Below the pieces are notes generated by a model that saw only the letters and a program-made list of their open reading frames with translations, was not told where the DNA came from and did not search any database. From Prostheceraeus crozeri (Eukaryota > Platyhelminthes > Polycladida > Euryleptidae), in contig CAJQUW010011310.1 of the NCBI GenBank assembly GCA_907163375.1, forward strand, positions 310,001-374,000: 64,000 nucleotides of DNA. Reading direction: 5' to 3'. Made by a program: the position numbers and the translations under genes. Of the stretch, positions 1 to 64,000 are shown one piece after another (the first letter of the stretch is position 1; each line of letters starts with the position of its first letter).

Positions 1-737
1 AGCGAACTATATACGGTATGAAACCATAAAATTTAACAAAGAAATTATTATCTGACAAAAAGTTCATTTTGTCACTACATAGCAGGACACAGCTTATAAC
101 AATATACTAAGTTAGAGAAAAAGGCTTTATCTGCATCTTTGATCATTCAAAAACCAATTGTACACTACTACTGATAATTAGGGCAATTGTTTAGTGCAGT
201 ATGAAATTAAAAATTGTACATTTATGAAATGGTAATTATGTAAAATTGTGTGTTTATACATATAACACAATATTGCGTTTTACCTATAATTCATTAGTTT
301 ACGGTAGGGTTAGCCTATATCGGCTTCAGCTATATCAATGTCTCTTCCTTGTTCCCACCAGCCGCCAATACAGGCGAATTATGCGGGCCTAGGTCGAGCG
401 ACCCTATGCTGCTCAATTTTTTAGAATTTGACCTAATTTACTAATCAACAATTAGACCATTTTTTATTCATATACCTATAACTTAAGCAAATAACATTCT
501 AAAACCCACAGCATCCTATTATTTTGAATTGGTTTAGTAAAAGTACAATAACGATAAAAATCTTTAGAACCAGATATGGCTTTTTTGGTATAGTACAGTA
601 AAAAGTAGCTAAGTCTTTTGCTGTAAATACACACTTTACTGTTCAATAAATATTTTATGCAGCTATACCGATACTTTAAGTTTTAGATCTACACTGTTGT
701 TCGATTGACACTCACTTGTAGTATTAGGTTCGACGAT
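1..737. other. AT-rich flank without a recognised gene
   Basis: I see no exon with recognisable protein similarity here. If the BED zinc-finger exon at 738-923 is a first exon, this stretch is the start of its first intron and later exons lie off the left edge. Confidence 0.4.
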
Positions 738-923
738 TTATACTTCTTTCTCGGTCGAATTTGAAGTAGAGCACTTAAGTTGATGCGTTCGTAAACGTGC
801 AACCAATCCTTGTAACTCATATTTGCAAGATTTACATCGCGCCCGACATCCAGTTTGTGTTGTAGACGGAATTTTGTCGTAAAATGCCCAAATAGGATCA
901 GCTTTTCTACCCGCCATTTTCAT
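738..923 (-). CDS. BED-type zinc-finger exon (ZBED/hAT-like), partial
   Basis: A 61-residue minus-strand reading frame starts with MAGRKADPIWAFYDKI and carries a BED finger: the Trp/Phe aromatic start, a Cys-x2-Cys pair (RCKSCKYEL) and a His/Cys end (RTHQLKC). BED fingers bind DNA in hAT transposases and in domesticated ZBED factors. No transposase core follows within the window. The frame runs into GTATAA near 744, a possible splice donor, so this is probably a first coding exon whose remainder lies beyond the left edge. It could be a domesticated host gene or the 5' part of a hAT element; I cannot tell which. The upstream side faces the NF-YB promoter region, so the two genes may be divergent. 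Confidence 0.55.
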   Translation of the reverse strand: MKMAGRKADPIWAFYDKIPSTTQTGCRARCKSCKYELQGLVARLRTHQLKCSTSNSTEKEV

Positions 924-989
924 CTATGATATTTCCGAGAAAAAAGCATTTCCAGATTCCCGTGTGAATCCTAACATTTTCGATTAGGC

Positions 990-1160
990 ATTAGTCGGCC
1001 AATCAGGCAGCCAACCAGTGTTATTCCCAAGAACCAACATTTCCAAGAAAATATCCATCATGACGTCAGCTAAAACGCGTACGAGCACATGAATGATTCA
1101 TGGGTATCACGCTGATTCAGGAATTCTATCTGACAGATGAGTACAACGAGTATAAAACAC
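990..1160. promoter_or_regulatory. promoter-like region between BED exon and NF-YB
   Basis: A CCAAT box lies at 999-1003 (ggccaatcag), a perfect CRE palindrome TGACGTCA at 1061-1068 and a TATA-like tataaaa at 1151-1157 on the plus strand. The stretch sits between the ATG of the minus-strand BED exon (923) and the first NF-YB coding exon (2708). A shared or divergent promoter is an inference: no transcription start can be read from sequence, and the non-coding first exon of NF-YB was not located. Confidence 0.35.
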
Positions 1161-1379
1161 ATGATTCAGTAGCATATGTTAGGTTATTAAGCAGACTCTT
1201 GCGCGGCAGTCTAATGAGTGTTTAACGATCAACAGTTTGATAAATATCAAAAACCGGACAATATAATCAGTAATTGAATTTAGGATTTCAAATACTGTTT
1301 TTTGAATGAGACTTTCCATATCACTATGCCATATGTATATGTACATGTATACATACAAATATAATTTTACGTGTATTCA

Positions 1380-1711
1380 AAGTATGATAGAAATCAAGTG
1401 ATTAAATCGACAGCTTACTTGATCAGATGATTTAAATCGAGTCTGTCGATGATTGTTTTGATTTTTGGCAATCCTGAACCATGTACAGGTAGGCCTATGT
1501 AGTCTACATGTATGATACATACATGCCTATGTTGGTTTTGAACTGAATTTCGCTAGTTTTAATACCAAGCTAGTTAAAGGAGTAAAAGAAATGAGTCGAA
1601 AGACAAATTTTCAAAAAAATCAACTTTTGATTTAAATCGCTGATTTTTTTAAAAAAATCAATTGATTTAAATCGCAATTTAAATCAGTGATTTAAATCAA
1701 GCCAACCCTGA
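1380..1711. mobile_element. hAT-type MITE fragment with GATTTAAATC repeats
   Basis: Several copies of the palindrome gatttaaatc occur at 1429-1700, and the segment ends in gccaaccctg at 1701-1710. This resembles the terminus of short non-autonomous hAT elements (CAGGGTTGGC in reverse). A related but poorer end, ggcaatcctg, lies near 1468-1477. No matching opposite terminus or target duplication was found, so this is a fragment call. Confidence 0.35.
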
Positions 1712-1739
1712 TTGCTATAGACAAGTGGTTTGAATTCAA

Positions 1740-2697
1740 GAAGAATTCATGCCCTTTTCTAAACAATTAACAGAGCTCTTCTGCCTCGAGACACTTTTCA
1801 GGTGCTTTGTGACTAAAGCATTAAATTGAATCTTGTAGCTCACGATAGACTTAAGTATGAAATCCAGGTTAGTTCACTGCTTAAAAGTGTTGCTATTATA
1901 CAATGGATGCTTAATAGACTGTGCGGTATTAAGAGTTATAAACTAAACGATTGGCATTTGACATGTCGAGGGCAGCGCCTCTGATTATTCTGTCCTCTAA
2001 GATCGATGGCCAAAGCACATGTCTTTGGCAAAACATTCCATGCTTTTCCCAATAGATTTTCCGTTATCAGAATCACAAAGCGAATTTGCCCAGACGGGGA
2101 TTTTTCATTCACTGCAGATTGAATTCTTGTTTTTAGAATATGCTTGTGCTCCACAATTGCAGTGACACGTGCGGGGCGCTAATGAAGCGAGTAATTACTG
2201 CAAGCAAATTTCTTTAGTGCAGATCTGCCGAAGTTAAGTTGACTGTTGGTTGGAATTCAATCATAATTGCACGAATGATGTTTCACGAAAGTTTGATGTT
2301 TGCTGGTTTGACTGTTTGATAGTCAATCTGTTATAATGTAGAAGAGTTCAACAAGCATCAAGGAGTGTCAAATAATTGATGCTGCACTCTACTGTAATTC
2401 ACCGGAAGTAGCAAAATGGCATTATATTTTTATTTGACCAGTAATTAATAAGTTGATTTTTCGATAAATGATGGGCAGCACTAGTTTTGATTAACATTTG
2501 GTGTTGAATATCTGTAGACAAACATTTTACTCTTTCGGAAGATCGTACAGTAGAAATGTGATACTGTTATACACAGATCTCTATGTAAATGTGGTCTCCT
2601 CCACAGATTATGAAAATTACGCGATAAATCATGTACATTCAACTCTGCTATTGAATAAAACTATTTGAGGAGTGAAAAAACTGCTTTTACTTTCCAG
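1740..2697. other. spacer / presumed NF-YB 5' intron
   Basis: I find no coding or repeat feature. It ends in a polypyrimidine tract and AG (cttttactttccag, ending at 2697) that opens the first NF-YB coding exon, so at least part of it should be intron of that gene. Confidence 0.4.
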
Positions 2698-2707
2698 AAC
2701 CTTGGCT

Positions 2708-5700
2708 ATGGACTCAAATAGCGAAGGAAATGCTGATTACCAAGACGCTCAATTTTATGATGGACTTGATGGTAAGTTGTTGATGTTAGAATTTGAAATT
2801 AGAAGTCACGACATAAGCGGCGGTGGAGTAATTGACCCATAGCAATGTATAGGTCGCAAAGCAACGTTTCTCGCATTCTACTCACTACCGCTTCAATTTC
2901 AATTTGTTAAGATGATGTCATGTTTGTCGAGCATTCAGGGTTTTTGCTGGTGGTGGAGTAACCACAAAACCTGATGAGCTCTTCTGTGCAAGTCAGACGC
3001 TTTTCACAACTGCACAAGTTGTAGCATCATTTTAGTTGAGTCGTCAAATAAAAAATATTAAACTAAATTAAATCTTAAATTTCGTTCAGTAAATTTTTCA
3101 ATCAGAGGACTTGGAGATGATATGGCATATCCAAATTGATCATATATTTCAAAATTAAGAGTCATTCATGATTAATATCTTCTGCGCCAAACTCTCAAGG
3201 ATGGAAGTCAACATATGCTGATATTTCCCACTTCGATTTTGGTGACTGCAGGAATGGATTGTTCCGCCATTTGCATGAGAAATGCAATGTTTATGCGATT
3301 ATTGTAGCAGTTCATGTCGAATTTCTACGATTAATCGTTCAAATTCCGATTTCCAGACACTGAATAAACCTTCACATACATTGAAGAATGGTGAACTAGG
3401 CGGCCGAAATCGATAAGATTGAGCAGCTTGGAGATTTGCTTGCTCAGCCGAACTGTGAAATGATAGATAAAACAAATTGCATAAAATTTTATAATTCCGC
3501 TTGAACAGCATGTTGTTTATAATTTAATCCAAAAAGCCTTGGTGTTGTTTATATGGCATTTATTGCCCAAATTTTCGCCTACTCAGGCCGCTTCACTATT
3601 TTATTGCTCCTCCTTTTCACCCCTGAAGCGGCCTGAGTAGGCGAAAATTTGGGCAATTAATGCCATATAAACAACAGCAAGGCTTTTTGGATTAAATTAT
3701 AAAACAAATTGTTAAATAAGAGCACAGTAGGAGCGTCAACCAAGGTTTGTGAGGCTTCTTCAAGTCTTCATGTCCATTGCATCCCTCCCTTTAAGCATGG
3801 TTTACTAAGCTTCCTTCGCTTGACATTACACAAGTGGCCGACATTTGCTGACTCCTCCGTCTATCCACAACTGAAAAAGCAGGTTGGCCTCGGGGCAACT
3901 GATCAGCCCTTACTTCTGCACATCCGAAGACTAAAGCAGTCTCATCTATTAGATAACTTTAAAAGTTTATGTTCGGCTGAAAGCTTCTATTTCTTTAGCA
4001 CACAATGCTCAAGGTCTCTGTAAGAGAGGGAAGCTACATTACAATAATCGGAAAAAGAGTCAATGGGATACATAATAGTCACTCAAACATGCAGTGTCAC
4101 ATCATACTGAAGTACAAGTATAAATGTTATAAATGAAGCACGCGAGTATACGATATCATATTGCACTATCTATGAGCACCTTTTTTCTCTGTTTGCATCG
4201 AGAAGTGATAAGGCTCGCAGCCCGGATGAAAATAAAGTCCGGGATAGCCCAATTTTCAAAGTTCTCTGCGAAGTTGTCTTAACTATTGCCATCAACTTGC
4301 TTTTTTCGGTCCTTGACAACATTTCTTTCTCTATCTTGTCTTTCACCTCGCCTTTCACATTCATGATGATTTATCTGATTTCGGAAAATCTGCCTTCATT
4401 TCCTGGACGTCTCAAAGCTTTGCCGTGATATTAAAGAGACAGTCATTAGCAGCATGGCGTACAGTCAAATAGTTTGTTGAATTTCCCTTCACCAGAAATC
4501 CTGTTAACTTCACATGTTTTGAGGCCTCTGTAGCTATTTTATCGTCATGTTTGAGCAGACTCATGTCATGTGTTTTGAGGTGATCGTGCAGTCCTTTGGC
4601 GGAGGTTGCGCTTCCCATTAAAATCTGGCTGCAGGCTTTACAATGGGCTTTATTACTATCCCAGTTTTTGCGATGGTGCTTCAATTTGGTGTGTTGCTTC
4701 TGGATTCTAATCATATAATTGATTGTTCTTAAACTGTCAATAAAGTGATATTTTGACACGCCCGATTTCACATGTGCGTCAATAATTGACTGGGTTTTGC
4801 AAGTCTGACGTGAGTGACTCACTCACTCCACGATTTATCGTCCCCTTCGCTCCGTGTTTTGAGTGTTGGACATTGAATGCAGTGCTGAGCAAGGGGAGGC
4901 CGCCATTGAGGCTCCTCCCATGTTATCCACTACTTTCAGAAGGTATGACTAGTTGCTTGACATTGATTACGACTTAAGGTTACATAATGTTAATTTGTGT
5001 TCATTGACTCGGCAGTGAAAAATGTGTTATTTCCTGCCAACCAATGCCGTCAAATCTAAACCCAGGGTAATTATTTCTTAAATATGATGTCATCAGTACA
5101 ACACGACTGACAGCGCATCCAATGGACGTGTCACACTTGATGAATTGCCCCTATTAGAAGCGAATGAGACATCTTTCATCGATTTTCCAGTGAAATTCCA
5201 CTGCGTATTTATATAAAACCGTCATTTCTAGCAATTCGCGCTAATTTCCACGGCTCGGGCCCGGCTCTAAAGCCCGGGGTTTAACCCCGAAAATCGAGCA
5301 TTCATCCCGGGCTCAAGCCTGAACTGCGAACCCTAAGAAAGAACCATTCACTCATTGATTTTCTGTCTTCCTTAACATCATTCATATTACGCTGCTGTGG
5401 AACATGGAATATCATGTTTAAAGCATAGAGGCAGCCGTACAATATTTCAACAAAGGTGTAGTCGCAGACACAGATCGTTGGCTCTATAGGAATACGAATT
5501 TTCTGCTCTGTAAGTTTTTGTTGGGAAATCAAGTGCACAAGATGATGATAATTTTCTATACTTCATTAATTTCGGCCTCCTCTTAGGCCATTATCAGAAG
5601 CAGATGTTACTGAACTGATAATTGCGTAGGAGGATGCCGAAATTAATAAAGTCGAGAAAATTATTACCATCTTGTGAACTTGGTTTCCTAACAAAAACTT

Positions 5701-8700
5701 ACAGAAAAAAATATGAATAACCAAGGCCTCTTTAACACTGGATGACGAATTATCAACTCAGATTTTATCTACTCTAGGATATACTCAGAGTGATCTTCTG
5801 TGATTGAAGCCGGGCAAGCAATCATATCTTCATCTATGCGAATATTGTGTGAACCTCTTCGGAGTCTTGCAACAGTGCGAACCTTTGGTGTTGCCGTATT
5901 ATAGTGCACTCTGTATTGTATCAAATATTCACTAAACATGCAGCGTTAGAAATTCTCACATCACTTGTAGGCAGCAATGTTCCTCTGCAAAGTTTTCACA
6001 GCTTTCTCTTGTTTATATGGTGTTACTATATAATGCTTGCATATAAAATAGGTATATTGCTCCAGTTGTAATTTATTGTTATTTCTCCTCTAGGTTGGCC
6101 AAAATGATTTGCAGTTTCTGTTTGACTTAGCTGTAAATTATCGTATTATGCCTTCACATTATGTATCAGATAATTGTAAATAAAATGTTTCAAGTCCACA
6201 GTCAGAAACGACATGTTTAAGATCCCAGGGCTTTTGACTTTCACCAAGCAATGATATATGGGTGAGTAATGCACACGTGATATGACACCGATCAATGAGA
6301 ATATTCACATTCAAAAGAGTGCAAGATGTGTAAAGTTACCGTTTCAAATGGGAACATCAATGTTTTGATACTGATGTTCAATATGCCTGAAGTCAGTGAT
6401 AACTACAGTCTTTGGATTCTTTAAATTTTCCTTTTGATCCAAAATGTTCACAGTACCCATTTAATTGTTCTTAATATTCTCTTCAGAAGATGTTGTAGCT
6501 TGCAAAAGATATCTTCTCGCTAAGGGTAGGTGCGACTTTTACATGCGCTTTTAATTGCCTGCCTATTTATATAAGTCGCTAAGGATGGCATTTATTTCAT
6601 TTAATTTTGTTCTTAGATTAAATATTTTTTTAATTTTAATTTATATTGCAAGTTTTTGGTGTGGTTTTATTGCATTGTGAATAAAATGGATTCTTTTGTT
6701 ACATGTATATTCGAAATGAGTAAATGAAGAACAACGATTATGATGCAAAATAGATTATACACCACATTATACAGGGTGTAACAAGAGTTTCTGACCCACC
6801 TATCATTGTCAATATCTTGTATTTTTCTCTAAAGTTATCAATTAATATATTATGCGCACTGCTTCTTATGTTAATAGATGTTGTGACGCCCATATTATTG
6901 AAAGGAGAACACATGAGGCTCCAGAAAAAACTGTTTATTTTAATGATAAGACATAGCAAAAAGTCAATATTTCGTGTGCCCACCTGAGTTATCCACACAT
7001 GCGTGCAAACGAGTGATACTATCTCACTCGTCCTGAACACGAGTGATGAGCTGGTCGCGATTTCGTGGTCGTGGTGCCCTAAACACCGATTGCTGAAGGT
7101 GCTCAACACCGATTCCACAAATGCTCCAAAGGATTCAGGTCGGGTGAGTTTCCCGGTCAATCAACCCAGACATTGGGAAACATTTCATTGCACCTTTGGA
7201 TTGAGGCTCTTGCGGTGTGGCAGGTGGCACCGTCCTGCATTAGAATTATCGCATGTGGCATCGGGAATATCTGTTGAGCACATTCTGCATACATAGGAAG
7301 AATGTGTTCCCTGTAATAATCCCTGTTTACAGTTGCCTTTTTATCGACAACATGAAGTCGGGTTTTGCCGTACCGACCAATGCCTCCGGCAACCATTATC
7401 TTGAGAGAGAACTTTGGAACTTTAATCGGTTCAATCTCCTCGGGATGGGCAGTTCGAATACGTCTATTCTGCTTGTTTGGTTTGGGATGCAGCTCAACAG
7501 GAGATTCGTCCGTGAAGAGAATGTGAGAACATTTGATATTTGCGTCAGAGGTGTCTTCACAGAATCCTTCGCTCAATAGACGATTGCAGAATGCAAAGCG
7601 ATCTCTTACATTCTTTGCAGACATAAGACGCTTTGTTGGTTGACGATACGCTACCTTTCCCCACTCATGACGGCGAAGATGCCTGGAAACAGTCATATGT
7701 GAAATGGACTTGCCCTTCTCATGATATCGATCCGATACGTTCAAGATGGTCGCCATTCTTCGAACGCCGCAACTGACCTTGTCTTTCATTTGTAAGCGAA
7801 TCTTGTCCTTTGAGGTGGGACTGAGCTTGCGAGGTCTTTCATCCTCAATGTCACCATCTGCACGTCTGCACCATAGTCTGACAGTATTTCGTGAAAGTTT
7901 TAAGTCCTTGGAAATTTGTCTAATGGAGACTCCAGCTTCACGAAGAGCTTGGACTTTTGAATGAGTATGCCGCCGGGAAGTCATGTCGTTTGTTGATCAC
8001 AAGATAAGAGACGATATCACAGGTATGAAGAGATAACGAGAAGTCACTGGTCAGCAGTTTTTGAGATGGCGTAGGGACAAGGAGGCAATAGGTTTGTTGA
8101 GAGCACGTAAGGATAACAGAGTGAGTCACTGTAACATAAGTTTCTGACACGGCTTGGAAACATTGGTTGCGTACTTTATTGGCAAATGAGACTATGATCC
8201 AATGAACATCAAGCTATTTTCTTATTGGATGTTGCTCATGGCAACACCAGCTTAGTATAGCAATGGTTAGACAGCCAGGAATTCACGGATTTCCTGGTAA
8301 TTTTCTGACCCTCGAACGAAACATATACAAGGTTTTTCGCTGTCATGGAACTGATGCAGACAAGAAATGATCTGCAGTAAAGGGAAAAATAGAGCAAGTG
8401 AAGTACTATCATAAACATTGGAATTCGACAGTATACTAACTGTATTAGGTACATTAGAAAATGAATGGCTTCATTTTGCCGGTGGCACTAAGCGATTATA
8501 GAGTGACATGCTGGATCATGGGTGGGTCAGAAACTTTTCTTACACCCTGTAGCAAGAAACAGAAATCAAGCTCCCCTTTCCTTTAGGCTCGATTTCTATA
8601 AGCGGTAACCCAGCTTCTATTGACCTTTGAAGGCGCGGGTCACCGAAGTACTGTCAACTTCTGTTTAATTTTTACGTTTAGAGAAATCGATCTTAAAAGG

Positions 8701-11700
8701 GGAACTTGATTTTTCCTTTTTGCTATAATGACCATGATCTCCCGTCGTTTGGTCAACTCCGTATGCATCACCGTATATTAGGATTAGTCTAGGTGTGGTG
8801 AAAAAGAATTTTTTCCATAGTCAACGCATGAGGGAGGAAGTATTTGTTCAGGGTGAATCAGAGCAACCGGGTGTTTTCTGACTGGTAGTTAGCGATATGG
8901 CACAGACCGATGACCTGAGCGGACACTACATCTTCTATCGGCAAGGCAATTGGACTTGAAGAAATGGGTGCACATCAAATTTTATCTATTTCTCAGTTTG
9001 AATTTGGTGAGGAGATGCTTGATCACTAACAACAAAGGAACGACAAGACTTACAACGGTGGGATGAGCGGCTGTTATGTATTGACCTCATAAACATATAT
9101 TCGATTCAGCGATTGATAAGTGTGTGATATCGTGCTCAACTGATTATTTGGATATGACCTAAATATAGCTCATTCATATTTGAAATAGCTATACTTTTAG
9201 TGGTGGATGGAATGTTGTATGTATCGAAGCAATATTGATGTAACACGTGAATGTTACGAAAGTATTGCTTCTCACTTGCTAAAGCGTCTATTGGTTGAAT
9301 GACACTGATAGTTAGGACATATGACGTGATGAGGTTGATGGATGGGGTTAACTGGTCGTGCTTAGTTAATTGATCACACAAAGGGGATATATCATCCAGT
9401 TCTAGAAAAAATCTGCAATTAAATTCAATTCAAATCTGCAAAAAGGCAGCAAATAACTTCCACTGAAATGTCAGATGACACTCTATTGCTAGTCGGCGCA
9501 CATATTCGTGAGTGTACAGCTGATCGGCCACAATATACTGCTCAAAAGGTAGACGAGGAAAGGTTGTTCTACCACATTGTCCCCACATTTGCAGTAACTC
9601 GACAGTATATTAAATCAGTTGAATTTTCTTCTGGCTGAATTTTTAGTTAATAAATGCATGCTTACAGCAGTTTAAGGTTTGATTTTGCATGTAGGGTACA
9701 CTATAGGACTAACATTTCAATTAAAATGCGCTTTGTCCAAATTATCAGCGACTTTAACTGCTAATTATGACACAATTGTCTGTAGCGATTTTTGCTCAGC
9801 TTCTTGCAAAGTGGTTTGTTTATTTTGTAAACTCTCACCAACTTTGTACACAATGAGAGATGTCATAATAGTCATTTCTATTACCATTTTATGAAGTGAG
9901 GGAAAAATGGAGTCTCAGGCAAAAAGTAGTGCATGAGAAATATCATAGTTTTACAGACTGCATTCCGAAAACTGCTGTGCATGATATTTGAATGATGAGT
10001 TTTCTTAACACGTGAGTAAGACTGGCGAAATAAGTACTCACTGTGGCGTACAATTTGTTGATAACAGCAGTGATATAATATCAACGATATTGATTTACGT
10101 TGTGGCAATTGTTTTGGTACAAAATATTTATTGGAGCAGGATATATTGACTGGGTGTTAAATTTTTCGCAGCATTTTCTTCGGCTTTTCTAACTGAGTAT
10201 TTATGTGTCTCCAACTTGCTTGCCTTTTCTATGGAACTGTTGCAGTAATAATCTATGTGAAACATTCAACTTTCGAAATTTAAATGTAGAAACTGCATAT
10301 GTTTCACTTCGGCAAGTAAATCCTGCTGCGTCAGATTGAGTGCCGTAAGAGGTGAAAATTGTTTTCCCGAAAACCTGAATGTGTTATTGTCTTAGTATGA
10401 ATATGGCCACGATATATGTACAGTAAATTTAAACGATTTTGAAATTCGATAACGCTTTTTTGCCCTGACGACCTCTGTTTACGGAAAGGCGTGACTTGAA
10501 TAATAAAGATATGAATCCAGTTTTTCCGAATGGAACCCACTGGAAATAGAGCCCGCACTTGAATTGAAAAATAATGATCATACAACACACCCTCCGATTG
10601 AACCCGCGCATAATTTTATCAGTTAGGTTTTTTTACGAGCTTTAATGTGAAGCATCTATCTTTGGATTGTGACTTTACTGGCGTTAAGTCTGGCGTTTTT
10701 ATGCTGTAGCAATGACAAAACAATTATTATTGTTCAATAGTTTAACTGAATTACAAATTCATGACTTGTATAATTAACGTGGCACAGATGAAATCATTTA
10801 CATGTAATTGTCCCGGATGTTGCCTTTTTCTATTTATATACGTGTATGTCATCGTGGTACGAACGTCAGTTTCCCCTTATAAGAGGGAAAAAATAATGTC
10901 GAAAATAAGTGATGCTGATCATTCTGTTTCCTTTATCAATTTTCATTGTTATCTTAACATGAATTGTGTTCTTATCAAAATGGAAAGAAAGGCAAAGTCG
11001 ATAATAGCTCAGCAAATTAGTCTACTCAATGCATTCGATACAAAACAATCAATGAAAACAAAATGGTCTTTGCCACATGTTTACGCTTCTACAAATCTTT
11101 CGCCTCGAGTTCGTCGTCTTGTCGTAATCATCAAAAAGTAATCTTGACCATGTTTTGCACATTTTTCCAGGTGAGGGCTAGAAGTGCCTGTCTAGCATAA
11201 TCAGCGGTAGTATCTCGAAAAATGCTATGTCGAGTACACAAATCGAATCCCTTTTTACACGTCCAGGTTTTTTAAGTTGTTTTAGGAATCCTAATCGCAT
11301 CCATAGAATAGAAAATCGAGTGCCTAGAATAAGAGAAAGATTTCAAAGGAAAGCTCTGTCCTGAGGCTGCAGTCACCCACTTGCTAATCGTCTGGACTGG
11401 ATAATTGGAACATCATTGACATGGACCTTCTCCATTTCTTGATATATTTCCATGTCTCTTGCACAACTATAAAAATCTTATGACAGTTCGATGCTCGTAA
11501 CGTGAGAGCTTACACTCGGTGTAAGAAGCTCAAGGAACTAAAGAAAAACGGCGCAGAAAACCGAGGTGGACGACGACGAGGTCCTTGACTTCCATTGCTT
11601 TGCCGAGGAAGATGCATCGCAGTCGTGGCACTCGGCGTCAGCGTTCGACGATGCCGACTTTCTCGATGACGCTGCCACTACATTTTGGATGTAGATGAAT

Positions 11701-14700
11701 GGATATTAAAGAAGAAATTAATTCGTGACAGCCTACCCGTTGTTTTTCGAATCTGATTTTGTCTTGCACAAGGTTCATGTATGCATATATAAAATGAAAG
11801 TGATAACTGAATCTCTGCTGCATTCTGGGACGTACCTGTGGTAATACTGAGTTATTAGCACGTCATGTAGGTACATACTGTTAAGTACATGGCTTCAGGG
11901 AATATCAACACAGAAAATCTAGATCCGATCGTATTCATCCATAAAATGACAAAGCTAAGCATTTTATTATCAACGGTGCTGCTCAAAAGATCTCTAAAGG
12001 TCCCTCAAAAGGTCCCTAACATTTCCTTAAAAACCCTGATGATATCCATAAACGTCTTGACCGAGATTCCCGTAGCCTAAGGAGTGCAATCTAAAGACGC
12101 CAGACGCAATGTATTCGATGCGTTTAAAGTGACGTTAGATATTAATAACCGCCACAAAGGCATATTTTCTTCCGTTATGAACATTGTACGCTGTTATGAT
12201 ATTGCACGTAATAAGTGTTAATTCATAATGTGGACCGTGAGCTCGAATTATGTGACTGAGGGATTTATTATATAATGCAAAATAGATTTGAATGAATGTT
12301 GCAGTCCATGACTTCAGTGCAGCCAGTTTATCTGAAGATGCAAAGATGGTATCTGAGTTAACCACCTTTACGCTAAAAGTTCGTTGATCATTTTATCAAT
12401 CAGTGCCAGTTTCAACTGAACGGTTTGCATGAAATGTACATAAATGCGCGATGCGGATTGCAATGAATAGTAGCTTTTGTAGTTGATGCAATAATGAAGC
12501 TAAATGATGCCTAGAGATGCAGTTAGTCTGCAGTTAGCGCGCCCGTCAACCACGGTCCACTAGACAGCTTTTTACGGGCAATTTTTACATATACACATTC
12601 AGATCAAATTTATCAACTTTACAGTGTTGACTTGACTGACACTGCATAACTTGGAAACGGATAGTATACTGAATAGTATGCTATGTATCGTTTCATTTCC
12701 AATAGACACTCATTTTGAGATTTTCCCATTGGAGCATTATGGGGCTGAGATATATTGAATGGATATATATTGAAAAGATATTTCCAATAAATGGAAGCTT
12801 CGACAATTCAAGAGAAGATTTATTGTGTTGGATTTCTTGTATCTTGAAAATTGCAATCCAGCAGTCCATAAAATAATCCGCAATTTACTATTTGTATGGT
12901 TCCGACAACTTAAGAATGATGCATTTTCGTACTTATTTGAAGAACCGAGAAAATTTGATGTCATTTTTCACCATATATTTCGTGAGAGCGTCCGTTTCGC
13001 TTCATCAGGCAATGTGTAATGAAGTAATGTAAGTATACGAAGCAGACAATAAACTGTCGATGAATGAAAATGTGAACTTATTAATGTTATGTAATGCTCT
13101 TGCAAATTATAATAAGCTTTATTATTAAATGACACGTATTTCGCTCAAAGTTAGCGTTAAGTACACATCAAGTTGAAAGAGCACTGGTTGATCGTTCAAT
13201 GTGAATCGATGAAGAAACTTTCGTGATAAATTTCAAGTATGAGTAGGCTGGAATTAGTCAGTAAGACAACAGACAAATGCAGCACTACCGTGCTGCAATC
13301 TAATCTTCACAAACTACTGATAAATGATAGATAAGTAGAAACAGTAAAAGGCTCAGCACACAAGAGAAAGAAGTAAAAAGAAAATAGGAAGAAGAAAGAA
13401 AATTAGATCAGAGTATGTCATATTTTTTCCTGGGATCTATGATTGATAATAATTTGATATCTAATGGTGGCTCAACTCCGGCAGCATGCATTGGAATGGA
13501 GGCCTATGAAGATATTTGATTTTTTCTTCTTACATTGATAAGATAAAATTTGAACAATTTGCCTTGATCATTATACACAAGCAATCTTGCAGTGAACAGG
13601 TATGAATAAGACTTTTCGATTCCTATCTCAAAACATTCAAGTGGGTAGAAAATGCAGCGTCGAAAAATGTCGCACTTGAAGTGATTAAAAAGCCATGATA
13701 GGCTACAGACAGGGGTCACAGAGCTGCGTGAATTCACGTTAGCTCACGTAACTGTATGAATGCGTGAAGAATTATAATCGAGTTGCGTGTTTTTCTAGAT
13801 TTCTTCATTGTCTTCTCGAATGAATGTACTAGAGTATTTTCTATCCTTACAACATATCCTACGAAAATATCCATTGTGATGCGATCCTGCTATCGAGACC
13901 TTGAAGCTGTTTTGATTATGATGATGTCACTCTGCGTTTTTGTCTTGACATGAAATTGAAAGAAATCACCATTGTTGTATGATTCTGATGAACATCAGAC
14001 AGACAGTCGATATATCAAGTTATCAACTGTCCAATGTTTCTACAATATTTATCAAAAGTGTCATTTTATTTTACAAAAATACCGCGATGTCAGATTATTT
14101 ACTGATGAATGAAATTTCTTGAGTTTTAATTGTTTTAGTGGTTACGTTTTTTACACATTTGCAGCATGCATCATAAATGCTGCTAGATGTAATACATCTG
14201 CTGTAAATGTCTGATCGCACTGCTTTGCTTTCATACACAGGTCAAATGGGCGGCGATTTGACAGGTGGTGCTGATGGTGAATTATTTCCTGGTGACTTCG
14301 AACAGATGTCACCTCTACGAGAACAAGTGAGACTTGAAATAATGCAATTTGTTCTCACACATGACGATAATCACTTATTTTCCACAGGATCGATTCCTTC
14401 CAATTGCTAATGTATCAAAGATAATGAAAAAACCGATTCCTGAAACAGGCAAGGTAAGTGACAGTATGGATGGAAGTTAGGGACATTTCCCCATCCAAAA
14501 ACCGAATTTTGTTCGTAAAAATATTCTCCCAATATTAAACAAGTTATTATTTAGATATGATGATAAGTGTATATTTTTCAAAATGAATAAAAGTCGTACA
14601 TTTCAACGTTATTCAAATTAGTAAATCAAAGTAAATAGACAACGTAAAAATCATCGATCAATACCGATCAGACAATTGAACAAAAGTACATGAGAATTCT

Positions 14701-17700
14701 TTGTTTAACAGCATTGCACCTTTTATAAGGAATGAATTGAGTCTTAATGTTCGAACACTAGGAATGACAAAACGACCAGAGGAAGAATCACAGCAAATCA
14801 GGCTATTCGAAATATGGTCACTGTACATAGCGGATCTATACAAAGTCTTCGCCATCTTAAGCATCCTTGTTTTTTTCTATAAAAATCTTTTAAAAAGGTT
14901 GAAGGAGAATGAAATAATGTTTCTTAAGTAAGGTACAGCACTTGTATTTTAAGACTCATAGAATTTAAAATGAAGTAAGTTAAAAGATAAAATATATATG
15001 AGATAAAGGGCACAGATGGTTGAGATTGATGTTTAACATTTTACTTCGAAATTTCAGATTGCAAAGGAGGCCAAAGAATGTGTACAAGAATGTGTGTCTG
15101 AATTCATCAGCTTCATCACTAGCGAGTATCCTTTTAAGTTTGCATTGCTATTTGCTACAATTCACTCATATTACCATTTTTCTTATGTGACATTGGTCAT
15201 CAAGGACGTTGATACATCGTGTCCAATTTTTCGTAAGATTTTTAAATGAAGCTGATTATTTCAGATTTGGACAATGCACATATGACTTTGACAGAGTAGA
15301 ATAAGTGAAGGTTGTGGTAGAGCAATGAAAATTAGCTTCAAAATTCCAATGCAATCACAATGAAACATCACATGAAGTTTATTGTTTTCCGAAACTGTGT
15401 GGGTGGGTGTGGGGTTGGACACCGTGCGGATATGTGGGGTGTTTTTTGACCCATCTTGGTGTGTTGAATCAAATGGTAGGGTTGGTAGATGGGTTATCCT
15501 GGTCATGAACTTTCAAAAAATGCATCATTTGCTTTACTTCTTTAAATATTTTGAAATGCACTTTTGCATGTACATATGTAGTCCCATATTGCATACTTGC
15601 TGTGTATATTACTGCATGTGCATTTACATGTTTTTGACCCACATATGTATTGAATGTAACGGTGAGGTTGATAAATAGATTACCCAAGTGAAGAGGTTTC
15701 AGAAAAGGTAAGATTGCTATGTTTCTAAGAAATACGCGCGATATTTGGAAATGTTAGTGTCTCAGATTTCTACAGGTACATGTTTTTGACCATCGCCCAG
15801 CGTCTGGAATCTGTGAAGGCCCGTTATGCAAAATCGGCATTCTTGCAAAATTTGGTGCTACTATCAGAAAGTGCACAATCTATCAGCGTAACGGCCACGC
15901 TAATCAGGTGCTTGGGCAGTAAAAATATCAGCGTTTGTCACATAGATGTTATTTTTATCAAACCCTATAAGTAGAGACTTCTCTAAATGTATTTCTCTAA
16001 GTTGTCCTGACGAGCTCCTTCGATTTGTACATAATTTGTTAAATTCGGACCATCAGTTGAGTGAAGAAGGTGGACTCAGTTTTCCGTGTTTTTGCTAAGT
16101 AGTTCAGTGTGGGCAGGTGAGGGCTAGAAATACCCTAGTTCAGTGGTCTTCAAAGTGTGATACGCGTACCATTTGATGGCATACCGAGCATTTCCAGATG
16201 GTACGCTTAACATTTAAAAAGCGATGTACCTGAGGAATCAACACAACATTCGGTATACTGCATCAGCTACAATATTGTACAAGAAGCGCGAGAAAACGAT
16301 AATAAATATTACATAAAGTTTATATTCATATGCTAGTGTATATGCTATATTTAAGCAAGAGAGATAATTTCTTGTGTCACATGAGATTGCCAATTACATG
16401 ATTTCTAACACGTTACTTTTATGCAACCTTTAAACAAGTTCTAATAGCGGTTCATCCAGGTGAATGGTCAATGACTACTCTGCTTAGCAGCACAGAGTTT
16501 GTTGAGCCGCGGTCGTATCGCTCTGAGCTTCAACCGGAGCGAAGGCTCCGCAAGAAGTCTGTTTCTCTTTTTTGTCTTCACATCAGCATAGCGTGAGAAG
16601 CCTTTCTCGCAGAGGTAGCCGGAGAATAAAATCAACACAAGTTTAAGGTATTATCCTTTATGATTCACAGTTAAAAATGCTTTAGTTGTGTTAATAGCTA
16701 TCATATTAGTGCTGTGATTATCACCATCATATTATTATTATCAGTATACTAAAATCCTGAAAAATCATGTAATTTGCAATCTCATGTGACATTTGAGAAA
16801 ATAAGAAATTATTTGTCTTGCTTAAATATAGCATATACTGTTAAAATTTGCTTTTGTTAGTCATCTATACCCATTGTCATTCTTCCGAATAAACCTGCTG
16901 GTACACTTTGGGGTGCCTATATTCAAGCAAGAAGTGCGAAGACCACTGGCTTGGTTCATGCATTATCAAAATACCTATTTTCAGTCATGTGTTTACAACA
17001 GTGAAGTGAAATCAATTTACATTTCCATAATGAACTTGAATGTGCGGCTTTACATCAAAGATTTTATTAGATAAGATTAAGTATTTCACAATCTTTGGTT
17101 TACATGTTATTATTAAGTGTCCTTAACTCGTTGTACGATAACAGAGCTGCTGAACGATGTCAACAGGAAAAGCGGAAAACCATCAATGGCGAAGATATCC
17201 TTTACGCAATGTCAACCCTAGGATTTGACACATATGTTGATCCCCTGAAAGGCTTCCTCACAAAGTACAGAGAGGTAAGCATGCGAATTTCAAGGCTGGA
17301 TCGGACAATTCCCTGATGTGGTAATTCCTTTACTAGATGTTGAGTATTTGTTACAATGATACTCAGCTCTTTTTTGCAATAGCATTATTCGGGGTTTGAT
17401 TACTTTCAGCCTCCCCACAATTTGCAGCGAGATGAGTTTCATTTTTTCATGGTTAAGGCCAACCAGAGCAGTGCGCTCTCTGCCGGCAGTAGAAAGTAAG
17501 CGGAACTCGGTATTTTAAGCAGAATTAGGCAGAATTTATCGATCTTAGGTGTCAACTGTCTAAATAAGTCGGAAATTGAGTTGAAAGATCTGAACCGACT
17601 TACATACAGGTGAGATTGATGTCATAGAAACATATGTGAACATTAACTATCAATAACTGGTGAAGGAAAAAATGGCCATTAAAAGGACCAAGCAGAACTT

Positions 17701-20700
17701 TTCAATCTGCATTTGCAATTTTTTTCCAGAAGGTAGATGAATATTTTGATAGACACACAAAAAGTGTTTTTTGGACCCAGTTCGCTGCTTTGATTCAAGG
17801 CATATGTTGACATTGGATGCCAACATAAGCAAGTATTCCGCTTTCCTCGACTTTAAGTAATAAAGGATATGACAGAAAACAGATCTATTACCAGAAAATC
17901 TAATAAAGAGCTGTGAGATTGCACGAACATGTATTGAATGTTATTGCACTCTTCGAAACACCATTCAGAATGCTATGTAATACGTAAACTGTTAGACATT
18001 TCAGTCACAAAATCGCATCGAATCACGATTTATGATCGGGTAGATGGCAGAATTCAAAGATTTGAGCCCCGAAAAAGCAGAATTTAGATATCTGAGCTGG
18101 CAGAATTCGTACTTCTGATGTGCAGAAACCGCATTGTCCTGAGGCCTATGTTAAATGTCAGACTGATGACGTCATAAATTACACCGGCATATCTTAGGCT
18201 TTTAAGAAATGCATCAGTGTGACAAGTTTATGATGACGTTTTACGTCGACTTTTTCATTCTTATTTTAGGCAATGAAAATAGATTTGGCTGCTATGGAAG
18301 GTGAAAGTGTTTTGGATGCTGACTACGGTACGTGCTATTTTTCTGCTTCACTTAGAAATTAGAGCGTTAATGGACTACTTCTTTGGAAAAATGTTAGGCT
18401 TTCAGAAAGGCTTGACATTATATCAATCGATTCTTAAGTTTATGCTATATGTATTTTTCATCAATGTATGTAGATGATTTCTCAAATAATATCAGAAAAT
18501 CTTCAGCATGGCTCCTATAGAAACATGGATTGAGCATTTATAATTACCTAGCTTTTACAAAGAACTTTCGTTCTTGATAATATACAGATAAAATATCTCT
18601 TGATAAAGGGCTTTACTTTTTTAATCCAAATGAATTTTGTTATTAGAAGCAACTCATGTTTCATGGCCACTCTTGTTCTCTGAAGGTGAAATGCAGCAAG
18701 ACTGAAGTGGTTACAAATTTTCAGTCCATAAAATCGGAGTAAGTGCTTGTGAAAATGCCTGAAACACAATGTACATCATGTACACGACGATTCAGGTCTG
18801 GGTAACTTTGTACGGAAAACATAGGAATCTCGAAAGACAATGAAGAATGCATACATAGGTAATCTCGTGTCTGTGCGTTATAAACCATGGCACGTTATAC
18901 CTCATGAACGTTGTAGCCTGATTATGCTGTATTTTCTAATAGTTTTGATATTCTTTGCTACTTTCAGATGCCGTTCGACTCCAGCATGATCAGGTGTTGT
19001 CTGTCGTTGAATTCGGTTACTTTTGTTAAGAATTATTGTTATATTTCAAGTGCAGTCATTGTAACTGAAACAATGTTTAGGCTCAGTAATTATGTCAATA
19101 ACTGCTGTGTTCATAAATAAATGGTGTTAGCAAGGTGGCATTTACAGCGAAAATGATAGCCTCGATGAATACATGGTCATAGCGAAATTCGGTTCCAACG
19201 AATTTTTGCGGTTCGCTAAAAAGGCTTCTAGTGGCTTTGTATACAATTCCGGATATGACAAGTGTCAAGGATAAATTATTTGCTTGAATTGATCAATGAT
19301 CAATTCTATGAAACTTCAATCAATAATAACAGGGTCTCAAACATTTTCAAAATGTGTGTCCGTATCGTTATTTGTATTGACATGGCAATACTTTAAATCG
19401 ATAGCGGAATAATTTTGTCGCTGTGAACTATTCAAATCGGGGGCGTAGATACTGGCTTGTGTTTTTGAACTTTGGCCCAATATGTCAGGCCTCCGAAAAT
19501 CTCCTGATCGGAAGCGATTTAAAGGATTTGTTTGTTATATCTTTTTTCTTCATTATTTTGTGTTTTATTTCAACCTACAGATCGTGTTCAGACACGTGAA
19601 GACAGTCTTCTTTTCGTCACAATACATTCTTGTTTTCAGTGTTCGTACAATAGAGAAAGATTTATTTTGGAATGATGATCTCAAAATACACTTCGACAAA
19701 TTTAGAAATCAAACGTAAACAGGAAAAGTAATTAGATTAAGGAAAACCAACATTATGGGATACTCTTTTGATATTTTGATGTGAACATTTGAAGCTATCG
19801 CTGTTTTTGAGAGAATTTTGCAATTCCGGTTTAATAACTAACCATTTCTACAGACGACGTGGAATGTGAGACGATAGATTTGACATCAAATAATTGTTCA
19901 AATTTGCTGAAAGTGTTAGGTCCATCTGTTCAATTTGCAGCTGATTCTGTCCGTCTGCTGGAATATCGGTAGCATCTGGTTCCTTAACCTAAAAAGCAAT
20001 TGCTTCCGGCTCCTCTTCTCTCAAATGGCTCTCAAATTATCTATTTTGTTAATTATCTTTTAGTACTTGTGTTACATGCTTCAAAAGTTTTAAGTATTCG
20101 TATCACAATGTAGGGTCATGCATTCATATTGCTTTCTTAGGAATATGAACATTATTTCACTTGACTGTTTTCTATTGGTACCCATAATTTCATCGATTTC
20201 GTATATGTATTACAAAATAACCATTTCTGCTTTCCCTTGCAGTGCACTATGGCACCGTCTCTGGTGGAGCTGGCTCCGATGCTGGAAGTGTTGCTGAACC
20301 CGGCACTGGAAACGGCGGAGGGCTCCAAGCTGGGTCCGTTCCTAATCAGTCCCAACAAGCGGGCCAAGTTGGCTCCACTACTGTGTACTACACCACAACC
20401 CCACAAGTACGTATCCAACAATCTCCAAGACATTTTCATTATGACGACATTTACTAATTAACCAATCACAATCTCTCTCAGAGTCCAACCAGATATATAA
20501 TTTTTACTTGATCATTAATTGTACTTACATCATTATAAGTCAATCCTTAATATTATTTCAAATGAAATTATTAATGTTAACTGCTCGAATTACGGGATTG
20601 ATTTTATGGGGATTATCGAGATGTAAATAAACATTACTGTACTGGCGAAAGAGTGTCTCGGAGGACAATTAATTAACCTTGGAGAAATAAGTAATTGTTA

Positions 20701-23614
20701 GAAAACCAAATTTTTAAAAGAATCCTATTTGTCAAACGAATACTATTTCTTGCATTTCAACAATCTCAAAAACAGTTACTACACTATGATGAAATACTAC
20801 ATGTATATGTACCACAATGGGTGCGAATCTTGTCTAGCACTGTAATGCACTAATAGTAATTTTTTCTCAGTCCGTATGTTATCCTTACTACCTCTCGGTA
20901 GTTGTTTCGTTCTTTCGTGTCCTCGTCTTCAGAGGTCGAGGTCTCCATGGAATCAATACTATACCTTTTCTCAGTTAGCAAGATGTTCACTCTGTCATCC
21001 TAAATAGGAGCTATTTAGAGAATGACGCTAGGCGCCCGAGGGACGTTTCTTGATGACTTATTTTACTCGATTTGTGATGTTCAAAGAAATTGACACGCCT
21101 CACATTGAAACTCGTGGTTAATAGCATCTCCCTAGTCTAAATAAAAGATCGAGATGAATTCAAAGGCCTCGTAATACAGATCAAATGACCTCGCAATGTA
21201 GATCAAATACAAAATTAAGACGTCACATCTACATGAAAGTTTCCGTCTACGCCTATCAATGGAAATAGAATTGAAATCTTGAGGTATAACTCATTAATTA
21301 CTTGACATCTGAGATGGAGGTAGAAGAAGGGAGTGGGGAAGTTGAAGATTACGTGTCATTAGGAGTAAAAACACAAAAATTGAAGTTTCGAAACATGAGG
21401 TTTCGGCAACTCAGATTTATTGATTACGGCAATACTGACCAACAACCGAAAATTGATTATTGATTAAATATTGCGATGATATCCACCCATGCTCACATGC
21501 ATACTGGTAGAGTAAGTTGTTTATCTGACCGTTAATTGTTGAGTCGATTAGAATTTTAATTAACTCTCAAAGTGACGGCGCGTGCAATAATTTTTGCCAT
21601 TATCTTCTATTGTATGAAATACGTTTCCGTTCTGAATGTTTAATTGTTAAGTCCCCATGCTCACAAGTAATTGCACATGTTAAACCCATGCATGAACAGA
21701 AGGCGCTTGAGTAAATTATTTTCATGCAGAAAAAATGACACCTGTATTAAAAACAAAAAAGTTGCATTGACATTTTGATGATTTAAAATTGTGTAGTTGG
21801 CTTTCAAATCCATAGGACTCCTTTGATTCATCTTGTAATTGTATTGAAATCTATTTATGTATAGTGAAAAACACTTGATGCACTAAAAACAACAAATAAA
21901 GTCCAGATTATACAGACATGTGTGAGTGAGCATCGAGCAGGATATGATTTTTTTAGCGAGTTACCAAGACAGACGCTATTTACATATGTCTTTCTGTATG
22001 CACAGATCAGGTTTGACAGATTTGATATTGAAAGTATCAAGATTTAATAGAGATCGGTAATGGCTGCTACTGTCAATAGCCAGAAGTGTGTAGCAGGAGT
22101 ACGACTTTTATCAAAAGAAGTGCAAGTGGTAATTATATGACTTGTGATATTGCTGGCAGCATCGACTTCAGAACGGAGTCATACACCGCTAGAAATAGTC
22201 CGTTTGGGTATATGTTCATCGATTCTCAACGACAAACGGCGACCAATCCGACCGATGTAGCTGATTCCACAGCCACAATCACATCGATAAATGACATGGG
22301 ATCTGTCGACTGATCTGTTTCTGCCCTTGAAGGAATGGAGCGAGTAGTGAACACAATAACAGGATCAGCAACTGGGTAGGCTTTCTTGATATATGATTAC
22401 AAAGGAAAGGGAAAGACACTCAGACAAACGTAGGTTTACATTCGTGACCGACCATAAGATCGCGTTTACTCGGAAATCGCTTGGGGTAACTATTCATGCT
22501 AATTTCTCTTGTAGGATTTAGGAAATGCGTATAAGGGCTAGTCCAATACGCCTTACGATAAATCTTAGTAAATTGATATCGCCGTTTGTCCTTGAGAATC
22601 ACTGAACATATACCCAATTGGACTATTGCTGCCGGTGTGTGATCACGTTCTAAAATCGATGCTGCCAGCAATATCACAAATCATAATTACTACTTGCACT
22701 TCTTTTGATATAAGTTGTGCTACTGTTACACACTTCTCGACTATTGACAGTAGCAGTCTTTACCGATCTCTACAAAGTCTTGATGCTTTGAATATCAAAT
22801 GCATACAGAAGGACACCTATCAACTACGTCGGTCTTGGTAACTCGTTGGAAATCAGATCTCGCTCGATGCTCACTCACAGTGATATACGTGTATCTGTAT
22901 AATCTTGTCTCCTATTTTCAGTCCGGCTTGTCCCCTGAAATGAGCCGGCGAAAGGCCCATGGAGTTTATTTGTTTTTAGTATATTAAGTGTTTTTACCAT
23001 ATATAGCTCGATTTCAATACAATTACAAGAATGAATCGAAGGAGTCCTATATTTTTGAAAAGCATGCACAAGTTTGCATCATCAAATGTAACATTTGTTC
23101 ATCTTCGGTTTCATTGACCGCCAATACATGTACGTTAGGGGATAGGATTGAATGCAAACGATAACACGGTAGCACTTGTAGTCAATTTCAATTAAGCACA
23201 TACTAATGAAGAAGAATTTGTATTAATCATAGGGTTTAGGCGTCTAATATAATATTGTGCCATTTCCTGCTTTTGGAATGTAAACATGCGAAAGCGTAAA
23301 GAGTATGTTAAGCTTAGAAATTTCTACCCTTTGCACTCATTACAAATTCGTTTCTTTAATTATCAGATTGTTGATCATTAGCATGTTTATAATTTGAAAA
23401 CCAATATAATTCCCCAAATGCCCACGTGACGCTGTTGCAAGTGACCATCTACCGGTGGTTTCCTTTTTCACATGCAGCAATCGCTACTATGAGGCGCACA
23501 TTTACTCCGAGCGAGTTCCTTGATGACCTGCTCTACCCATTTTCCGTGCAGGTGCTGACGGTGAACGGAAGTCAGCTAACAACCATCGGACAGATCCCAA
23601 ACAACACTCTCTGA
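2708..23614 (+). CDS. NFYB: nuclear transcription factor Y subunit beta, eight coding segments
   Basis: Histone-fold subunit of the trimeric NF-Y factor, which binds CCAAT boxes in promoters together with NF-YA and NF-YC. Coding segments: 2708-2771, 14241-14326, 14388-14453, 15058-15125, 17145-17274, 18270-18327, 20243-20406 and 23552-23614. All junctions are GT-AG and phases agree, giving 232 aa. The core, about residues 49-140, reads in order REQDRFLPIANVSKIMKK, IPETGKIAKEAKECVQE, CVSEFISFITSEAAERC and KRKTINGEDILYAMSTLGFD, which is the conserved NF-YB H2B-like fold. The C-terminal part is Gly/Gln/Thr-rich with VYYTTTPQ, like the Gln-rich tail of vertebrate NF-YB; human NF-YB is 207 aa. The first coding exon starts at an acceptor at 2697, ten bases before the ATG, so a non-coding exon lies upstream. 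Intron 1 is about 11.5 kb and houses a Tc1 element. No canonical AATAAA was seen just after the stop. Confidence 0.95.
3517..3703. repeat. 187-bp fold-back (hairpin) element in NF-YB intron 1
   Basis: Left arm 3517-3595 and right arm 3624-3703 are near-perfect reverse complements of about 80 bp around a 28-bp loop. Both arms carry gcctactcaggccgcttca in opposite orientations. It could be a MITE or, if transcribed with NF-YB, a long RNA hairpin. No flanking target duplication is obvious. Confidence 0.8.
4170..4822 (-). pseudogene. hAT transposase remnant with BED finger
   Basis: The frame at 4412-4822 (136 codons) contains a BED finger, CKACSQILMG...GLHDHLKTHD, with the Cys pair and the His-x4-His ending. 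A short further frame at 4170-4364 may be its continuation after decay. No complete transposase core or RNase-H motifs follow, and no terminal repeats were matched. I read it as a degraded hAT 5' end inside NF-YB intron 1. Confidence 0.5.
5250..5330. repeat. GC-rich imperfect palindrome
   Basis: An isolated GC-rich patch in AT-rich intron: cggctcgggcccggc, agcccggggtttaacccc and atcccgggctcaagcc form overlapping palindromes. The function is unknown. It may be a terminal piece of a degraded repeat. Confidence 0.4.
5507..5705. repeat. 199-bp fold-back element in NF-YB intron 1
   Basis: Left arm 5507-5597 (tctgtaagtttttgttggg to ggccattatcag) pairs imperfectly with right arm 5615-5705 (ctgataattgcgtaggagg to aacaaaaacttacaga) around a 17-bp loop. 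It is unrelated in sequence to the hairpin at 3517-3703. Confidence 0.75.
6772..8549 (-). mobile_element. Tc1/mariner-like transposon with intact termini
   Basis: The termini match: the left end cagggtgtaacaagagttt (from 6772) and the right end in reverse, cagggtgtaagaaaagttt (from 8549), agree over about 31 bp, including tctgacccacc further in. Both ends are flanked by TA (6770-6771 and 8550-8551), the duplicated target of Tc1/mariner elements. The interior holds one minus-strand transposase. The element is 1.78 kb, a normal length for the family, and sits in NF-YB intron 1. Confidence 0.9.
6955..7984 (-). pseudogene. Tc1-like transposase, disrupted
   Basis: The open part (7157-7984, 275 codons from the ATG) has the N-terminal paired-like helix-turn-helix (VSIRQISKDLKLSRNTVRLW), then the catalytic region with the first acidic motif (LFTDESPVEL) and the second (LMQDGATCHTA). 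A stop at 7157-7159 cuts the frame just before the third catalytic motif. That motif (SPDLNPLEHLW) continues in the same frame immediately downstream, about 35 residues after the second Asp by my count. Further stops and at least one frame change follow, and a recognisable C-terminal GGHTKY-like end lies near 6970. The copy therefore should not make a complete enzyme. Intact ends mean it could in principle still be moved by another copy. Confidence 0.85.
8560..14240. other. NF-YB intron 1, distal part
   Basis: I see no convincing exon or mobile element. The longest open frame (10761-11141, 126 codons, plus) has no family pattern I recognise and is probably chance. Low-complexity AT-rich sequence dominates. 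Confidence 0.4.
15440..15715. repeat. diverged direct duplication in NF-YB intron 4
   Basis: About 75 bp starting tttttgaccca (near 15443) recur from about 15631 in the same orientation, sharing the order gaccca, tgttgaat, ggtagggttg(g/a)t, agatgggtta/agattaccc, then a pyrimidine-Cag end. Strongly diverged. Confidence 0.4.
16141..16948. mobile_element. hAT non-autonomous element (MITE) with internal inverted repeat
   Basis: The left terminus is cagtggtcttcaaag (16141) and the right terminus in reverse is cagtggtcttcgcac (from 16948), the classical hAT end. The flanks ccctagtt (left) and gcttggtt (right) agree at 5 of 8 positions, consistent with an old 8-bp target duplication. It is 808 bp with no transposase frame. 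Inside is a second inverted repeat (16338-16404 against 16763-16838), so either this family has long sub-terminal repeats or another MITE is nested. It lies in NF-YB intron 4. Confidence 0.7.
21800..23062. repeat. 1.26-kb large inverted duplication in NF-YB intron 7
   Basis: Left arm 21800-22242 and right arm 22579-23062 are diverged reverse complements over nearly their full length, separated by a 336-bp spacer. The outer ends share ataggactcct and the inner ends share gacaaacggcga. The right arm carries an insertion of about 60 bp (22915-22975) absent from the left. Read inward, both arms can encode a related peptide (ILLAAS..ER.HTP..IV.LGIC), so each arm may be a copy of the same fragment of a mobile-element gene. 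I do not recognise the family. Confidence 0.8.
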
Positions 23615-23755
23615 AAGTCCAGCTCTCCTGTTCCTCTTACGTCCAATGTGTCTGTGTTCTGACGCCTTAGCTGAGCATCTTCCTGTCGCAGTTTGTGTCT
23701 GATGCCGAATTTGACTTGGAATGTGTATCAGTGATGCATTTCTTGTAAATATTAC

Positions 23756-24243
23756 TTGTGTAATTTCTATCGGAAACTGTAAACAAAATGAATATGTACA
23801 AATAGTTCGTTTTTTCTTGATTGGTTTTCTTCGGTAGCTAAATGCAAATTAGCAGGATCAAGACAGGATCAATGCACATGTTAATCCAATGAGACGCAGA
23901 TTCACGTTTTTGGAAACAGTGAAATGTTTTGTGTTTTCTCTTATCAGCTGATAATTACTAAGTCAAGAGCCATAAATTTTGACATGGAATGTCTTCAGTT
24001 CATTTCTCATCATGTTCATGAACATCTATCTGTGAAGCTACACACACATTCAGATTCGGCAGACACCAACATGGCCCACTTTTTCCACATTGAACCACAT
24101 TCTCGCATACATCGCCGATCAGAAGCATGATAATTTCAAACATGATAGGAGATGACCTAAAGACATACCATGCCAAAAATTGTGCAATTTCTATCGGAAG
24201 CTAAACAAAATGAATATGTATAAAGGCGTTTTTTCTAGATAGG
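23756..24243 (+). repeat. dispersed direct repeat 3' of NF-YB
   Basis: A segment of about 65 bp at 23756-23826 (gtgtaatttctatcggaaac...aaaatgaatatgtac) recurs at 24179-24243 in the same orientation (gtgcaatttctatcggaagc...aaaatgaatatgtat), with matching gttttttct...gat..gt tails. The first copy lies in the presumed 3' UTR of NF-YB. Confidence 0.7.
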
Positions 24244-25525
24244 TGCTGCTCTGGGTACGTAAATTCTCAGCTGAAGTAGCTATCTGCAGGAATATTCTAA
24301 TAGTCAGGGTGTCTACAAAGTCAACCGTTCTAGAAATGTCATAGATTTTGAGATCTTAGCATCGCGTTTCGCAAAGTCTAAAAGCAAGGAACTATACATG
24401 TTCGATTTCATCAGAATATGCTATTTCATTTTCAAGTCGATAAAGCGATGTCCGAAGAAGTGTTGATTTTGATGTGTTGTGCAATTCTCATTTAACACGC
24501 GCCTTTTTTGGTCAAAAAGTTCAAGACACTAATTTTTTATGGTGGCTTCTATAATGTGGTAATTTTAGGTGTAGATTAGGAATTTCTATACTAGAACCAC
24601 ACCATTGTTCAATTTCATTGATTTTCGTAAGTTCGACCGTCGGTCTGATTACAATGCCGTCGGTCTTTTTACATGATATCAATACTAATACTTCCATCAT
24701 TTCATGTTTAAAAGACTGATGGAACAAAGTGATGACTGGCAAACACACAAAGTCATGACTCAGATTATTAAACGGATTAAACATGAACAGGTGCACTTAA
24801 CGCCCAACACAACTTGATCAATTTTCCGTATTCAGTAGGCTAAATTGCTGTTGCATGCATAGTATCCTGTTGTATCAACACTCTTGGGAGGATCGCTGAC
24901 TGCTAGAATATCTGAATCATCATAGAGCATTTCATCGCGTCTTGGAGGCCATGTGTCTGCTACCATCAGCAGGATGCAAGCAGTTCACTTTAATAGAATT
25001 GACCTGTGCGTCCATCATATCAGATATTAATGGATCTGTGTGATTGTAGACAACATTTTACCCCTAAATGTACCAAAATGCCAGACGACTTTGAATTCAT
25101 TGACGCTAAAAAACAAAAAGACAACTCTCTTAGATCGAGTGTTTAAAACGTTCGGCCAACACATAGAAGTGGATAATAGTACCCTAGAATGGAAGTTGAT
25201 ATCTTGCCTATGTATAATGATGGCACATGGAAAAATCTATGATTTATAGATCAGATTCGATCCAAAACATTGCATCATAGTGAAATTATTTGCCAAGTTG
25301 GTTGTGGAAGTTGTTGACACCTAATCACAGGATTTTCATGAAGAGAATTGCAAGTGAGATGGCGGCATTGTTTCATGTGAAATAGCCTACCATTCCATGG
25401 ATTAATATATTGTGTCTATTTGTAGCAGTCACTGACAACTATTTTCCAATTTTTCAATATTGGAATGCGAATTAAAAATTGGTTCACAAAGTCATAGTTG
25501 AAAGTGGTCAGTGTGCTGTTTGCAG

Positions 25526-25664
25526 AGTTGGAAGTGGTCAACGAAACTTGACCCATGACCCACCTGACCAACGGCATATGTGACCCACGACCAACCTGAC
25601 CCACCGACTTTTCACGAAAACATGACCCACGACCCACCTGACCCATCACATCTTTGACCCACAT
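25526..25664. repeat. GACCCAC-rich short element, copy 1
   Basis: It starts agttggaagtggtcaacgaa and continues with repeated tgacccac(g/c) words and cttttcacgaaaacatgac. The same order of blocks is found at 27099-27211. It looks like a short MITE-like unit with an internal 8-10-bp array. Confidence 0.6.
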
Positions 25665-27098
25665 GCTGTAAGGGTGACTGATGTGAGTGCAATTTCTTTT
25701 TCAGGTATCATCTTTAGCTTCATTTTCATTCAAGATTTTAGGTCTAGGTACAGACCTCGTAGTATCGAAATTGTTGTTAAGATCTGTAATGAAGATTCAA
25801 GTGTATCAGATCACTTGTCACATGATAAATAGACATGCAACCTCATCAAAATTATCTTATAATCGAAGTTCATGCACCACAAATGCCAAAGGTTCTAAAA
25901 AATTTATATGATTCTGTTTCTTGTTATAATTCTTGACTATCCTTTTTAGTGCTACCTATATATTTAACTCATAGAGAGATGACTAGTTAAGTTGAGGGCC
26001 CAACAGACTAAATTTCAAATTTTGCATTTCTTAATCAAACTAAGCTAAAAAATAAGATTACAGTAGGCCTAAATCATAAAATGTTCATGCATTTATTATG
26101 TTAAATACTACAAGTGTGAAAATTATCTCGGAAAAATCGTCAAACTAATATTTGCTTCTGATGGCAATCGATTCAATCATTATTAGGTTTAGGTAGAAAG
26201 TTATATATTTGATGTAGGAATGACATTCATTGAAAAGCAAATGGAGTGAACATGCGGAGCGCGTGAATAGAAAATTGCACGAGGACAAGATTATAATTCA
26301 TGAATAAGCTTACAATGTACACATAGATGAACTGATATATTTGAGTGGCGCTACATGTACGACCATTCACTAGCGACATCATGTAAATATTCCAATTTTT
26401 ATTGATACCAGATCAAATATCAAAACGAATTGCCAAAAGATATCTCCTCACACAGCTTATTCCGTAATAAGTCTGTGGAAGGGATAAGTCTATATCAATG
26501 TTCGTCGTGTGAATTATCGTATTTCATATTATCATTACCGGATGAGCAATGAGATGCATGGTACATGTATGATGCGAAAGTAGATTAAACGGCGACTTAT
26601 TTCGAAAATATTTAAGCTCTGATCAATCTTTACCAGAAATTTACCATACTAATCTCTACGAAAGACCAACAAAATCAAACGAAACAAACAAAACGATTGT
26701 CAGCTGGCATTGCAAGAAAATTTTCAAGATGAATAGACCTCTGAATACCTGACTTATTCAGTATCTCTGAAATCAAGGTCACACACCATTGGGTATCGTC
26801 AGACATAGCGACAGAGAATCAAGCATGCAGAATTGTACTCAAGGAACTTCTCTCCACCAACCAACATCTCTCAGTAGACAGCAGCAATTGTTTTCGAGAC
26901 TTTAATTTGTGTGAATTCCACCCCTTTCGAAATTGTTGGAGGCGTGTGAAAGTCAATATAGTGTTTTATATTTTGACTGTGTGCATCCATCACCCCTTTC
27001 AGTGACACTTGATTTAATCATTTTTCATGAATGATAGGAATACGAATAAATGAAGTTTACAGTATCTGAGACTGTCAAATCTATCATAGGTCAAACTG

Positions 27099-27211
27099 GT
27101 TGGAAGTGGGTCAACGAAGTCTGACCCACCAACTTTTCGGAAAAACATGATCCACGACCCACGTGACCCACGCGATTTTGTGACCCACCTGACCCACGAC
27201 CAACTTCCAAC
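27099..27211. repeat. GACCCAC-rich short element, copy 2
   Basis: It opens with gttggaagtgggtcaacga and closes with gacccacgaccaacttccaac read in reverse, so the ends form an inverted repeat. Inside are five or more tgacccac-type words and a cttttcggaaaaacatga block shared with copy 1. Confidence 0.65.
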
Positions 27212-29157
27212 TCTGGCTGTTAGTAAGAACATCTGAAGAATTCACAGATAGAAAGTCTAATTATTGGATAATTTCTTCTTCAAACGGCTAAGAAACCTGG
27301 CGCTTTTCTAGAAAAAACACATTGAAAGTTTCTTTACCGACAATTATTTCTCAAGTAAATGAAATGTCGCTGGAACTTTTCAATTAATCATTGAATGACA
27401 CGTGATATTTTGGAAGCTGATATTCGAATGCATGTAGAGATTTTGAAAATAGAGACTGTGAACAGGGGAACCCTTTAAAGTAAAATGAATACTCTAAGAT
27501 TTCTTGGCCTCTGATTTCAAGCTGAAATTATGCATGTTCTGTAAATCGACATTACAAGTCGCATAAGAGTCGGATTATACTATTCGGATAAGTAATATCG
27601 GAGCGATATTTCGAAATGATGAACGTACAGAACGTTTAAAAGGATTTCCTTCTTTGTCATCCTGTTGGCGCAGCATTTTGTAAATTCACTATTGCTTTTG
27701 AGTACATGGTCTTTAGACAAGGGCCAACAATCCAGATCAAGAATTGGCCTGATAAATAAATATAAATGCCAATCAAAAAACATGGAAGTCAGATCGCACA
27801 AGTTGCATTTTGCCCCAACTAAGTTCCCTCGGCGTGTGCCATAATTTTCATGCAATTTCCATTCTAGGACTTTCTATGGATTGTTAATTTCTATGGGCCT
27901 ACAAGAGGGAGCTGTCTTTTTGCTTTTTTTGCCTCAATGTGAACCTCTCGTGTAAAGCCATCAACGATGACTTTGAACTCAAAAGTCCAGCTAATAATCA
28001 GTAATATGTGTTAATCAACATACATGCATAGCATACATTTTATAGTCAAAATAGGAAAGAGATATTTCACCAACATAAGTAGGCCTATATGGGCAGTGAC
28101 AAAAACTAGATTTTTGTCGAATTCAGCCCATTCATAACATAATCAGAATGACTATAATTAGTAAATCACGTGTATATCAGGGGTACGCTCGACTGAAAAA
28201 AGATGCGTAGGCCATATTTTGCAACTTTGACCCCTACCCCCTTTAGGTTATGAAAATAAAGTCAGTTTTGGAATTTTCAAAATTTCGACTTTCTGAAAAG
28301 CTTCAAATTCCTGAATCTTTGACGTTGATATGTCTAGAATAGAAGTGAAACTCAGACTCAGCCATTCTTACGCATAGCTCACAAACGATTCAATTGAAAG
28401 ACAGGGCCTTTAATATGAAAACCTAAGTTGGCTGAAATTTCATTGTCCCTCAAATAAAGGTTTATGGGATTAGGAGCCTTTACTTTAACTTAAGAATTAT
28501 TGGTATGGTATGTATCTCCAGAAATATGCAGCGAATGAAAAATCGTTTTCATCAAATCTGTGTAATAATATCAGTGCAACTTTAACAATCAAATTCTGCA
28601 AAATCTTTTCCGAGAGCACAATAGTAGATTGAAACAAAATCTACATAACAAACCTTTTCAAATTAATTCTGAAAACTCTCCTGAGCAGCAGACAATCCTT
28701 TGATAACAAACTAATTAGTAAACTTTCTCAACAGCAAACAAAACAAAAACAATTCAAAGTTGAAAACGTGACTAATGTTGCACCTACTCGTATGTACAGT
28801 ATATAGGCTGTCGTAATTATACTCAGAGGACGAGATATACATAGTCAATGTCAGAAAACAAGATTTAAACAATAACTAACAACAAGGCTTACAAGTTTTG
28901 CACATGTGAACGATAAAACATCTCTGAAATATGGGATTTCCTAGGAGCAGATTCTGATAATGAAATCTTCAGTGGCAAAATATTAAAGTACTATACTCAT
29001 AAACTCTGAAGCAAAAATATTCAATGTTCAAGTGCTCAGCAAAACGCGAGCGATATCCATTGCTATGGATTGCTTCTACACGCAAACACGTAGATTATTG
29101 AGAGCAACAACATTTGGAAAGTTCATGCATGAAACAACAGAACGCCGAAAAATTGAT

Positions 29158-29223
29158 GTCGGTAAAGAGACTCGAACCACCAACCTCGGAAATCTGGGCG
29201 GCCACTCTATGAGGCGATCCTAG
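29158..29223 (-). repeat. tRNA-derived SINE head (degenerate)
   Basis: On the minus strand the segment contains ggttcgagtct, a good RNA polymerase III B box. About 40 bases earlier is an A-box-like stretch within gcctcatagagtgg. The acceptor stem is not complementary, so this is not a functional tRNA. A tRNA-derived SINE fragment is the best reading. Confidence 0.45.
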
Positions 29224-29637
29224 CATAGCATGTGGATTACCTGGTTGTTTTAGATATATCGAACTTGCGACAAAATTCAGATTGTGATCAATTTTTGGTT
29301 GGATTTGCTTGATCAGCAGTACCTCTACTCAACTTGCTAAATTAATAATCATTTCTACCTTCATACTTTACACTGATCTGGCAAAATATAGAACTGACCG
29401 TGCAAAATATGAAAGTACAAGTAATTGAAAATTTATCATATCACTTCTTTCCTAGATGAGCAGAGATCCAACCAAAAATTTATCACTGTTGCTATTGACT
29501 TTATCGGAACATACTTTGTACTGCTTCAGCGTCTATGAATATTATTGATCACTGCACAAACTGCGAAGCGGATGCATTCCAGAAATGCTAAAATCCTTAA
29601 GTAGCCGTAGTTTTAATGAACACTTTCTCGACAGAAG

Positions 29638-31868
29638 TCAAATCTTTCTCCATGACAGCAATACGTTTTCTGAAGAGATTGTCGGTTGCATGGTGGTGTC
29701 GCTTCGATCCCAAAGATGAGCTGGATCCCAAAGATGGGAGGGTGGTCCATTGACTCCTATAAAGAGAAGGGACGAAACGTTCTGTATCGTTAGCACAGAC
29801 CTACTTGAAGTGGAAACCAAGTTCATCTGGGAAAAGCCTCGTTCCGCCTCGGAGGAACTCACGGGGATCATCATGGCCAGTCCATATATCATTGACTTCT
29901 GAATTTGACCAGGCACTTTCATCAGGTTTGACATATATTCGCAGAATGAGGGAATAATTCCTTCCTGAGGAATAAAGAACCTCTCGCAAAGGTGTCGGAT
30001 TGTGTTTTCACCTTCAAGCCAGGGAATGTCATAATCTTCAGGCCAGTTTTCCGGGTAGAGAACATCTATCAACTTCGAGCATGGCTCCTGTGTCTCAATC
30101 GAGAGTCGTGCCCTCACGTTGTCGATCAATACCTCAATGAAGCGACCATGACTGAAAGATTGGTACTGGGTTCTCCTGGTAAATTCCTTCAAATCAACAC
30201 CCATGAAAGTTACTCTGTGTTCACCTTCGGCCTCAACACTGAGATTTTCCTGTATTTTGTCAAACGCATATTGTCCGTTAGCCACGCCAGATTGCATGCT
30301 CTTCAGGGCAGAGATCGTCCATTTAATGTGCTTGTTTGCCATATTGATGGTCATGGTCCGATTTTGAAGAGTTTCGCTCAATTCAGCAAGTGCTGCTGAG
30401 CAATCTTTGACGAGTGCCAGATCTTGGATGAACTCTTTGGTCGTGAGTTTGAAAACTATTCCCGAATACGTGTATCTTTCATTCGATTTCACTATGTCAT
30501 CCCTCGATAATTCACTGAAATGCCTGACCAGGGCGGCATAGTCACTCCATATCGCGTTGACGGTCCGGTACGATGAGGCAACCCATCTCACATCGAACAC
30601 TTTGCCAATCTTCTTCAGATGAACATGGAGATTCCTTGCTACATCGTTCAACTGCCGCTGCATCTTCGAGGAATATGAGTAGATATTGTGAAGCTTCGAT
30701 AGCATAGATTGAATGTGAAAAATGCCGTCCACCGCCTTTATTGAGTCAGAGACACTGAGCTCCAGTCTGTGGTTCAAGCAGTGCCATAACGCAATAGATG
30801 GAAATTGTTTTTCAGCTGCGCTCCTACACCGCTTTGCTTTCCTAGCATCACGGAGGCTCCATCAGTGCACAAGGAAATCAAATGGGAGGACAGGTAGGCG
30901 TCATCAAAGCCATTGGCTTTTAGCGATGTCATCAAGCAGTTCAACACAGTGAATGCATTCTGGGCAGGAAGTTCAACAAGGTCTAGAAACACATTCAGTG
31001 GAGGATCCTCCGAGGTTATCTTTGAACGCAAGTAAATGATCAGACATGATCGCTTCGATAACGAGGTTGATTCGTCGATGATCAATGAGATTCCATTTTT
31101 GCTCCCTCTGATCTTCTCACAGAGTTGGCGACGCATTGTGCCAACTCTGAATGAATGAATGATTGAATAATTGAATAATTGAATGATCACTTCAATCATT
31201 GTTGTAAATGTGTCATGGGAATGCAAATTTCGACCCCAATCTACGCCATTGGTCTCTTGAAGATCTATCAATGTTTCATAGTCTGTATAGGGCCGATGTA
31301 GTATGCCGTTCTGAGGCATTTTGTAGTGGTCGCTTTGCTTCGATTTTCCATTTGTACCGACAGAGTTCCGATCTGGTCCAATTTCCTTTCCTGCATAATT
31401 CTTTGCACAGCGCAGTGAGCGTTCGAGTCCCTGTGCCTATACACTTTGTTTCTTAAATGCTTCTGGCGACTGGCTTTGTCCGCTTTGTCATTTGTGCTGT
31501 CGACAGCAGATATTTCGCATGCTGCCCATTCTCTCGATACATGGACACCTTGCTTGCTGTGTGGTCCAAAGTTCGATGTCTTAAAGTCTACAGAAACTGC
31601 ACCCAAACTTTCCATTCTTGATAATAAGCCATTCGTTAGCTTGCATGAAGATCAGTTTCTGTTTGGCTGACCAGGTTTCATCGACATCTCCTTTCTCGTC
31701 ATTTTCTTGTGTTCTTTCAGTCTCTTGAGACGAGGCCATTGATGGCAATGATGGCTCCGTATCTGCAGGTAGAGTCGACGTTGGCGAGGATGATAAATCA
31801 TTACCTGCAGCTTGCTTTCCAAAGAAGTCCAACAAACTTCTTTGACGTTTAGCTGGCTTACCATCCAT
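29638..31868 (-). pseudogene. hAT transposase, KIAA1586/ZMYM-like type, with frame breaks
   Basis: Read from 31868 downward, four open pieces follow in family order. The first (31581-31868) starts MDGKPAKRQRSLLDFFGK, then an acidic linker and the beginning of a TTF-type finger (KNGKFGCSFC). The second (31268-31615) has SKQGVHVSREWAACE and HRDSNAHCAVQRI. The third (30774-31319) has DESTSLSKR and CTDGASVMLGKQSGV of the RNase-H-like core. The fourth (29638-30777) starts at NHRLELSVSDS and ends with the hAT C-terminal dimerisation motif (PVSSSEAERGFSQMN). Junctions change frame, so at least two or three indels have occurred and a full protein is not expected. Its position inside matched hAT termini makes it the transposase of that element. 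Confidence 0.85.
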
Positions 31869-33353
31869 GTAATTGTGCCTGCAATGAAAAAAGAAAATAT
31901 GCTATTATTACAAATGCATTAAACTGTAGTTTTTATACACGTGTATATATAGGTAGTATTTCATAGAGCCAAAGATCGACTTAATCAATTTAATCTACAA
32001 TGAAAATAGTAGTGGTGGGCAGCGATCACAGCAACCCATGCAAACAAAAGCAACAACTATGAAATGCCTATAGGTGTCCTTTCAACTCGGTCCGGCTATA
32101 AATTCTATAAACTGCAATATTCAAAAATCATCCTCTATCCATATCAAAATCAGACTCACATGAGCTTTAATGACGTGTATTTCATTCCTTGATGTAACAA
32201 GTGTGAGAGTAAAAAGGTGGAAGAAATCTGACCACCAATATGCATCAGGAATCTGGGAAATTTGTAGGCCTATCTGCGCTTTGGCAAGCCTACCCACCGG
32301 TACCGGCCATCTACAAAACATCTGAAAAATGCTGCATGTGCTGCAGAATTTGTTTCTTACAAGTAATTTGATCTACTTGTACATATGCATGCAGCTTTTA
32401 AAACATCAATAAATTGTCAAAATGGAATATTGACCATACTGACCATATTCATCCCACCGGATGAAAAAAAGTAAAATGAAACCATTAAACGAATCAATAA
32501 TCAACCATGAATACTATCATCCTGTTAACTCAGATACAGCTTCTGATCTTCTCTTGATCTCAACACAATCGTATCAAATGAAAAAGATGCGTTGCACATT
32601 TTGCAACAACAATGTTTTCAAGAGGGTCTAAAAAGCATTGTTTCTTGTACAATGAAAATGTCAGATTTTTTTACTTCTAAGATGATACGGACGCATCGTT
32701 TTTTTATTCAACTGAGACAAATAAGTTCTTCAAATAGTGATAATTCCTCAGATTGCAGTCCCTGGTGCTTATTCCAGGTCAGGTGACCCAATTCACCCCA
32801 ACTGACCAGGTGCGCCATAGGGAGGGCTAAGGCTTTCTCACTTTTCAAGAAGCACGCAACAACACTTTTATATTTTTAGAAGCATTGTGGTTAAAGCTTT
32901 CCCATTTTATAAATACTATACCGGTATCAGACCTACCACTGCAAAAATATTTAAATGGAGTGAAGGAAGTAGGCCTATCCCGTGTTATAATGTACCCAAA
33001 CAATTGAAAAGGAAGCCTCTAGTTTTAGGCGTTCCTAACTTACAAAAGTGGTTTTACTTGAAGTAAACGAAGAAGGTTTTCATACACGCCTATCTCACAA
33101 AAAAAAGACCAGAGGAGGGCAAGGGCCGGGCTAGGCTTTCACATTTTATACAGAATGAAGCCATGAAGGAAATGGCCTTATTATTCCAAGATTCATGCCT
33201 CAAAGCAAATCTTATCAGGTTGATCATTAAGGCTATGCCTTTTCAACTTCACTAAAGCACTTCTATTTTTATAAGCCTCGGCGTTTGGAATGAAGGAAAT
33301 AGGCCTATTGCAGTTATCGCACATTAAAACAAATTTGACGGAGGAGAGCTTAA

Positions 33354-33640
33354 TTGCCACTAGCTGCAGTGACTTTTACCGATCAACGATGCCACTACCT
33401 TGAAGTGCTCGGGGTTACCTTCACTGATCGGCTGAAAATGGACCAACATATACGAAATCAGCTTAAGAAATCGAATGGCAGTCTATGCGTTATCAAAATT
33501 ATTAGAAGCCGAGGAGCAAGCCCGAAACTCTACATCAAGTCATCTGTTAATCGATACATCTGTTAATCGTTTTGCGCATGTCATTTCGAAATAGAGCTCT
33601 TTTATTATTATTATTTACGAGGGAATATCATCTAATACTC
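33354..33640 (+). pseudogene. non-LTR retrotransposon reverse-transcriptase fragment
   Basis: The peptide at 33354-33566 contains LEVLGVTFTDRLKMDQHI followed by a basic helix and LCVIKIIRSRG. This is the thumb-proximal pattern (YLGV...W..HI...) seen downstream of the RT domain in CR1/RTE/Jockey-type LINEs. It stops abruptly and is followed by a ttattattatt tail near 33600-33615. Only a short 3' piece remains. Confidence 0.5.
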
Positions 33641-34318
33641 TTTAATAATGGACTTCGTCTTTTATTAACTACTTGTATTGACATGACAAAGGCCCAGCAA
33701 TGACGAAGATGCATAAGAAACTAATTATCAACACCGACACGGACAATCAATACATCAATAACGTTAAAAACTCAACATCAACAACAAAAACCACGTGAAA
33801 TATCATATGATTGAACAGAAACTTTTTTGAATTGATTAATATAGATCCAAGCACAAAAAATCCGATCATTTTTCATTTGAGGTGGTTGTTAGCTATCGAA
33901 AACAAATGACAATACATAGATGAAATGATTGTATAATTATTATGATTGGTGCGAATGTTTATCGACTACAAATATTTTTAGCACAAGATAACACAAGTAT
34001 CGAGACGCTATTCGCTGCTGAGATTCAGCAAATTAATATGTTCAAGGTCATGTCGTCATTACCTTTTACTTTTGTAAGTAATATGTAAAGGTACTCACCA
34101 ATTTTCTGTTGGATATCCAAAATTTGAAGAGCGAAGAAATACGGATGACAAGCGTGTAGCAACTTCATATTTTAGTGAAATATTCACTACAGATTTCACC
34201 ATCTTTATCAATAAATCATTCAAAATTGGAGAGCCTGCCCGAGCCCCCCCCCCGGAACTGGGCAATGAAGAAAGTGGGTAGGCTCGGCCCCCTCGGGCAA
34301 CCCCCGAGCGTACCCCTG

Positions 34319-37300
34319 GATGTAGAATCAAAAATGCTTTAGAGAAGAGATAGGTAAAATCAAAACATGCTATTCATGCCGATTTCCATAATTTGAATCA
34401 AATCAGAACATTTAAATCTAGAAACTCTGACTTTATTGATATACAATGTCTGAGTCACAGCTGATGAGCAATCCATTCCGCTATCGTTATCATGATGAAT
34501 AAAAATCATTATTGCTCGACGGACGATAAATGATCCTCAACTTGCAGTAAACATTATCGAAGAATTTATCGCTACATTGACTGTCAAAAGTTCTCATTGC
34601 AATGTTATTGTATGCAATATATTCATTGTATGCAAACGTATATTTCAAGACATAGAAATAGAACAATTGACATTTACAATGGCTAAGCCTATGAGTTATT
34701 CTGAAGCACTTGCCAAATACTTTGATAAACAGTGCTGTGATTCACTACAGGATCTCTGTAATGGAGCGATTGGCAAGTCAGTGTGCTCGATTGCTACTTT
34801 TAGCCATGGAAATCGAATAAGATTAATAGATCGAACCGCTCTATGCAGCAAAATTTTCTAATTGGTTGATTTAAGTGTTGAAGCATGACAGCGTGCTGAA
34901 ATCGTGCAAATCCTCGACCTTCGGTCTCAAAGGATCCTAGAGTGCAATATCTATCAATTGTGCTGAACTAGTACATTATAAAAGAGTTCATTATCAGAAA
35001 ACTAAAAGTTCTTAGACAAAGACCTTGATGAAAATCTTCATTTAAGCGAAGCTGCTGCAAAAACAAAATGCCATGTAGGCCTGCCCGTACCGAAAAATAT
35101 ATAAGTCTTTATCTTTAGACATTTGATAATGTGGAGGACTTACTTTGTTCTCTTTTGACTGACATTTAGACTGGAATCCATTTGTAAAATTGGTTGATCC
35201 ATTAAATGGGGTTGACCAGCTTTTGCTTCATTCTATAACGTTGATCACGCTCTCTTTTCAAATATCTTCAAGCATAATTGTTGATGCAAGCGCAATCTAT
35301 GGGCACGTAACACACGTAGAATTTCGAATGAAATGCTGACAGTTTCCTCGTCAAGTGAAGTAAATCAATTCTCATAGCAAACTCGGTAACTGGAATGTCC
35401 AGAGAACATAGACATCTTACGCCCACAATAATTAACTGTTTGCAATGAATCATCGTGCGAATGAGTAACAATGTCACAGCAGCGATCTGACGCGTATTCA
35501 TCGATCATGGAACCACCATGATCGTGGTATTTGTTATAGAGATTGTGCAATGGATCTGTATTTTTTTGTGATATATTTCAAGGTTCATTGTAGAGAATCT
35601 GTGTAAAAATCACAAGCTATGTAATCAGACCGACGTCGGTCTGTTTACCCGTCGGTCTAATTACAGGCTGTGGTATTATCGAAGAATTATGAGTAAGTGA
35701 AGCTATAAGACAAATGACAATTCATACCTTTGTGAACACAATTATTCAATGTTTGATTACCCTGAATTATAGCTCTTGTAAGTGACAAGAATTCAGGCGA
35801 ACCTCTGCAAAGCACCGTCGGTCTGATTACGATTTGTGATTAAAACAAAAATTGTTCTTTTAATAAAAATTTTTTTTGACATATTGGGAAAAATTGAAAC
35901 TCCCGTGTTCCTCAAATATCCTTTAAAGACCACTTTACATCATTTCTACACAAAAAATGTTCAGAAATACTCTCGCAACATTTCTTGAAAATATCTATGA
36001 AAACCGTCGGTCTGATTACGATGCTTTCTATGACAGACCTCTTTATAGTTCAATTCCTTCATCACTGATACAAAATTTCATATCTTAGTAAAGTACCTTT
36101 ATTGCAGACATGAAGAAATAGGTCATTTGTCATACGTCAATCTAAATAATGAGGACTCGGCAAATAACGAAAATTTTATGTGTCCCACATACTAAAGATG
36201 TAGTATTACTGATCTGCACAGAAAAATCACACTGATCTTGCTTATGTCTCGATTTCACAATAAAAGACATAAATTTCATGTTTGGCGCGTCTTAAACAAG
36301 AATTGCCTTGCTGCATTCTTATAGTTGTTGAAATTATCAAATAGAAACTGCTGGACACATTTGAATCACAATGTCACTTCAGTAATATAATGGACTATTA
36401 TGTCTAAGTAAATTTGTTTTATATATATTGTTCTCATAGATTTTTCATTTCGACACCGGACATGAGTCGAGGTCGATTGCTTTGAAATATTATATTTGCC
36501 TTAAATCTGTCACCTGTAATTGGTGAAATTTACCCGTGCTGTTTGCATTGTGTTGGAAAGCGACTATTGTAGCGACACGGTAAGCCCTATTAAGCTGGAA
36601 TTGATCGGTGTCTCTGAATCCATGGTGTGATGCTCGCGCTGCTGAATCGAGGATCTTAGGTAGTTAGGTTCAGTTGTAACGATCAGGGACTCTTTTCAAA
36701 GATGATCTGACTCCCCTCAGTGAGGAATATTGGATGGGAGGGCTTTATGGACATCCTGCGTTTGACAGATGGGCTAATTGCGATCATAATGCGATGGCCC
36801 ATGCGGTCGGTAACACACTAAAGCATTGACATTTTCAACAGCAAAAGTTTCGCCATGATCAACTGTTAACATTTTCAGCCATGTAAGAAGCTTATTATAG
36901 TTTCAAAAGATTTTCGAACTTTCTAAGCTCCATGCACATATCATATGTTCTGTAGTAAGGTTATGTAAATTACTGTGATTGATTGATTGCATCACGATAC
37001 TTTCTCTAAATTTGATTTATCTGAATAGCTTGATTAAGCTGCCAATTTGAAGAAAGTTTAATAGCAAATTCTATTTTGGTCTCCTCCTGCATATGATAGG
37101 CCTATATTGCGTTTATATTTGTTGCCATGATCTTAAACGAGGCTCAGATATTCAAACATAATTGAATTTCATTTTCATCTTACTAATTAATTGTTGCATG
37201 TTTTGGCCTAAATAGCCAGCTGTCCATTGTTGGACTTGACGTGCAGGTATCCACATTAGGGATGCAACGGATTTCTAATCCGTACAGAATATTTGAATTT

Positions 37301-38920
37301 CTTTTAAAATCCGACTGGAACCAGATATTTTTCCACATCAGGTGTTTATCAACCTATAGGCCAATTCCTTTTAAGTCATGGTTTCAACCCATTTTAGATG
37401 ATGGGATACAGACAAAAATGTTGCCAAAATACAAATTGACTTTCTTCAAAAAACGTACCTTTTGCTTAATTAAAGAATTAATTAAGAAATACATTTCACG
37501 TGTAAAACAATACAGTTCACAAAATCTTAATGAATGGAAGAATTACTTGGCAAATTGATAATAAATTGATCGGAGGGTTAAATGACTAAAAAGCGTTCAC
37601 CGGAGGTTCTTAAATGTGGGTCTCTAAAGTCCTGTAATTGAGTCTCAGATTCTTTTGAAGACATCCTGAATAGTGCATTCAAGTTTAAAGCCTTATTGTC
37701 CACGTAGTGATGATATAGACCAGCTTGAGATGACATGCCGCCAACGTCCTTGACCCATAGAACTATGACATTAAGTTAGTCAACTCAGATATAGTCCTGT
37801 CTCCTGTTCAGTGCAGTCGCCAAAAAGTCATGTTTGCAACTGTGCCAATGTCTAAAAATTAGTGCGTGCATTTTTGCAGCAATATAGGCTCAATTGAGAT
37901 AAATTCATAAGTACCTAGAAAAGTTCATCATGTTGCCTTTGGGGCCTAGATCTGAAATCGCCTCTCCCATCAGTTCATCGCTGAATTTCCAGTTGGACAA
38001 CGCTTCTGCAGTTGCAAAAATAAATTCAGAGCGACTTATGCAGCTGTATACATCAAACACTGCAGCCTACGCATTGTGATTCACTCGATCAATGTTTTGA
38101 AAAGCATGCCTCTTGTCGTCATCGTGTACTACTTTATATTTGAATTTTCATACTCATGTACTTCATTACGCATGGTTTTCACAATGAATGTGCGCTTACC
38201 GCGTACTCTGTCAAGCAAAATGGTCTGTATTGAAAGCACGAAAGGGTCCATATCCATAGGTCCGGAGAGTCACTATATGGTGACCGTGTGGTCCGTATTC
38301 AGCAAAGGTCTGTATTACTATTGGGTCCATTTGAAGGTCCAGAGGGGTCCATTAAGAGACTTATAGGATAAAATGATTTAAAGATCTATGGGCCGGTAAA
38401 ATTGTCCTACCATATTCTACTTACCTTCACCGTACTAAACTCATTCATCACTTTCAAGCAATATCACAAGGACAATTTGTCTAACAATTCTTCGGTTGAT
38501 TTGTCAGTTGCTATAGAATGCTTTGCAAAATGTTTGCAACTAAAGTGACCAATGAAAAATAGCAATAGCTACCGTTTATTTTATCTACAGATTTTTCCAA
38601 TTCTTATAATCATTTGTAACAAATCCAGTCCATATATTCTGGATAGGCACGTATTTGCGTATCTGAGGTACAAAAAAGAAAACAAGTCCGATGACCTTAT
38701 ACTAAGTAGTGTTATGAGCATATTTCACAGGTGCCAAAATACCTCCTTTGAAAATCAAAATGACAGACAAAATAATCTAACGCTCATTTTATCATGGAGT
38801 ACATAATTATGCACTTGTTTGTAAGTCTGGATGACGAGTTCCGGTACTCGAGTAATTTCGTGTAGAGTATTTGAAATATTAGCACTAATTATCATTGCAT
38901 CCTTAATAATGCTTGGCTAA
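34319..38920. other. non-coding spacer
   Basis: No gene recognised. It contains the CCGTCGGTCT motif cluster (35621-36020, listed) and, near 38240-38360, a patch with about eight ggtcc words. The longest plus frame (37241-37558, 105 codons) shows no family pattern. Confidence 0.4.
35621..36020. repeat. cluster of CCGTCGGTCTGATTACG motifs
   Basis: Copies: 35621-35635 (inverted), 35634-35648, 35649-35664, 35815-35832 and 36003-36020. Two more lie at 24637-24653 and 24657-24672. The longest consensus is ccgtcggtctgattacgat. The first pair forms a palindrome, gaccgacgtcggtc. Spacing is irregular, so this is not a simple tandem repeat. Confidence 0.8.
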
Positions 38921-39235
38921 TGAAGACTAAAGATACGCATCCACTGTACAAGTTCCTTCCCCTTAAGATAAACCACGACCGGAATCTAAGAAGAAGACTG
39001 CATTCACTACAAAGAACAGTGAACAATAACAACATCGGATGGAACTTTTTCAACCGAATACTTCACGTTGACTTTGCCATTTGACATTTCCGTCTTCAGT
39101 CTACCACTCATTTAATCTGACTGACTTACTAAGTAACTTAATCGTACATAATTGTTTTTCTTCATCTATTGTAATCCGTCATCCGTTTGTCATATCGGAA
39201 TAAAGCTTTTTACTCTTATTTATTATTATTGTTCT
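38921..39235 (+). pseudogene. LINE 3' end (CR1/L2-like) fragment
   Basis: From 38921 a frame reads HPLYKFLPLKINHDRNLRRR...LQRTVNNNN...FNRIL and then a stop. This resembles the C-terminal tail downstream of the RT domain of CR1/L2-type LINEs. It is followed by about 160 bp of 3' UTR ending in aataaagctttttac and a ttatt-rich tail (39205-39235). The 5' part is missing, the usual 5' truncation. Confidence 0.5.
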
Positions 39236-41088
39236 ATAACTATGCAACAGCTTCCTGATGCGCTGAAAAATATTCTAGAATTTCATGTAGGCTAGGTCTA
39301 ATATACAATATTTAAGCAATATGATATGGCATCATCTAGTTAGGCCCCTACGTTGTATGCGGCTAATTGACTCGACTAGCGTTAATGCAACTCTAAACGC
39401 ATCAACTTCACGGTTTCCCTGACTTTTCCCTAATTTTTGTCTTCATCATGCACAGGCAAAAATGTGCAAAAACTAGCCTGCAAGAAATCAGTTTTTTTCA
39501 TTTTTCTCATTGCTACTCGTAGGTTTTTGGAAAAATTTCACAGGGCAAAAGAGCTAACCGTGCCCAATCAGCGTGTAAAGTTTCGAGTCCTGCATAGCGT
39601 TGATTATTTTCCAATTTTGGTCACCTGTGTGTGGGTCACTGCTATCAAGTAAAATATTTTAGTGATAACCACCGATCATAGTAATTAACAATATCATTGA
39701 AATACATGGCAATATAGCTTGCATTCGTGATAAAATTTAATAAGCATCAGTATACAGAAAGGTACGTACTGTATATTGTGCAATCAAACATGCAAGCATT
39801 AATAGAAAAGGTTCCAGTCTTCACTTGACTGAGCATTTAGCTAAATTTTCAGTCTAATAAAATTTTGATTGTAAATCAAAGCTGAGGTATGAAAAATAGG
39901 ATCTATTACAATTTTCAAGAAGAAATGTTTGGCAAAGATAGAATATTAAAGTTGCTGACAAGGCGAAGTGCAGTAAATTGAACATTTTCCCTCTTTCGTT
40001 TCGGCAATCCGGAGTCGGACTCGGTAGCTTCTTGCGATTCCGACTCCAGCTTCCATGAGGCATAATTTAAAATCAACAATGTTAAATTTAAAATGATATG
40101 AAATATATGTGCCGGTGCTAACACGTGTTTCCATAGATGGCTTGTGAACTTTGTATCCGCCCCATGCCAAAAAAATTTGCTTGTGATTATTTCCATGTAT
40201 GGCTACATTGAGCAACAAATGAGTAAATTGAGAACGGAAAAGTTGGCTTTTCTAAAATTTTCGGGTGTTTGTTGAATACAGTGAAATAGCTTGCTCCCCA
40301 ACCCATCCATCTAACGTATTTTTGCATTGAAAACTATATTTTGTTGCTTGAATAAAAATGAAAGAATAGTGTTTTCAAAACACAAATCAAGAAGAAACTC
40401 CTTTCTGAAAAAGAGTAAGAAAATAATGAAAAGATGGACTAAGCGTCACAAACACGAGACTTTCTTAACGGTGAGCAAAATCCACACCAGCCGCTTGCAT
40501 TCCATTACAAAATCATCGAAGTGAGTAGTTTTGAGCTCATCACTGTCATTAAACCATATTCATTACATGATTCAAAGTTGACATGTTTGCATGGTTCCTA
40601 GAAATGCTTTAGAATGGCAAAAATGGAATCCTTGATAGAAACTTACATCATATGACTGTTATATGGAAAATTTTAAAAGTTTAGTTATGATTGCCATTAT
40701 ATTTGCTGCCGTTGACTTACTATATTAAATAATGCACTTACTAACTATATGCTTATATCACTGAAATGCATGACCTAATTAATGTTATGTAGGCTAGAAT
40801 GAACCATTCAGATAACCTTCGGCAAATCTAAAGGAAAGAGTTTCAACTGGTATTGTAGAGATGCTTTTCCCAATACAACTCATCACTTAGAAGTGGGAGA
40901 ATTAGACGGAGTATGAGAAATCGATTGGTTGTACGTTATCCTGACAGTTCTTGGCAGTGAACTAATCACAGTACAGATCGGATTGAAGACAAAGAAGGAA
41001 ATCATTTAAAAGTCATTGACAAGTTCAAAATTTCCTTTTCGCCGGTGATTCCAAAGATTCCAACGAATGCTGAATTTTATTCTTTGGT

Positions 41089-43652
41089 ATGCGGATTGAT
41101 ACAGTGTTCGTTCTTTTAATCTTTGGAGCAATCGTCAGTCTCCTTTCTTTTATTCATGTGAGTGATTGTTTTCCGTTACTCAAAAGTAGAAATTCAATCT
41201 TCGACAATGCCTTCTTGACAGGTAAGACAAAAACCGATATAAACAGTTCAATTTATAGAATTCTCATGAGATACTTTAAATAGGATTGTCCTTGAACTAT
41301 CTATGGATAAATCGTTCAACCACATTCTACAAATTTATTCTTTATTCAATTCAAAAGATTTGTGACACCGTATAAAGCCAAGTTTATCGATCTTTAGGAG
41401 GCGAAAGTAAAAAAACTTTTTTTCTCAAAAACACGTTATCGCCATATATCAATTTTCCAACAATGAAATTTTCATGTTTCAAAGATATTCGAAGTTGTCA
41501 CAAAAAATTTCAGGGTGAATTCGATTTAGGTCTACCAGGAACTTTGAAAAAACACTCTGTATTCGTATTGTATTAAAAACACTACGATTTCAATGAATTT
41601 AGGCCTGTTAGTTTGGACAATGTCAGATCTCATGGATAGCGTGTGACACCAAAAATCAATTTCCTTATATAACTCGAAATCCTACACAGGTGTTTAGCTA
41701 AATGCATTAGAGATGGAACCGCTCTGATTGTGCTCACTTCTGAATGGAATGGAACCAGAATAGAGATAGTGGGGTTGCTCATTAGGCTACTCTTTGAGTC
41801 TCATTGTTTTATTTTGGAAGGTCGGATGTGTGCAGAGAATTGGGCAAATAATTGCTGATTTAAGACTTGAAGTCATTTGCTTGAGTTTTCACTCAGAGAC
41901 GTATCAAACAATGAGGCAGACCAACTAAATTCATTAGACAAGTTAAACTGTACTACCACAATCCGTCGCAAAGAATTCTGGCTGGCGTGGCATCCGAATT
42001 GAATTTGGAAAACTTGGAGTTGGATAACCAACTTGGAAACATGTAGGTCTACTGAAAATATTAATATAACTGAAGGAAAGAATTACAACTAATTAAGAAA
42101 GGGATTTCATGCATGTATGGCCCAACGTGGACATCCGATGATTTTCATCAAAATGTCGAATATGTAATATGATAAGAATGAATGTAATGGTGCATATATG
42201 ATGAAAAATGAAGAGTTATTAAAGGAAGAGAAAGTAATTTTTACGATTTCTTTCTTATTTCCATTTCGCTCTCACTTCTGATGAAGCAAGGAATTCTTCT
42301 GCGTTTCAAGTAGGCTTGCCACATAATAGATACAAAATTTCTTTGAATGAAGACTTCAATTCCATCTTCTTTGAGCAATTTTTGAGTAGGAATGTTGATC
42401 AGAGAATAATCAATCTCTATTGAAAGAGAACACAAAAGTTGGTAAAAGATGAACCTTGATATTCTAAAAATCATATGCTAAAATAGGATGCCAGAAAATC
42501 GCCTTCGAATAAACTTAACTTTGATGACTGGTTTTATTTTGTACAGAGCTGATCATAATAAACGGATCACCTAAATTTCAGTGAAATTCAATCGTTTCTC
42601 ATGCCTTCTAATCGTGTCGCACATCAACGTGCCATTCATCATTCGAGAGCTTGCATTCTCAGCTTTAAAATGAGCTGTGATAGGTTTGTATCCGTTATTG
42701 GATTTGCTGAGCAGTGCTCAAAATATGAAGATCACTCAATTTGCCAATCGCTATTTTTCAAAATGAAAACATGTGATTATAGTTCCATTTTAAACTTCTT
42801 CAATATTTTTTTCTCATTTCCGCAAAAGTACACAGGCAATCAAGGTAAACAATCAGCATCTGCCATGAGAGAACAAAGACATGCCTTCGCAAATTGTCTT
42901 GTTTTGAACATCCGCTCACCTTACATGGTGTTTGTTTACTTTTGCGAAAATGAGAAAAATATTGAAGAAAGTTTAAAATAGAACTATTGAAGTTATATGA
43001 TTATAACTTACATATTCGAATTCCTTACATCGCAAGGATTCTGAAGATACCAAACATGAACACTTTTGATGAAAAAGTGAGATCATAACCTTCAACCAAA
43101 AAGGTCATGATTTTGTGATAGCTTCACGATATCACAAATTTTTCATTAGTTCTCAGATTTTGATGAACAGTATGTCGGAAGAGAGCTCAGAAAATGCTCG
43201 TCCTCCGCGCTCTTGATTCATTATCATACTCACATGTTTTCATTTTGAAAAATAGCGATTGGCAAATTGAGTGACCTTCATATTTTGAGCACTGCTCAGC
43301 AAATCCAATAACGGATACAAACCTATCATAGCTCATTTTAAAGCTGAGAATGCAAGCTCTGATGTGCGACACACGATTAGAAGACATGAGAATCGATTGA
43401 ATTTTACTGAAATTTAGGTGATCCGTTTTCTATGATCAGCTCTGTAGAATAAAATGATGATATTGCCAATATTACATATACAGTATGTGATGAAGACCAT
43501 TTTCAGACACCTGCATTCTGCAAGCGATGAAATGACAACAAATTGTCGCTTTATTTATTTTTTTATTTACAGGAGTTGAATACTTAGATAGCAAAATCAT
43601 AGTCAAGTCAAAGAGTATTAGCCTATACAGGCAAGAAGGCAGCAAGTTGTGA
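41089..43652 (+). CDS. possible two-exon small secreted peptide precursor
   Basis: The first segment, 41089-41221, begins with a good signal-peptide pattern (MRIDTVFVLLIFGAIVSLLS, then FIHVSDC) and ends at a strong donor, ttgacag|gtaaga, in phase 1. A strong acceptor (tttattttttt atttacag) at 43572 opens a segment, 43573-43652, that continues in phase (VEYLDSKIIVKSKSISLY...) to a TGA, giving about 70 aa. The intron would contain the nested fold-back at 42542-43446. I recognise no family. Support is splice-site quality plus the hydrophobic leader only; it may be chance. Confidence 0.25.
42542..43446. repeat. fold-back element with a second inverted repeat nested inside
   Basis: Outer arms 42542-42780 and 43226-43446 are close reverse complements. 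Ends are tacagagctgatcat on the left and its complement on the right, and the complementarity fades outward into tttatt/aataaa. Between them is an independent inverted repeat, arms 42781-42834 and 42933-42985 (agttccattttaaacttctt and complement). The smaller one interrupts the left arm exactly where it stops matching, so it probably inserted into the larger one. Confidence 0.8.
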
Positions 43653-46230
43653 ATGATGTGACTAAATTGCCATTTTCCAGAAGAATGGCAGGTTCATGCA
43701 TTTTAAAGAGCTTCCGTCAAGGATCTAGTAAAACTCATGGTAGTTAGGCCTATAGGCCTACCAACTTCCCAGTACAACACTTATGTTGTCTGATTATCAA
43801 TTAAAGGTGATTGGGCTCAACCCTCAGCACTGACAAACAAAGGGATTTGAAAATGTGCACAAATTATGATAACAGCGCATAAAACATGATGACGAATATT
43901 ATAGACTTCTCCGATTCAATTTCAGATATCTATCAGAAACTCAACTTTGAATATATCTGAAATTCATTTAGAAAGATCTGAAATCCATGTGGAAATATCT
44001 GAAATAGATATGGAAAAGGTGTAGAAAGCTTCTATCTCTATTTAAATGAGCAAATATTAGAATGAATACCATTGTTTTTTAAGATGGCAATACGTTGCCG
44101 TTAAAAAGTATACAAATCATCAAAAATTTCTTTCATACAGCGCTTTCTTTTTTTTGCCACATTTGCGCAGAAAGAAATGCGATTTACGCAGGCTTAGGAC
44201 CACTGATTGAGGTATACTCACAATTTACAACAAAAATGAATGATTGATGTAACATGCACTTTTCAGTCATTTGAACTTTCGGTTATACAAGATACCATGG
44301 AGGTCGATTTCATGGATGACACTGACGTTTGCGATTACGTCTTAGTGTGTTTGTTTGTAGTACGTGTTTATTTAAGAAAAACGACGCAATGTGATTATTG
44401 TGCAGTTTATAGGAAGTAGAAACAGGCAATGTAACGTACTGTAGATTGCGAGAAGCTGATATTGTAATTTTAGTAGGCCTATCAAGAGCTCATCCACCCT
44501 TTAAAGACGCTGCGGTTCTCAGTCATTTGAAAAAATGATGTCATTGATGTTTTCTCCTTGATCGGTAGTCGCCATCTTCACATCATCCATTCGCAAATCA
44601 ACAGTCATTGAATCAGCAATCCACAATGCTGCCGCAAGACAACACAAACGCGGTTTGAAGAGACTCATTTCAACACTCACAAATTACAAGCATGAAAAGC
44701 AATGTGTGCTTTTTGGCGCAGTGTAATTGCGATGCAGTCTTATACATCCTCTTTGTTTACAATGCTACATACAGTTATGAGTGTCATGACATTTTTTCCT
44801 CTCTAACAAATTAATGAACATCGCAGCTGAGTTTTATAATCTAAATATAACCTTCTTTGTCGGTTGATTGCGTTCTTCATTTAATACAGGAATCACATGG
44901 GATACTGCAATAGCCGGTATAAAGAGAGCAAACTTGCCGTAAAGTTGAAATGGCATTTATTACAGGCTTGTGAAATTATAGCATCAAAAATTGTGCGGAG
45001 TTTGAAAGAAGTCTTCATGAAATTTATGATTGAAAGTACTAAAAATACTCTTTTATGAACCGAGCCTTTAAGTAATCTATAAAAAACTCACTTTCTCTGA
45101 TTCAGGAAATCTGAAGAAGTTTGACATTGAACTAATTTCTTTTCTTCACATTCGATTGTTCAGCAATTACATGTACGTATGCTAAGCATAAATTCTGCTG
45201 TTGAGCTTTCCTCTGCACAGGGTCAGTAAACTTCGGTGTAATTCGGTAGCAAAATCTAAGGTGTCCCATAACTTCCGTGTAGATGAATGAAAATTGTAAT
45301 GTTAACTGATCTAACAGTCCTAAAAGTTAGGAAAAAACACCTTAATTCAAAAATACTTGATTGATGTAAGTAACTGCAAATTAAAGTGTGTTTTAACAAT
45401 TCATACTTCACAATTTTGGTATGCAGAATATGCTTTATGGGCAATATTACCAAGTTATGCATTTCACCACTGTCAGTTATAGTGACTTTTAGAATGCCGC
45501 CGTCGACACTAACTGACATCACCCTTTTTTCGATCACTGCAACTTATTCCTCAGTTTCTAACATGCAGTGTATGCTTTAAGGGGACATGGCTAGTGCTAG
45601 ACAAATTTCGTAACCGTAGCCGACCGCACAGAAAACTTCCGTAACCGTAACCAACAATAACCGTTGGATTTTTAACCGAAACCGACCGATAACCGCAGAA
45701 ACATGTATATCCAACTATTGATCGCTTGAACGGATATAGGCTAGTTGAATCAATAACCTAAATCAGTTATCTACTGGTCATCGTAGTAAACTGCAACTTA
45801 CGAGCACGTTTATGCATGATACGCCATGCTTCGCTTATCGACAAAATACTGACAATAGCTTAATAGACTTGGAGCATTTTGGCTCACCTTACCTACCTAT
45901 TATGATACAAGGCTTCATTCTTGTAAAATTCGTGGTTTAGCTGTTTATCATGTAATGCATGTACACATTACGTCAAATACAGTGGCTTGCAGGTGTGAGA
46001 GTTGATGATTTTGAAAATGAGATTCCTCTGTGGGCGGCATGTTTTTGTGAAGAGAGCTTGAGTGAATACATGCATGTAGGCTAGTAGTATTAAAAGGGCT
46101 CACACTGTCCCAGGATCAGTACATTTTGAATTTGAACCTAATGTACCGATTTGTTTTTAAACTTGATCTTGTGGTTGTAGTCGTCTGTTATTTGAAGTGT
46201 TGATTGCGAACACAAGTGTACTGTTTTGTG
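43653..46230. other. non-coding spacer left of the Polinton
   Basis: No gene recognised. A stretch at 45600-45705 is rich in the word aaccg/taaccg (about nine occurrences), probably a degraded transposon terminus. The true left end of the Polinton may lie within or just right of this stretch. Confidence 0.4.
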
Positions 46231-46356
46231 TTATTTGTGAAGAGAATAGTGTAATGTGTTGATGATGTGAGTTCGGTTAGGTACATTTAAATGTTCTAGA
46301 GTTGTTAATTTGAACATGAATGGCAAAGTGTGAGGATTGAAACGTTGAGGATTGCT

Positions 46357-46672
46357 GTAATTGTGTTGAGTATGAGTAGGTAATATTCTAATTGTGTTGA
46401 GGATGAGTACGTAATGTTCTAATTGTATTGAGGATGAATACATAATGTTCTAATTGTATTGAGGATGAATACATAATGTTCTAATTGTATTGAGGATGAA
46501 TACATAATGTTCTAATTGTGTTGAGGATGAGTACGTAATGTTCTAATTGTATTGAGGATGAATACATAATGTTGTAATTGTATTGAGGATGAGTACGCAG
46601 ATGTTCTAATTGTATTGAGGATGAATACATAATGTTCTAATTGTATTGAGGATGAGTACGCAGATGTTCTAA
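46357..46672 (+). repeat. 31-bp minisatellite, about ten copies
   Basis: The unit is gtaatgttctaattgtgttg followed by aggatgagtac, with a variant ending in gaatacata. Two copies carry an extra cag. It lies between the inferred left terminal region of the Polinton and its first gene and may be part of the element. Confidence 0.85.
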
Positions 46673-46710
46673 TGCTGAACTTGTTATTTTTTGAATGATT
46701 ATGTTGAAGG

Positions 46711-46717
46711 CTATCTA

Positions 46718-46755
<38 letters not shown>
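46711..46755. repeat. TA microsatellite
   Basis: A pure (TA)n run preceded by tatctatc, immediately upstream of the first Polinton gene. Confidence 0.9.
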
Positions 46756-46759
<4 letters not shown>

Positions 46760-46897
46760 GCATGGAGAATTGTTTATTATTATCATTATGGTTTGTGTTC
46801 GATTGAGACAATTGTGACCATTGTGTCCATTGTGACCATTGAATCCTTCATTTCTATTTTGTGTTCTTTTGTCAAATTTCTATCACACTCTATATAT

Positions 46898-47431
46898 ATG
46901 ATGAATGGTCGTCCAACATCATGGATTGTTGCAAGAGATCTTGGTTTTTCATTGCAAGCTATAAAAACAGTTACAAACTTAAATGAAACCATCCGAGCTG
47001 GTGAACTAATTGAGCGGTTAATGGATTTACTTGAAAGTACTACAAGACTAAATTTAGATCACAGTTGGATAGAAGATTTTTCGCCATCAAATTATAATGA
47101 GATACCTGAATTTAAGACAGCAATTTTGAAACAGCGAGACGTGACTGGGAGATCAGAAGAGAGACATTCGTCAAAAATTATTTCTCCAAGTTCTTCGGCA
47201 GACCGTGGAATTCATTTGGATGAGAGGCGAAAATTGGAAAACGAGACATTTAAATTGCTGTGCGAAGTGAACTGTGTTGAATGCTCTGAACGACCAAGGT
47301 CCATTCTCTTGGTCCCATGTGAACACTTTGTTTTATGTTCTCATTCTTATCATAAACAGAATAATTATATAAAGAAATGTCCTCTTTGTCAAGGGTTTGT
47401 AACATCCTATACGAATGTGTATAGATCATGA
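46898..47431 (+). CDS. RING-finger protein, IAP-like, with possible UBA domain (Polinton)
   Basis: 177 aa from the ATG at 46898; upstream in-frame codons lack ATG. The C-terminus is a RING of the IAP sort: C126-x2-C129, PCEHFVLC with C141, H143 and C147, a His in place of the sixth ligand, then C161-P-L-C164. The N-terminal 45 residues (WIVARDLGFSLQAIKTV...GELIERLMDLLE) resemble the UBA helix bundle found before the RING in IAPs. No BIR repeat is present. RING-UBA proteins are usually E3 ubiquitin ligases, and viral versions often modulate host cell death or protein turnover; which of these applies here is unknown. It is the outermost gene of the plus-strand block, a position where accessory genes would be expected. 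Confidence 0.65.
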   Translation: MMNGRPTSWIVARDLGFSLQAIKTVTNLNETIRAGELIERLMDLLESTTRLNLDHSWIEDFSPSNYNEIPEFKTAILKQRDVTGRSEERHSSKIISPSSSADRGIHLDERRKLENETFKLLCEVNCVECSERPRSILLVPCEHFVLCSHSYHKQNNYIKKCPLCQGFVTSYTNVYRS

Positions 47432-47452
47432 TGACTCATCAAGCTCGCTTTT

Positions 47453-47486
47453 CATTGGTCATTAATGCTTTAGCCTGGCTATAAGA
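47453..47486 (+). promoter_or_regulatory. CCAAT-type word plus TATA box before the 203-aa gene
   Basis: CATTGGTC at 47453-47460 is followed by ggctataaga with its TATA at about 47480-47485. The downstream ATG is at 47544, leaving room for a start site about 30 bp after the TATA. The same 8-mer occurs at 50348-50355 and 61422-61429. Confidence 0.4.
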
Positions 47487-47543
47487 GAGAGAGATAATGG
47501 TTCTCGTTTCACTCATTCATTCATTCATTGAACAAGATTGAGC

Positions 47544-48155
47544 ATGACCTTCAGCAGCTATATCCCTGTAGCACTTGTTCATCAAGGCAAGAAATTCAAA
47601 GGATTTATATTTTATTGTAGTGACGACGTAACAGGTTACAAAGCTGACTTAGTAGATTTGATGGAGGACATTGTAAAATTCTTCAAGTGTAAAGACAACG
47701 TTGAGGTGCAGAAAATCCTAATGAACGCATTGATTGAAGTGCTGACAAGAGTGACCAAATTTTGGCTTGAAGAAGTGTTCCAACCACTAAGTGGAATTGA
47801 GACAATTCCTGCTCATTCTCGCTGTTATTGCTATAACAGAACGCGATATTTCAACACATGCCTGCATGACCTGATAACGTTCAGCCATTATGAAGAAGAT
47901 GGTGTAAAATTGAAAGTTGACGTATTTGCTGGTCCACCATCCGTCAGCATCAACGTGGCGGCGCTGGACCGAGATGACACTGCTAAGTTTCGAGCATACT
48001 ATGTGAATCTTCTGCGTTTGTACGCCCAAATGTCATGTTGTAGGTGTTGTCCCCTCTCGATGGACTTAATGAGTGATCTTAAACAGTTGATAATTGCAAC
48101 GAAACAAACCTTAAGTGACATTGATGACTATAAACTACCATCTGTCAATGTTTGA
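47544..48155 (+). CDS. Polinton protein of unknown function (203 aa)
   Basis: The ATG at 47544 is the first in frame; the frame opens slightly earlier without an ATG. The protein is compact and mixed alpha/beta in appearance, with no membrane segment. Cys residues cluster at RCYCYNRTRYFNTC (about residue 93) and MSCCRCCPLSMD (about 170), suggesting metal binding or disulfides. The C-terminal 40 residues look helical. I do not recognise a family. The gene has its own TATA box and sits between the RING gene and a basic protein in the plus-strand block, so it is plausibly part of the element's expressed set. Confidence 0.6.
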   Translation: MTFSSYIPVALVHQGKKFKGFIFYCSDDVTGYKADLVDLMEDIVKFFKCKDNVEVQKILMNALIEVLTRVTKFWLEEVFQPLSGIETIPAHSRCYCYNRTRYFNTCLHDLITFSHYEEDGVKLKVDVFAGPPSVSINVAALDRDDTAKFRAYYVNLLRLYAQMSCCRCCPLSMDLMSDLKQLIIATKQTLSDIDDYKLPSVNV

Positions 48156-48283
48156 AGTGACATTGTGTATTACATGTATGTATTGAGCAACAATGCTATT
48201 TGTAGTTTGAATTATCATCATTGTATGTATTAAGCAATAATGTTATTCGCTTTCTTCTCATTCATTGTTGTAAAAAAAGAAAT

Positions 48284-48679
48284 ATGGTTGTACGAAGAAA
48301 ACGACGGTCTTTTCCCCGAAAGAAACGGTCATTTAAACCTTCAAGTCAGTTTAAGAAGGCATTGCGGAAATTGAATAAAATACATAATAATCGGAGGAAG
48401 TGTGAATTAATTCAAAATTCAAGTGATGACTTCATACGTGATTTGGCCTTTACAATTCACAAGTGTCTTCCAATATACAAGCCTTTGTTGAATCCTAGGT
48501 CTATCAAAAACATTCGCAAATTTTCGAATCCTAGGGGTAGTGATAAAGTCAGGAGAAATATGATTCAACATGGAGGTGGTGGCTTCATGGATATGCTAAA
48601 TGACATCAGTAATAGTATCTCCAAAGTGCTTGACAGTCCTCTAGGAAGAATTATTACAGGTGTTGCTTTGCTGGCATAA
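48284..48679 (+). CDS. small basic protein with C-terminal amphipathic segment (Polinton virion candidate)
   Basis: 131 aa from the first ATG (48284). The N-terminus is strongly basic (MVVRRKRRSFPRKKRS...), like a nucleic-acid-binding core protein. The C-terminus has a Gly run (HGGGGF) followed by an amphipathic-to-hydrophobic stretch (DISNSISKVLDSPLGRIITG). A Gly-rich site before such a helix recalls adenovirus-type minor virion proteins processed by the viral protease. The match is one of architecture, not of residues, and the exact adenain consensus is not met. Function unknown; probably a virion component. Confidence 0.5.
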   Translation: MVVRRKRRSFPRKKRSFKPSSQFKKALRKLNKIHNNRRKCELIQNSSDDFIRDLAFTIHKCLPIYKPLLNPRSIKNIRKFSNPRGSDKVRRNMIQHGGGGFMDMLNDISNSISKVLDSPLGRIITGVALLA

Positions 48680-48736
48680 AGCCAACAAATCAGAAGTCGA
48701 CACGTCATCGATTACTCATTGACATTGATTGAAGGC

Positions 48737-48744
48737 TATATAAG
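48737..48744 (+). promoter_or_regulatory. TATA box before the 257-aa gene
   Basis: ggctatataag, with TATA at 48737-48744, lies 67 bp before the ATG at 48811. It has the same ggctat(at)aag form as the box at 47480. Confidence 0.45.
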
Positions 48745-48810
48745 ATAGGCGTGCGAGCTTTCAGTAGTCATTTTCAAGTGATCATCCGTCAGTGTGAGTA
48801 CAACAACAAA

Positions 48811-49584
48811 ATGTCTCTTAAAATGCACATAATTAAGGAAGAGGGCGTCGCTGTTGATCGCGATCTCTTGAAATTTAGACCAACGCGTAAGGTTCAAGGA
48901 ATTGGAAACACGTTTTATTTTCAAACGCTTAATTATGGTGATGATGGATTATATTTACAAGTTCCATTTTTTCATAGCAATGGGATGTCATCGTCTAGCT
49001 ACAGCAATCTAAGACAAATGCGTGTCACATTTCCTAAATGGCAGCAAACTATACTAAAAATGATTGATTCATTCGCAAAGGAATGTGTCGAACTACCTGA
49101 CAGTGCTCCGGTACATTGGAAGAAGAAGTTGGAGGAAGGGAGTGGATTCAAAGATCTACCTGAGTTTGATACTCTCTTCTTAAAATTATCTGACCATTTC
49201 CAAGCGTTTGATGTGCTGTCAAACCCAATGGATTGTGATGATCTCAAGCGTGGGCGGTACATGGGCTTGGTACACGTTACTGGACTTTACATTGGCGCTC
49301 ATGGTTCAACTGGTAAATTGGCTTCTCTTCAGATGAAGGTTCTACAATTGGTTTATGAACCATTACCAATTGACAAGTGCTTAATTCATATTGAAGACAT
49401 TGCTACACCAAGTGAGCCGAAAGAATCAAACGATGCAAAAGAAGCCAAGGAGGTTGATGAAAGCAAGAAAAGGACGCGCAGATCGAGGGACAGCATGAAG
49501 CTAAAACTGAGGCGACAGGATGCACAACCTGACTTGAAGAGTTCCTTCGATTCTACTCTCGATGAAGACACTCAAATGTGGTAA
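48811..49584 (+). CDS. Polinton conserved-type protein, possible ssDNA-binding (257 aa)
   Basis: The ATG at 48811 has a good context (aacaaaATGT). Residues about 50-200 are mixed beta/alpha, with LYLQVPFFHSNG near the start and a late block, YMGLVHVTGLYIG...LQMKVLQLVYEPL...DKCLI. The last 55 residues are charged and low-complexity (SEPKESNDAKEAKEVDESKK, then Arg/Ser-rich). The late block, a beta strand ending 'VYEPL..KCLI', resembles the end of OB-fold ssDNA-binding proteins of large DNA viruses, and an acidic tail would fit an SSB. This is a structural guess. A replication element with its own polymerase would be expected to use an SSB. Confidence 0.45.
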   Translation: MSLKMHIIKEEGVAVDRDLLKFRPTRKVQGIGNTFYFQTLNYGDDGLYLQVPFFHSNGMSSSSYSNLRQMRVTFPKWQQTILKMIDSFAKECVELPDSAPVHWKKKLEEGSGFKDLPEFDTLFLKLSDHFQAFDVLSNPMDCDDLKRGRYMGLVHVTGLYIGAHGSTGKLASLQMKVLQLVYEPLPIDKCLIHIEDIATPSEPKESNDAKEAKEVDESKKRTRRSRDSMKLKLRRQDAQPDLKSSFDSTLDEDTQMW

Positions 49585-49677
49585 ATTAAAAGAACTGTTT
49601 ATCGTTTCAATAAAACTTGTTTGGAAATAATTTACATGTTTCAAGTTCTAACTAAGCAAAATAATGGGTGTTAGTAA

Positions 49678-50340
49678 ATGATGATGATATTGAATGACTC
49701 TGAAATGACAGATTTTCGACTATTCACTGACCGTACAATGTGTGTGGCCGGACCAAGTCAGTCTGGTAAAACAACTTTTGTAACTCAGCTACTGCAATAC
49801 AGAGATGAGATGTTTAATAAGAAAATAAAACAGGTTAAATGGTACTACGGTATTTTTCAACCAGATCTGCATTCTGCACTTCGACAGCAGGGATACGAAG
49901 TAAAACAGGGGCTACCACCAACTGAGGATATCCGAGCAGGTGATTTGATCGTGTTGGATGATCTACTTCGCGAAAGCAAATCTTCAAAAGATGTAACCGA
50001 AATGTTTATTCAAACAGCACACCATAGGCAAGCTTTTATCATCTACATCACTCAAAATATCTTTGATGGAGGAAAAGAGAAGAGAACTAGAAGTCTTAAT
50101 ACACACTATTTGGTGGTTTTCAAGAATCCAAGAGATAGTAGTCAGATACATCATTTGAGTCGACAAATATTACCTCAGCAGCCTAAAACTCTTTCGAAAA
50201 TATATGATGAAGTGACGAAGAAGCCACATGGCTACCTCTTCATTGACTTAACGCAAGAATGCCCAGAGCGATTTCGATTTCGAACTAATATTATACCAAA
50301 CTCTGGAGATGCAATGATAGTATTCACTGTCAACAGTTAA
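49678..50340 (+). CDS. FtsK/HerA-type genome-packaging ATPase
   Basis: 220 aa. A P-loop ATPase of the A32-like family that pumps DNA into capsids in Polintons, virophages and giant viruses. Walker A is GPSQSGKTT at residues 25-33, Walker B is LIVLDD at 90-95 and the sensor-type Gln is in ITQN (124-127). A conserved HHRQAFIIYITQNIFD block and the C-terminal GYLFIDL strand also fit. The length is normal for Polinton ATPases. The frame is intact. The ATG run at 49678 gives several alternative starts within three codons. Confidence 0.93.
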   Translation: MMMILNDSEMTDFRLFTDRTMCVAGPSQSGKTTFVTQLLQYRDEMFNKKIKQVKWYYGIFQPDLHSALRQQGYEVKQGLPPTEDIRAGDLIVLDDLLRESKSSKDVTEMFIQTAHHRQAFIIYITQNIFDGGKEKRTRSLNTHYLVVFKNPRDSSQIHHLSRQILPQQPKTLSKIYDEVTKKPHGYLFIDLTQECPERFRFRTNIIPNSGDAMIVFTVNS

Positions 50341-50347
50341 TTAATTG

Positions 50348-50355
50348 GACCAATG
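50348..50355. promoter_or_regulatory. CCAAT-type word before the helical protein gene
   Basis: gaccaatg, the complement of CATTGGTC, lies about 50 bp before the probable ATG at 50405, with a weak TATA-like ttttaag close behind. Confidence 0.3.
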
Positions 50356-50404
50356 ACAGTTTTAAGCAATACATATGTGCTTCAGCTACTATGACATTTT
50401 CAAT

Positions 50405-51055
50405 ATGAGTTTTTCAAAAATGGTTGTCATTCCTCAAGAGGAATATCTACAGCTATCAATGACAAGAAATATTCAGGAAGCTAAAAATGTGGATCAGCCG
50501 GTTACAGATCAACTTAAGCAATTATCTCAACAGGATAGGGAAATTCAAAAGATTGAGGATCCTTATCGACGAATGCAGTTACAGGCTGAGAATTTAGAGG
50601 AAAGACGACATATTAGGGAAAAGCTGCGCAAATTCATAACTCTTTCAACTCCTCGAGCATATCGCATGCGAGCTGAAAGGTTGTTTGATTTTATTGATCC
50701 TCACGTAAAGTTCAATGAGCGAGGAGAAATAATAGAAGAAAACGGTGATGTAATTAGGAACAGTCACATCGATGATCTTCTACAATATGCTGTGAGAGAT
50801 GTAAGGCGAAAGCTGGGTGCTCCACAAGGATGGGAATACTTTCAAAAATTGCTATCTAATCACAACGTTCCCCATAATATAATCGGAGGACCAACTATAA
50901 ATGAACTGAATAAAGTGTTGGCAACCGATTCTTCAAAAGGAAAAGTAGTTACCACAGTCAAGCGAGAACCCATTGTTTCTCCTGCTACGTCTCCAACTCC
51001 GAAGAGAAGAGGGAGACGCTCAACACGAACACCGAAAAGTTACAGCAAATATTAG
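50405..51055 (+). CDS. conserved Polinton helical protein of unknown role
   Basis: 216 aa from the ATG at 50405; an ATG at 50375 would add ten residues, and MVVIPQEEYLQL at 50420 could also be the start. The order of features matches a protein found next to the ATPase and integrase in many Polintons. It begins with a VxIPxEEY strand, followed by a long charged coiled-coil-like region (QLKQLSQQDREIQKIED...EERRHIREKL). A globular block (LFDFIDPHVKFNERGEIIEENG...) and a W-x2-F-x-K-L-L segment come next, and the tail is basic and Ser/Thr/Pro-rich (SPTPKRRGRRSTRTP). The last is a typical nuclear-targeting or DNA-contacting tail. The biochemical role is not known to me. Confidence 0.65.
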   Translation: MSFSKMVVIPQEEYLQLSMTRNIQEAKNVDQPVTDQLKQLSQQDREIQKIEDPYRRMQLQAENLEERRHIREKLRKFITLSTPRAYRMRAERLFDFIDPHVKFNERGEIIEENGDVIRNSHIDDLLQYAVRDVRRKLGAPQGWEYFQKLLSNHNVPHNIIGGPTINELNKVLATDSSKGKVVTTVKREPIVSPATSPTPKRRGRRSTRTPKSYSKY

Positions 51056-51221
51056 GCAAATAACAGTGAAATTGCTTCCCATATCATGTCTATGCAGAAA
51101 ATTTGCTGCTGTTTGAAGTCTGCGCTCGATAGTAAAGGAGAAGAGGGTATAGAAGTTGATATCAATTGCGTTAGCAGTTGCTGTGCAAGTAATACTCGAG
51201 CGAGTCGCCAGAATAAGGAGG

Positions 51222-52310
51222 ATGAGCGCAGCGGAAAAACTGAGACAAATCTACTACGATATCAATCATCCCGCAAGCTTCAGTCGTCCGAGCGTTTTAG
51301 CCCGTGCAGCAGGTGTACGAATAGAGACAGTGAAGAAATGGTTGAAGAGTCAACCAACCTACACGCTACACAAGGATGCGAGGAAGCGGTTTCCAACTAG
51401 GAGATATGTTGTCAATAATATTGACAGTCAATGGCAAGCAGATTTGGCTGATATGCAGCAGATATCTCAATACAATGACGGTTACAAGTACATCCTAACC
51501 GTAATAGATATTTTATCACGATATGCTTGGGTTCGCGCCTTGAAATCCAAGAGAGGAGCAGAAGTTGAGGCGGCTTTTCAAAGTATTCTAAATGAAGGGA
51601 GGATCCCACAAAGAATACAAACAGATCAAGGAAAGGAATTCGAAAATTCCCACGTTCGTGGTCTACTTGAGCGATATGACATTGAACTGTTCAGTGTTAA
51701 AAGTGCTTACAAAGCTGCGATGGTTGAGAGGTTCAATCGTACACTCAAGACAAAGATATGGCGGTATTTCAGTGCTAAAAATACACATGTCTGGATAGAT
51801 GATTTACAGAAGTTCGTGAGAAATTACAATGAGAGCTATCATCGGATTATAAAGATGCGTCCAATCGACGTCACTCGGGATAATGCTATGGATTTGTGGC
51901 TTCGTCTGTATGGCAAGGCACCAAAAACAACTACCGATAAGAAGAAAATCGACGTTGGTGATAGAGTTCGCATCTCTAAAGTGAAGTCTACATTCGAGAA
52001 GGGCTATCTACCGAACTGGACCGAAGAAGAATTTTTTGTTGATGAAGTAAATAAAAAATTTAAACCAACAATGTATAAGTTAATAGACTATCATGGTAAT
52101 CCAATTGAAGGGAAATTCTACTCATATGAATTACAAGTGGTTGATCGGAGTGAAGAAGTGTATATGATAGATAGAATAGTTAAGAGGAAAGGACATGGTA
52201 ATCATAGAAAATATCTCGTCAAATGGAAGGGATATCCTGACTCGTTCAACAGTTGGATAGCCCATCAAGACTTGAGAAATGTGGAAGTAGGAGACATTAG
52301 AAGCTTTTAA
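51222..52310 (+). CDS. Polinton DDE integrase with chromodomain
   Basis: 362 aa. Retroviral-type integrase that inserts the element into host DNA. The N-terminal HTH-like region (PSVLARAAGVRIETVKKWL) is followed by the catalytic core with Asp74 (WQADLADM), Asp135 (TDQGKEF) and Glu169 (MVERFNR). An SH3-like part with a GDRVRI strand comes next, then a C-terminal chromodomain at about 318-358 (YMIDRIVKRKG...YLVKWKGYPDSFNSW). The aromatic cage-like YMI/W/Y positions are present, so binding to methylated histone tails could guide integration. The frame begins earlier at a non-ATG codon; the first ATG is 51222. All catalytic residues are present. Confidence 0.95.
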   Translation: MSAAEKLRQIYYDINHPASFSRPSVLARAAGVRIETVKKWLKSQPTYTLHKDARKRFPTRRYVVNNIDSQWQADLADMQQISQYNDGYKYILTVIDILSRYAWVRALKSKRGAEVEAAFQSILNEGRIPQRIQTDQGKEFENSHVRGLLERYDIELFSVKSAYKAAMVERFNRTLKTKIWRYFSAKNTHVWIDDLQKFVRNYNESYHRIIKMRPIDVTRDNAMDLWLRLYGKAPKTTTDKKKIDVGDRVRISKVKSTFEKGYLPNWTEEEFFVDEVNKKFKPTMYKLIDYHGNPIEGKFYSYELQVVDRSEEVYMIDRIVKRKGHGNHRKYLVKWKGYPDSFNSWIAHQDLRNVEVGDIRSF

Positions 52311-52354
52311 GCTAATATTGGTGAATGACTACTGATCCCACATTATATCCAATA

Positions 52355-53938
52355 ATGTCGTCTGCTGAGTTCAACATCATTCTCCCGAGCAACAGCAATC
52401 CAAAGATATTTCCAGAGAACAAACCATCGGAGTATTCGGTTGAGTTTGCCAAGCCTCTTTATCTGAGTGGCCCTCACGAAGTCGCATTAACTGAAGTCAC
52501 ATATTACAATGATATTAGTTTGTTAACGAATAATTATTTTGAAATACACACGGAAGTACGTGAAAAGGATGATTGTTTTCGCCTATTTCAGAATGGTCTA
52601 CATGGAACATGGGATTTTCATCATCTTACTTTACATCCTTTCTCACCATCGCTACCGTCTGTCAAGAACATGATCAAAATTGAAAAGGCATATGCAACGT
52701 CTTCCTTCAATTCTACAGTTCCCACACTCAGCTTGCAAGATACAGAGAATGAAATTGGTAAAATGTTCCGACGAATAAACGATCTCTTCACTCTCACTTT
52801 AAATAGATTCTTCAAGCCAGTTGTAAAAGGCTCAACTAAACTATTGAAAGAAGGGAGGAAGCATGTTCTGCTAATATTAGGTAGAGATTTGGCACACACT
52901 CTAGGGTTTCCCAGAACTACATTTTCATCTCTACATTGGTATAATGGACTTGGATGGAAAGCTGAGAGAACAGTTAGTGATTTTCAATGTAGAATTGCAC
53001 CGTTGTATGCACTACAGAAAAGGAGTGTCCGCGTCAAGGAAAAATTTGAAGTTATTAAAAATATTGAAGACGTTGCAAGAAAGTTTCAAGGATCAGTGCC
53101 AGAAAGTTTAATGACTTGTGAATATAAGAAAGAGAAAGTAACTCTTTTTACTGCTGAAATGGAGGTAGAATTTCTTGTTTTCACTAAAAAGACACCTTTG
53201 GAAAAGTCTAATTCCGCTGTTATTGAATTCGGATCAGAAATTCAGAGACTATTCAAGCATCCTGATAGTCCACCGTGTTTGACAGAATTAAATGATACAT
53301 ATAAGATTCAGTTGAATTCCAATAAACTAAAGACAGCAACAAACGACGCATGGCACATCAATGTATATTCCGATAAAATACTGGCTGACGAATTGAGTAC
53401 CTCAACTGAGCTAGTAAGGAGGGTCAATTTAAACGTTGAAGATCTAAACACACCATCGGAAATTTGTACAAAACTAAATGAAAATGGTGCACACTACCTC
53501 AACGCAGATGAGTACTTCTTTTCATATGATCCCTTAAAGAAGCGAATGGTTTTAAAAGTAGGGAGAAATTATCTCATTAAGCTCGACAAGATGTTGGCAA
53601 CAATTCTAGGGTTCTCAAAATTCACAATAAATGAAGGTACAACCATTGGTAATTCAGCACCTTCATTAGAGAGAGACATCAGTAACTTATATATTTACTG
53701 CAATATTGTTGAGTATACTAGAGTTGGTGACATCGAGGCTCCATTGCTACGCACATTTCCCCTATCATCCGGCCGGAAGCAGTTAATCAATCGTGAATTC
53801 ATCAACAAAATGTATTTACCGATCAATCGAAGTGTTATCAATAGAATCGACATTTCAATTCATGATGATGCGGGTGAAATTGTTCCATTCTATGGTGGTG
53901 TTACTGTGCTGACACTACATATTAAGAATCGAGACTAA
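52355..53938 (+). CDS. Polinton minor capsid/penton candidate
   Basis: 527 aa from the ATG at 52355 (an ATG at 52325 would add ten residues). The N-terminal block (FNIILPSNSNPKIFPENKP, then a strand ending in SGPHEVALTEVTY) and C-terminal block (NLYIYCNIVEYTRVGDIEA, PLLRTFPL) define a protein present in most animal Polintons, and the C-terminus ends in the usual PFYGGVTVLTLHIKNRD-type strand. Such proteins lie beside the major capsid gene and are the best candidates for the single-jelly-roll vertex protein. I see beta-rich sequence throughout and no signal peptide. The assignment to penton rather than another structural protein rests on position and memory of the family, not on a fold comparison. 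Confidence 0.65.
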   Translation: MSSAEFNIILPSNSNPKIFPENKPSEYSVEFAKPLYLSGPHEVALTEVTYYNDISLLTNNYFEIHTEVREKDDCFRLFQNGLHGTWDFHHLTLHPFSPSLPSVKNMIKIEKAYATSSFNSTVPTLSLQDTENEIGKMFRRINDLFTLTLNRFFKPVVKGSTKLLKEGRKHVLLILGRDLAHTLGFPRTTFSSLHWYNGLGWKAERTVSDFQCRIAPLYALQKRSVRVKEKFEVIKNIEDVARKFQGSVPESLMTCEYKKEKVTLFTAEMEVEFLVFTKKTPLEKSNSAVIEFGSEIQRLFKHPDSPPCLTELNDTYKIQLNSNKLKTATNDAWHINVYSDKILADELSTSTELVRRVNLNVEDLNTPSEICTKLNENGAHYLNADEYFFSYDPLKKRMVLKVGRNYLIKLDKMLATILGFSKFTINEGTTIGNSAPSLERDISNLYIYCNIVEYTRVGDIEAPLLRTFPLSSGRKQLINREFINKMYLPINRSVINRIDISIHDDAGEIVPFYGGVTVLTLHIKNRD

Positions 53939-53980
53939 GGCTTTACGCTATTGTGAAATTCTTCAGAATTCAAATTTACA

Positions 53981-54457
53981 ATGACAGGCTTTTATAGCAG
54001 ACCATCATATCAAAGCGGATATCCCGTATTTGCTGGAGGTAGGCGACAAGTAGGAGGCGGAATATTTGGTGCATTAAAGCGTGCATTACTTCCTGGACTT
54101 AAACGCTATGCGTTGCCAGTGATGAAACGCGTAGGAAACAGAGCTTTAGATTTTGGTGCAAATGTTGCTGCGGATGCACTCCAAGGAGCGGATATAGGAG
54201 AATCAATGAAAGTCCGTGCTCAGCAATCAGCTATTGATGCATTGGATGACCTAACAAAGTCGAGACGACCTGTTCGTAAGAGGCGCAACAAGACAAGACA
54301 AGTTGGATCCGGTCGAGTTACTAAGCAAAGACGAAGAGTTAGGAAATCTAGATCGAAGCTTCCTGTGAAGAAGACAAGAAAGCGAAAGCGAAAGCGAAAG
54401 CGGAAATCGAAATCAGTTGGAAATAAGTCGAAACGAAGGAGATTAACGTATTTCTAA
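53981..54457 (+). CDS. PX-like basic virion/core protein (Polinton)
   Basis: 158 aa. The order matches a conserved Polinton protein: a Gly-rich start (VFAGGRRQVGGGIFGALKR), a helical segment (LLPGLKRYALPVMKRVGNRA), a block around FGANVAADALQGADIGES and a very basic tail with an (KR)n run near residue 135-142 and a KRRRLTYF end. The basic tail suggests DNA condensation in the particle, as with adenovirus core proteins, and the GG/GGG sites may be cut by the element's protease. The gene sits directly before the major capsid gene with an 11-nt gap, suggesting coordinated expression. Confidence 0.7.
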   Translation: MTGFYSRPSYQSGYPVFAGGRRQVGGGIFGALKRALLPGLKRYALPVMKRVGNRALDFGANVAADALQGADIGESMKVRAQQSAIDALDDLTKSRRPVRKRRNKTRQVGSGRVTKQRRRVRKSRSKLPVKKTRKRKRKRKRKSKSVGNKSKRRRLTYF

Positions 54458-54467
54458 ACTGAGCGAA

Positions 54468-55754
54468 ATGCAATCGACTATCAATTCAGCTTTGTGCTTT
54501 TTTGATACATCACCCCAGCAAACTGACATAATTTCGTCGAGAATTGTTGACTATTTTCCCTCAACAAATATTGTGGGTAATGACATACCTATTCAGTTTG
54601 ATGTTACTGCTAATGCTGACGACTACATCGACTGTCAGTCTATTGACTTGGAATTGTGTGTACAAATTAAAAAAACTGATGGTACTAACATTGATTCTAA
54701 GGACAAAGTGGGGTTGATTAATCTCCCAATTGCCAGTCTCTTCTCAGATGTCACTTTATCACTAAATAATAAGCAGATTGAAGGAGGAGATTCATCATAT
54801 CCATATGGAGCTTACTTATATACATTGACTCAGTTTCAAAACCAGGCCAAACAAACGCACTTACAAGCTGCTGGTTGGTTTACAGATCAGTCTGGTAAGT
54901 TCGATGATTTCGCTAATAATGGTTTGAAAAAGCGTGTGGAATTAACTGCTGATTCAGCTGAACTACATCTAAAAGGTCCTGTCTATCTTGATTTTTTCCG
55001 TCAATCGAGATACCTCCTATCTCAAGTACAAATGCGATTGACATTTGTTCGTGCTAAATCAAAATTTGCTTTGATGTCATTCGGACCTGCTGCATCCTAT
55101 GATGTACACATAACGGAAGCTGTCCTCAATGTAAGGCGAGTAAAAATGAATCCCACAGTCATCAATCAACATGCTGTAGGACTGAAGAACCACAATGCTA
55201 TATATCCAGTCAATCATAGTGTACTAACCACTTTTACGATTCCGGCGACTACCTCATCTTTTGATTATCCCAACCTCTTTCCAATTGCCCTACCGAAGGC
55301 GGTGTACATCGCGTTTGTAGAAAATGAATCATTTTGTGGTAACTTTCAGAAGAATCCGTTTCATTTTCAACATTTTGGTATCACGAAACTCGGTCTATTC
55401 GCAGATGGCAATTCAGTTGCTTGTAAGGCCTATCAACCGAATTTTAAGGAAAACAATTTTGTTCGCGAATATTGCTCTACTTTCATGGCACTAGACATGT
55501 TCAACACTGACGATTCAAATGGTATTACGATGGATATGTATAAGAATGGCTACTTCTATATATTATACAACCTCAAAGCAGATTGTGATATAACTGGGGA
55601 AAATGTGGATGTTACAAAAGCTGGTAACCTTCGATTGGAACTCACATTTGCGGATCCTTTGAAAGTTCCTGTAACGGGTTTACTTTACGCAATCTATGAC
55701 AGCAGCATTGAAATTACTAGATTGAGAGACGTCTTGGCCAACTATCAGAGATGA
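54468..55754 (+). CDS. major capsid protein, double jelly-roll
   Basis: 428 aa. It corresponds to the Polinton protein family often annotated as F54H12.2-like, shown in the literature to be a double-jelly-roll hexon. Visible hallmarks: VDYFPSTNIVGNDIPIQFDV, the strand pair YIDCQSIDLELCVQI, the block INLPIASLFSDVTLSLNNKQ with GGDSSYPYGAYLYTL, the Q..AKQTHLQAAGWFTDQ helix, and a late ITMDMYKNGYFYILYNL segment before the final strand (LRLELTFADPL). Length is normal. Its stop overlaps the protease ATG by four bases (ATGA), the tightest coupling in the block. Confidence 0.9.
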   Translation: MQSTINSALCFFDTSPQQTDIISSRIVDYFPSTNIVGNDIPIQFDVTANADDYIDCQSIDLELCVQIKKTDGTNIDSKDKVGLINLPIASLFSDVTLSLNNKQIEGGDSSYPYGAYLYTLTQFQNQAKQTHLQAAGWFTDQSGKFDDFANNGLKKRVELTADSAELHLKGPVYLDFFRQSRYLLSQVQMRLTFVRAKSKFALMSFGPAASYDVHITEAVLNVRRVKMNPTVINQHAVGLKNHNAIYPVNHSVLTTFTIPATTSSFDYPNLFPIALPKAVYIAFVENESFCGNFQKNPFHFQHFGITKLGLFADGNSVACKAYQPNFKENNFVREYCSTFMALDMFNTDDSNGITMDMYKNGYFYILYNLKADCDITGENVDVTKAGNLRLELTFADPLKVPVTGLLYAIYDSSIEITRLRDVLANYQR

Positions 55755-56212
55755 GCAACCTCAGTAATGTGGAAATCTTAAACTTAATGAAGAAAGCTCA
55801 TCCCTATTCCAAGAAATTGTTTCTCAATGTATTCCCAAGAGATGAACTACCTACATCAATTCAGTCATATCCCTGTTCTCTGATTATAAATACAGACACG
55901 GTTAATCTTCGTGGTAAACATTGGGTTGCGGTGTACATAAATCGCAATAGAGTAGCTGAATATTTTGATTCTCTCAATCAGCCGCCATTACATGATATAT
56001 CAATATGGATCAATAGATTCTCATGGACTAGAAAGAAAGTGACATCGTTCCCACTCCAAAGTAATAGATCCCTCATGTGTGGGGGCTACGTACTATATTT
56101 TGTTAATGAACGACCTTTGAAAAGTGACTATAAAAGTGTTATTCGATTATTCTCTAGAAATTGTGCTAAAAACGATGTAATTCTCAACAATTATATGAAC
56201 TCAGTCTTGTAA
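55751..56212 (+). CDS. adenain-like cysteine protease (virion maturation)
   Basis: 153 aa. A C5/Ulp1-like protease that in adenoviruses and Polintons cleaves capsid precursor proteins. The catalytic set is in the expected order: His57 in GKHWVAVYI, Asp73 in YFDSLN, Gln103 in FPLQSN and Cys110 in MCGGYVLYF. It is somewhat shorter than adenovirus protease (about 204 aa), as is common in Polintons. The ATG overlaps the end of the capsid gene. An AATAAA overlapping the stop (56212-56217) is a candidate poly(A) signal for the plus-strand block. Confidence 0.9.
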   Translation: MSNLSNVEILNLMKKAHPYSKKLFLNVFPRDELPTSIQSYPCSLIINTDTVNLRGKHWVAVYINRNRVAEYFDSLNQPPLHDISIWINRFSWTRKKVTSFPLQSNRSLMCGGYVLYFVNERPLKSDYKSVIRLFSRNCAKNDVILNNYMNSVL

Positions 56213-56298
56213 TAAATTCATTATATATGCAAAATTTGTTTTATTTCCCAGAGCGTAATGTTTAGAGGGAGAGCAAAGTTTCACAATTGAAATGTATA

Positions 56299-56362
56299 TT
56301 TACAAACTATTTACAACAGTCCATCAACTTTTTACAAACTATTTACAACAGTCCATCAACTT
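56299..56362 (+). repeat. 32-bp perfect tandem duplication at the convergence point
   Basis: ttacaaactatttacaacag plus twelve more bases is present twice in a row (56299-56330 and 56331-56362). The second copy runs into the stop codon of the minus-strand TBP-like gene, so it shapes the 3' ends of both gene blocks. Confidence 0.85.
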
Positions 56363-56919
56363 TTTACAAAATAATTTTTCAAATCACTTATTATTTGGGA
56401 TACAACTTTCAAGTCTTTAATGCCAGTTATCACAACTTTCCCATTGTGGAACACGTGAACGTGATAAGGATGCCAATTTGTCATTTGCGCAGCAGGAAAT
56501 AACTCCACCTCATAAGTAAGATTGGACGTAGAGGAAACTTTGCGAAAGTCATAGCGATAATTCAATTCGCATAACACTGTCATGGTTTTTACTTTCCAAT
56601 TAGGTAATTTATCCCGTAATAGTATTTCCAACACGGAGTGTAGGTAATTGAGATCACAATCATCGAAGCACCCAACACACTGCACTGTTCCATTAGGAAA
56701 GAAAAGGACAGTCATAGATTTCTCCTTCCTCAAGATTCTCCATGTCAACATTGTGGGTCGCCCCAGATACAAACTCGTCGTCGGCTTTCGCCTCTTCTTC
56801 ACTATTAGCCATTGCTTTCTGTTGGGTATGTCTCGCTCGATTTGATGTAGATCGAGTTTTGAGTTTGCTTTTGTAACCACCATGCGATTCACCACTTTCA
56901 TCTGACTGATGTCGTCCAT
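56356..56919 (-). CDS. TATA-binding-protein-like protein (Polinton)
   Basis: 187 aa, read from 56919 down. It follows the TBP core in order through both pseudo-symmetric repeats. The first repeat has KLDLHQIERDIPN at about 22-34, where TBP has KLDLKTI..RARN, then MTVLFFPNGTVQCVG at 69-83 where TBP has ALIFSSGKMVCTG. The linker includes VKTMTVLCELNYRYDF. The second repeat has YEVELFPAAQM at 137-147, where TBP has YEPELFPGL, and HVHVFHNGKVVITG at 155-168 where TBP has LLIFVSGKVVLTG, followed by a final helix. Phe74, Phe141 and Phe157 align with three of the four DNA-kinking phenylalanines; the fourth (near 55-57) seems replaced. An insertion of about ten residues lies in repeat one. The likely role is promoter recognition for the element's own genes. 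The first 227 nt overlap the neighbouring PC4-like frame. Confidence 0.8.
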   Translation of the reverse strand: MDDISQMKVVNRMVVTKANSKLDLHQIERDIPNRKQWLIVKKRRKPTTSLYLGRPTMLTWRILRKEKSMTVLFFPNGTVQCVGCFDDCDLNYLHSVLEILLRDKLPNWKVKTMTVLCELNYRYDFRKVSSTSNLTYEVELFPAAQMTNWHPYHVHVFHNGKVVITGIKDLKVVSQIISDLKNYFVKS

Positions 56920-57277
56920 CTCTGACGAATGAAATTATACTTGGTAGAATCTCCTTTATAAAGGAACCCCATGTGACGTCACTAAAACGAAAAAATCGAT
57001 GATCAACGTCTTTCCTCTTGGATGAACATACGTAAAGTTTGACAGTTGAATCATATTTTATCCATACCTTTTCATCCAGAGGAATCTTCATCCGAGTATC
57101 ATGTCGCTCAATCAGATTAGCAAAATCTTTAAGTGAGGGCAATGCGTCACTACTAATAGAAACACCACGATGATTTCTACTATTTGTTACAGAATGTCGA
57201 AAAACTATTTTGCTTGAATCTGTTAGGTGAATTTTTTGTCTGTCACTTAACTTCCATGTTCTGATATAATGAGGCAT
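56693..57277 (-). CDS. putative tandem PC4 (p15)-like transcription cofactor (Polinton)
   Basis: 194 aa. The first 115 residues appear to be two copies of a beta-hairpin plus strand-helix unit: KIVFRHSV...RGVSISSDALPSLKDF and KLYVCSS...RFFRFSDVTWGSFIKEI. This is the layout of PC4, whose second half reads KGISLxxExWxxLK; PC4 works as a dimer, so a tandem copy would give the same saddle in one chain. The remaining 75 residues are hydrophilic and acidic, ending in NLEEGEIYDCPFLS, and are encoded in the stretch that also encodes the TBP-like N-terminus in another frame. PC4 binds single-stranded DNA and general transcription factors, fitting its neighbour. The PC4 call is weaker than the TBP call; it could be an unrelated two-domain protein. 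Confidence 0.45.
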   Translation of the reverse strand: MPHYIRTWKLSDRQKIHLTDSSKIVFRHSVTNSRNHRGVSISSDALPSLKDFANLIERHDTRMKIPLDEKVWIKYDSTVKLYVCSSKRKDVDHRFFRFSDVTWGSFIKEILPSIISFVRDGRHQSDESGESHGGYKSKLKTRSTSNRARHTQQKAMANSEEEAKADDEFVSGATHNVDMENLEEGEIYDCPFLS

Positions 57278-57486
57278 ATTCTGAAGTTATTCTTAATGTA
57301 ATTATTATAATCTGATAATTGCCTAAAGTTAGTTTATGTTTGCAAATCAACATATCGGAAGGATGCTGAATGCTGTTATGTATTCAAATTCAATTTCTAC
57401 ATATCGGAAAGATGTAGAAATGTACACTCAAATATTTACTACCTACGTGTTATTTTTTTTTATGGATTCTACCGTTGTTCTATCCG

Positions 57487-58917
57487 CTATTCTACATCAC
57501 CTGCTGTGGGAAGACATTTTCGTCTTTTTGACGGAGGAGGAAGTCCAAGGCTATAGTGTCCATATGGTAAAGATAAGTTCTTATTTATCCAGCAGCGCTT
57601 ATCTTCCCAAAGTGAGAGCCCTCGCTTTCTAAACGTTTTTGTTTCAACTATGTGGTTTTTTGAATTTATGACGGTTATTTGCTCATTGGTATCTTTCTCA
57701 GTATAGTAAACATTTCTATAGTCACTATGTTCTATGCGTCTAACCACTGCTCTCTGTATACCCTTTGCTCGCCTAATGCTATGATGTGTTGAATCTAGAA
57801 ATTTCATTGAATACATTTTTGGTTTCAAAAGAACCATCTCCTCAAGCAACTTTCCCGCGCACTCATCCTTAAAACAACCGAGTCTAGCCTTGTTTGTAAT
57901 TGAATATAAACGGTGATTCACATCATAATTTGAGGAATCAAATTTTTCACCGAAATACAGGAATATATCCTCTAGACGAACAGATGGTGAGGTGTATAGA
58001 CAAAGGAAAAAGCTATCGGTATCACCTCCACAAAGACGTGCTCTATTTATCAGTGGACATCTAATTAAATCTTTATAATACAACTGGTACATTTCTAATT
58101 TACTATAGTCAAGAACTGCTTGACCAACATAAATTAGTTTATTTAGAACTATTGAAGGTTTATACAGTTCCATACCAACTAAATCTTCATCGAATATCTT
58201 ATGCTGGACATATAGGGGATGATTGGCCAATTTAGATAGTTGCAATGTTGTATTTACTAATTTGAAGTTCCTCCGACGTCTCACATTCTCCATAGTCTTA
58301 CCAAACAGGGAGTTGTTTTTTAATTTATAAAACGCTTTTTCAAAATCAGATTTTGATTGAGCTCTTTTCTGCGAATTCATATCAATATATTGTCTCAGCC
58401 ACGATTTTTGTGTGAACTGGATTCCAGCATGGACCTTCTTTATCTTCATTCCCATAGAGAGGTAGAATTTTAGAATCGAGTAATGAACAACATAATTTTC
58501 TCGATCGAACTGATGCAGCAACAGTTTCTTTGTGCTTGTGAAACACATATTTGGTCTTAAAGTTTCATAGAAATTTTTCATATATGTAGAAAACATTTTT
58601 TGCTCTACCAATTGCATTTCTGGAGCTAATGGAAAATCAGCCGTGTCATCGTGAATGTCTGAAGGATATTCTAAATCCAAATCAAAGACATAACCTATAT
58701 CAGCCTCATTATCAATATTTTGAATGTTTTCCTCATTTGAGAAGTACACTACTTGACCTTCATCAAGCCATTTGAAGTTTGAATGTGGGAGATTCTCACT
58801 TAGCGACGAACCGTAAAGGTTGTTGACGTCTAAATATGCTAAATGACGGCTCTCATGTGGATTGTTTTGCAACTCTGAAATACGAGCACGCGCTCTATGA
58901 ATATTTGTAAACGTCAT
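57487..58917 (-). CDS. protein-primed DNA polymerase B, C-terminal (polymerase) part
   Basis: 476 aa as an open frame from the ATG at 58917. It contains the polymerase motifs: A as YLDVNNLYGSSL (Asp30), B as KLKNNSLFGKTMEN (about 198-210), C as GGDTDSFF (Asp299, Asp301) and the KPKMYSMKF motif near the C-terminus. Between A and B lies a spacer of the size expected for the TPR insertions of protein-primed polymerases. The frame is a direct continuation of the 58914-61346 frame after a one-base shift. The two overlap by four bases (ATGA), so a separate short start is formally possible. The catalytic aspartates are all present. Confidence 0.9.
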   Translation of the reverse strand: MTFTNIHRARARISELQNNPHESRHLAYLDVNNLYGSSLSENLPHSNFKWLDEGQVVYFSNEENIQNIDNEADIGYVFDLDLEYPSDIHDDTADFPLAPEMQLVEQKMFSTYMKNFYETLRPNMCFTSTKKLLLHQFDRENYVVHYSILKFYLSMGMKIKKVHAGIQFTQKSWLRQYIDMNSQKRAQSKSDFEKAFYKLKNNSLFGKTMENVRRRRNFKLVNTTLQLSKLANHPLYVQHKIFDEDLVGMELYKPSIVLNKLIYVGQAVLDYSKLEMYQLYYKDLIRCPLINRARLCGGDTDSFFLCLYTSPSVRLEDIFLYFGEKFDSSNYDVNHRLYSITNKARLGCFKDECAGKLLEEMVLLKPKMYSMKFLDSTHHSIRRAKGIQRAVVRRIEHSDYRNVYYTEKDTNEQITVINSKNHIVETKTFRKRGLSLWEDKRCWINKNLSLPYGHYSLGLPPPSKRRKCLPTAGDVE

Positions 58918-61346
58918 ACCTCCTCGGATCCCCTCTCAAAAAGATTATACATGCTCTCATCTTGAATGTAGTGTGGAGGATCATTCGAAGCAAAATTCAA
59001 TGCTGATGTGAAGCTAAGGTGAGGTAGGCTAACAAAATGAACTGGATCTACTTGATCTTCATCCTGACTTAATTTCCTAAATGTCTCAAAAATGTCTGCC
59101 AACAGCAAGACATCTAACTTGAGGTATGCAAGCATGTAGTCTCCAAATGTTTTGCAATTAAACGCATTCCATGCTTTTTTCGCGTGCTCATAATCTATAT
59201 CGTTGCAATGCTCAAGAGTAAGATCGTTGTAAAATTCCCTTTGAGGAGGAAGACAGAGCTCCGTTAGAGTTGCCAAACTACTAAAATATGAGTACGGAAA
59301 CACTCCTTTTTCGTAAAGAATATCATCAGTTAATTTTGGAAATTCATTTCGCAGCGCTTCTACATGTTTGTAGACTTTCAGACTTTTGGCTAATTCAGCA
59401 AGCGATGCGCTCAGAAATTGATAAGAGTCCAAAAATTTCAATTTAAAATATACAGGCTTTCCATTATATTCGCTTACTGGAATTTTTGATGATAGAGTAA
59501 TATATTTCTCAGCAGTAGCTGCAATAACATCTAACTTCCAAGATTTCTTTTTACCAATTGCTTTATAACAAACAATATGGCTGTCATAGTTTTTGAAATT
59601 GTGAAAGAAAACAGGAAGCTCTCGTCGATTCAATCTTAATCGCAAATTGCACTTTGAACATAATGCTTGCCTGTACTTTCCGGTTATGTGATCGTGATCA
59701 CGAACTTTTGATATATCTTCACTAAATTTTATCTTACATTTATTGCAATTTTCTGCATTTTTATGAGCAATATCTTCCACTGCTGTCAATCGCATCGGCA
59801 TTCTGGTCATGACATTTTGATTATCATATAAATTTTGGACAACATCTTCTAAATGATTTAGGAACTCAGCGATGCAATTTTCCCCTTCAAACAGATAATA
59901 GGTGTTATTGTAGGTTGACTGAAGTGCCTCATGCCAGACGTGGTACACACCTACAGCCGCAGGTTTATGAATTTTGTTTTCTATTAAACACTCGATATCG
60001 GCGTATATGACTAAAGGTGGACTGAGTTGGTGCTCAGTACTACTTATCTGAACTTCTAAATGTTTGGGCATTTTTTCTATTTGCGCCTTACCACGACTAC
60101 AGAATTGAAAATGTCGTTCTAAAACGCTTCTCTTTGAAAAGGATTGAGTGCATCTTTCACAAAAAATCTTGCGACTTGTGTAAAATTTGCTATATAACCT
60201 AGATAATTTTCGTATGCCGCAATAATGGGCAAAACCGTTATGTAGCACTAGCAAAATATTAACGGTTCTTTTGCCAATGAAATTGCTGTTGTATCTTACT
60301 CCCTTGAGACCATTTTCATACAAGTGGATATTTACTTTTATATCATTGTTTTTCTCAAACTTAGGAATGTCCTTTATTGACACTGGTGTGGAAATGCCAT
60401 CCATAACCAATTCAGATGTCCACTTTCTATATGAGTTTACCTCGTTTATCTTTGAATGAGTAACTTCATCGTAGTGAATGATTGACAAGATAGAATACAT
60501 GAAGCAGTCATTTGAATTTGAATTTACATTTATTACAGCCTTAGAACTTCTTAACTTTTTAGGTAAAGTATTCATTTTACCACCAGATAGTAGAGGAGTT
60601 GAAATTAAATTGAATTCTACATTTACTACTTTATCAACAACCCAATTGCTTCCTCTATTTGCAAAAGTTGAAACATGATTTGATAAACTATTTAAATTAT
60701 CCTGAAACCATGTGTCAAAGTCATATATATAATTTGATGATAATGAGGTGAAGTGCGCGAGAAAAGTTTCTTCCTCTTGAGGATTAGAACGGACATAGCG
60801 AATTTGAGCAATTAATCGACCACGTAGTTGAAGACTAGTTCGCAAGTCATTAACTAAATTTTCTAGTAAGGTTCGCATGTTGAATAAAAAAGATGTTACA
60901 TCTACTGTTTGAATGGTTGGTGTAATGTCATACACGCGAGCACGTCCGCTGAAGGCGCTTTCACTAAGGGTGAGTGTTCCATAATTATTGTGACTACTCA
61001 TTTCAATGTTCATATCATGTATATTATTGTGTTGACGGAATCTACTTGTGCTATTATAATTCTTACCACAGTGAGAGCAGCAATGCCTAAAAGCTTCATC
61101 ATTATTTAAAGCGCTATCTGGAATGTCCCTAACATGACTACTACAAGTTGATAAATTAGTATTATTTGTTCCTATTCCTTCTTGACTGCAACATACGAGA
61201 TTGTGTCTTTTTAAATTATCTTTCCTACTGGTTTCATATGGACAATTACTACATTTATGCTTTATTCCTAGCTTGCAAAATTTTTCATGACGCGTTAAAT
61301 TGCTAACAATTGTAAACTTCTTTCCACACTTAGAGCAGACAACCAT
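58914..61346 (-). CDS. protein-primed DNA polymerase B, N-terminal (zinc-finger and exonuclease) part
   Basis: 810 aa. The N-terminus has C2H2/C2HC fingers at about 4-24, 32-52 and 90-110, with another at 396-416. The proofreading exonuclease follows: Exo I is YADIEC (Asp450, Glu452), Exo II is NFKNYDSH (Asn586, Asp588) and Exo III is YLKLDVLLLAD (Tyr741, Asp745). An endonuclease-VII-like treble clef sits inside, with C534-x2-C537, VRDHDHITGKYR and C563-x2-C566, a known insertion in animal Polinton polymerases. The frame ends at residue 810, just after FERG, where other Polinton polymerases continue without interruption. A run of four Gs on the minus strand (58930-58933) marks the frame change. 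Confidence 0.92.
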   Translation of the reverse strand: MVVCSKCGKKFTIVSNLTRHEKFCKLGIKHKCSNCPYETSRKDNLKRHNLVCCSQEGIGTNNTNLSTCSSHVRDIPDSALNNDEAFRHCCSHCGKNYNSTSRFRQHNNIHDMNIEMSSHNNYGTLTLSESAFSGRARVYDITPTIQTVDVTSFLFNMRTLLENLVNDLRTSLQLRGRLIAQIRYVRSNPQEEETFLAHFTSLSSNYIYDFDTWFQDNLNSLSNHVSTFANRGSNWVVDKVVNVEFNLISTPLLSGGKMNTLPKKLRSSKAVINVNSNSNDCFMYSILSIIHYDEVTHSKINEVNSYRKWTSELVMDGISTPVSIKDIPKFEKNNDIKVNIHLYENGLKGVRYNSNFIGKRTVNILLVLHNGFAHYCGIRKLSRLYSKFYTSRKIFCERCTQSFSKRSVLERHFQFCSRGKAQIEKMPKHLEVQISSTEHQLSPPLVIYADIECLIENKIHKPAAVGVYHVWHEALQSTYNNTYYLFEGENCIAEFLNHLEDVVQNLYDNQNVMTRMPMRLTAVEDIAHKNAENCNKCKIKFSEDISKVRDHDHITGKYRQALCSKCNLRLRLNRRELPVFFHNFKNYDSHIVCYKAIGKKKSWKLDVIAATAEKYITLSSKIPVSEYNGKPVYFKLKFLDSYQFLSASLAELAKSLKVYKHVEALRNEFPKLTDDILYEKGVFPYSYFSSLATLTELCLPPQREFYNDLTLEHCNDIDYEHAKKAWNAFNCKTFGDYMLAYLKLDVLLLADIFETFRKLSQDEDQVDPVHFVSLPHLSFTSALNFASNDPPHYIQDESMYNLFERGSEEV

Positions 61347-61378
61347 GATGATCGTTAAGGATTAACAATTTGCGTCTA

Positions 61379-61429
61379 CTTATATACTGTCTACATATTA
61401 TATTACGTAACCAGTGACGTCGACCAATG
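61379..61429 (-). promoter_or_regulatory. polymerase promoter: TATA, CRE-like and CCAAT-type words
   Basis: On the minus strand, cattggtc (61422-61429) and an adjacent gacgtca-type CRE core (61414-61421) lie upstream of gtatataag (61379-61387). The polymerase ATG is at 61346, about 35 bp from the TATA box, implying a very short leader. Confidence 0.45.
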
Positions 61430-61514
61430 GAATTTGTTCTCAACCTAAGACATATTTCCACTTAAATACATAAATAAGAAGACATACAAAGTGTACAAGT
61501 AATTATTTTTTCCA

Positions 61515-61560
61515 AAAGAAGTCAAAAAAGTCAAAGAAGTCAAAAAAGTCAAAGAGATTG
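61515..61560 (-). repeat. AAAAAGTCAAAGAAGTC microsatellite
   Basis: Four alternating aaagaagtc/aaaaaagtc units at the 3' end of the five-exon gene, overlapping its stop region. Confidence 0.7.
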
Positions 61561-63268
61561 ACACTTAATAATGTCACTATGCGTCACCTTGACGTGAGCA
61601 CAATGTCCATGACACCTTGAGAAGTCATCGACATGTGTCATGCGCACTTTGTTGATAACTGCCGCTTTCGATAGCTCAACGTGCATTATTGTTTCACGCT
61701 TCACTATCGATTGCGACAGTTGCAGGTTAGCCTGCGAAATGTTGCGGAACGACTCAAGCAAAGACTTGTAGTCAGCGCGAAGAGCCGTCTCGCGTTCCTC
61801 TTGTTGGCGCAACTTACGTTCAAGGTGACGCACTTTGTCCTCCGTCGAACGAGGTTCGACCACCTCGAGCACAGATTCAACTGTCTCATCGAGGTCGCAG
61901 TTGAACGTTGGATCGCAAGTTGGGAGGATTACTGTCGGTGTAGGACTGTTGGGCATCGGCGTAGGAGCAGGTGGTGACGATGGGACCCAGTTGTTACTCA
62001 TTGGTGGCTGAGGTGGTGTTGGGACGTGGTGGAGAATTGGAGACGGTGGGAAGCAGACATCAATATCGGGTGAGGCGCGGATTTGGGAGAACGGAATCTC
62101 CTCTTCCGGAACAAGTGTCAACTGTTGCTGGAAAAAACAGAGATTTGAATAAATGAAAGGGACATAACATCACGAGTTCGATGTGACGACATGATAGTTA
62201 GGATTATTAGCCTATTCCTATGATTGATACTTACATTTTCTTCATCTGAAGAGGACTCCCGGATGGAATACGGGCGCTCCTCATTTTCCTCCATCGACGA
62301 TGTCGTTGCAGGTGTTAAGCCGAGGAAATTCGATTGCCTGCTCTTTTTTAGAGAGAGCGATCGGTAGCTCTACAAGGGAAAATACATTTAAATTCCTCTC
62401 GAATTTGAATGTATGCATGTGACCTAAGTTAGTAATCTAATCATGTTATTTTATATGACTAAAATGATTTTCTATTACTTACTCTCTGTGAAGGCGGCGT
62501 AGGCTTCACAGCCCAGCTGCAACATGCGGGCGTACTAGCGACTACCTGTGGATAGAAAAGAAACATAGTTAAAATGTAAAAATCGGAAAATACATATGAA
62601 TAGATAAATTGCTGATTTGACATTTCAAACTTACATTCCTTTCAGGAATCGATGGCTTCTGCCCGACTTTCATCTTCTTAACAGGTGGCTTCTTGATCTG
62701 AAATGGTGAAAAGAAATGCACACTATTATATATGAAAAACAGAAGTCAACTTTCCCTATAAGGTTTGAACTCTAAATATTTTCTTTAAATTATGTTACTG
62801 CTAATTTTCTAAATATGAACTCACCTCAACATCACTATCCGAGGAGTCGGAATCGGTGTCGATATACCTGCGGGACTTGGGTTTGGGTTTGGGTTTCGCC
62901 TTCGCTTGGGGCATTGCAGGGGTAGAGTCCTCCTGGGCTTGGCTGAGGATGCCTTCAAGAGGTCGATCTTTGGCGAACAGCCTCTCGACTCTCTTCTTCT
63001 CCTCCAAACTAGTGAGGTTTAGGCCCTCCCGCCCGTTTCGTAAGGCGCACTTGGTGTGGGTGGAGATAAATCTCTTTGGATTTTCGCCTTTTGCCTCCAT
63101 GTCCGTTAAAAGGTATCTTTTACACGATAGGCAGTAAAGGAAACTGCGGTCCTGTCGTAGAGTGCAGCCCTTATGTTGACTCTTCATGGAGTGGCGGACC
63201 ACCTGCTTACAGGTCTCACAATAATGAAAAATTAGACGTTGGCGAGGTAAGCAGCTGGGACGAGGCAT
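61549..63268 (-). CDS. five-exon gene: CCHC-finger/coiled-coil protein of unknown function
   Basis: Coding segments on the minus strand are 62825-63268, 62635-62697, 62483-62545, 62235-62369 and 61549-62127, giving 427 aa. All four introns (127, 89, 113 and 107 bp) are GT-AG with GTRAGT donors and interrupt between codons (phase 0). The first segment has two zinc-finger patterns, C17-x2-C20-x11-H-x2-C35 and C46-x2-C49-x21-H-x2-C74, then a basic KPKPKPK stretch and an acidic DTDSDSSDSDVE end. The middle segments are Ser/Pro-rich. The last has a Pro-rich part (PPSPILHHVPTPPQPP) and a long coiled coil (KVRHLERKLRQQEERETALR). An acceptor (ttttttacag) sits two bases before the ATG, so an upstream exon exists. 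I do not recognise the family. It lies outside the core Polinton genes and may be captured cargo or a neighbouring gene. Confidence 0.7.
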
Positions 63269-63330
63269 GTCTGTAAAAAAATAAATCCATATTTAAAACA
63301 CAAAATAGCTTAAATGTAAATTTTGCATCT

Positions 63331-64000
63331 GTAGGTGTTAGAACATATTGATGTACATACTTATACACTTAGAAAAAGTAGCATTTAAATTGTTCCAAGT
63401 CACATCGTAGTAGTGAATATTATTCGAAGTAGAACACCTAAAGTCTGTAATAAACTTAATAATCAAAACTCAAAGTCTATTAATTTTGATCAAGTCTTTT
63501 TCTATCTCTCTAGGTTTAGAACTTATTGATGTACCTACTTTTAAACTTAGAAAAAAGTAACATTTAAATTGTTCCAAACTCACTTTAGAATATTGATTAA
63601 GGTTTGAAAGAACGGAGCTGACGTCTTGCTAGGCAGGCTGATAATTCAAAAATGAGTGAAGAACTGTCTTCAACACTTTATTTATATATGAAATGCACAA
63701 AGCAACTACGAACAAAGACCTACTGACGTCATGCCATTGAGATGATATAGTTAAACAAAATGTATTCATTTAAACAAGATTCAAAATCAAACAGCTGATA
63801 AAGTGTAACATTAATAACTTGACATTAAATTGTAACAGAGTTTATTAATTTTGATCAAGTTATTTTCTATCTCTTTAGGTTTAGAACATTAATGTACCTA
63901 CTTATGAACTTAGAAGAAAGTAACATGTAAATTGTTCCAAACTCACATCGTGGTAGTGAGTATTATACGTAAGAGAATAGCTAAAGTCTTTAATAAATTT
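63331..64000 (+). repeat. three diverged copies of a 130-160-bp unit
   Basis: Copies start near 63331, 63476 and 63838. The shared order is taatttttgatcaagt (copies 2 and 3), tttctatctct(c/t)tagg, tttagaac(a)t, gatgtac(c/a)tactt, aaacttagaa and gttccaa(a/g)..cac. Copies 1 and 3 also share gtagtgagtatta-type sequence. The second and third are separated by about 230 bp of unrelated sequence. They lie upstream of the five-exon gene and may be its 5' region or the right terminal region of the Polinton. Confidence 0.75.

Follow-up and report, generated by a model that had tools for sequence, protein, structure and literature searches.

A TATA-binding protein gene carried by Polintons of the flatworm Prostheceraeus crozeri

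The reverse-strand open reading frame (ORF) at positions 56356–56919 of the window (the whole 64,000-nucleotide stretch of Prostheceraeus crozeri DNA analysed here) encodes the TATA-binding protein (TBP) of a Polinton, a conclusion based on sequence, fold, fixed place, selection, signature residues, and separation from the host TBP. Polintons are placed close to the origin of many DNA viruses of eukaryotes and are believed to depend on host transcription, and the presence of an altered TBP in such an element suggests that the host transcription machinery is steered to the genes of the element. The best explanation of the data as a whole, to which we assign a probability of roughly 0.6, is that the Polinton TBP binds the promoters of the element and passes them to host TFIIB and RNA polymerase II (Pol II); we infer this mechanism from the fold, the retained TFIIB-facing edge, and the conservation of the protein. 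If a TBP is indeed standard across several families, some Polintons carry the first promoter-recognition factor themselves.

The ORF runs from ATG to stop and specifies 187 aa with two repeats. The TBP profile PF00352 matched it significantly, with 50.7 bits (curated cut-off, 22.9) in two stretches covering both repeats, and a profile built from 13 relatives gave an E-value of 1.8e-10. In a sequence search of the PDB, the best matches had an E-value of 4.1e-5, and TBPs made up all 35 rows with E-values up to 0.0061. Residues 1–187 of the predicted structure align to TBP structures, with the saddle fold present. The sequence-only reading, in which both TBP repeats had been recognized in order and the protein had been named a TBP, is thus borne out by profile, fold, and signature residues. 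The Polinton protein is 18–22% identical to cellular and archaeal TBPs in structural alignments and differs from them in that GRPxM substitutes for the first Phe loop, the Thr of repeat 1 is lost, and the gene overlaps another ORF.

Signature residues were examined in an alignment of the host TBP with 14 Polinton-type or GRP-type TBPs. The first DNA-kinking Phe, located in repeat 1, is Pro in all 14 sequences, its loop being replaced by the GRPxM signature of the group, and the other three Phe positions are Phe in all 14, in agreement with the earlier count of three retained out of four. By this feature the protein is not a canonical TBP; by fold and profile it is a TBP. The Thr of repeat 1 is lost and that of repeat 2 kept in 14 of 14, and all 13 sequences that extend to the Asn of repeat 1 retain it. 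Nine of the 14 retain the Asn of repeat 2, which is replaced by Thr in the window, family ii, P0003, P0013, and P0023; in the window and family ii, this is one more change on the DNA-binding surface, and it counts against the explanation that we favour. The YExEL loop, which we take to be the TFIIB-facing loop of known TBP complexes, is kept in all 14 sequences, with one E to D change. The signature GRPxM … YExELFPA provides a handle for finding such genes. GRPx[MLV] is present in 55 of 121 metagenome TBP matches and in 55 of the 82 that are at least 150 aa long; many matches without it begin too late (start missing), and ~23 represent other kinds of TBP.

The alteration of repeat 1 in every member (GRPxM, loss of Thr), combined with the retained YExEL edge, is what would be expected of a decoy that lacks specific DNA binding and titrates TFIIB off host promoters and so dampens transcription of the host or the activity of antiviral genes, in possible analogy to the TBP-like factors (TLF/TRF2) acting without TATA binding. 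We consider such a decoy unlikely: the kept Phe residues and minor-groove Asn would be needless for it, and most DNA-kinking Phe residues are lost in TLF/TRF2 but only one of four in the Polinton TBPs. The same contrast holds within the host, in which an exon of the gene on contig C3829, presumably a TLF-like gene of the animal type, has W, H, and Y at the covered Phe positions. Another role of a TBP-fold protein could be the bending of DNA at the element ends or in a packaging or replication complex, outside transcription; the location of the gene in the polymerase-side block, always beside the ORF termed g13, would suit this role, but the retention of the TFIIB-facing loop in 14 of 14 sequences would then have no reason, and we regard the idea as quite improbable.

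The Polinton is ~22.4 kb long, and its part within the window extends from 46083, where homology between copies begins, to 64000; its ends were set by piecewise comparison of five copies, and the right end (C9381:378487, window coordinate 68487) lies 4.5 kb beyond the window. The ends are inverted, with a left terminal inverted repeat (TIR) of ~0.8 kb (46083–46877) that is 98.6% identical to its partner (67698–68487) over 796 blastn columns. The element is flanked by the 6-bp target duplication TAGGCT, at 46077–46082 on the left and repeated at the right end, and perfect 6-bp duplications, each of different sequence, were found in four of the five copies; the right end was not found in the stretch fetched for the fifth (C1273). 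Together with an rve integrase, these features confirm the earlier placement of the gene in a Polinton. Since eight copies differ by only 0–26 bases in ~3.5 kb around the TBP gene (28 pairs), the window family has moved recently. Both TIRs hold tandem units of ~31 bp with indels between copies (on the left, ~46358–46673), and an array of ~543-bp units spans ~63328 to ~65568 in window coordinates (L011, 1828–4068), with a unit number that varies between copies of the element.

On the forward strand, the element encodes a RING-finger protein (46898–47431; PF13920, 33.2 bits, cut-off 27), a putative P-loop ATPase, of the packaging type by its place (49678–50340; PF13173, 26.7 bits against a cut-off of 27.0; 50.5% to its counterpart in locus L046), an integrase with rve and chromodomain (51156–52310; PF00665, 48.9 bits, cut-off 32.6; PF00385, 37.0 bits, above cut-off), and two conserved Polinton proteins, g8 (52325–53938; 537 aa) and g10 (54468–55754; 428 aa). 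We presume g8 to be a capsid-region candidate and g10 the major-capsid candidate; g8 matches at 74–76% in family ii and in pieces of 23–46% identity in families iv–vi, and g10 had no Pfam match and no credible PDB match (best E-value, 0.57). These are followed by a putative cysteine protease of the C48 type (55751–56212), which is 32–40% identical in families iv–vi and whose PF02902 match (E-value, 0.0013; 19.0 bits) is below the cut-off of 20.7. On the reverse strand, the TBP gene is preceded upstream by g13 (56693–57277; 194 aa) and, farther upstream, by a putative DNA polymerase. The C-terminal part of the polymerase (57487–58917) contains the motifs LYGSS, NNSLFG, and GDTDS, which are invariant across three families and by which, from known motifs, we take the enzyme to be of family-B type; no Pfam, PDB, or NCBIfam profile matched this part. 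Its N-terminal part (58914–61346) carries an endonuclease VII-like domain (PF02945, 30.9 bits, above cut-off) and C2H2 fingers (PF00096, just below cut-off). The two polymerase ORFs overlap by 4 nt (58914–58917, ATGA), and single frames of ~1272 codons are present in family v. With known Polintons/Mavericks/adintoviruses the element shares its TIRs, its 6-bp target duplication, and its rve integrase, and the candidate protease, P-loop ATPase, and family-B-type polymerase would be further genes in common.

The TBP gene is abundant in the genome, in counts that are lower bounds because only the best candidates were scored. Among the 150 matches listed by a protein search, 81 belong to the window family (family i; 90–100% identity) and 69 to a second family (73–74%); at least 18 copies, including that of the window, encode an identical protein, and 138 of the 150 have no internal stop (12 do). 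A PF00352 search of the genome gave, among 150 matches listed, two exon matches for the host TBP (C9306), two for the TLF-like gene (C3829), and 146 others, none of which shares coordinates with the protein-search matches in a by-eye comparison. Twenty fetched loci revealed further families: iii (180 aa), iv (frames of 198–209 aa), v (234-aa frames), and vi (broken).

The surroundings of other TBP loci were compared with the window by searching their 10-kb contexts with 17 window genes in tblastn. The gene lies antisense to, and adjoins, the protease in L009 and L010 (family ii), L047 (iv), L048 and L050 (v), and L046 (vi, in which the TBP gene is interrupted), and behind this pair g9, g10, and the integrase follow in order in families ii, iv, v, and vi. 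Identities to the window in families iv–vi are 25–33% for TBP, 46–53% for the C-terminal polymerase part, and 41–43% for g10. All three elements fetched from a polymerase-led search (90 rows listed), all of family v, carry TBP at the equivalent place. Homologues at the same place in other Polintons, a check proposed in the sequence-only reading, are present, and TBP occupies a fixed place in several Polinton families of one genome. Family iii does not share this fixed place, because protease and integrase were not found within the 9.9 kb examined (L045 and L049) and the polymerase is reversed; in these two loci, TBP and its overlapping upstream ORF lie among other proteins, possibly in another type of element. 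Elsewhere in the genome, polymerase copies are opposed within a few kilobases, as if whole elements or halves of them had been joined head to head (G000:C4432:149209–155104, C8499:8131–13779, and C388:20041–24834). Outside the genome, relatives of the Polinton TBP were found among metagenome proteins, taken alone without genomic context, at E-values of 1e-20 to 1e-75, and scans of a viral contig collection with P0001, A1, A3, polymerase, A5, and A6 gave no confirmed relative.

The TBP gene is under purifying selection. Between families i and ii, dN/dS is 0.13 for TBP and 0.07 for its part beyond the overlap with g13, and it is 0.07 for the polymerase, 0.11 for the protease, 0.10 for g10, 0.15 for g8, and 0.36 for g13, with dS saturated in several genes. 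The start of TBP lies inside the upstream ORF, overlapping it by 227 nt in family i (56693–56919), 338 in iii, 311 in iv, and 326 in v, always with a frame offset of 1, family ii included; the arrangement was seen in the window and in L045, L047, L048, and L052, where it spans the changed repeat 1. Within the overlap, dS is 0.73–0.82 vs 2.27 beyond it, as expected if both frames are read. The overlap corresponds to repeat 1, the changed half, and in family i, repeat 2, with its canonical residues kept, lies beyond it. Because the rebuilt half is the half encoded in the overlap, overprinting and a change of specificity may have arisen together. The ORF overlap also leads gene callers to shorten the Polinton TBP; the protein database entry P0002 is a 119-aa piece that starts within repeat 1.

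The identification of g13 as a tandem PC4-like coactivator was considered and is unsupported: the best Pfam E-value was 0.056 (a Nudix model, with no meaningful match in 11 of 11 members), the best PDB E-value was 0.11, and the structure model was poor (pLDDT, 38.2). By tblastn, g13 was found in families ii and v only, and in families iii and iv, the upstream ORF is linked to g13 by its place and a weak alignment (16–17%). In family v, two short ORFs precede TBP (L048, 4998–5351 and 5377–6024; also L051–L053), the first matching g13 (tblastn E-value, ~1e-5 to 1e-6) and the second alike by eye.

A tree of 85 TBP rows, unrooted and drawn from the midpoint, with no named viral, giant-virus, or archaeal TBP included, separates 61 rows with families i–v from 24 rows with the host TBP (split support, 100/99); judged from these sequences, the Polinton-type TBPs are a group of their own, apart from the host TBP. 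Within the group, the families lie among metagenome proteins, with i and ii in one half and iii–v in the second. This spread over both halves indicates that, in this lineage, the gene is old compared with the divergence of the families. The branches of P0107, P0119, P0013, and P0063 are long, and P0100, labelled GRP by a loose pattern, groups with other TBPs. Recent capture from the host TBP is unsupported by this tree. A chance resemblance or a host TBP pseudogene lying in the element is almost certainly the wrong reading: it is refuted by the fold, the two-repeat profile match, the conserved place, purifying selection, and the position in the tree away from the host TBP, and no point in its favour was found. 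The many identical or intact genomic copies and the strong metagenome matches likewise exclude chance. Two well-supported groups of odd metagenome TBPs (P0089, P0093, P0096, P0098, P0102, and P0108; P0109 and P0115–P0118) stand apart from both the host TBP and the GRP group and are perhaps TBPs of other viruses.

TBP is encoded by 59% of mirusvirus genomes vs 0% of Nucleocytoviricota (PMC10132985), a megavirus TBP is on record alongside an RNA polymerase of the virus's own (PMC11464507), and TBP genes are mentioned in algal elements of likely mirusvirus origin (PMC10675990), which are the nearest precedent. Given these mirusvirus and megavirus genes, the presence of TBP in a DNA virus is no novelty as such. 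The link in transcription between Polintons and large DNA viruses put forward in the sequence-only reading is a hypothesis. The megavirus brings its RNA polymerase, whereas no RNA polymerase subunit was seen among the Polinton genes scanned, and mirusviruses have HK97-type capsids (PMC10675990) and no Polinton genes. A parallel in working mode could be the herpesvirus vTBP (KSHV ORF24, EBV BcRF1, and HCMV UL87), a TBP-like protein of nuclear DNA viruses that use host Pol II, which acts at late genes with a modified core promoter, TATT instead of TATA (PMC7498053). In vTBP, the TBP-like part is one domain of a larger protein whose N-terminal domain binds the Pol II CTD, and five further viral proteins are needed, whereas the Polinton TBP is free-standing, with all 187 aa aligned to TBP, recognizable by Pfam, and with the TFIIB edge kept; set apart by this description of vTBP rather than by sequence comparison, it is not a member of the vTBP family. 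No TBP in Polintons, Mavericks, or adintoviruses was found in the open literature (subscription papers and Repbase were beyond reach), nor by term look-ups in PMC11071296, PMC11071308, PMC8097293, PMC10328495, PMC12220804, PMC10120064, PMC12721341, and PMC4028283. The Polinton gene would thus be a second case, besides herpesviruses, of a viral TBP working with host Pol II, here in an element with hundreds of integrated copies in an animal-type genome.

In the mechanism that we favour, TBP would be made from the polymerase-side gene block and would bind element promoter DNA through its canonical repeat 2 and altered repeat 1. The promoter-bound protein would then recruit host TFIIB and Pol II to the site, and the Polinton genes would thereby be transcribed without, or in competition with, host TFIID, much as the vTBP of beta- and gammaherpesviruses, on which this mode is modelled, replaces host TBP at late promoters. 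That the Polinton TBP recognizes the element's own promoters is plausible, and one plain question becomes testable, namely which promoter it reads. A candidate target would be TTWADGCWA, which occurs 14–72 nt before several Polinton start codons.

When 7–10-mers were counted blindly in the 120-nt upstream regions of 16 genes, none exceeded the level of dinucleotide shuffles. TTWADGCWA was derived from near-top k-mers and then from viewing other families, and is suggestive only. Of the 14 exact matches to the motif and its relatives in families i, ii, iv, and v, 11 lie 14–72 nt before starts (mean for permuted motifs, 0.65), in a test that is partly circular because the motif was fixed after the other families had been viewed; two of the 11 sites are inside the g10 frame, L048 and L052 represent one family, and the starts were chosen by hand. 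With a motif taken from the window only and one mismatch allowed, 20 matches were obtained in four loci representing other families, and seven of them are close to a start, vs 0.75. Exact TTTAMGCWAT is absent from family iii (L045) and family v (L048), and one of its two occurrences in L047 is away from starts. In the window, forward-strand TTWADGCWA sites are located at 50361–50369 (14 nt before the ATG at 50375) and 52306–52314 (19 nt before the ATG at 52325; family ii has one too), and a TTTACGCTAT site in the spacer at 53942–53951 (39 nt before the ATG at 53981) is identical in family ii at −40.

The element TBP could instead target an ordinary TATA box, TTWADGCWA being a site for a host activator, a reading that we hold to be possible but doubtful. 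TATAWAWR precedes three of the 16 genes, a count equalled in seven of 300 shuffles, and GACGTCA followed by a TATA-type stretch precedes the polymerase in families i and ii: TATATAAG at 61379–61386 on the reverse strand, 40 nt before the polymerase start, in the window, and a TATATATAG-type stretch at the matching place in family ii. Moreover, TTACGCAAT and TTATGCAAA resemble what we take to be C/EBP and octamer sites, and TTWADGCWA could alternatively be a host bZIP or POU site. Against a TATA target, one of the four Phe residues and the Thr of repeat 1, both of which read TATA, are replaced in all members. The two candidate types of target DNA would be the TTTAAGCAAT type (the Polinton motif) and TATATAAG (TATA). 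The more specific version of the promoter-binding reading, in which a lineage of animal Polintons has a promoter system of its own, is tentative and less likely than not. In it, a TBP that is overprinted on a partner gene and has a rebuilt repeat 1 (GRPxM) would read TTWADGCWA rather than TATA and deliver it to TFIIB and Pol II of the host, so that the element could switch on its genes selectively. TTWADGCWA sites precede genes on both strands and thus do not mark a late class.
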